Shown: positions 1 through 32,811 of the stretch, piece after piece
Layout: each line of letters opens with the position of its first letter
Position numbering within the stretch: the first letter of the stretch is position 1
NCBI GenBank assembly: GCA_947625435.1
Contig: CANQOI010000026.1
Coordinates: forward strand, 1-32,811
Direction: 5' to 3'
Length of the DNA stretch: 32,811 nucleotides
Source of the DNA: an uncultured Clostridia bacterium
GTDB lineage: Bacteria > Bacillota > Clostridia > UBA1212 > UBA1255
Program-made: the position numbers and the translations under genes
Notes under the pieces: generated by a model
Told to the model about the DNA's origin: nothing
What the model saw: the letters and a program-made list of their open reading frames with translations, nothing else
Database searches by the model: none

Positions 1-306
1 GTTCCACAGATAGCGCATCCTGTTCTCAAACGGAAGATTCTTCTCCCAAAGGACCGACGAACGCCGCTCAGCTTCCAGCGCCAGCTTCCTGTCCTCACGA
101 AGAAAAGTGTCGGACATGAGCTTCTCTTTGCCGCCGAACAGGCGGTAAAGGCAGGCATCCGTGGCAATGCCCTCGGCCTCGGCCACTATCGTGCGCACCG
201 AAACGTTCTCTATCCCGTCCCGCGCCGCGATATGCACAACGGCATCCATGAGCGATTCGCTCGGGTCTGTTATTTTTTTAGAATTACGCCCGGTTAAGGT
301 TCTCAT
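1..306 (-). CDS. TetR/AcrR-family transcriptional regulator, N-terminal part (runs off the window)
   Basis: The first 102 residues are visible, from an ATG at 306; the C-terminus lies beyond position 1. Residues about 15-62 form a TetR-type helix-turn-helix: a helix starting SESLMDAVVHIAARDG, then SVRTIVAEAEGI, then the recognition helix ATDACLYRLFGGKEKL, which matches the usual 'T.Y.YF..KE.L' pattern. TetR proteins bind DNA as dimers and usually repress a neighbouring gene; the ligand domain is not visible, so target and ligand are unknown. A GGGA sequence about 7 nt upstream of the ATG could be the ribosome binding site. One arm of a 19-bp inverted repeat (368-386) lies about 60 bp upstream and could be an operator, but that is inference. 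Confidence 0.85.
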   Translation of the reverse strand, partial: MRTLTGRNSKKITDPSESLMDAVVHIAARDGIENVSVRTIVAEAEGIATDACLYRLFGGKEKLMSDTFLREDRKLALEAERRSSVLWEKNLPFENRMRYLWN

Positions 307-367
307 AAATATATCCCGTCTTTCTACTTAACGCGCAGACATGACGCTATGAAGGACGTCCGTCTGC

Positions 368-386
368 TTTCGCAGAGTTCACAACT
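368..386. repeat. 19-bp inverted repeat, left arm
   Basis: These 19 bases are the exact reverse complement of 711-729. The arm contains the interrupted palindrome AGTTCACAACT. It lies upstream of the TetR-type gene and, with its partner, bounds a 362-bp block without a convincing gene. No target-site duplication is seen outside the arms. Confidence 0.8.
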
Positions 387-710
387 ATACGGATGTTATT
401 GTAGCACCGTAAATACCCGTTTTCAATAGTATATGCAAAAAATACAGCGGCTCCTGCAAAAAATAATCATTGAAACTGTGTTCGGAATGAGCTGAATGTG
501 CCGTTTTGTCATCATAGATTTTTTTGAAGAGAGGCATTTTCCGTCAGTATCGCCGTCAGAAGAAAATACTGATCGTGTCTTATTTTACATATTTTACACG
601 TCGCAATGGACGGGCGCGCACCGGTCATATGTATGATCATTACCGTCGAAAAGACCGTCAGACGCGTGAAAAATGCGCATATTGCGGGCATTTTACGCGC
701 ATTTGTTCAG
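387..710. other. Gene-poor stretch between the inverted-repeat arms
   Basis: This is part of a stretch of about 530 bases (307-835) without a supported gene. A 64-codon plus-strand reading frame at 524-718 has no credible ribosome binding site; it contains a CAYCGHFTRIC segment but otherwise looks like arginine-rich chance translation. Three copies of the 7-mer ATTTTAC occur at 582, 591 and 690. The block could be a small non-autonomous mobile element bounded by the repeats, or simply regulatory DNA. Confidence 0.4.
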
Positions 711-729
711 AGTTGTGAACTCTGCGAAA
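711..729. repeat. 19-bp inverted repeat, right arm
   Basis: Exact reverse complement of 368-386 (AGTTGTGAACTCTGCGAAA). The identity stops abruptly on both sides. It could be a terminal repeat of a small element or a second binding site for the nearby TetR-type protein. Confidence 0.8.
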
Positions 730-754
730 CGAACAGATTAAAAAGTAAATGTGC

Positions 755-796
755 AAAAAAAGTGCCGGAGATTTCGATATTTTGAAATTTCCGGCA
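755..796 (-). terminator. Rho-independent terminator (minus strand)
   Basis: A 13-bp stem (763-775 with 784-796, one wobble pair) encloses a short AT loop. Read on the minus strand it is followed by seven T (positions 761 to 755). It lies about 40 bp beyond the stop of the small minus-strand gene at 836-1075. Its stem and loop resemble the terminator at 2156-2198. Confidence 0.75.
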
Positions 797-835
797 TTTT
801 ACACGCTCGGCAGATTGAAAATTTTTCACCGCTGC

Positions 836-1075
836 TCACACTGAGGCGTCGGACACCGTATGTGCAAGCCGCAATACGGTTTTTTGGTTATAATATCTGT
901 CGGCAAGAGCAAGCAGGCGCTCATATTCAAGTCCTGTCCGAGCGGCATATTGTCCAAGGATCGCATACGGCTGATCCACATCAACCGGCGCGTTTTCCAT
1001 GATGTCCAGTATGTCGAGGAACTGCAAATACTCCTTGTTCTCTTTTGTAATCTTCACTTTCGGCGGACGGATCAT
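836..1075 (-). CDS. Small hypothetical protein, 79 aa (possibly a remnant of a larger gene)
   Basis: I do not recognise this family. The 79 residues are mixed charged and hydrophobic, with no signal peptide, membrane segment or cysteine motif, and look helical. Support for expression is the strong minus-strand terminator just beyond the stop. Against it, the GGAG before the ATG is only 2 nt away, and the reading frame stays open upstream for about 40 codons to a TGA near 1197 with no start codon. In another frame the upstream DNA encodes a protein-like stretch beginning MPLFPELLHTNR. The whole may therefore be a frameshifted relic. It sits among accessory genes. Confidence 0.4.
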   Translation of the reverse strand: MIRPPKVKITKENKEYLQFLDILDIMENAPVDVDQPYAILGQYAARTGLEYERLLALADRYYNQKTVLRLAHTVSDASV

Positions 1076-1201
1076 AACTCCGAGTTTTTCATCCTTGCGG
1101 ACACATCCTCTTGCTCTGTTGGTGGCGATGCACCGCCCGGTTGGTGTGCAAGAGCTCGGGGAACAGTGGCATGCCCTTCTTTCCGGCTCTTTTCAAAAAT
1201 A

Positions 1202-1239
1202 ATCAGCCGTTCTGTAAACTGCAAAACGGCTGATTTTTG
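1202..1239. terminator. Hairpin terminator after the HEPN gene, possibly bidirectional
   Basis: A perfect 10-bp stem (1202-1211 with 1225-1234) has a 13-nt loop. On the minus strand, downstream of the HEPN gene ending at 1248, it is followed by ATTATTTTTG. On the plus strand it is followed by TTTTT. Both flanks are T-rich in the correct direction. Confidence 0.7.
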
Positions 1240-1247
1240 GTTAGGTT

Positions 1248-1691
1248 TTACATTTTATGATTCGTGCCCGGTTCTTCCTCCTCGGGCGTCTCCGAGGATT
1301 CCTGAATTTCGCCCAAGGCCCGGGACAGCTTCCCCTCCAGAACCGCATACACGGCCTTTGCCTTTTCGTATTTCTTTTCTGAAAAGGAGACGAACGGATC
1401 GTACCGGCCGGTGCACTCCCACAAGGTCAAAACCTCCGCAATATCGTCGAGTTCTTCGGGAAGCTCCATTTTCAGTTTTTGGCACTGGTCCGTCAATTTC
1501 AGGATACTGTGGGTGAATGCGGGCGTCTCCCCATACAGCAGGATCAGCCCTTTCAGCGCCTTCTCCACCGCCTGTTGGATATGATAGGCGGCGGCCGTTA
1601 CGGCATATTCGTCGGGGAATTCTTCCTCCATTTTGCGGCAGACCATAAAATCCCGGCGAGCTAATATTTGAAAATCATGTACCCCTGGCAT
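1248..1691 (-). CDS. HEPN domain protein of a MNT/HEPN pair
   Basis: This 147-residue protein is mostly helical and has the HEPN signature around residues 35-55 (AAYHIQQAVEKALKGLILLYG). The C-terminal helix follows a GRYDPFVSFSEKKYEKAKAVY segment, as in Pfam HEPN (PF05168). The acidic tail after about residue 128 is probably disordered. The RX4-6H motif of ribonuclease-type HEPN toxins is not present, so RNA cleavage should not be assumed. The ATG at 1691 overlaps the end of the nucleotidyltransferase gene by 17 bp and has AGGGG 9 nt upstream, so the two are translationally coupled. Such pairs are known as toxin-antitoxin modules in which the nucleotidyltransferase AMPylates the HEPN partner; whether this one is a true toxin is open. 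Confidence 0.85.
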   Translation of the reverse strand: MPGVHDFQILARRDFMVCRKMEEEFPDEYAVTAAAYHIQQAVEKALKGLILLYGETPAFTHSILKLTDQCQKLKMELPEELDDIAEVLTLWECTGRYDPFVSFSEKKYEKAKAVYAVLEGKLSRALGEIQESSETPEEEEPGTNHKM

Positions 1692-2025
1692 AGACGGTTA
1701 CCCCTTTCTTCTGAATTTCCTGATTCAGCAGTTCATCGCGGATACTTTCATAATGGAGAATATCCATATCCGAGTCAATGGCAAGGCGGAACCGGCGAGT
1801 CACCTTCAAAAAGGCTTCCTCGCTCATTCCGGGAGCGGAGACCGCCAGATCAATATCACTGGTCGTCCCGCAGTTTTTTGTGACGGCGCTTCCAAAGAGA
1901 ATCAGGCGGTCGATCCGCGCATCCGCAGTTGCAATCTCGATGGCTTTCTGAACGTCCCGCTGCTTGGACGGGAACACATACTTCAGTGTTTCGCTGCCAC
2001 GCGCAACAACCGGAAATATCAGCAT
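1675..2025 (-). CDS. Minimal nucleotidyltransferase (MNT) of a MNT/HEPN pair
   Basis: This 116-residue protein has the polymerase-beta-type nucleotidyltransferase motif GS-x10-DxD (LFGSAVTKNCGTTSDIDLAV, residues about 45-64), which binds the nucleotide and metal. A later acidic residue sits in SDMDILHYESI. Proteins of this size transfer AMP to a partner protein, in known cases to tyrosines of the HEPN toxin, which silences it. The ATG at 2025 has GGAAGG 9 nt upstream. It is the first gene of the pair and overlaps the HEPN gene by 17 bp. The pair lies between accessory DNA and a tRNA gene, typical of a transferable module. Confidence 0.88.
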   Translation of the reverse strand: MLIFPVVARGSETLKYVFPSKQRDVQKAIEIATADARIDRLILFGSAVTKNCGTTSDIDLAVSAPGMSEEAFLKVTRRFRLAIDSDMDILHYESIRDELLNQEIQKKGVTVYARGT

Positions 2026-2155
2026 GATCTTTCGCCTTCCTTTCCTGCCGGAATTTTTCTTTATTGTACCCTATTTGACCCTCTCTCGTCAATTCCAAAG
2101 CACGTCCGGCATCTGCTCTCCGTTCATGCCGGCCTCCATTGGTAAAAAATCAAAT

Positions 2156-2198
2156 AAAAAGTGCCCGAAATCTCAATATTTTTTGAGTCTTCGGACAC
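2156..2198 (-). terminator. Terminator of tRNA-Ser
   Basis: A 16-nt imperfect stem (2161-2176 with 2183-2198) forms downstream of the tRNA on the minus strand. It is followed by five T (2160 to 2156). Confidence 0.8.
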
Positions 2199-2202
2199 CG
2201 TT

Positions 2203-2293
2203 TGGCGGAAAGAATGGGATTCGAACCCATGGTAGGCTCACACCTACGCCGGTTTTCAAGACCGGTGCCTTAAACCAGCTCGACCATCTTTCC
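2203..2293 (-). tRNA. tRNA-Ser (anticodon UGA)
   Basis: The minus strand folds as a serine tRNA. The 7-bp acceptor stem (GGAAAGA with TCTTTCC) is perfect, the anticodon loop reads CTTGAAA giving UGA, the class II variable arm pairs GTAGG with CCTAC, and the T loop has GGTTCGAATCC. The 3' CCA is encoded (2203-2205). It is 91 nt long with CCA. A consensus promoter lies upstream and a terminator directly follows. Confidence 0.96.
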
Positions 2294-2350
2294 GTATGAA
2301 ACATCCGAGGCGCGGGCAATACATATCGCTCAGGCCGCAAATGCCTCGGA

Positions 2351-2379
2351 ATTATATATCAAAAACAAAACGTTGTCAA
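2351..2379 (-). promoter_or_regulatory. Consensus promoter of tRNA-Ser
   Basis: On the minus strand TTGACA (2379-2374) and TATAAT (2356-2351) are separated by exactly 17 bp. Both hexamers are perfect sigma-A consensus. Transcription would start near 2344, about 50 nt before the mature tRNA. Confidence 0.9.
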
Positions 2380-2394
2380 ATCCGTTTTTGACCC

Positions 2395-2427
2395 CTGCGA
2401 AGTGCGTTTTTAACTCTGCGAAGTGCG
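2395..2427. repeat. Two direct copies of CTGCGAAGTGCG
   Basis: The 12-mer occurs at 2395-2406 and 2416-2427, a period of 21 bp (two helical turns). It lies between the SPFH gene stop (2436) and the tRNA promoter. Purpose unknown; two same-face protein sites are possible. Confidence 0.6.
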
Positions 2428-2435
2428 AAATGCGA

Positions 2436-3380
2436 TCATTTCTTTACTTCCGGCGTTTCGCGCGCAGCCTCCGCGATACCGGTCACGAGGCCGGCAAGGC
2501 CCTGTATCTCGGACGGTATTATGATCTTGGTGGACTTGCCGTCGGCCGCTTTGGCGAAAGCGTCAAGAGCCCGGAGCTTTATGACCTGATCGGTGGGCGC
2601 GGATTCATTTATCATAGTAATGCCGCGGGCAGTGGCCTCCTGAACCTTGATTATGGCTTCAGCCTCGCCTTCCGCCTGTAATATCGTCGCTTCCTTCGCG
2701 GCGTCGGCGCGGAGTATGGCAGACTGCTTCTCGGCTTCCGCGCGGAGTATCGCGGATTCCTTTTCACCCTCGGCAACGAGAATGGCGGACTTCTTCTCAC
2801 CCTCCGCCTGTAAGATCTTCTCCCTGCGTTCACGCTCGGCCTTCATCTGCTTTTCCATGGAATCTTGTATCTCCTTGGGCGGCATTATATTTTTAAGCTC
2901 AACGCGGTTTATCTTAATGCCCCACGGGTCGGTCGCCTCATCGAGCACATGCGTTATCTTCGAATTGATCACGTCGCGCGAGGTCAGGGTAGCGTCAAGC
3001 TCCAGGTCGCCTATGATATTCCTGAGAGTGGTGGCCGTCAGATTCTCAATAGCCATCATAGGATTCTCGACGCCGTAGGTATACAACTTAGGGTCGATTA
3101 TGCGGAAAAATACCACCGTATCTATCTGCATAGTGACATTATCCTTCGTTATTACAGGCTGCGGCGGGAAATCCACAACATTTTCCTTGAGAGTGATCTT
3201 GTTCGCGACGCGGTCTATAATGGGCACCGTGAAATGTACGCCCGTATTCCATGTCGCGTGATATGCACCCAGTCTTTCAATAACGTACGCCTTAGCCTGA
3301 GGCACGATCTTAACGTTGCATATCACAGCTATCACAGCAACAACGATCACCGAAATTATTATATAACCTATAGCTCCCAT
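2436..3380 (-). CDS. qmcA: SPFH/Band 7 membrane protein, stomatin/QmcA type
   Basis: This 314-residue protein has one N-terminal membrane helix (about 3-23), an SPFH (prohibitin-homology) domain at about 22-180 with PQAKAYVIERLGAY and MAIENLTATTLRNIIGDLELD, and a long Ala/Glu-rich coiled coil at about 180-245 built from repeated AEGEKKSAIL-type units. Such proteins oligomerise in membrane microdomains and are thought to organise proteases or envelope enzymes. The ATG at 3380 has AAGGAG 10 nt upstream. It follows an NfeD-type gene by fewer than 20 bp, the well-known NfeD/stomatin pairing, and is probably cotranscribed with it. The 100-odd bases beyond its stop hold a direct repeat and the tRNA promoter; no clear terminator is seen. 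Confidence 0.92.
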   Translation of the reverse strand: MGAIGYIIISVIVVAVIAVICNVKIVPQAKAYVIERLGAYHATWNTGVHFTVPIIDRVANKITLKENVVDFPPQPVITKDNVTMQIDTVVFFRIIDPKLYTYGVENPMMAIENLTATTLRNIIGDLELDATLTSRDVINSKITHVLDEATDPWGIKINRVELKNIMPPKEIQDSMEKQMKAERERREKILQAEGEKKSAILVAEGEKESAILRAEAEKQSAILRADAAKEATILQAEGEAEAIIKVQEATARGITMINESAPTDQVIKLRALDAFAKAADGKSTKIIIPSEIQGLAGLVTGIAEAARETPEVKK

Positions 3381-3399
3381 ATTTCATACTCTCCTTTTC

Positions 3400-3861
3400 T
3401 TATTGATCACGGTCATCACCGTTTACAGTCTTAACAATGAGCGTGGTGCCGTCCTCGCCCACAATGCTTACCTTGGCGCCGCTCGGTATAGTGCCGCCCT
3501 TCCCGCACACGGCGCGCCAGTACACGTCGCCCACGAGGACCTTTCCCGAAAATTCAGTGATATCCTCCTCGGCCGTGCCGTTCTTTCCTATCATTGAAAA
3601 TTCCGGCGCATCGCCGGGCTGCTTTTTGTTCATCTTTTTTCTGTACAGACTGCGCAGTGAAAACAAGAGCGCTCCCGAACACACGAGAAAGACAGCCACC
3701 TGCAGCGCAAAGTTATCCACAAATACCGCAAACACGGCGGTTATCACCCCGCCCGCCACGAACCATATAGAAACGAGCGCCTCGGTGCTTATTTCTATGA
3801 GCAGCATTACGGCGGCGACAGCCAGCCAAAGGATCCACAGATTATCCATAAAAAAATCCAC
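3400..3861 (-). CDS. nfeD: NfeD-family membrane protein
   Basis: This is a short NfeD-type protein of about 153 residues without the N-terminal serine protease domain of long forms. It has hydrophobic helices at roughly residues 8-28, 33-50 and 55-70, then a soluble OB-fold domain from about 88 (MIGKNGTAEEDITEFSGKVLVGDVYWRAV). It is expected to act with the neighbouring SPFH protein. I choose the GTG at 3861 because GGAGG lies exactly 8 nt upstream (3874-3870), giving MDFFMDNLWILWL. The ATG at 3849 is too far from it, and ATGs at 3885 and 3939 lie at or before the predicted transcription start. Confidence 0.88.
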   Translation of the reverse strand: MDFFMDNLWILWLAVAAVMLLIEISTEALVSIWFVAGGVITAVFAVFVDNFALQVAVFLVCSGALLFSLRSLYRKKMNKKQPGDAPEFSMIGKNGTAEEDITEFSGKVLVGDVYWRAVCGKGGTIPSGAKVSIVGEDGTTLIVKTVNGDDRDQ

Positions 3862-3891
3862 AGCGAACACCTCCGCCAAATTCATGCCCTG

Positions 3892-3900
3892 ATTATACCA
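3892..3900 (-). promoter_or_regulatory. Extended -10 promoter of nfeD-qmcA
   Basis: The minus strand reads TGGTATAAT, an extended -10 element with a perfect TATAAT; no good -35 is seen. Transcription would start near 3885. It lies back to back with the uvrC promoter. Confidence 0.6.
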
Positions 3901-3915
3901 CAAACCGCGATTATG

Positions 3916-3924
3916 TGCTATACT
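3916..3924 (+). promoter_or_regulatory. Extended -10 promoter of uvrC
   Basis: TGCTATACT is an extended -10 element about 36 bp before the uvrC ATG; the -35 region is weak. It diverges from the nfeD promoter. Confidence 0.5.
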
Positions 3925-3959
3925 AACAGAGAACAACACATGTAAAGGGCACAGCGAGC

Positions 3960-5846
3960 ATGAACAGCACGATACAGGAGGATCTCAAAAAGCTGCCTGA
4001 CAAGCCGGGCGTATATATAATGAGGAGCAAGGACGACACGGTGCTTTATGTGGGAAAGGCCCGCATACTCAAGAATCGCGTGCGCTCCTATTTTCAGAAT
4101 ACGCCGCACAGCGACAGGATAACGGTCATGATATCACAGATCGAGAGATTCGAATATATAGTGTGCGACAGCGAGTACGAAGCGCTCCTGCTCGAGAACA
4201 ATCTCATAAAAAAGTACAAACCGAAATACAATGTGCTTCTTAAAGACGACAAGGGGTATCCCTATATAAAAGTGACCGTGTCCGAGCGTTTTCCGCGCGT
4301 TATGCTGGCGCGCAGCGTGCAGAAGGACGGCAGCAGATATTTCGGCCCGTACCACAGCACATGGATGGTGAACACGACGCTCGACACTATAAAGACCGTT
4401 TTACCTCTGAGGCCCTGCAAGAAAAAGATACAGGAGCCCTCCGACACGCGTCCGTGCCTCAATTATCACATAGGCCTTTGCAAGGGCCCGTGTTGCGGCA
4501 GGATATCGGACAGTGAATACAGGGCCATGACGGACGACGTCATATCCTTTCTGAGCGGCCATGTGGAGGAGCTTGAGAGCACCCTCCGCGGTAAAATGCT
4601 GGCGTGCGCCCAAGATCTCGAATTCGAGCAGGCGGCGGCATACAGAGAGAAAATAAAAGCGCTCCGAATGATATCCGAGAAGCAGAAAATAGTATCCGTT
4701 TCGGATGACAGCTTCGATGTGGCGGCTATACAGAAGAACGATATAGACGCATGTATCCAGATATTCTTCATACGCAGCGGCAATGTGGTGGGAAGGGAAT
4801 ATTTCATATTCGAAGGCGCCGCGCAGGATACGGACGACGCCGTTATGAGCAGCTTCATAAAGCAATTTTACGCGGAGAATTACGTGATACCGTCCAAAAT
4901 ATATATTAACTGCGGACTCGAGCAGAATGAGAGCGGGGAGAGAGAATTCCTGCAGAGCTGGCTTTCGGGCCTCAGAGGGGCGAAATGCGAGATAATAACG
5001 CCTCAGCGCGGCGACAAGAAGAAGCTGGCCGACATGGTATGCATGAACGCCGGCATCGCCCTTGCCAACAATGCGTCATCATACAGCGGGCGCGAGCAGA
5101 AGGCGCTCGAAATTTTACAGGAGGTGCTGGGTCTGGACAGTATACCGGCGCGCATAGAGGCGTACGACATATCCAACATGGGCGACAGTGAGATAAATGC
5201 GTCTCAGGTCGTGTTCGTGAACGGCCTCCCCTACAAAAACGCTTACAGAAAATACAATATGAAGACCGTCGTCAAGAGGAGCGACACGGCGTCCATGAAC
5301 GAGGTCATAACGAGGCGCATCGCCGCATACGAGGAGGGGCGCGCCGGATTCGACACGCTTCCCGATCTCATACTCGTGGACGGAGGCTCGGAACAGGTGG
5401 CCGAGGCGGAGGCGGTGCTCCGCGGCAAAAATATAGGTATACCCGTTTTCGGCATGGTAAAGGACGACAGGCACCGCACGCGGTCTCTCGTGGGAAATTT
5501 CAGAGGCAGCTCCGCCGCGCCTTATCTCATAGACAACAGGAGCGATTACAAGGAATTCGTGCTGAGGGATCATGTTGAGCTCTGGAGGCTCATAACCGCT
5601 ATACAGGACGAGGCTCACAGGTTTGCCGTGCAGCAGAACCGCAGGATGACGGGCAGGAGATACCGTCTTTCGGAGCTTGACAGCATACCCGCCGTGGGTG
5701 AAAAGCGCAAATTCGCGCTGCTTAAGCATTTCGGGTCTCTTGCGGCCATACGCGGCGCGAGCCGCGGGCAGCTGGCGGAGGTAAAGGGCATTTCACCGGC
5801 TACGGCGGATAAAATTTATACTCACTTTCACGGGGAGGACGGCTGA
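3960..5846 (+). CDS. uvrC: UvrABC excinuclease subunit C
   Basis: UvrC makes both incisions around bulky DNA lesions during nucleotide excision repair. The 628-residue protein has all expected parts: the GIY-YIG nuclease (GVYIM at 17-21, LYVGKA at 29-34), four conserved cysteines (153, 166, 174, 178) at the iron-sulfur cluster position of UvrC proteins, a UVR motif that binds UvrB (about 205-240, FEQAAAYREKIKAL), the RNase H-like nuclease (AYDISNMGDSEINASQVVF and LILVDGG), and C-terminal helix-hairpin-helix motifs from about 570. AAAGGG lies about 10 nt before the ATG. Its stop overlaps the next ATG (TGATG). Only two leucine codons in the gene are TTA, and both lie inside a TTTTAC sequence. 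Confidence 0.97.
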   Translation: MNSTIQEDLKKLPDKPGVYIMRSKDDTVLYVGKARILKNRVRSYFQNTPHSDRITVMISQIERFEYIVCDSEYEALLLENNLIKKYKPKYNVLLKDDKGYPYIKVTVSERFPRVMLARSVQKDGSRYFGPYHSTWMVNTTLDTIKTVLPLRPCKKKIQEPSDTRPCLNYHIGLCKGPCCGRISDSEYRAMTDDVISFLSGHVEELESTLRGKMLACAQDLEFEQAAAYREKIKALRMISEKQKIVSVSDDSFDVAAIQKNDIDACIQIFFIRSGNVVGREYFIFEGAAQDTDDAVMSSFIKQFYAENYVIPSKIYINCGLEQNESGEREFLQSWLSGLRGAKCEIITPQRGDKKKLADMVCMNAGIALANNASSYSGREQKALEILQEVLGLDSIPARIEAYDISNMGDSEINASQVVFVNGLPYKNAYRKYNMKTVVKRSDTASMNEVITRRIAAYEEGRAGFDTLPDLILVDGGSEQVAEAEAVLRGKNIGIPVFGMVKDDRHRTRSLVGNFRGSSAAPYLIDNRSDYKEFVLRDHVELWRLITAIQDEAHRFAVQQNRRMTGRRYRLSELDSIPAVGEKRKFALLKHFGSLAAIRGASRGQLAEVKGISPATADKIYTHFHGEDG

Positions 5847-6604
5847 TGGCTATATATACCGTTTCCGATCTTCATCTTTCCTTCGGGGCCGACAAGCCCA
5901 TGGACATATTCGGAGGCTCATGGCAGGGGCACGAGCGCGAGCTCGAATACAACTGGCGCAATACGGTGTCGGATTGCGATACGGTGGTGCTTCCCGGCGA
6001 TCATTCATGGGCGCTCAGGACATGCGACGCGGCGAAGGATATGCTCTTCATTCACAGCCTGCCCGGCACTAAGATACTTCTTAAGGGCAATCACGATCTG
6101 TGGTGGGCCACTTCGGCCAAAATGGAGGAGTTCAGACAAAAGCACGGCATAGATTCCGTCATTTTCATGTACAATGACAGCCTGCCGGTGCGCTCGTCGG
6201 GGAAGCTGTATGCTATCGCCGGCACGAGGGGCTGGCTCTGCCCGGGGAGCAGCGAGTATAAGGAGCAGACCGACGGTAAGATATACATGCGCGAGGCCGG
6301 AAGACTGAAGGCGTCGCTTGAAAAGGCGCGCGCGCTCACGGGATCGGTGCCCGAGGAGGAGCGCGGTGAGATAATCGTTTTCATGCATTATCCGCCTTAT
6401 TACGGCAAGGGCGGTACGCTTTTCACTGATCTGATGGAAGAATACGGCGTGAAAAAATGCTATTACGGGCATCTTCACGGCTTGCCCGAAGGCTGCATAA
6501 GGAGCGCGTCTCTCACGGATACGCGTCTCGGCGACGGCGGAACGCTCTATTCTCTCGTGTCATGCGACTACACGGGGAACAGGCTCACAAAAGCCGCGGA
6601 ATGA
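5846..6604 (+). CDS. Metallophosphoesterase (calcineurin-like)
   Basis: A 252-residue phosphoesterase with the full two-metal site: D8-x-H10, G51-D52, G81-N82-H83-D84, H181 in MHYPPYY, and G208-H209-L-H211. It resembles the predicted phosphohydrolases of COG1768. The substrate cannot be told from sequence; members cleave phosphodiesters or phosphomonoesters, and this one has no signal peptide, so it is cytoplasmic. Its ATG overlaps the uvrC stop by one base and GGAGG lies 7 nt upstream, so it is translated with uvrC. No terminator is seen in the 23 bp before the convergent lipid-kinase gene. Confidence 0.9.
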   Translation: MAIYTVSDLHLSFGADKPMDIFGGSWQGHERELEYNWRNTVSDCDTVVLPGDHSWALRTCDAAKDMLFIHSLPGTKILLKGNHDLWWATSAKMEEFRQKHGIDSVIFMYNDSLPVRSSGKLYAIAGTRGWLCPGSSEYKEQTDGKIYMREAGRLKASLEKARALTGSVPEEERGEIIVFMHYPPYYGKGGTLFTDLMEEYGVKKCYYGHLHGLPEGCIRSASLTDTRLGDGGTLYSLVSCDYTGNRLTKAAE

Positions 6605-6627
6605 GCGTTTGTGCACGAAGAGACATT

Positions 6628-7569
6628 TCACGCCTGCTCCAATATGCGCTCTGTTTTATCATTCTGAGCGGGCAGGAGCAGATTGACGCCGCCCTGTACT
6701 ACTTCCGCGTGGAGGGGCAGCTCTCCCGCATACTCGCCGTCGCAGTCAAGGTGGAATTCGCCCGTGCCCTCGGCGGGCATTATCTTAAGGTCCCGCACAT
6801 AGCGGTACTCGACGTATTTGTTGTGAACATGCGTCCCCGTCTGTATCTGTATGAGCAAAGGCAGCACGTTCAGAGGATCCACCTTCTTCACGATGCACAG
6901 ATCCATATATCCGTCGTTTATCTTGGCCTCCGCCCCTATTCTTGAAAAGCCGCCTACGCTCTTTGAATTTGCCAGTATAAAGAAAAATGTCTCTATGATC
7001 TCCCGCTGTCCGTCCATTTCATAAAGAAGAGGCGTGGTGCGGAGCCCGTTCTTAAATACGGTGCCTATTCCATTCGCTATATACGCGGCCTTGCCCAGAT
7101 ATGTCTTGGCCTCTATGCTCACGCTGTGAGCCACATCGGAGAGTATGCCGCCCGCCGCCACATTGAGGAAATACTGCTTTTCGTTAAAACGGCCTATGTC
7201 GGCGGCCACCGCATTGCGATCCTTTATAAGATTGTAAAGGCAGTACGATGTGGGCGATATCCCCACCGAGCTTGCAAAGTCATTCGTTGTGCCGGAAGGC
7301 ATTATGGCAACGGGTATGCCGCTGCCGCTCATATGGAGTCCGGACACTACCTCGTTCACCGTGCCGTCTCCGCCGGCCGCGACTATGAAGTCATATTCCT
7401 CTTTTCGCGCCGCGTACGCCCGTTCTTTGGCGTCGTCCTTGCCCCTTGTGTAAAATACCGACGCTTCCTTTATGACCTTGTCAGTCAGCAGCTCGTGCAT
7501 CGCCTGAAGCGCCTTGGCCTGATTGTTCTGTTTCCCCGATGACGGATTGATTATAAATAATCCTTTCAT
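6628..7569 (-). CDS. Diacylglycerol/lipid kinase family protein (DagK/YegS type)
   Basis: This 313-residue protein has the lipid-kinase catalytic domain: NPSSGK near the N-terminus (residues 8-13), the nucleotide-binding GGDGT at 66-70, and MPSGTTNDFASSVGI at 90-104. Family members phosphorylate diacylglycerol, recycling it into phospholipid synthesis, or related lipids. The ATG at 7569 is preferred over an in-frame GTG at 7578, because GAGG lies 8 nt before the ATG but abuts the GTG. The preceding sigma-like gene stops 10 bp upstream, its stop codon adjoining this ribosome binding site, so the two are coupled. It is the last gene of the cls operon. Confidence 0.93.
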   Translation of the reverse strand: MKGLFIINPSSGKQNNQAKALQAMHELLTDKVIKEASVFYTRGKDDAKERAYAARKEEYDFIVAAGGDGTVNEVVSGLHMSGSGIPVAIMPSGTTNDFASSVGISPTSYCLYNLIKDRNAVAADIGRFNEKQYFLNVAAGGILSDVAHSVSIEAKTYLGKAAYIANGIGTVFKNGLRTTPLLYEMDGQREIIETFFFILANSKSVGGFSRIGAEAKINDGYMDLCIVKKVDPLNVLPLLIQIQTGTHVHNKYVEYRYVRDLKIMPAEGTGEFHLDCDGEYAGELPLHAEVVQGGVNLLLPAQNDKTERILEQA

Positions 7570-7579
7570 GATACTCACC

Positions 7580-9196
7580 TCACTGATATATGCCTGTCAC
7601 ATCCGAAGTACTCAGATCGTATGCGAAAAGCATGCTCTTTCCGCCCGACTTTCCGTCCGAGCAATAGCAGTACACATGCCCGCCCGCCGCATATATATCC
7701 GTTATATAAATATTCTTCTCATTTCCCATTATGTCTGTGAGCTTTTTATTTTCGCCGGAGGAGTCCAGCATATAAAGCGCCGATATGCCGTCCGACTCGC
7801 CCGCATAATATACATTGCCGCCTTCCGCGTAAAATGCCCCGGTCGCCAGTTCCGTTTCATTTCCCTCTTTATCCGTCGCTATCGAAGGCCACACTCTCTT
7901 GAGCTCTTTATTTTCAAGAAAATCATAATATCCGTCAAGCTCCAGTCTGTAGAGCACTATCCTGCCCGACATTTCTTTATAGTCAAAATACAGGTTCCCG
8001 GCGTCCGTCTGCACATTGTATACCTCTTCTATGAATACGCCGTCCACGGAGGGCTCTCCCTTATATTCGGTTATATGGTGCACTCCTTTGCCCACGCCGC
8101 CGGCGAAGAATACATTCCCGCTCTCGTCTATCGCCATATCCACGCAGTAAAGATTGCTGTCCGATGATGTGTCGAGCATGAGTTCGGCGGAGCTCATGTC
8201 CCCTCCGGAGGATGGCAGTCTGTATATGCCGTCGTACGAGGAAAAATACACATATCCGCCGTACAGCGCCAGCGTTGTGCCGGGAGCGTCGCACAGGAGC
8301 GTGCTTTCGAGCGTGTCCGGGTCCATGCGGTACATTTTACCGTCGTTGTAATTTCTGTAGTAAATATATTCCCCGTCGTTTATCATCTCCATGGGGTAGT
8401 CGTCCGATATCCTGACGGTCTCATTCGTGTTCATATCCGTCCTGTAAAATGCCTTGTCCTTCCCCCTGTAATACAGAGCGCCGTTTATCTCGGTCATGGC
8501 CGTTTTGTTGTTGAACTGGAGCAGGACTTCCTCTCCGAGGGCATTTTTGTCTACGTCGCCGCTGTATGTGCCGTTTGCGAGCCTTACTATCATGAAAACG
8601 GCGACCGATATGAACGCTGTGAGCACGATCACGGTGAGGAGCCTTTTATAGCCGTTTGCATTTTTCGCATTCTTTTTATTGTCCGTACCCGGCTCTCCGT
8701 CTTTTTTTTCGCGCGGCGCTTCCGACAGCGCCTTTTCCTTATAGTCGGGGCAGACGGCCTCGGCGTATTTTACGACGGAAGGTATATCGGCGCTCCTGCT
8801 CTTTATGATGCCCGAAACCGCGCTCCTGCGCTTTCCCGTTATGGCGGCGATATCCGATATGCTGAGCTTCGTAAATGCCTTTATGACAGCCTCCGCAGGC
8901 ATTCCCGATATAAGATCGTGCGCTTTTCCCGCATCGCTCCGTTTTGTATTCTCTTTTGCGCACGTCTTATAAAGTATCTCATATATCCAGTATTCCGCAT
9001 TCATTTCCTTTTCGAATGCGGGCGCCAGATCCCTTACCGCGTGAAATGCCTCCGAAGACGCGCTTTCGGCGGCCTCTTTGTCTTTTGTCATTGAGAGGGC
9101 GACGGCGTAGAACGCAGCGCCGTATGTCGCATAAAGCTCGTCAAGCGCCTGTCTGTCTCCCTTTGCCGTCATATTTATCAAAGTTACAGTGTCCAT
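7580..9196 (-). CDS. Sigma-70-like domain fused through one membrane helix to an extracytoplasmic propeller-like domain
   Basis: Residues 1-85 resemble sigma-70 region 2 of ECF factors (GDRQALDELYATYGAAFYAVAL, then ESASSEAFHAV). Residues about 95-133 resemble region 4 with a helix-turn-helix (LSISDIAAITGKRRSAVSGIIK). A charged linker (150-182) leads to one membrane helix at about 186-205, which places the N-terminus inside. Residues 206-538 form repeated 'G.LYYRG...YRTD' and 'DGEYIYYRN...YRMDP' units, like the DUF5050 or propeller-like domains of clostridial surface proteins. The ATG at 9196 has GGAG 6-8 nt upstream and starts 13 bp after cls. I infer a membrane sensor that either acts as a sigma factor itself or has kept only a regulatory role. 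Region 2 is divergent, so promoter recognition is uncertain. No anti-sigma gene is adjacent. Confidence 0.8.
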   Translation of the reverse strand: MDTVTLINMTAKGDRQALDELYATYGAAFYAVALSMTKDKEAAESASSEAFHAVRDLAPAFEKEMNAEYWIYEILYKTCAKENTKRSDAGKAHDLISGMPAEAVIKAFTKLSISDIAAITGKRRSAVSGIIKSRSADIPSVVKYAEAVCPDYKEKALSEAPREKKDGEPGTDNKKNAKNANGYKRLLTVIVLTAFISVAVFMIVRLANGTYSGDVDKNALGEEVLLQFNNKTAMTEINGALYYRGKDKAFYRTDMNTNETVRISDDYPMEMINDGEYIYYRNYNDGKMYRMDPDTLESTLLCDAPGTTLALYGGYVYFSSYDGIYRLPSSGGDMSSAELMLDTSSDSNLYCVDMAIDESGNVFFAGGVGKGVHHITEYKGEPSVDGVFIEEVYNVQTDAGNLYFDYKEMSGRIVLYRLELDGYYDFLENKELKRVWPSIATDKEGNETELATGAFYAEGGNVYYAGESDGISALYMLDSSGENKKLTDIMGNEKNIYITDIYAAGGHVYCYCSDGKSGGKSMLFAYDLSTSDVTGIYQ

Positions 9197-9209
9197 GTCC
9201 GGCTCCTTC

Positions 9210-10829
9210 TCAAAGCAGCGGCGCTATGAGCTTAAGCACCGACTGCGCGAATTTTACCTTGAGCGGTCGTCTCTCCCACTCATCGGGATCTATCTTCCTG
9301 CAATATCCGAGAGTGGATATGTAATCTTCTTTTATATCGCGTACCGCATCTTCATCGCATATCCATACTCCGTTTTCAAAATGCAGATAGAAGGATCTGA
9401 AATCCATATTGACGGTGCCGACTATGGCGGATTTGTCGTCGCACACCATATTTTTTGCGTGTATGAAGCCCGGCTCGTATTCATATATCTTGACGCCGGC
9501 GCGCATGAGCTCCCCGTAAAATGAATTCGTTACGAGGTAAACGTATTTCTTGTCGGGTATGCCCGGCGTTATTATACGCACATCCACGCCGCTTCTTGCG
9601 GCGATCTTGATAGATGTGAGCATTTCGTTGTCGGGGACGAGATAGGGCGTCGTTATATACACGTATCTTGCGGCCGAATTTATGACCTGCATATACAGGT
9701 ATTCCGCTTCCGTCTCGTCGGGCGTTGTGAGCGGGCCGTCGGCAAAGGGCTGCACGTAACCGGAGGCGTTCTTTATGCCGCGGCAGAATGCGGCGTCCGG
9801 CATATATCCGGAATAGTCCGTATCCGTACTGTGTTTCTTTTTGTTATATGTGGCATATTCCCACATCTGAAGGAACATCACTGTAAAGCTCCACACGCCC
9901 GCCCCCGCGAGCCTTACACCGGAGTCCTTCCAGTGCCCGAAGGCGTCTACCGTGTTGACGTATTCGTCCGCCAGGTTCATGCCGCCCGTATATCCTATAT
10001 TTCCGTCTATGACGCATATCTTCTGGTGGTTCCTGTAATTCAGATAGAAATTGTTGACAATGGGCTTTACTTTATTGAAGGCCGCGGTTTTGATGCCGTG
10101 TTTCTTCGTTTCGGCTTCGAAATCCTTGGGAAGGCACGTAAGGCAGCCGAAATCATCGTACAGTATCCTCACATCCACGCCTTCCGCCGCCTTTTCTTTA
10201 AGAACGGACAATACCTCTCTCCAGAGAGAGCCCTCCGAAAGTATGAAGAATTCCAGAAAGATAAATTTTTCCGCCTTCTTCAGCTCTCCTATGAGCTCCG
10301 GGAACAGCCTGTCCGCCAGCTCATAGTATCTCACTTCCGTTCCGCCGTATAAGGGGAATCCGGCCTTGCGCAGGAAGCGCGATGTGCGCTCGAGCTCCGG
10401 GTATTCCGCGGCGAAGCTCTCATCCGCGCCCGTGACGTGTCCGTACAGAGGCACTGTCATTTCCGATATTATATGCACGCCCTTCTTGACGCGCTTTGGA
10501 TTTCTCCCGCGTCCCCACATCTCGTAAAATATTATGCCGAGCACCGGCACGAGCATTACCGCGGTTATCCACGCTATCTTATACGAAGGGTTCTTGCGGT
10601 TCAGCACTATGCGTATCTCGGCCAGCACCGCCGCTATCTGAAAAAATATGTAAGATGAGATGGCAAAAGCGTTCATGGCGTAGAGCGCCCATATTATAAG
10701 GCCCAGCTGCGCCGCCATGAGTATGATCGCTATTATAAGCTTCCTCAGATTTGCTTTTCTCCTCTTGGGCCGCCTGCGCGACTGTCTGCGCAGTGCTTCA
10801 ATGTCATATTTTTTTTTATTGTCGGCCAC
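9210..10829 (-). CDS. cls: Cardiolipin synthase (phospholipase D family)
   Basis: Cardiolipin synthase joins two phosphatidylglycerol molecules. The 539-residue protein has a basic N-terminus, two to three membrane helices (about 29-50, 56-76, 83-103) and two HKD motifs: H268-x-K270-x4-D275 (NHQKICVID) and H457-x-K459-x4-D464 (IHAKNMVCDD), each followed by the conserved G-G/T-x-N. Length and layout match bacterial Cls of Gram-positives. The start is a GTG at 10829, directly preceded by an in-frame stop, with only a weak GGGG upstream. A strong promoter lies about 30 bp before it, and the sigma-like fusion and lipid kinase follow within 15 bp each. Confidence 0.95.
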   Translation of the reverse strand: MADNKKKYDIEALRRQSRRRPKRRKANLRKLIIAIILMAAQLGLIIWALYAMNAFAISSYIFFQIAAVLAEIRIVLNRKNPSYKIAWITAVMLVPVLGIIFYEMWGRGRNPKRVKKGVHIISEMTVPLYGHVTGADESFAAEYPELERTSRFLRKAGFPLYGGTEVRYYELADRLFPELIGELKKAEKFIFLEFFILSEGSLWREVLSVLKEKAAEGVDVRILYDDFGCLTCLPKDFEAETKKHGIKTAAFNKVKPIVNNFYLNYRNHQKICVIDGNIGYTGGMNLADEYVNTVDAFGHWKDSGVRLAGAGVWSFTVMFLQMWEYATYNKKKHSTDTDYSGYMPDAAFCRGIKNASGYVQPFADGPLTTPDETEAEYLYMQVINSAARYVYITTPYLVPDNEMLTSIKIAARSGVDVRIITPGIPDKKYVYLVTNSFYGELMRAGVKIYEYEPGFIHAKNMVCDDKSAIVGTVNMDFRSFYLHFENGVWICDEDAVRDIKEDYISTLGYCRKIDPDEWERRPLKVKFAQSVLKLIAPLL

Positions 10830-10862
10830 TCACGCACACGCCCCATTCTCAGAATTTTTCTC

Positions 10863-10891
10863 ATTATAATTCATTTTACATGATATGTCCA
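10863..10891 (-). promoter_or_regulatory. Promoter of the cls operon
   Basis: The minus strand shows TGGACA (10891-10886), a 17-bp spacer, and TATAAT (10868-10863). This is a near-consensus sigma-A promoter, so cls is not dependent on read-through from ispE. The spacer contains an ATTTTAC 7-mer. Confidence 0.8.
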
Positions 10892-10931
10892 ATCAAGAGG
10901 ACACGCCCGCGCCCGCGCCGGCTCCGCGGCT

Positions 10932-11834
10932 TCATATGGGGCATATATATGTGAAATATCCCCTGCCCGCGTAATGTCTCGCCGTGCCCACCGCTCTTTT
11001 TATATGCTCCTTTGAATATACGGCGTAAAATGTAGCGCCGCTTCCCGACATCATGAGCGCGTCGGGATCCGTGAGCGCCAGCTCCTTCTTGAGCTCCGCA
11101 AGGCACGGGTAAATGCTGAATGCCGTGTATTCGAGCACGTTCTTGATGACGGCCCCCAGTTCCTTTGCGCTGCCCTTCATGGCTCTTATCACTTTGCCTG
11201 TGTCCGGTCTCTCGCTTTCGGGCACGTCGAGCAGATCGTATTTTTTATATGCCTCGGGCGTGCTTACCTGTATGTTCGGGTTCACGAGCAATAATATGCC
11301 CCCCGTGAAAGGCTCTATATATTTAAGCTCGGTGCCCGTGCCGGTAGCCACGGCGGCCCCGTATTTTAAAAGGAAGGGCACGTCCGATCCTATGCGGGCC
11401 GCATACCGGCACAGATCTTCGTATGTGAGCTTCAGGTCGTACAGCCTGTTCATGCCTATGAGCACGGCTGCGGCGTCGGCACTGCTCCCTCCCAGTCCGC
11501 CGCAGCGCGGTATCTTCTTATCTATGTATATTTCCGTTTCCGTATCTATCCTTCCGAAATCCTCCGCCAGCAGCACAGCCGCCTTTAATGCGGTATTCCT
11601 GCCGTCGCACGGAAGCCATTCCGCATTAGAGCGGAGCGTCGCCGCCTTAGACGCATAAGACGCATTTTTTCTCTTTGCTCCCTTTCTCAGAGTTATATGA
11701 TCGCACAGCGGTATGGTCTGGAGTATCATTTCAACATCGTGATACCCGTCGTCCCTTATGCCTTTTATATCGAGTGAGATATTTATCTTACAGTAAGCGT
11801 CTATCGTGAGTCTGTCTGCGTTCATTCCGTTCAT
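10932..11834 (-). CDS. ispE: 4-diphosphocytidyl-2-C-methyl-D-erythritol kinase
   Basis: IspE is the GHMP-family kinase of the non-mevalonate (MEP) isoprenoid pathway. The 300-residue protein has the substrate-side lysine in AYCKIN (K16), the glycine-rich ATP loop PRCGGLGGSSADAAA (109-123), the SDVPFLL motif with the catalytic aspartate, and a C-terminal SGSGATFYAVY typical of the family. The ATG at 11834 overlaps the rlmH stop (ATGA); a second in-frame ATG lies three codons on. It is the last gene of the murA operon. Downstream is a G+C-rich short hairpin without a T tract, then the cls promoter. Confidence 0.96.
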   Translation of the reverse strand: MNGMNADRLTIDAYCKINISLDIKGIRDDGYHDVEMILQTIPLCDHITLRKGAKRKNASYASKAATLRSNAEWLPCDGRNTALKAAVLLAEDFGRIDTETEIYIDKKIPRCGGLGGSSADAAAVLIGMNRLYDLKLTYEDLCRYAARIGSDVPFLLKYGAAVATGTGTELKYIEPFTGGILLLVNPNIQVSTPEAYKKYDLLDVPESERPDTGKVIRAMKGSAKELGAVIKNVLEYTAFSIYPCLAELKKELALTDPDALMMSGSGATFYAVYSKEHIKRAVGTARHYAGRGYFTYICPI

Positions 11835-12292
11835 TTATGATACTGCTCCCCGTTGTTTATCTTCATTGCCCTGTACAGCTGCTCGGAAAGTATGAGCCTC
11901 GCCAGTCTGTGCGTAAAAGTCATATCTGAAAGTGAGAGTCTGAGATCCGCTCTCGACGTGACGCTCTGCGCTATACCGTCGGGCCCTCCTATCACAAATG
12001 TGATATCGGAGCATCCGTCAACGGCGCGTGCGTTTATATATTCCGCAAACTGCTCCGAAGACATCTTTTTCCCGTGCAGATCCAGCGCTATGAGGCACCC
12101 CGACTGCGGTATTCTCTTAAGGAGAGCCTCTCCCTCTTTTTCTATGCGCCTGGCTTCTGAGCTTTCCTGAGATTCCTGCACCTCCGCCGTGTTCACAGAG
12201 GCATATTTTGATATGCGTTTCACATAATCGGCCACAGCCGCCTGCATGTATGCTTCTTTAAGCTTCCCGACACATACGAATGTAAAATGCAT
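11831..12292 (-). CDS. rlmH: 23S rRNA pseudouridine-1915 N3-methyltransferase RlmH
   Basis: RlmH methylates pseudouridine 1915 in helix 69 of 23S rRNA. The 153-residue SPOUT enzyme shows the SAM-binding knot with VIGGPDG and the C-terminal THRLARLILSEQLYRA motif that defines the family; its length matches the usual 155-160 residues. I place the start at the ATG at 12292, which overlaps the walJ stop by one base (TGATG) with GGAG about 5 nt upstream, rather than at a GTG one codon earlier. It overlaps ispE by 4 bp. Confidence 0.96.
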   Translation of the reverse strand: MHFTFVCVGKLKEAYMQAAVADYVKRISKYASVNTAEVQESQESSEARRIEKEGEALLKRIPQSGCLIALDLHGKKMSSEQFAEYINARAVDGCSDITFVIGGPDGIAQSVTSRADLRLSLSDMTFTHRLARLILSEQLYRAMKINNGEQYHK

Positions 12293-13080
12293 CACAGCTC
12301 CGTCATCTCCCCGTATGTATCTCTCGGCGCCACAGTGAGCCGCACGTCTCTGCCGACTTTTATACCGCGCTCGGAAAGAGCGCTGCGGGAGGCGGCCAGC
12401 GCCAGCTCCGGATGATTGTTCTCCTTGCTCAGATGTCCGAGATATATGTATCTCGTGCCCGAGAGCGCGAGCTCGGCTGCAAACTGTGCCGCCGCCGGAT
12501 TGGAAAGATGTCCTTTGTCGCCGAGTATCCTTTTCTTGAGATACTGCGGATAGTGTCCGTTTATGAGCATGTCCTCATCGTGATTGGATTCTATGAGAGC
12601 TATGTCGCTGCCCGTTATGTTCTCGTGCATGGCCTCCGTCACACAGCCCGTGTCGGTAGCCACGGATACCTTATGTCCCCCGGCATAAAAAGTATACGCC
12701 GTAGGATCCGCCGCATCGTGCGGTATTCCGTAGGCGCATATGTCCGTATCTCCCAGTGTAAAATATCTGTTTTCTATTATCTTTATATTGCGTTCGTCCA
12801 ATCTGCCCAGCTCCGGCCTCATGGCAAGCCACGTCTTCTCTGTGGCATAAACGGGTATGTCATACCTTCGCGACAATATGCCGGCGCCGCTTATGTGATC
12901 CGAATGCTCGTGAGTTATGAGGAGAGCGTCTATGCTCTCGGGCCGCACGCCTATCTTCTGAAGCGCGCATGAAATGCGCATGCCGCTCACTCCGGCATCT
13001 ATGAGTATATTGGTCTTATCCGTTCCTATATATATACAGTTTCCGCTGCTTCCGCTGTACAGGCTGCAAAATCTGAGCAT
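12292..13080 (-). CDS. walJ: MBL-fold metallohydrolase, WalJ/YycJ type
   Basis: This 262-residue metallo-beta-lactamase-fold protein has the metal motif H57-x-H59-x-D61-H62 (THEHSDH), later ligands in SVATDTGCV and a C-terminal LGHLSKENN. The N-terminus (FCSLYSGSSGNCIYI) is typical of WalJ (YycJ), a predicted 5'-3' exonuclease-like protein often encoded with the WalRK two-component system and linked to cell-wall and DNA metabolism. Here it follows murA by 2 bp and overlaps rlmH, with no walRK in the window. GAGG lies 13 nt before the ATG. Confidence 0.92.
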   Translation of the reverse strand: MLRFCSLYSGSSGNCIYIGTDKTNILIDAGVSGMRISCALQKIGVRPESIDALLITHEHSDHISGAGILSRRYDIPVYATEKTWLAMRPELGRLDERNIKIIENRYFTLGDTDICAYGIPHDAADPTAYTFYAGGHKVSVATDTGCVTEAMHENITGSDIALIESNHDEDMLINGHYPQYLKKRILGDKGHLSNPAAAQFAAELALSGTRYIYLGHLSKENNHPELALAASRSALSERGIKVGRDVRLTVAPRDTYGEMTEL

Positions 13081-13082
13081 TA

Positions 13083-14360
13083 TCAGTTATCGTCCTCTAC
13101 CCGCTCTATCCTGGCGCCCACATGTCTGAGCTTGCCTACTATATTGTCATAGCCCCTGTCTATTATCTGTACATCCTGTATCACGGTGTCGCCCTCCGCC
13201 ATGAGAGCAGCTATCACAAGAGCGGCGCCTCCGCGAAGATCCGGAGTGCGCACTATGGTGCCTTTGAGGCACTTAGGGCCCGATACCATCGCCATCTTGC
13301 CGTTTACCGTTATATCCGCGCCCATCCTCTTGAGCTCTTCCGTATATTGGAACCTGAAATCGGTCACGCTCTCCGTTATCTTGCTCGTGCCGTCCGCCTG
13401 TGAAAGGAGCACGGTTATCTGCGGCTGCATATCCGTGGGAAAACCCGGGTAAGGAAGCGTCTTTACATTGGCGACGGATACCTTTCCGCTGTCGTATATG
13501 CGTATCCAGTCCTCACCCTCCTCAACGCCTATGTTCATTTCCTGAAGCTTTGCGGTAAGGGATTCCTGGTGCCGCGGTATTATGTTCCTTATCGTTACGT
13601 CTCCGCCGGTGGCCGCGGCAGCTATCATATATGTGCCCGCCTCTATCTGGTCGGGTATTATGGAATACATCTCGACTCCGTGAAGACGGGGAACGCCCGT
13701 TATCTTTATTATATCCGTGCCCGCGCCCCTTATCTTGGCCCCCATTGAATTGAGGAAATTGGCCACATCCACCACGTGCGGTTCTCTCGCGCAGTTCTCT
13801 ATGACTGTCTGACCCACTGCCTTGCACGCCGCCAGCATGAGGTTTATAGTGGCGCCCACGGATACCACGTCAAGATATATATTGTTCGCTCTCAGGAGTC
13901 CGTCCTCGGATACGGCGTTCGCCGTGACCTTTCCGTAGGCCTCCTCTACGTCCACGCCCAGCGCCTGAAATCCCTTCAGATGCTGATCTATAGGGCGCGT
14001 GCCCAATTTACAGCCTCCCGGCAGCGATACTATCGCGCGGCCGAATCTGGCGAGAAAAGCCCCTATCAGGTAATACGAGCCCCTCAATGTGCTCACCAGA
14101 TCGAACGTGGCTTCATGAGAGGCTACTTTTGCGGCATCTATCCTGATGGTATTATTCCCTAATTCATCTATATCAGCGCCAAGCTTTCTGAGTATATCAA
14201 GCATTGACTGTACATCGGCAATATCCGGTATATTTTCTATTGTGCACGGTCCTTCGGCGAGAATCGCCGCCGCGATTATGGGCAGCGCGGCATTCTTACT
14301 CCCGCTCACGGTCAGCTCTCCCTTAAGTGCCTGACCGCCCGATATTACAAATTTACACAA
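13083..14360 (-). CDS. murA: UDP-N-acetylglucosamine 1-carboxyvinyltransferase
   Basis: MurA transfers enolpyruvate to UDP-GlcNAc, the first committed step of peptidoglycan synthesis. The protein shows SGSKNAALPI (lysine 22 and asparagine 23), the catalytic loop LPGGCKLGTRPIDQH with the cysteine (C117) that fosfomycin alkylates, and EIAGTYMIAAA-type and YPGFPTDMQPQ motifs. I choose the TTG at 14360 (M-CKFVISGG, 425 aa), which matches the family N-terminus. An in-frame ATG at 14435 adds 25 residues unlike MurA and sits at the predicted transcription start. A GTGGGTG lies about 6 nt before the TTG. It is the first gene of the murA-walJ-rlmH-ispE operon. Confidence 0.94.
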   Translation of the reverse strand: MCKFVISGGQALKGELTVSGSKNAALPIIAAAILAEGPCTIENIPDIADVQSMLDILRKLGADIDELGNNTIRIDAAKVASHEATFDLVSTLRGSYYLIGAFLARFGRAIVSLPGGCKLGTRPIDQHLKGFQALGVDVEEAYGKVTANAVSEDGLLRANNIYLDVVSVGATINLMLAACKAVGQTVIENCAREPHVVDVANFLNSMGAKIRGAGTDIIKITGVPRLHGVEMYSIIPDQIEAGTYMIAAAATGGDVTIRNIIPRHQESLTAKLQEMNIGVEEGEDWIRIYDSGKVSVANVKTLPYPGFPTDMQPQITVLLSQADGTSKITESVTDFRFQYTEELKRMGADITVNGKMAMVSGPKCLKGTIVRTPDLRGGAALVIAALMAEGDTVIQDVQIIDRGYDNIVGKLRHVGARIERVEDDN

Positions 14361-14440
14361 ATCTGAACACCCACTCTGATATGTATTACACCTGCGTCCG
14401 GCATGTGTATATACCAAACACACGGAAAACAACATGCTTC

Positions 14441-14469
14441 AGTATAACATAAAGAGTAATACGCCGCAA
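14441..14469 (-). promoter_or_regulatory. Promoter of the murA operon
   Basis: On the minus strand TTGCGG (14469-14464), 17 bp, then TATACT (14446-14441). Transcription would start near 14434, leaving a leader of about 74 nt before the TTG start of murA. Confidence 0.6.
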
Positions 14470-14493
14470 GGCAAAATATACCCCGAAACGTCT

Positions 14494-15177
14494 TTATTCG
14501 TAATCGTAATAATCCCTGTTCTTCTCGGCGGCTATCATGTCAAGATCGTCTTTTGTTATGATCTTTCCGTCGAATGCTTCCTGAAGTCCGTACAGCCTGC
14601 CGTCCTTTACGACGGACAGTGCGCGTCCCCCGGAATAATGTATCTTAACGCCCTCTACGGTCTGTACCCACGGCGTACCCGTCTTATCGGTTATCAGATC
14701 GTCTATGAGCACGACGATCGCCCCGTTGTAAGTGCCGCAGTACGAGCCCACTATTATATCCCCGAGCCCGGCATTCCGGTATGCGCTGTCCTTGCTCTGC
14801 ATTTCATTTATGTATATCTGCTTTATCGAATTTATCTCGGCAGTGCTGAGGCCCTCCGCCCCGGTTCCTCCCGCTTCCGGAGACAAGGTCGGCAGAGATG
14901 GAGAATACGACGGAAGATGCGACGGAGAATGTGAAGGAGGACGCAAGGGAGAGGAAGATGAAGAGGGGGAAGGCGACGGCGACCGAGGCGACGGAGCCGC
15001 GCTGTAAGGCGAATATGCGGGCTGCGTACTCCCGGTAGCTTCTCCCGCAGGCATTCTCATACCCCGCGTACTGCATGCGCCCAGAACAGACATAAAAGCG
15101 GCTCCCGCCAGAACGGCGGCGCACCTTCTGCAGCCTTTGGCATGCGGCTTTATATTTCTTTCATCGCTGTTTCTCAT
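14494..15177 (-). CDS. Lipoprotein with Ser/Pro-rich linker, function unknown
   Basis: This 227-residue protein begins with a basic N-terminus and a hydrophobic stretch ending in the lipobox LGAC (AVLAGAAFMSVLGACS), so it is expected to be lipidated and held on the outer face of the membrane. A linker of about 60 residues dominated by Ser and Pro follows, with repeated SPS units. The C-terminal domain of about 115 residues starts at STAEINSIKQIYINEM and contains NAGLGDIIVGSYCGTYNGAIVVL; I do not recognise its family. The ATG at 15177 has GGAGG 9 nt upstream; an upstream ATG at 15210 lacks one. The linker DNA is strongly purine-rich on the plus strand. It diverges from the GDPD gene. Confidence 0.85.
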   Translation of the reverse strand: MRNSDERNIKPHAKGCRRCAAVLAGAAFMSVLGACSTRGMRMPAGEATGSTQPAYSPYSAAPSPRSPSPSPSSSSSPLRPPSHSPSHLPSYSPSLPTLSPEAGGTGAEGLSTAEINSIKQIYINEMQSKDSAYRNAGLGDIIVGSYCGTYNGAIVVLIDDLITDKTGTPWVQTVEGVKIHYSGGRALSVVKDGRLYGLQEAFDGKIITKDDLDMIAAEKNRDYYDYE

Positions 15178-15339
15178 ATAAAAGTACCTCCGCTTCGTGC
15201 TTTTGCCCACAGAGTACCACAGAAATATTTTTATTTCAAGAAATCCGGTAAGCTGTTGCGCCGGCGCATTTATGCGTATATAATTGCCGGAGTTTCAAAT
15301 AATGCCGGCACGTCCGGCAGAGCTGTGAGGTATAACGAT

Positions 15340-16074
15340 ATGGATAAAAACAATATTATTGCCGAAGGTCACCGCGGATACTGCGCGATGTACCCCGAAA
15401 ATACTCTCATTTCCTATATAGCCGCCATGGAGCTGGGAGTGGACGCTTTCGAGTTCGACATATGGCTGTCCAAGGACAAAGTACCCGTTCTCATGCATGA
15501 CGGGAATGCCATGCGCACATGCGGCACGGACAGGCATCTCCGCGATATGACGCTGGAGGAGATAAAGCAGCTGGACGCGGGACGCAGGTTCGACGAACGT
15601 TTTACCGGCATACGCGTTCCCACTCTCGAGGAAATGCTCGGCACGGTGCGCGCCGTCGATCCCGATTTCCGTCTGGGCGTCGAGATAAAGGAATACACCG
15701 AGGAAACGGTGGATATATCCGTAAAGCTCCTGAAGGAATACGGATTTTTCGACAGGTGCTGGTTCTACTGCTTCAATGCGCGCATCATACGCTATCTCAA
15801 ATCGGAATACAACGCGCGTACCATGGGTTATCCCAAGAGATTCATGCATGAATTCGAGGACGGCACGTATTCATTTTACGATGAGATAGGCATAGACGCG
15901 CGCATCATGGGCACAGACGAGCTGGCGGAATACCGGGCTATGAACCTGCCTATGCACATTTACTGCTGCGATACCGAAGAATCGGTGCGCATGGCCATAG
16001 AAAGCGGCGCATCCCTCATAACGGCAAACGACCCGAAGCCGCTGCTGCGCATATTAAAGGGCCGCGAGTTCTAA
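15340..16074 (+). CDS. Glycerophosphodiester phosphodiesterase (GDPD family)
   Basis: GDPD enzymes split glycerophosphodiesters into glycerol-3-phosphate and an alcohol. The 244-residue protein has the catalytic H11-R12-G13 with P19-E20-N21-T22, the metal-binding FEFD (E38, D40), and the second catalytic histidine in LMHDG (H53). No signal peptide is present, so it is cytoplasmic, as in UgpQ. The ATG at 15340 has GAGG 9 nt upstream; the long in-frame upstream extension has no family similarity and overlaps the divergent lipoprotein gene. Its last 21 bp overlap the convergent DUF4091 gene. Confidence 0.93.
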   Translation: MDKNNIIAEGHRGYCAMYPENTLISYIAAMELGVDAFEFDIWLSKDKVPVLMHDGNAMRTCGTDRHLRDMTLEEIKQLDAGRRFDERFTGIRVPTLEEMLGTVRAVDPDFRLGVEIKEYTEETVDISVKLLKEYGFFDRCWFYCFNARIIRYLKSEYNARTMGYPKRFMHEFEDGTYSFYDEIGIDARIMGTDELAEYRAMNLPMHIYCCDTEESVRMAIESGASLITANDPKPLLRILKGREF

Positions 16075-17604
16075 GAGCCTTTCCGCGGCGCGGCACAGCG
16101 CGTCGCTGTCTGATGTATAATTCTCAAAGTCGGTGCACACCGAACGCAATATTTCGGCTGTTTCATCCGGCTTTTTACGGGCGCATATCGCGATGAGCTC
16201 CGCATCCTGATTGCCGTCGCGCGTATTTATGAAGCGTGCGGACAGCTTGAGGGAGCGGCGCTCCTTATCGGGATAAACGATATTTCCGTCTCCCTTGAAT
16301 CTGGCATCCGGGCCCGTGCCGTAGAGCGGGCTTGAATTCCAGTAATTGAAGCCCCAATGCAGAAAGCCGTCAATGCCGTTTGCCTTGCACGCCCATGTCA
16401 TCATACGCGAGCGCATGAAGGGCATGTCTATGAATTTGTTGAGCCACCAGCCGTTTTCCGGGAAGCAGCACGAGTATGCCCACAGCTCTTTCCCGTTCTC
16501 GCGGCGGTCCCTGAAATATCCGGGGTCCTGCGCGTACACGTCCAGGCGCGGCACGAACCAGTCGGCGCTCTCTGCCAGCAGTTTCGCGGTCTCGAGCATA
16601 TCGAGAGGCTCTCCGCACGGTATGCCGGGCGCGGCTCTGCGTATGATCTCCCTCTCCCATTTCCACGTGCCGTCGGTATGCGGTTCATCTTCTATATGTG
16701 TCCTGAATCTGCCCGTAAGTCCGCGGCTGTCTATGTGTCCCGAGAGCGCGGTGTAGAGCGACGTAAGGAACAGAGCGCCCTCATCTGACGGAACATCGAT
16801 CCTAACGCTCTCCGAACCGTATCCTATCGCTTCGAGGCTCCTTCCGTTCACGCTTTCGGTGAAAGCGCCTATCGTAAAGGCCTTCGCGCATCCCGCGTTT
16901 ATGAATACGTCCGTGAAACGGTCGAATATATCCCATTTGTATTCCCATGTGTCTTTTCCCGTTCTCCTGCTCCCCGCGGCGCGCAGAAGCTGTAAAACAG
17001 GCACCAATACCGCGTTGTTGCGCATTTCACGGAAAATATGAGCCGTTTTCTCAAGAGCTTCCCACCACCTGCCGCCGAACAGCTCGCCCGGCGCGAAATC
17101 CGGTATATCCGATAAATTGAAGAAATATTCGTGGCCGAAGGTGCCGCGGTCGCAGGGCGGGAGCGTCACGTCCGCTACGTCGAGGGCGATCTCGGCGGCG
17201 TATTCTCCCCCGCCGGTCCCGACTGTCACGGTGTATTCGGTGCATACGGCGGCGGCTTCGGGCGGCACAAAGAAGTCGACCCATATCCCCTGAGCGGCAT
17301 GGGCGGGCACTTCGCGCGGGCCGATATCCTCCGTGAGCTCCGTAAGCTCGTCCGGATATGCGGCGTTATCGTTGAACCTGCGGTATTCCTGGTAAAATAT
17401 GCGCACGTTCCCGGCTTTCTCTCCCTTTGCCTTATTTAAGACCCGCACAGACCGTATTTCAAAGGGCGCCAGATCGCGGAGCATTATCTGCGCCGATATA
17501 TATGCGTTCTTAGGCGTGCGGAGCGTGATGCTGCCCGACGAGCCTTTGCCCGGTCTTGCATTCTGAAACAACTGTTTTGCCGAGTTCTCAATCCATAATT
17601 CCAT
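16054..17604 (-). CDS. DUF4091 domain protein, glycoside-hydrolase-like
   Basis: This 516-residue protein begins with a beta-sandwich-like region (to about 160), followed by an (alpha/beta)8-like part (FGHEYFFNLSDIPDF onward) and a C-terminal segment with YFRDRRENGKELWAYSCC, RMMTWACKANGIDGFLHWGFNYW and NIVYPDKE. These are the hallmarks of DUF4091, a domain in uncharacterised glycosidase-like proteins. Candidate acids include E in THIEDEPH, but no activity can be assigned. There is no signal peptide, so it is cytoplasmic. GGAGG lies 10 nt before the ATG. It follows the LacI-type gene by 58 bp on the same strand, which suggests control by that regulator, and overlaps the GDPD gene tail to tail by 21 bp. 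Confidence 0.85.
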   Translation of the reverse strand: MELWIENSAKQLFQNARPGKGSSGSITLRTPKNAYISAQIMLRDLAPFEIRSVRVLNKAKGEKAGNVRIFYQEYRRFNDNAAYPDELTELTEDIGPREVPAHAAQGIWVDFFVPPEAAAVCTEYTVTVGTGGGEYAAEIALDVADVTLPPCDRGTFGHEYFFNLSDIPDFAPGELFGGRWWEALEKTAHIFREMRNNAVLVPVLQLLRAAGSRRTGKDTWEYKWDIFDRFTDVFINAGCAKAFTIGAFTESVNGRSLEAIGYGSESVRIDVPSDEGALFLTSLYTALSGHIDSRGLTGRFRTHIEDEPHTDGTWKWEREIIRRAAPGIPCGEPLDMLETAKLLAESADWFVPRLDVYAQDPGYFRDRRENGKELWAYSCCFPENGWWLNKFIDMPFMRSRMMTWACKANGIDGFLHWGFNYWNSSPLYGTGPDARFKGDGNIVYPDKERRSLKLSARFINTRDGNQDAELIAICARKKPDETAEILRSVCTDFENYTSDSDALCRAAERLLELAAL

Positions 17605-17662
17605 ACAAACAATCCCTCCGTTTTTTCAGGAGTATATAAGAAAGTCCGTATGCCGTCAAGCC

Positions 17663-18652
17663 TCAGAACCGGATTATCTCGGATGGAACGTAATATTTAT
17701 GCTTTTCGGGGAGTTCTCCGTTTATGCAGTATCTTCTCGCCATTTCCGCCGCTATCCTCACCTGCTCGGCGGTATCCTGCTTCACAACGGCCTCCAGCAC
17801 TCCGCTCGATACATATTGCTCATTGATATGGGCATTTTCGAAGCCGAGGCAGCGCACACTGCCTTCCATGCCCATTTTCCTGATAGCTCCGCATAAATAC
17901 GGCGTCAATCCGTCAGGCGCAAAAACGCAGTCGAAGCTGAAGCTCTGACTTATACGGTATATCGAGCGCGCGAGCTGCGACGAGAAATCCTTCGTACCGA
18001 GGGGCGGCAGAGGCGCATACCTCAATGTATACCTGCCGGGTCCCGCGAGTACATCCCTGAAGCCTTCCACGCGTTTCACATGGTTCTGAATATCACCGCA
18101 GTACATTATCAGTATATTGCCGTATGAATGGCGTTCTGCATAGTATCCGGCAAGCTGTGCCCCGTCCCCGTAGCTGTCGCTTCCTATAAAATAAATATGA
18201 TCTTCATCTGTATCGCCGTCCTCCGTAAGTAGGAAGACAGGTACCGAACACGGCACGTTGCGGACAGCGCTCATAAAGGCGGACGGAGCGGACATAAGTA
18301 TGCATTTTGCTCTGCACCCCAGCGCCTGTTCTATATATTTTGAAACGATAAATGTGTTCTCCGGTATGACATTGATGCTCGAATATATATTCAGCTTATC
18401 ACGGGCATGCAGATATTTATTTATGAGCGTATGTGATATCTTGTGCCAGAAGAATACGGGCACATCCGGAAGTATTGCATATATATCAACATCATGCGGC
18501 GCAGGTATATCTATCATGTTATCGCATATATACCTGTATATCCTGTATCTCCTGTCGGCACTCACGCCGCCGCTGTGATTTACGACCTTGGAGACAGTCG
18601 ATATGCTGTTATTTGTAGCCTCCGCTATTTCAGTTAACAATTTATGCAACAT
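17663..18652 (-). CDS. LacI-family transcriptional regulator
   Basis: This 329-residue protein has an N-terminal helix-turn-helix (LTEIAEATNNSISTVSKVVNHSGGVSADRRYRI, residues about 5-37) with the LacI pattern, including the ST-V-S-K-V-x-N turn. A periplasmic-binding-protein-like sensor domain follows, with YFIGSDSYGDGAQLAGYYAERH and RVEGFRDVL. It is expected to bind a sugar or sugar phosphate and control nearby carbohydrate genes. It diverges from the GH28 gene, sharing a 117-bp intergenic region, and is followed by the DUF4091 gene. GGAGG lies 11 nt before the ATG. I could not identify a clear operator. Confidence 0.92.
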   Translation of the reverse strand: MLHKLLTEIAEATNNSISTVSKVVNHSGGVSADRRYRIYRYICDNMIDIPAPHDVDIYAILPDVPVFFWHKISHTLINKYLHARDKLNIYSSINVIPENTFIVSKYIEQALGCRAKCILMSAPSAFMSAVRNVPCSVPVFLLTEDGDTDEDHIYFIGSDSYGDGAQLAGYYAERHSYGNILIMYCGDIQNHVKRVEGFRDVLAGPGRYTLRYAPLPPLGTKDFSSQLARSIYRISQSFSFDCVFAPDGLTPYLCGAIRKMGMEGSVRCLGFENAHINEQYVSSGVLEAVVKQDTAEQVRIAAEMARRYCINGELPEKHKYYVPSEIIRF

Positions 18653-18690
18653 GCCACAAAAAACCTCCGCATTTTTGTATCAGACGCACA

Positions 18691-18722
18691 TGAACAGAAA
18701 TATTCAAGTGTTTATAATTATA
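18691..18722 (+). promoter_or_regulatory. Possible promoter of the GH28 gene with an AT palindrome
   Basis: A TATAAT at 18713-18718 lies within the perfect palindrome TATAATTATA (18713-18722), about 50 bp before the GH28 ATG. The -35 match is poor, and a second TATAAT occurs at 18737-18742. The region lies between the LacI-type gene and GH28, so regulator sites are expected here, but none is certain. Confidence 0.35.
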
Positions 18723-18769
18723 TTGTGTTTATTTTTTATAATCAAATTCAAAGAAAGGAAGTTTGTTAA

Positions 18770-21700
18770 ATGTTTGGTAAGAAAAGCTTCAGAAGGCCAC
18801 GGCTGATAGCGGCACTGCTCACGGCCGCGATCGGCGTCACGATGATGCCCGCAGGCGTTATCTCGGCGGAAGGCGCATTTGAAGGATGGACTGTCGACGA
18901 AAATCAATGGTCATATTCGGACGGCGGCACTGTCATAACTTCTAAAGGCAATATGCTGGACTCATTACAGTCGTCAGGAACGGTCACCGCAAATAAGATA
19001 GACTTTTCCGCTTCTGTACAGAATGTACTGAGCAGCGTAGACGGAAACATAGGGCTGTACTATCAGTGTCAGAACGGAGAAGATTACTTTTTTGAATATA
19101 ATTCCGTTTATAATTTTCTGAGGATACGAAAGCTCGTCAATGATGCAACTGTCACGGAAAAGACCGTTTCGTATACATTGGAAAACGGCGAATGGTACGA
19201 TTTCAGCGTTATTCTGCTCGATTCGGTGGTGGAATTCTATGTGAACAACACTCTCATGATGACGCAGAGCGGAGATTTCGGAAATATATTTGAAAACGGC
19301 AGGTGCAGGATACAGGGATACAATACTGTTTTCTCTCTGAAGAACTGTGTGTTCGGCGAGTACAGCGAAAAAGATCCGGGCGAAGCGGACTGGATCTACA
19401 ATCAGAACTGGATCCTCAATGAAGACGGATCGATCACGTCCAACGGAACGGAGGATATATGTAAGATAGAATCGCAGGGCTCTGTCAATGTAAACTGCAT
19501 CGAGTTTTCGGCGAAGATCGAAAAAGTGCGCAGCGAGATCGACGGCAACATAGGCGTATATTATCAGTGCCCCACCGGAGACGATATATTTTTCGAATAT
19601 AACACCGTGCTGCGTATCGTGCGCATAAGACGTTTTACGGGCGGAGCGGACATACATATCTCACCGGCACGCGCCGTCGAGGTCACAGAGGGTGAGTGGC
19701 ACGACTTTAAAGTCATACTCGACGAGGAAATAGTCATATTTTACATAGACGGCGAGATCGCAGGCTCCGCCGAAGGGTCGTTCACCGGTATGTTTGAAAA
19801 CGGGCTGTGCCATATACAGGGATACAACACCACCATATCGGTCAGATTGAGCAATCTTAAAAACGATACGACGACCGTTTATAAATACGACCTTGAGTTT
19901 GAAAAGGTTTCATCGATAAACGGTTTTACGGCGCAGAACGGCAGCGTTTCCTACGGCGACGGTTCACTCGTTTACTCCATTCAGGGAGCGGATTCTTCTC
20001 TGAGGACGCCTGTGCTTCAGACAGCGGCGGGAGATAAGTATTCCGCGCTGCTGCCCCTCAGAAATACCATATTCCTGAGAATGAAAAACAACACGGGTGC
20101 TTCGAAGCTGAAGGTCAGTGTGATAACGACAAACCAGATAAATTATTCCGAATCCACTGCAAAAACGATCGATATCGCACCGAATTCAGATTTTTGTTCT
20201 TATTTTGTAAATCTGTCCGATCTTAAACTTTCCGGCTATCTGCGTCAGATAGAACTGGAGCCTGTGGGAGCGGCATCGGGAAGCATTGAGATCGACACTA
20301 TATCTTTCGAAAGAGAGGATCCCATTACCGAGAGCGCCGGCACCGTACTTGAATGCACGGCTGACGAGAACACGGTAACGGTTAAAGGAAGACTTAAGGA
20401 GGAGTACAGAGGCAAACGTGTTTCTTTATACGAAACGTCTCTTTCTAATGTACATGAAACACTGAGCGGAAGCCCCGTCGCCACTGTGACGGCGGACGGA
20501 CTTGATTTTACGATCAGCATACCGCTGTACAATAAAGGTGTGTCGCGTCTGTCATCGCTGTTCCTTGTCGGCGTTGACGGCGTAAAATGCGGCAAGAGCT
20601 TCAACATTTCCAATTACAGGGATTTTGAGTCAAATCCGTATGAATTTTCACTGCCGTCATTCAGCGTAAATGTCACCGACGCGCCTTACAGCGCAAAGGG
20701 AGACGCTTTTACGGACGACACTGCCTCGATACAGGCGGCGATAGACGATGTGAACGCACACGGAGGCGGAACCGTCATTTTACCGGGAGAAGCGGAAAAT
20801 CCTTACGGGAAACGGTATATCGTCACGAATATCGTTCTGAAGGACAACGTTGAGCTCAGGATAGAGAAGGGCGCCGTTCTGTGGCAGTCTCCGAGGATAG
20901 CGGATTATAAGTATGACGCTGTTTACGGGCACGACATCGTGATCCCCGGCGTCAACTGGACACATGCGGGACTCGCGCACAATCTGCCTCTCGTTCAGGC
21001 ATATGAGGCCGAAAATGTACGTATAACGGGCGGCGGTACGATACGCTCTATGGATTCGGGAAGCGAATGTGAGGACGGTGTGAACGGCGGCACTATATGG
21101 ACGGGATGCCCCTCGAGGATACACGCGATACCCATAGGATTCTACGGCTGTAAAAATGTGGAGATATCGGATATCACTCTGCTCCGCACCAACATTTACC
21201 ATATCGTTCTGTACGCCTGTGAGAATGCCTATGTGGGTAATGTGATGATGAAGGAGGTCACATGTGCCAGCGGCGACGGAATATCACTCTCTGTCGGAAC
21301 TCATGACGTAATGGTAAACCGCTGCTTCCTGTTTACAAACGACGACAGCGTAGTGCTCTGCTCAAGTTATAACGACCCGCGCGGTCTTACGTGGTGGAAG
21401 GCAAGACCGGATCAGGACAATTCGATAAGGAACGTTACCGTATGCCACAGCAGTCTCGTAGGCGGTCACGGCGTTACGTTCATCACATGGGGAACGAACA
21501 ATCCCGATCTGTCAAAGAACGAGATCAAAAATATAGATGTTTACGACAATGTCCTGAACTGGATAGGAACATGGCCCGATAATCCGTATTACGGAAATCC
21601 CGTATTTGACAACACAGAGACGGACGACTATTCACCTGTAAAGCAGGTACGCATTTTTAACAACTATATAATGACCGCGCCGGATCTGGGTCCTATACAG

Positions 21701-22426
21701 CCCACTGATATAGTGTCCGATACAAAGCTTCACAGCAGCGAGCAGTTCCGGAACGGTGATTTTGAACGTAACGACAAGCTGCATCCGGAATGGATATCGG
21801 GTCTTTCCAACTGGACTGTTCAGGAAAACGGCGGCTCTGTGTCAACTGTCAAGTCCGGGGACGGATACTGCGGACTTATTTCAGGTAAAGCGATACTTGA
21901 ACAGGGACTCTGGCAGACTAAGTCGGGTCACCGTTTCTCGGCGGACGTCAGGGTCGATGCAGGAACGGCTCGCATATTCGTGTGCGATATACTGACAGGT
22001 GAGATACTGGCCGACAAATACGTTTCGGGAAATGAATTCAAGACTGTTTCACTCACGTATTTCGGGACAAAAAGCAATCTGTATCTCGGAGTTGAAGGTC
22101 TGAGCGACGATGCTGTTGTTTATGTAGATAATGCCAAGGTGGAATCCATACCGGATTCGGACGTGCACCCGGAGAAGATATCCGACAAGGATGAGCCTTC
22201 GCCGGAGGAGCCTACTCCCGAGGAGCCCACACCCGAGGAGCCTACTCCCGAGAAACCTACTCCCGAGGAGCCCACTCCCGAAGAACCCACACCCGAGCAG
22301 CCCGGTACCGACAATCCGCCGACGGGCGACAGCTCGAACATACTGCTTTACTGTCTTATGTTAATGGCATGTGCGATATGCACTTTCTTCGGAATGATAC
22401 GCAAGCTTAAAAAGCATGCGGAATGA
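18770..22426 (+). CDS. Wall-anchored multidomain GH28 (polygalacturonase-like) protein
   Basis: This 1218-residue protein has a signal peptide (about 1-34), two related beta-sandwich modules (about 37-205 and 206-365), a third sandwich-like region (370-520), and a right-handed beta-helix of GH28 type at about 631-930. A carbohydrate-binding-like sandwich (about 1000-1130), seven PTPEE-type repeats (1142-1176), the sorting motif NPPTGD (1182-1187), a membrane helix and a basic tail (KLKKHAE) complete it. GH28 enzymes hydrolyse galacturonic-acid linkages in pectin. Catalytic candidates are D836 (SGDG), D858/D859 (NDDS) and H900 (GGHG); the usual RIK motif is not evident, so substrate may differ. 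AAGGAAG lies 8 nt before the ATG. It is divergent from the LacI-type gene. Confidence 0.88.
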   Translation: MFGKKSFRRPRLIAALLTAAIGVTMMPAGVISAEGAFEGWTVDENQWSYSDGGTVITSKGNMLDSLQSSGTVTANKIDFSASVQNVLSSVDGNIGLYYQCQNGEDYFFEYNSVYNFLRIRKLVNDATVTEKTVSYTLENGEWYDFSVILLDSVVEFYVNNTLMMTQSGDFGNIFENGRCRIQGYNTVFSLKNCVFGEYSEKDPGEADWIYNQNWILNEDGSITSNGTEDICKIESQGSVNVNCIEFSAKIEKVRSEIDGNIGVYYQCPTGDDIFFEYNTVLRIVRIRRFTGGADIHISPARAVEVTEGEWHDFKVILDEEIVIFYIDGEIAGSAEGSFTGMFENGLCHIQGYNTTISVRLSNLKNDTTTVYKYDLEFEKVSSINGFTAQNGSVSYGDGSLVYSIQGADSSLRTPVLQTAAGDKYSALLPLRNTIFLRMKNNTGASKLKVSVITTNQINYSESTAKTIDIAPNSDFCSYFVNLSDLKLSGYLRQIELEPVGAASGSIEIDTISFEREDPITESAGTVLECTADENTVTVKGRLKEEYRGKRVSLYETSLSNVHETLSGSPVATVTADGLDFTISIPLYNKGVSRLSSLFLVGVDGVKCGKSFNISNYRDFESNPYEFSLPSFSVNVTDAPYSAKGDAFTDDTASIQAAIDDVNAHGGGTVILPGEAENPYGKRYIVTNIVLKDNVELRIEKGAVLWQSPRIADYKYDAVYGHDIVIPGVNWTHAGLAHNLPLVQAYEAENVRITGGGTIRSMDSGSECEDGVNGGTIWTGCPSRIHAIPIGFYGCKNVEISDITLLRTNIYHIVLYACENAYVGNVMMKEVTCASGDGISLSVGTHDVMVNRCFLFTNDDSVVLCSSYNDPRGLTWWKARPDQDNSIRNVTVCHSSLVGGHGVTFITWGTNNPDLSKNEIKNIDVYDNVLNWIGTWPDNPYYGNPVFDNTETDDYSPVKQVRIFNNYIMTAPDLGPIQPTDIVSDTKLHSSEQFRNGDFERNDKLHPEWISGLSNWTVQENGGSVSTVKSGDGYCGLISGKAILEQGLWQTKSGHRFSADVRVDAGTARIFVCDILTGEILADKYVSGNEFKTVSLTYFGTKSNLYLGVEGLSDDAVVYVDNAKVESIPDSDVHPEKISDKDEPSPEEPTPEEPTPEEPTPEKPTPEEPTPEEPTPEQPGTDNPPTGDSSNILLYCLMLMACAICTFFGMIRKLKKHAE
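22193..22297 (+). repeat. Seven 15-bp repeats encoding PTPEE-type units
   Basis: Seven in-frame 15-bp units, with variation mostly at third positions, encode an E-P-(T/S)-P-E linker near the C-terminus of the GH28 protein. It is a wall-spanning spacer and a likely site of length variation between strains. Confidence 0.9.
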
Positions 22427-22434
22427 GAATGATA

Positions 22435-22475
22435 ATGCGCCGCTCTGTTTACCGGGGCGGCGCATTTCTTTTTAA
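22435..22475. terminator. Terminator shared by the GH28 and rubrerythrin genes
   Basis: A perfect 9-bp stem (22435-22443 with 22457-22465, ATGCGCCGC/GCGGCGCAT) is followed on the plus strand by TTCTTTTTAAAT. It lies just after the GH28 stop. On the minus strand it follows the rubrerythrin stop, with a weaker ATTATCATT tail. Confidence 0.8.
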
Positions 22476-22518
22476 ATATTAAAATATCAAAATATCAAAA
22501 CATCTTACAGGCTCTTGA

Positions 22519-23067
22519 TCAGCCGAAATATCTCTTGAGCAGTCCCTCAAAGCCTTTGCCGTGACGCGCCTCGTCCTTAGCCATTTCATGAACCGTGTCA
22601 TGTATAGCGTCGAGATTGAGCTTCTTGGCCAGCGTAGCAAGATCCTTCTTGCCCTTTGTAGCGCCGTTTTCCGCGGCAACTCTGAGCTCGAGATTCTTCT
22701 TAGTGCTGTCCGTTACGCACTCTCCGAGAAGCTCCGCGAACTTAGCGGCATGCTCGGCTTCTTCAGCGGCAGCCAGCTTATAAAAAGCGCCTATTTCCGG
22801 ATAGCCCTCGCGTTCGGCAACACGTGCCATGGCAAGATACATACCAACCTCGGTGCATTCGCCTTCGAAATTGGCTCTGAGTCCGGCTACTACTTCGGGA
22901 TCAACATCCTTGGCAACGCCTACTCTGTGTTCATCTGCCCATACAAGACCGCCTTCACTTTCCTGCTCCTTAAACTTTGATGCCGGCGCCTTGCATACCG
23001 GGCATGATTCCGGCGGATTGTCTCCCTCATAAACGTATCCGCAGACCATACAAACATACTTTTTCAT
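22519..23067 (-). CDS. Rubrerythrin with N-terminal rubredoxin domain (reverse rubrerythrin)
   Basis: Rubrerythrins reduce hydrogen peroxide in anaerobes. The 182-residue protein starts with a rubredoxin-like iron site (C6-x2-C9 and C22-x2-C25), then a ferritin-like four-helix bundle with carboxylate and histidine ligands ([36 protein letters not shown]). The rubredoxin domain is at the N-terminus, the reverse of the classical order, as in clostridial reverse rubrerythrins. GGAGG lies 8 nt before the ATG at 23067; an ATG five codons upstream overlaps that site and is rejected. A strong promoter lies upstream. The gene stands alone and converges on GH28. Confidence 0.94.
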
Positions 23068-23096
23068 AATAAGTACCTCCAATTCATCAAAATATG

Positions 23097-23112
23097 TACT
23101 GTAATACCAGTA
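23097..23112. promoter_or_regulatory. Inverted repeat in the rubrerythrin leader
   Basis: TACTG-6-CAGTA forms a 16-bp dyad just downstream of the predicted transcription start. Its position would suit a repressor of an oxidative-stress gene, but the sequence does not match the PerR box I know. Confidence 0.4.
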
Positions 23113-23127
23113 TCCTTCAGTGAAAGA

Positions 23128-23155
23128 AGTATACCATTTTTGAAACGAATGTCAA
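23128..23155 (-). promoter_or_regulatory. Promoter of the rubrerythrin gene
   Basis: Minus strand: TTGACA (23155-23150), 16 bp, TATACT (23133-23128). Both hexamers are close to sigma-A consensus, giving a leader of about 54 nt. Confidence 0.85.
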
Positions 23156-23176
23156 TTCTTTTAATTCTGAAATCAT

Positions 23177-23205
23177 TTGACACCGGGCCGTTATTGTGGT
23201 AGCAT
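23177..23205 (+). promoter_or_regulatory. Promoter of the beta-sandwich lipoprotein gene
   Basis: TTGACA (23177-23182), 17 bp, TAGCAT (23200-23205). The -35 is perfect and the -10 matches at four of six positions. The leader of about 70 nt holds a perfect 16-bp palindrome. Confidence 0.6.
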
Positions 23206-23226
23206 TCCCGTATTAAGTTAATGTTT

Positions 23227-23242
23227 TGTTAAAATTTTAACA
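23227..23242. promoter_or_regulatory. Perfect 16-bp palindrome TGTTAAAATTTTAACA
   Basis: The dyad lies about 20 bp past the -10 element and 42 bp before the lipoprotein ATG. It could be an operator for a dimeric regulator. The stem has only A-T pairs apart from one G-C, and no T tract follows, so it is unlikely to be a terminator. Confidence 0.6.
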
Positions 23243-23284
23243 GGATATTATCGTCAGGATTATGAAACGAAGGATGTGTGCAAA

Positions 23285-24016
23285 ATGAAAAAAATACTGC
23301 TTATGATCCTGGCAGCGGCAATGATATTCGGCTGCGCAGCATGCAAAAATGACGACTCGGATACACCGTCTGATGTCACAGATACTTCTCAGAGCGGCAA
23401 TACCTCTGCTGTGACCCCCACTCCCGTTTGCAATACGCATTCGCCCGATGAAGCGACCCCCACTCCCGAAGTTACGCCTACGGCAGATTCCAAGCCGGCA
23501 TATGACTGGGAAGAAGATTGGAATATGGACATAGGCTGGGTAAACGATGACGGCGGCGAGCTCTACTGTGACGGTTCTAATACGTTTACACGTGTTACCA
23601 CCAAGAAAACATACGATATCACGACCGTCAAGAGTATAACGGTTGATTTCATGTACTACGAAATGGTAAATACCGGGATTCCGGACGGAAATTTCGCTAT
23701 CGGGTTCCTCAATCCCTCGGAAGAGTTCTATCTTTTTAGTATAAACACGTATAACAACGCCGCGAGGATACATGATTTTCTGAATATGGACAGCGCTACC
23801 CTCTTATCCGAGAAGAGTGTTGACGACTACGGCGGCGACGACACGTGGCATAAGTTAAAGGTGACCGTGAGCAGCGACGAGATCCGGATGTATCTGGACG
23901 ACACTTTGATCGGTTCCGAGAATAAGGGCGGATATGATAAAGTCATAAACGGTTCGTCCATTTTCCTGCAGTCGTATAACTCATACATTACTTTCCGCAA
24001 TATAGTGATAGAATAA
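23285..24016 (+). CDS. Lipoprotein with a beta-sandwich module related to the GH28 protein
   Basis: This 243-residue protein has a lipoprotein-type signal (MKKILLMILAAAMIFGC, with the lipidated cysteine most likely at 17), then a Thr/Pro/Asp-rich linker with PTPEVTPT. A C-terminal module of about 165 residues starts at DWEEDWNMDIGW. The module shares the order of motifs seen twice in the GH28 protein: TWHKLKVTV, RMYLDDTLIG and LQSYNSYITFRN correspond to EWHDFKVIL, IFYIDGEIAG and IQGYNTTISVRL. It resembles concanavalin-like sugar-binding sandwiches. I infer a surface glycan-binding protein; no enzyme motif is visible. The ATG at 23285 has AAGG about 11 nt upstream. It has its own promoter and terminator. 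Confidence 0.85.
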   Translation: MKKILLMILAAAMIFGCAACKNDDSDTPSDVTDTSQSGNTSAVTPTPVCNTHSPDEATPTPEVTPTADSKPAYDWEEDWNMDIGWVNDDGGELYCDGSNTFTRVTTKKTYDITTVKSITVDFMYYEMVNTGIPDGNFAIGFLNPSEEFYLFSINTYNNAARIHDFLNMDSATLLSEKSVDDYGGDDTWHKLKVTVSSDEIRMYLDDTLIGSENKGGYDKVINGSSIFLQSYNSYITFRNIVIE

Positions 24017-24044
24017 GACGGTAGAGTGTGATACTCAAGACCGG

Positions 24045-24078
24045 GAGGACGGAAGATATCCGTCCTCTCTCTTTTTAT
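24045..24078 (+). terminator. Terminator of the lipoprotein gene
   Basis: GAGGACGG (24045-24052) pairs with CCGTCCTC (24060-24067) around a short loop, followed by TCTCTTTTTAT. It lies 29 bp after the stop. Confidence 0.85.
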
Positions 24079-24097
24079 ATCGCGCTGTATTTTCGTG

Positions 24098-24532
24098 TCA
24101 TATAAGATATATACCGGCGAATATGACTAAAAGATTCTTGACAAGACAATTTGCTGTGATGATGCCTATCATTATATAAAAATACACCGGTCTGAACAGA
24201 AGAGCCTTTATCCTTCCCCTCGTGATCAGATTCAGAGTGTGCGATACCACATATATGAGCGAGAAAGCGGCGGCATATATAACGGTAGGATTGTAGATGA
24301 AGCTTTTAACGAACTTTCCGTGCAATAAAAAATATACTGCTCTCGTCCCTCCGCACCCCGGACAGTAAAGTCCGAAGACACTGCGGAGACTGCACCTCCA
24401 CGGCACTAAGTCAAGCACCGATATGTGAAGCGCAGACAGCACGATAAGGGCTGTGAAGAAAGTAGCATATATTATAAGGATCACATAGTAAAATATTCTC
24501 GATATACGCAGTAGGTATGTATCTGCCTGCAT
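24098..24532 (-). CDS. DUF2752 membrane protein
   Basis: This 144-residue protein is very hydrophobic, with about four membrane helices, and has the DUF2752 signature FGLYCPGCGGTRAVYFLLHG at about residues 53-72. The function of this family is not established; the two cysteines resemble a metal site. It starts 10 bp after the DUF4190 gene. DUF2752 and DUF4190 genes are frequent neighbours in Clostridia, so the two proteins may work together. No good ribosome binding site is seen before the ATG, which suggests coupling to the upstream gene. Confidence 0.88.
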   Translation of the reverse strand: MQADTYLLRISRIFYYVILIIYATFFTALIVLSALHISVLDLVPWRCSLRSVFGLYCPGCGGTRAVYFLLHGKFVKSFIYNPTVIYAAAFSLIYVVSHTLNLITRGRIKALLFRPVYFYIMIGIITANCLVKNLLVIFAGIYLI

Positions 24533-24542
24533 ATCGCGTCAT

Positions 24543-25034
24543 TTACATATCGAGCGAATCGAGTGCGTCCATCCAATCGGTGGAGCCGAACGAGCCGAGC
24601 ATCTCAGATCCCGCTATGAATCCGATTATCACGAGCAGCGACAGGATAAGAGCGATTACGCCGCAAACGAGACCGGCGATCGCCATGCCCTTTCCTCCGC
24701 AATGCTTAGACAATCCTGCGGCGCCGAGAACAACTGCGACCAGTGCAAGTACAAAGGGCAGGAAGGGTATGCAGCATGAGAGCAAGAGCGAAAGTATACC
24801 GAGTACCATCGATGTAACGCCCAGACCTACACTCTTCTTGGGAGGCTGCATATCTACCGGCGCATACTGACCCATATCAACATTATTCATATTATTCATA
24901 TTGTTCATGTTGTTCATGTTATCAAACACGTTCGGCTGATACTGTCCCTGGGGCTGCGCCTGCTGTGTGCTCTGATTCTGAGGATTCTGAGTATTCTGGA
25001 AATCCTGAGACTGTTGGTTATCAAACTGATCCAT
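24543..25034 (-). CDS. DUF4190 membrane protein with Asn/Gln-rich N-terminus
   Basis: The first 70 residues are low-complexity and rich in Asn and Gln, with four MNN repeats (about 40-51). Residues about 72-140 form a DUF4190-type pair of membrane helices (LGVTSMVLGILSLLL, then GKGMAIAGLVCGVIALILSLLVIIGF) joined by a short segment with CCIPFLPF. The function is unknown; the tail is probably cytoplasmic and disordered. AAGGAG lies 8 nt before the ATG, and a promoter with 18-bp spacing lies upstream. It is the first gene of a two-gene unit with DUF2752 and is divergent from zapA. Confidence 0.88.
   Translation of the reverse strand: MDQFDNQQSQDFQNTQNPQNQSTQQAQPQGQYQPNVFDNMNNMNNMNNMNNVDMGQYAPVDMQPPKKSVGLGVTSMVLGILSLLLSCCIPFLPFVLALVAVVLGAAGLSKHCGGKGMAIAGLVCGVIALILSLLVIIGFIAGSEMLGSFGSTDWMDALDSLDM
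24882..24917 (-). repeat. Four 9-bp tandem repeats encoding MNN
   Basis: Four consecutive 9-mers (ATGAATAAT/ATGAACAAC type on the minus strand) lie in frame within the DUF4190 gene. Copy number may vary by slippage without breaking the frame. Confidence 0.9.
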
Positions 25035-25066
25035 TATTCTTCTCTCCTTAAAAAAATTTCAAACAT

Positions 25067-25096
25067 ATTATATACTTTTATATGCGATATTTGCAA
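25067..25096 (-). promoter_or_regulatory. Promoter of the DUF4190-DUF2752 unit
   Basis: Minus strand: TTGCAA (25096-25091), 18 bp, TATAAT (25072-25067). It lies about 33 bp before the DUF4190 ATG. Confidence 0.7.
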
Positions 25097-25130
25097 GTGT
25101 GAAAACCAAATTTTTATATCAATTTATATA

Positions 25131-25159
25131 TGTACAATCTCAGGTATTTTTGGTAAAAT
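25131..25159 (+). promoter_or_regulatory. Promoter of zapA and the U32 gene
   Basis: TGTACA (25131-25136), 17 bp, then TGGTAAAAT, an extended -10 element (-10 hexamer 25154-25159). Transcription would start near 25166. Confidence 0.6.
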
Positions 25160-25198
25160 AAAGCAACTATCATGAATGAAAGGCAGAGCGGCTGCGAT

Positions 25199-25750
25199 AT
25201 GGCGGATAAAAATAAGATCAGATTCACAATAAACGGTAAAGCATATACATTGCTTCATGACGAACCGGAAGAGTACATGCACAGGATAGAGCACTATCTC
25301 AATACGCGCGTAGCCGCTGTATCCAAAAGCGGCATACAGCTCGGAGAGCAGACGGCTATCGTTATGGCGGCTATATCCATAACAGACGAGCTTTTCAAGA
25401 CTCAGAAGAATTTCAATACACTCAAGAATGAGATAAAGCGCATGATGGATGAGTATGACAGACTCAAATCGGAGAAGCAGGAGCTTGACGAACAGCTTAC
25501 GACCGCACTTCAGCAGGTAGACAAGCTGTCAAAGCAGCTGCTGCTGGCACGTCACGGGGCTTACACAGGCGGCGAAGCGATACAGAGCACAGAGCGCGCG
25601 GCCGCCGGCACTGTCGCGGACACGGCTCAAGGCGGCTCCGACACCGCTCCGGAAAGAACAGATGCTTCCGACGGAAGGAACGCTTCCTTCGGAAGCGTTT
25701 CGGGGAATATATTTTACCCGGCAAATTACGGCATGGATGATGACGAATGA
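25199..25750 (+). CDS. zapA: Cell division protein ZapA
   Basis: ZapA binds FtsZ and stabilises the division ring. Residues 1-75 (KIRFTINGKAYTLLHDEPEEYMHRIEHYLNTRV, then QTAIVMAAISITDELF) match the ZapA fold, followed by a coiled coil (about 75-115). A Ala/Thr/Ser-rich tail of about 60 residues is longer than usual. I choose the ATG at 25199 (MADKNKIRF) because the upstream in-frame ATG at 25172 lies only about 6 nt past the predicted transcription start; neither has a strong ribosome binding site. The U32 gene starts within its last codons. This pairing is common in Firmicutes. Confidence 0.9.
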   Translation: MADKNKIRFTINGKAYTLLHDEPEEYMHRIEHYLNTRVAAVSKSGIQLGEQTAIVMAAISITDELFKTQKNFNTLKNEIKRMMDEYDRLKSEKQELDEQLTTALQQVDKLSKQLLLARHGAYTGGEAIQSTERAAAGTVADTAQGGSDTAPERTDASDGRNASFGSVSGNIFYPANYGMDDDE

Positions 25751-28382
25751 TAATGATGATATGATCGCCGATACAAAGATTTCAAAACGTACGCCGGAGC
25801 TGCTCGCTCCGGCAGGTTCTTTTTTGTGCCTTAAGGCTGCCGTGCAGAACGGCGCGGACGCTGTTTATCTCGGTCTTAAATCAGGCAGCGCCAGAATGGG
25901 AGCGCCCAATTTCACGATCGATGAATTTATAGATGCGCTCGCATACGCTCACGTGCGGGGCGTTAAAGTCTATGTTGCTCTCAACACACTCTTTTTTGAA
26001 AACGAAATAAAATATGCATACGAAATAGCTGAAACAGCCGCCGGAATGGGCGCCGACGCACTTATTTTACAGGATATGGGGCTTGCATATAAGATAGCCG
26101 AAAATTCCGATAAGTTCCCGTGCGATCTCCATGCGAGCACACAGATGAGCGTTTACAATAAGGAGGGGCTCATTTTACTTAGGGAAATGGGGTTTACGCG
26201 GTGCATAACGGCCAGAGAGCTTTCAATAGATGAAATAACGGAGCTCTGCGGCGCGGGCATCATGGATATCGAGGTTTTCTGTCACGGCGCACTGTGCATG
26301 TCCGTGTCCGGCCAGTGCCTCCTGAGCAGCTACATAGGCGGCAGGAGCGGTAACAGAGGCTGCTGCGCGCAGCCGTGCCGTATGAAATACGCTCTTAACG
26401 ACAGGCCGTACGCATACAGGTTAAGTCCCTCGGATTTCGCCGCGCTCCCCTATATCGACAGGCTCGCAGGCGCGGGCGTCGCTTCTCTCAAAATTGAAGG
26501 CAGGCTCAAGTCGCCGTCTTATACCGCGATGACAACGCGCTGCTACCGCGAGGCGTTAGACAGTATCTTCAAGCCGAACGGAGGTACGGACAAGAGCGAT
26601 ACCGAGCGTAAAATGTTCGAGATGCGCACGCTGTTCGCGCGGAATGATTTTACCGGCGGGTATCTTTTCGGTAAAATTCCCTTCAAGGACATAACTATGC
26701 AGACGTCGGGCCGCACGGGGGTGCCGATAGGTACGGCAGAATCCTTAAGGCAGCTTCAGGCGCCGGCCGCGCTCCGGGGCAGGCTGTGCAGGTTTGCTTT
26801 CACGGCGCGGCAGAGCGGCAAGACGCTGAATGTGGGAGACGGTTTTACGCTGTGCACCGAAAATGACGGCATCATCACGCCCATTATAGGCGGCACGGTG
26901 AACTCGGCCTGTAAAATATCGCATGATGTATATAAGATAACGGCAGTGGGCGCGCCTTCGCGGCAGGAGCCCGCGGCCGCCGGTTTCCCGACGGGCAATG
27001 TGAGGTATTCGCTTTATATTACCGACGATCTCAGGCTGCGCACTGCCGAGGAGCGGGCTCTGTCGAAGGAGCGCATTAAAATACCGGTACGCATGCGTTT
27101 TAAGGGCAAAAAGGGCGAATCGCCCGAGCTTGCCATTTACGATGATGACGGCCATTGTTTTAAAGCCTGCGGCGGGGAAGCTCTGAGCGCCGCCAAAAAC
27201 GCGCCTTCGACAAAAGCGGACATTGAAAGCCGCTTAGGGAAGCTGGGCAGCACGCCTTTTGTGCTCCGGGACGCGGATATCGAGCTTGACGAGGGACTTT
27301 TCGTACCCGCGGGCACGGTAAATATGCTGCGGAGATGCTGCACGGAAGGCCTCGCAGGGCTTCGCGAGGAGCTGCCCGGTTTAAGAAAATATCGCGGCGG
27401 CGTAACGCAGGCGTTGCAAGCGGTACAAGCGCTGCAAGCAGCACATGAAGCACATGCAACACATTTGAAGAAGTACTGCGGCGCGGGAGGCATTTCCGTG
27501 TTTTATCATGCGGCCCGCCCCGGCGATCCCGTTTCGTGGCTGAGGCGCTTTACAGACAGCGTGCGCGCTTTTTATAACGGCGACTGCGCCGACTCAGACG
27601 CATCTTATGACGTACTGAAACCGTATATGGCGGAAAAATGTACTCATTACATACCGCTTTCCGTATTGCTTGATATCTTACGGGCGAAGGACGGTGCGCA
27701 TGAGGACGCTTCGGGCAGCGCGCTCAAAGAGCTGGCAGATCTTAAAGACAGATACGGATTTCTTGCGGCGGCATATTTTCCTTTCGTATCCCTCGGGGAA
27801 GCGCTCTCGGACGTACGCGGGGGACTCGCCGGAGCAGTAAGAGATCTTTCATATATCATTGACGGATTCATGTGTGAAAATATCGGGGACATAGCGGCTC
27901 TGCGGGCCGTATACGAAACGATCTCCGAAGAAGAAGGCGCGAATTGGAGCGAGCCTTTCATATGTGCGGATCACAGCTTTAATATAACCAATTCGGAATC
28001 TCTGAAAGCCGTTTCGCGTTCCGGCGCGGTGCGGGCGACCGTTTCACCCGAGGCATCTCAGCAGCAGCTTGAAGAAATATTGCGCGCGGCCCCGGATTCG
28101 GATATTGTTCCCGAGGTCGTGATAGGAGGCCGCGTCATACTGATGCGAAGCCGTCACTGCTATATAGACGAGGGAAAATGCTCCGGCAGAGCCGACCTGT
28201 GCAGCCGCGCGTCCTATCATCTCACCGACGAGCGCGGCGCGAGCTATCCCATACTCACGCAGAGAAAGGACTGCTGCAGCATACTCCTGAGCTGCGAGCC
28301 GCTGCATTTTACAGAGGAGCGCGTCAAAAAAATACGCGGCGTATGCAAGAACGCCGCGCTGCGCGTAAATGTTGTCATTTGA
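25740..28382 (+). CDS. Peptidase U32-family protein with DUF3656-like region
   Basis: This protein of about 880 residues starts with the U32 barrel (TPELLAPAGSFLCLKAAVQNGADAVYLGL). At about 178-196 it has EVFCHGALCMSVSGQCLLS, which fits the U32 signature, and then GNRGCCAQPCR, whose cysteines are typical of the family. U32 proteins were first called collagenases, but several are now known to hydroxylate RNA (RlhA on 23S rRNA, TrhP on tRNA wobble uridine), so an RNA-modification role is likely. The middle resembles DUF3656. A repetitive insert QALQAVQALQAAHEAHATHLK lies at about 556-576. The start is uncertain: ATGs at 25737, 25740 and 25761 are possible, none with a strong ribosome binding site. 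It overlaps zapA by about 11 bp. Confidence 0.9.
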   Translation: MTNDNDDMIADTKISKRTPELLAPAGSFLCLKAAVQNGADAVYLGLKSGSARMGAPNFTIDEFIDALAYAHVRGVKVYVALNTLFFENEIKYAYEIAETAAGMGADALILQDMGLAYKIAENSDKFPCDLHASTQMSVYNKEGLILLREMGFTRCITARELSIDEITELCGAGIMDIEVFCHGALCMSVSGQCLLSSYIGGRSGNRGCCAQPCRMKYALNDRPYAYRLSPSDFAALPYIDRLAGAGVASLKIEGRLKSPSYTAMTTRCYREALDSIFKPNGGTDKSDTERKMFEMRTLFARNDFTGGYLFGKIPFKDITMQTSGRTGVPIGTAESLRQLQAPAALRGRLCRFAFTARQSGKTLNVGDGFTLCTENDGIITPIIGGTVNSACKISHDVYKITAVGAPSRQEPAAAGFPTGNVRYSLYITDDLRLRTAEERALSKERIKIPVRMRFKGKKGESPELAIYDDDGHCFKACGGEALSAAKNAPSTKADIESRLGKLGSTPFVLRDADIELDEGLFVPAGTVNMLRRCCTEGLAGLREELPGLRKYRGGVTQALQAVQALQAAHEAHATHLKKYCGAGGISVFYHAARPGDPVSWLRRFTDSVRAFYNGDCADSDASYDVLKPYMAEKCTHYIPLSVLLDILRAKDGAHEDASGSALKELADLKDRYGFLAAAYFPFVSLGEALSDVRGGLAGAVRDLSYIIDGFMCENIGDIAALRAVYETISEEEGANWSEPFICADHSFNITNSESLKAVSRSGAVRATVSPEASQQQLEEILRAAPDSDIVPEVVIGGRVILMRSRHCYIDEGKCSGRADLCSRASYHLTDERGASYPILTQRKDCCSILLSCEPLHFTEERVKKIRGVCKNAALRVNVVI

Positions 28383-28384
28383 TA

Positions 28385-28432
28385 CGTGATCCGGGCTTCC
28401 CGGTCACGCTTCCGGTCGGGCTTCCCGAGACC
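28385..28432. repeat. Two tandem hairpins with the same GGGCTTCCC core
   Basis: Hairpin 1 (28385-28408) pairs CGTGA-CCGGG with CCCGG-TCACG around a CTT loop with one bulged T. Hairpin 2 (28414-28432) pairs GG-TCGGG with CCCGA-CC around the same loop with a two-base bulge. They fill the gap between the convergent U32 and aminopeptidase genes. No T tract follows on either strand, so they are not classical terminators but may halt transcription or protect 3' ends. Confidence 0.7.
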
Positions 28433-28440
28433 GCTCTACA

Positions 28441-29712
28441 TTACAGGAAGGCCGAGAACAGCCTTCTCATATGGTGCACGTCGTAAGCGCCGCCCAGCTC
28501 GCGCACAGAGTGCATTGCGAGAATGGGATTTCCTATATCCGCCGCAACGGCCCCGCACTTTGCGGACAGCATGGGCCCTATGGTGCGCCCGCCTTTTACG
28601 GTGCTCCTGTTCACGTATTCCTGATAAGGTATGTCATTTTCAATACACAGCTTTTTGAAAAATGCGCAGCCCTCTCCGGACGTGGCGTAGGACTGATTGG
28701 AATTGATCTTGAGCACGGGCCCTTTATTCAGCTTCACGACCGTGTTCGGATCGCCTGTATTCTTGTAGGACGGATGGGCGGCATGGGCCATGTCGGCGGA
28801 AAATATCACCGACAGCGAGAGCGCTCTGTACATATCCTCCTTGGAATATCCTATTTTTGAGCATATCCTCTCGATCACCGACTCGAGCACGCCGCTCTGA
28901 GCGCCTCTGTCGCTGGCCGAGCCGCATTCCTCGTGATCGTATATGAAAGCTATGAACGACTCGGGTGCGGCATCCCCGGATACGGCTCCCGCAACCGCGG
29001 CGTAAGCCATTTCACAGTCGTCGAGGCGGGAAGCCGATATGAATTCCTCATCCAGCCCGGCGTAGTCGGCTTTTGCGGCGTCGTACAGCTGCATGTCGAA
29101 GCTGAGGAGCTGTTTTCCCTCGATACCCGCGGCCCGTATGACTCTTTCCGTAAAATGCTTCTCTCCGTTTTCGCTCTGAGCCGCAAAGGGACGTATTTCG
29201 GTCTGCATATCGAATTTGGCTCCGTCGTTCACTCCGGGGACCATGTGTATGGCGGCGCTCGGTATGACGGCAAAGGGCTTCCTCATGTCAAAATCCGCAT
29301 GCTTCACTTCCCCGTCCTCGGCGTAAAATACTCTCCCGGCGCACGAAAGGGGCCTGTCCATCCACACGTGATGTATAAGTCCCCCGTAGGGCTCTACGGT
29401 GAGGCGCTCATATCCGTCGTCTGTCGTTGAAACGGCGGGCTTTATCCTGAGGCCGGGCGCGTCATGGTGCGCCCCCGCTATATGAAAGCCGCATTTTACG
29501 GGCTCCTTAGACGAGCTTATCCTGAAAAAGCAGAGCATCGTGCCGTTTTTTATGAAGCAGTACGTCCTGTCATATTCTATGTCCCAGGCGTCCTGCTCGC
29601 GAAGGCGCAGGGCCCCGGCTTTTTCGAGCATTCCCGCGAGATATTCCGCCGAATGATACGGCGTATGGCATTCATTTAAGTATTTGAGCAATCCGTCAGA
29701 GTCGCTTTTCAT
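28441..29712 (-). CDS. M18 family aminopeptidase
   Basis: M18 enzymes are cytoplasmic zinc aminopeptidases that remove N-terminal, often acidic, residues. The 423-residue protein shows the metal and catalytic motifs in order: AHHDAPGLRIKP (H82, D84), ISASRLDDCE, IYDHEECGSASDRGAQS with the two glutamates, DMAHAAHPSY, and C-terminal MHSVRELGGAYDV. The length fits the family (about 420-430). GGAGG lies 10 nt before the ATG. It is the last gene of the unit PNP - GH78 - aminopeptidase, 21 bp after GH78. Confidence 0.94.
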   Translation of the reverse strand: MKSDSDGLLKYLNECHTPYHSAEYLAGMLEKAGALRLREQDAWDIEYDRTYCFIKNGTMLCFFRISSSKEPVKCGFHIAGAHHDAPGLRIKPAVSTTDDGYERLTVEPYGGLIHHVWMDRPLSCAGRVFYAEDGEVKHADFDMRKPFAVIPSAAIHMVPGVNDGAKFDMQTEIRPFAAQSENGEKHFTERVIRAAGIEGKQLLSFDMQLYDAAKADYAGLDEEFISASRLDDCEMAYAAVAGAVSGDAAPESFIAFIYDHEECGSASDRGAQSGVLESVIERICSKIGYSKEDMYRALSLSVIFSADMAHAAHPSYKNTGDPNTVVKLNKGPVLKINSNQSYATSGEGCAFFKKLCIENDIPYQEYVNRSTVKGGRTIGPMLSAKCGAVAADIGNPILAMHSVRELGGAYDVHHMRRLFSAFL

Positions 29713-29733
29713 ACGGTACAGGCCTCCATTCCT

Positions 29734-32019
29734 TTATTCCGCTGTTGTTTGTTCCGCTGTTATCTTGTATGTGCCCGAAGCCGCTTTCTTCCATGAAAGT
29801 CCGTCTTCGAATTTCATGCCGTGTTCAAGGCATATCATGCCTCTCATTCCGTCAGGCAGCTCCACTGTAAGCTCTATGCCTTCGCCGGTCCTCTTCCACG
29901 ACGAGGATATTTTACCCTGCGGGCATATATGGAAGCCCGACGCGCTGTCAAGCTGCGGCACGAAAGAGGGTCTTATGTCGACCTCGCTCCAGTCATTGTC
30001 GTGGGGATTATATCTTATTCCCGCGAGAGCCTGTATGAACCATCCGCTTATATCTCCCCAGAAATGGTGATTGAGCGAGAGCACTCTGCCTCCCTCGGGC
30101 TGATGTGTTTCCCAAAGGGTAGTGGCGCCTCTTACTATCCAGTTTCCGTAGGAAGGATAATCGGTGCGCGCTATCATGGTATAGGCCAGATCGCTCCTTC
30201 CGAACGCCGTGAGCACGTGGAATATCACTCTCGCTCCGAGCACTCCGAGATTTATGTGCTCCCCGTCTTCCTCTATTATCTCCACCAGTCTGTCAAATGC
30301 CTTCGCGCGCTCGCCGCCCTCAAATATGTTATAGTAAAGCGCCATCGCCTGCGATGTCTGACAGTCTCCTATTGCCGTCATAGTGTCAAAGTCTATGAGA
30401 TATCTTCTGACGGCATTTTTCATTTTACGGGCGAGAGACAGCGCAAATTCGCTCTGAAGCTGCATTCCGAGCCGGGCGAACATGTAGGCGGCCTTTTCGG
30501 CGATGTCCATCGTGAGCACACTGTCCGTGAATACGAGCGGTGAAATATATTCATGCTCTATTTTACCTACGGGGCACCAGTCGCCCAGCCCTATCTCCAC
30601 GAGTCCGCGTTCATCGGCACGCCTCTCTATATAATTAAGGTATCTCCATACGGTGGGAGCCGCTATTTCAAGTATTTCTCTGTCATGAGTGTATTTATAC
30701 GTGTAATACGGTATATTCACTATAACGTTGTCCCACGCGGGGCCGTTTCCCCACGCAAAACCCCACCCGCCTGTGGGCACTATACCGGGTATGGCGCCTT
30801 CGTCGTTCTGAGCCTTTGCTATGTTCCTCATCCATTCCTTGTAGCTGTTCCCCGCCGAAAGATTGAGGAGAACGTGCTCGGACGAAAGAGATGCGTCCGC
30901 CGTCCAGCCGTTCTTTTCACGCTGGCAGCAGTCCACGGGATAATAATAGAAATTGGACAGATCGGAGCGTCTTACGGCCTCCTGCAGCTTGTTTGCGATA
31001 TCATCGGAGCAGGTGAAGCCTCCCCGCTCTTTAAGGTCGGAATTGTATACCGCGTATGTGAGAAGTGAGCGGGTCGCCTGCTTCTTTGTAATGCCGCGCA
31101 CGAGCACGTATCTGAACCCGTGATATGTAAAATGCGGCTGATATACTTCGTTCTCTCCCGTGCCCTTGCAGTAGTATATATCCTTCTGAACGTAATCGTT
31201 CTCGTCGAATTTTATATTGCGCGTGTAAAGCTTGCCGTCCTTAAGCGTTTCGCCGTGCACGAGCTCTATCTTCTGTCCCGGCTTCGGAGAATGTATGCGG
31301 AGTATGCAGAGTCCCGCCGTATTCTCACCGAAATCATACCTGAAGCCTTCCTCTTCCTCGGTTATTGAAACGGGCTTTATCTCACGCACCTTCACGACGG
31401 GCTCGGCGCGGCACAGGCGCGCCTCTCCGCGGGGCATAGGCGCTTTTTGGGCATATTTCCATTTTTTATCGCTGAAGCCCGGCATGTTCCAGCCGGGTAT
31501 TTCCTTTCTCGCATCGTAATATTCGCCGCAGTGCCTGTCGTCGAACAGTATGGGCGAGCGGGCAGTCTTAACGGTCTCGTCGGACTCGAATTCAAGAGCC
31601 TCTTCTCCGCTTTTGAACGTTATGCGTCCGCTCATGGCAAACTGAGGTGCGGAGCGCCATTTTGCATTCTGAAAATCCCAGCAGTATGCTCCGAAGGCAT
31701 TCTGCAGTCCGTTTCCGAGGCACACGCCTATCACATTTTCGCCCCTCTTGAGATACGGCAATATGTCGTATTCGTCATAATAGATTATATCGTCGGGATT
31801 GCTTATATAGGGGGCTATAAGTCCTTTCGTGATATTCACCCCGTTTATATAAAGCTCGTAAAATCCCAGTCCGCATATCATCATGCCCGCACTTTCCACG
31901 TACTTAGGAGCTTTAAGCTTCCTGAGTATGAATGTCTTCCTGAAATAAGGCGCCGGAACAAAATCCGTAAGCGTGCATATCTCCTCTCCGGCTCTTATAA
32001 AATTCGTCGGATAATCCAT
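29734..32019 (-). CDS. Alpha-L-rhamnosidase (GH78)
   Basis: GH78 enzymes release terminal alpha-L-rhamnose from pectic side chains and plant glycosides. The 761-residue protein has N-terminal beta-sandwich domains (PAPYFRKTFILRK, then FYELYINGVNITKGLIAPYISNP), the middle domain with FRYDFGENTAG, and an (alpha/alpha)6 barrel carrying DCCQREKNGWTADASLSSE (about 363-381), the family's Q-R-x3-GW-x-DA signature. WETHQPEGGRVLSLNHHFWG is the conserved late motif. There is no signal peptide, so it acts in the cytoplasm on imported oligosaccharides. GGAG lies 8 nt before the ATG. It stands 22 bp after the PNP gene. Confidence 0.94.
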   Translation of the reverse strand: MDYPTNFIRAGEEICTLTDFVPAPYFRKTFILRKLKAPKYVESAGMMICGLGFYELYINGVNITKGLIAPYISNPDDIIYYDEYDILPYLKRGENVIGVCLGNGLQNAFGAYCWDFQNAKWRSAPQFAMSGRITFKSGEEALEFESDETVKTARSPILFDDRHCGEYYDARKEIPGWNMPGFSDKKWKYAQKAPMPRGEARLCRAEPVVKVREIKPVSITEEEEGFRYDFGENTAGLCILRIHSPKPGQKIELVHGETLKDGKLYTRNIKFDENDYVQKDIYYCKGTGENEVYQPHFTYHGFRYVLVRGITKKQATRSLLTYAVYNSDLKERGGFTCSDDIANKLQEAVRRSDLSNFYYYPVDCCQREKNGWTADASLSSEHVLLNLSAGNSYKEWMRNIAKAQNDEGAIPGIVPTGGWGFAWGNGPAWDNVIVNIPYYTYKYTHDREILEIAAPTVWRYLNYIERRADERGLVEIGLGDWCPVGKIEHEYISPLVFTDSVLTMDIAEKAAYMFARLGMQLQSEFALSLARKMKNAVRRYLIDFDTMTAIGDCQTSQAMALYYNIFEGGERAKAFDRLVEIIEEDGEHINLGVLGARVIFHVLTAFGRSDLAYTMIARTDYPSYGNWIVRGATTLWETHQPEGGRVLSLNHHFWGDISGWFIQALAGIRYNPHDNDWSEVDIRPSFVPQLDSASGFHICPQGKISSSWKRTGEGIELTVELPDGMRGMICLEHGMKFEDGLSWKKAASGTYKITAEQTTAE

Positions 32020-32041
32020 CTGATCATCTCCCTTTCTGTAA

Positions 32042-32811
32042 TTACCCTATATTTGATATAACCGATGTTATGAGTTTTTCAAAGCGTTCCCGCGCGCTGT
32101 CCGCCGTGATCTGCACCTCTTCGTGAGAGAGCGGAGCATTTCCTATGCCGGCAGCCATATTGGTTATACAGCTGACAGCGCACACGTCCATTTTCATGTG
32201 TCTTGCCGCTATGGCTTCCGCCGCCGTGCTCATGCCCACGGCGTCCGCACCGAGAGCGGAGAGCATGCGTATTTCCGCGGGAGTCTCGTACTGAGGCCCG
32301 GGGAGCTGTGCGTACACGCCTTCTTTAAGCGTCATGTTCAGCTCACGCGCGCATTTACGCACGGTATCCGACAGTCTTTCCGAGTACACATGCGTCATAT
32401 CCGTAAAACGTTCTCCCAACTCGTCTATGTTGGCGCCGCGAAGCGGCGAAGGCACAAAGACGGATATGTGATCCCGTATGAGCATAAGATCGCCCGGGCG
32501 GAGCGACCTGTTTATTCCTCCCGCCGCATTCGTAAGTATGAGCGTGCGCGCTCCCATGAGCCCCGCAGTGCGCACCGGCAGCACGGAATCGCCTGCGGAA
32601 TACCCCTCATACATATGAACGCGCCCCTTCATTATGACGACGGGCACGCCTTTTACATGTGCGAATATATATTTCCCGTCATGTCCGGCTGTCGTGGATA
32701 CGGGGAAACCGGGTATGTCCGAATAAGGCACCTCGAGCCCGCGTACGACGGACGGACTGTCTGCGTACCCTCCGAGCCCCGATCCCAGCACCGCGCATAT
32801 TTCAGGCTTAA
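32042..32811 (-). CDS. Purine nucleoside phosphorylase, trimeric type (5' end outside the window)
   Basis: PNP cleaves inosine and guanosine with phosphate to free base and ribose-1-phosphate. The visible 256 residues include VLGSGLGG, VVIMKGRVHMYEGY, LTNAAGGIN, QLPGPQYETPAEIRML, VGMSTAAEAIAARH and ITNMAAG, all hallmarks of the low-molecular-weight trimeric PNP family. The reading frame stays open to the window edge (KPEICAVLGSG), so the true start lies beyond 32811; an apparent GTG at 32791 is an internal valine. The position upstream of GH78 by 22 bp suggests cotranscription. No clear metabolic link to rhamnose is visible. Confidence 0.95.
   Translation of the reverse strand, partial: KPEICAVLGSGLGGYADSPSVVRGLEVPYSDIPGFPVSTTAGHDGKYIFAHVKGVPVVIMKGRVHMYEGYSAGDSVLPVRTAGLMGARTLILTNAAGGINRSLRPGDLMLIRDHISVFVPSPLRGANIDELGERFTDMTHVYSERLSDTVRKCARELNMTLKEGVYAQLPGPQYETPAEIRMLSALGADAVGMSTAAEAIAARHMKMDVCAVSCITNMAAGIGNAPLSHEEVQITADSARERFEKLITSVISNIG

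Follow-up and report, generated by a model that had tools for sequence, protein, structure and literature searches.

Fusions of a sigma factor with its anti-sigma factor are already known from a few lineages. The ECF52 proteins of Actinobacteria (SCO4117) contain an ECF sigma factor, an anti-sigma-like part, a transmembrane (TM) helix and an extracytoplasmic domain in one chain (PMC5826349), and IutY of Pseudomonas putida (ECF243) is a sigma factor fused to a membrane anti-sigma factor (PMC8999054). In ECF57 proteins, the ECF part is followed by WD40-like C-terminal repeats (PMC8999054). PhyR of Alphaproteobacteria contains a sigma-like domain that has the correct ECF fold and degenerate promoter and core contacts, and it works as a protein switch (PMC8103513). 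A literature search for DUF5050 together with sigma factors returned nothing relevant.

The gene studied here lies in a 32,811-nucleotide stretch of Clostridia DNA, called the window below. The encoded protein is divided into the following parts.

7580..9196, reverse strand: whole gene, a sigma/anti-sigma/TM/DUF5050 fusion of 538 aa with an ATG start
8939..9196, reverse strand: ECF sigma region 2, residues 1-86 (NCBIfam matches, predicted model, profile and fold comparison)
8897..8938, reverse strand: shortened linker between sigma2 and sigma4, residues 87-100 (model and spacing comparison)
8798..8896, reverse strand: degenerate sigma region 4 helices, residues 101-133 (model and homologue comparison)
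8717..8797, reverse strand: anti-sigma-like helix with a CPDY motif, residues 134-160 (alignment and reciprocal profiles)
8648..8716, reverse strand: basic cytoplasmic linker, residues 161-183 (model confidence low)
8576..8647, reverse strand: single TM helix, residues 184-207 (hydropathy and model)
8501..8575, reverse strand: extracytoplasmic stalk, residues 208-232 (model confidence low)
7583..8500, reverse strand: DUF5050 beta-propeller, residues 233-538 (Pfam, model and Foldseek)

A first-pass annotation of the DNA had described one membrane helix and about 330 extracytoplasmic residues of propeller-like repeats, and both descriptions hold. Hydropathy places the helix at residues ~186-204 (195-213 in ORF numbering) with a Kyte-Doolittle value of 2.88, the structure model places it at residues 184-207, and ~331 residues follow outside the membrane. 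DUF5050 (PF16472) is matched at residues 229-502 in the Pfam scan (E 1e-11, 45.1 bits against a cut-off of 27). The C-terminal ~306 residues are predicted to be all-beta with pLDDT mostly above 90, and 3S25, a 7-bladed propeller, ranks second in the Foldseek search with this part. Pfam scans of the fusion protein found no zinc-finger anti-sigma domain, carbohydrate-binding module, RsgI_M or receiver domain.

The N-terminal part is an ECF (group IV) sigma factor by sequence and fold, with a degenerate sigma4 in the window copy. Residues 5-87 match NCBIfam models of the SigM/SigW type (E 1e-6 to 1e-5). Pfam Sigma70_r2 by itself stays below its cut-off on the window protein, as would be expected if these helices resembled sigma factors by chance, but the agreement of profile, HMM and fold comparisons refutes this explanation, and its probability is negligible. 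A profile of 26 orthologues finds the solved ECFs SigK (6e-13) and SigW (1.5e-11). An HMM of canonical two-gene ECFs matches 26/26 fused proteins, with E as low as 3e-30 over both domains; on the window copy it gives 5e-13 over region 2, and in the window's genus the match is mainly to this region. Region 4 of the window copy is degenerate and is recognised through homologues. In one homologue, L017, Sigma70_r2 is above its cut-off (6.8e-6) and Sigma70_r4_2 is just under its own (5.8e-5).

Structure prediction of the first ~135 residues, which the first-pass annotation had suggested as a check, gives a sigma 2/4 fold with pLDDT 93. The best structural match is SigW in its complex with RsiW (Z 13.9, 138 residues aligned, 4.2 Å), followed by CnrH with CnrY (Z 13.3) and then RpoE with NepR. 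These top matches are all closed, anti-sigma-bound ECFs, although the closed arrangement in the AlphaFold model may mirror the abundance of such complexes in the PDB. RNA polymerase-bound SigH structures superpose on the model over both domains only at ~29 Å rmsd.

Between sigma4 and the TM helix, the fused family carries a conserved stretch, LxxDIxxxCPDYWxxI, in which P150 is invariant in 26 homologues; in the model this segment forms a helix at residues 134-148 and a short helix at 153-157. The closest separate ECFs belong to two-gene systems, in which an ECF adjoins a membrane protein whose N-terminal motif resembles KIxxAVxxxVPDVLDSIL. This partner also has a basic linker and a TM helix, and its outer part often contains RsgI_M and PepSY. 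When a profile of fused residues 134-165 was run against 1344 ORFs, the top matches were the N-termini of ECF-adjacent membrane anti-sigma proteins (best E 1.6e-5). The reverse profile, made from these N-termini, matches fused proteins directly after sigma 4, above background (E 1.7e-7 and 7.6e-6). The anti-sigma helix is short, and the window's own copy has no match to the anti-sigma profile and was assigned via homologues. No separate anti-sigma gene adjoins the fusion gene. The earlier remark that no anti-sigma gene lies next to it is thus right about the neighbouring genes, but an equivalent lies inside the protein itself. Sigma part, anti-sigma part, TM helix and outer sensor are all found in one chain, and we are confident that an ECF sigma factor has here become fused to its own membrane anti-sigma factor and sensor.

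Intact two-gene relatives show the likely origin of this fusion. In one family of the same class, f57, four intact loci (L151-L154) in four genomes encode an ECF of 188-199 aa adjoining a ~380-aa protein with a PDVW motif, a TM helix and DUF5050. Position, motif and topology suggest that this DUF5050 partner is an anti-sigma factor, and the DUF5050 parts are among the best matches. In an unrooted tree, the fused sigma parts form one clade (100/100) that branches beside the f57 two-gene ECFs, and the remaining ECFs are set apart at 88/85. The most economical history would be a single loss, in this order, of the boundary between the genes of an ECF/anti-sigma-DUF5050 pair; as the tree has no root, we infer the direction from two genes to a fusion.

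Several other loci were seen in these comparisons. L119 (G205:C58, 802-1882, reverse strand) is a broken two-gene ECF/DUF5050 copy near a masked stretch, with a frameshifted ECF and a truncated partner. L138, where an ECF has a DUF5050 protein as its neighbour, was considered as a further two-gene case and rejected: the DUF5050 protein is lipoprotein-like and lies upstream of an ECF/partner pair to which it does not belong. In L116 and L117, the membrane proteins that follow the ECFs have an anti-sigma-like N-terminus of another kind (the L116 partner has 507 aa and no Pfam match). The window's own genome also encodes a canonical two-gene ECF with a 679-aa RsgI_M/PepSY anti-sigma-like protein (L102, G000:C16:9000-26000). 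Several of its ECF-like proteins, with 520-595 aa (L041, L042, L043, L044, L046 and L049), have a long C-terminal part; they were rejected as further membrane fusions, as the hydropathy scan showed no TM helix. In the same genome, at ~2255, 8346 and 14434 of G000:C46 (L043, L045 and L047), two sigma-like proteins of 553 aa that are nearly identical and a third, truncated copy lie ~6 kb apart, which suggests a recent tandem amplification.

The combination of a sigma domain and an extracytoplasmic propeller in a single polypeptide, as described in the first-pass annotation, is borne out. The alignment of 26 full-length proteins contains a single architecture, and this architecture is intact, with no internal stops, in 30/31 genomes of the order and in all 15 of its high-quality genomes, so it is not a product of chance. 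Among 391 genomes of the class, full-length matches are confined to members of the order. Among 299 genomes of the phylum searched at E 1e-30, only the window's own genome has a match, and the other 298 lack one. The order consists of gut and rumen Clostridia. A contig search with the protein by itself found no relative, and a closer alignment gave named close relatives among rumen Clostridia MAGs, including Mageeibacillus sp. UBA1255.

To describe how the sigma part has changed, 26 fused proteins were compared with 19 canonical ECFs. We refer to three region 2.2 positions as the equivalents of D403, Q406 and E407 in the numbering of E. coli sigma70. The Q406 equivalent (the region 2.2 Gln) is lost in 26/26 fused proteins. 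The D403 equivalent is lost throughout the window's genus and is acidic in 21/21 homologues outside it, and the E407 equivalent is invariant (26/26). The spacing between Trp of region 2.3 and Glu of the EIA motif is 67-84 in the 19 comparison ECFs and 84 in SigW and AlgU (21 ECFs in all), but 59-61 in the order and 44 in the window protein. The mean net charge falls from +0.9 to -2.5 in the 2.3 loop, from +3.4 to -0.3 in region 2.4 and from +3.6 to +0.8 in the sigma-4 HTH (p < 1e-4 for each), with some g1 members overlapping the canonical range in the HTH. Neither the region 2.2 core-binding positions nor the promoter-facing segments, which are basic in an ECF, are those expected of group IV sigma factors. 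Spacing, DNA-facing charge and core-binding positions together suggest that the sigma part has drifted from a working sigma factor, spacing and charge being indirect signs.

The first-pass annotation had named lack of the sigma 2/4 fold, or of the core-binding surface in all homologues, as what would count against its proposal; the fold is predicted with high confidence, and one acidic core-binding position is invariant. It had also left two alternatives, promoter recognition in the same chain as sensing or a sigma part turned into a non-transcribing regulator, and the drift described above favours the latter. Some core binding may be retained, given the invariant E407 equivalent and the acidic D403 equivalent outside the window's genus.

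The changes in sigma 4 bear on whether the protein could be a membrane one-component regulator of the ToxR/CadC type, in which a tethered sigma-4-like HTH binds operator DNA and does not act as a sigma factor. The topology of cytoplasmic HTH, TM helix and extracytoplasmic sensor would fit, and one Arg of a sigma-4 helix is kept in 20/21 homologues outside the window's genus. However, sigma 4 is shortened in the window's genus and the window copy no longer has this Arg. At one position of the recognition helix, 25/26 fused proteins carry Glu where canonical ECFs mostly have Lys or Arg, and the best-conserved part is sigma 2 rather than sigma 4. We consider such a regulator improbable.

Outside the window's genus, conservation is highest in region 2 (50%, against 31% for the propeller). 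Region 2 is therefore under constraint, which is probably exerted by protein binding. The same comparison speaks against the sigma part being a decaying remnant with the propeller as the working part, as does the open frame in all 30 genomes. The fast evolution of the window's genus (branch lengths 1.4 and 1.3 in the tree) agrees with decay, but we regard a mere relic as highly improbable.

The neighbouring genes and a promoter-like site are arranged as follows.

9210..10829, reverse strand: cardiolipin synthase (Cls), the upstream neighbour
6628..7578, reverse strand: diacylglycerol kinase (DAGK_cat/YegS_C), the downstream neighbour
10863..10891, reverse strand: housekeeping sigma-A-type promoter-like site TGGACA-17-TATAAT, 5' of the cardiolipin synthase gene (11/12 matches, by pattern only)

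Diacylglycerol kinase lies directly downstream of the fusion gene in 21/24 loci, and Cls lies directly upstream in 15/24 (one of them, L090, counted by coordinates). The operon with these two enzymes points to membrane-lipid control, although the operon link alone is no proof of a lipid role. By eye, TTG...TATAAT-like sites can be seen 5' of cls in several further genera. A search of the region upstream of cls for a common ECF-type promoter dyad found none that exceeded shuffles.

This promoter arrangement is relevant to another possibility, that the fusion stays inactive while membrane-bound and that a sigma part of unusual promoter specificity is released from it by regulated intramembrane proteolysis (RIP). 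The closest mechanistic precedents work in this way, as shown for IutY (PMC8999054) and proposed for ECF52 (PMC5826349). The single TM helix with its flexible 25-residue stalk, the strong conservation of region 2 and the retained acidic positions would also suit a released sigma factor. On the other hand, the shortened spacing between sigma2 and sigma4 (most pronounced in the window's genus), the lowered positive charge of DNA-facing segments and the absence of the Q406 equivalent from all homologues weigh against it. So does the operon, whose promoter is sigma-A-like and which has no common ECF-type dyad upstream. We consider a released sigma factor somewhat unlikely.

The reading we prefer, by a modest degree of belief, is that the protein is a membrane-tethered sigma/anti-sigma fusion that senses the envelope or its lipids, with an output through protein binding rather than promoter recognition. 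The outside propeller would sense an envelope or lipid cue, and the TM helix would pass the signal to the sigma/anti-sigma pair in the cytoplasm. The helix after sigma 4 may keep sigma2 and sigma4 closed, as in the anti-sigma-bound arrangement. Judging from the drift in sequence, the pair would act through protein binding as a tethered sigma mimic, and the switch may be coupled to the cardiolipin synthase and diacylglycerol kinase of the same operon. Because the DNA-binding parts look worn, the sigma part may not activate genes in the usual way; we slightly favour an output other than classical promoter recognition, and a membrane-tethered protein switch seems more likely than a normal sigma factor. 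Whether the protein has a role in envelope or lipid homeostasis is evenly balanced in our judgement. More tentatively, the sigma part could be an ECF-fold mimic without transcription activity that has its own anti-sigma helix in the chain and relays the propeller signal by protein binding, and so controls lipid synthesis or titrates another anti-sigma factor.

If this is correct, the family would represent a route by which a sigma factor turns into a membrane signalling protein. Its distinctive features are the near-universal presence in one Clostridia order, the DUF5050 propeller and the PhyR-like wear of the transcription contacts. Because decay is graded within the order and two-gene relatives exist, this path is testable.

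Compared with known systems, the fusion is like ECF52 in having sigma, anti-sigma-like part, TM helix and outer domain in one chain. It is not a member of ECF52 proper, which has a zinc-finger domain, a proline-rich region and a carbohydrate-binding module where the window family has the PDY helix and DUF5050; in addition, ECF52 is restricted to Actinobacteria, and positive autoregulation has been suggested for it. IutY differs in serving cell-surface signalling for aerobactin, in having a sigma factor that is active after RIP and in its anti-sigma part and sensor. The propeller-type repeats after the ECF recall ECF57, but a review groups ECF57, with an example from Singulisphaera (Planctomycetes), as regulated by protein interaction and apart from the membrane-fused groups (PMC8999054). 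PhyR is similar in keeping the ECF fold with degenerate promoter and core contacts; unlike the fusion, it is a soluble response regulator with a receiver domain, has no TM helix or propeller, and binds NepR in trans. The ECF/RsgI_M-PepSY systems of the class, including the one in the window's own genome, share a related ECF, the anti-sigma N-terminal motif and the TM helix, but they are encoded by separate genes with a central RsgI_M domain and PepSY outside; the fusion, with DUF5050 in place of RsgI_M, is not an RsgI_M-type anti-sigma factor. The f57 system differs in consisting of two genes, in a sigma part of canonical length and charge, and in the lack of adjoining lipid genes within the flanks seen, yet it has the same parts in the same order, and its sigma parts are the neighbours of the fused ones in the tree.
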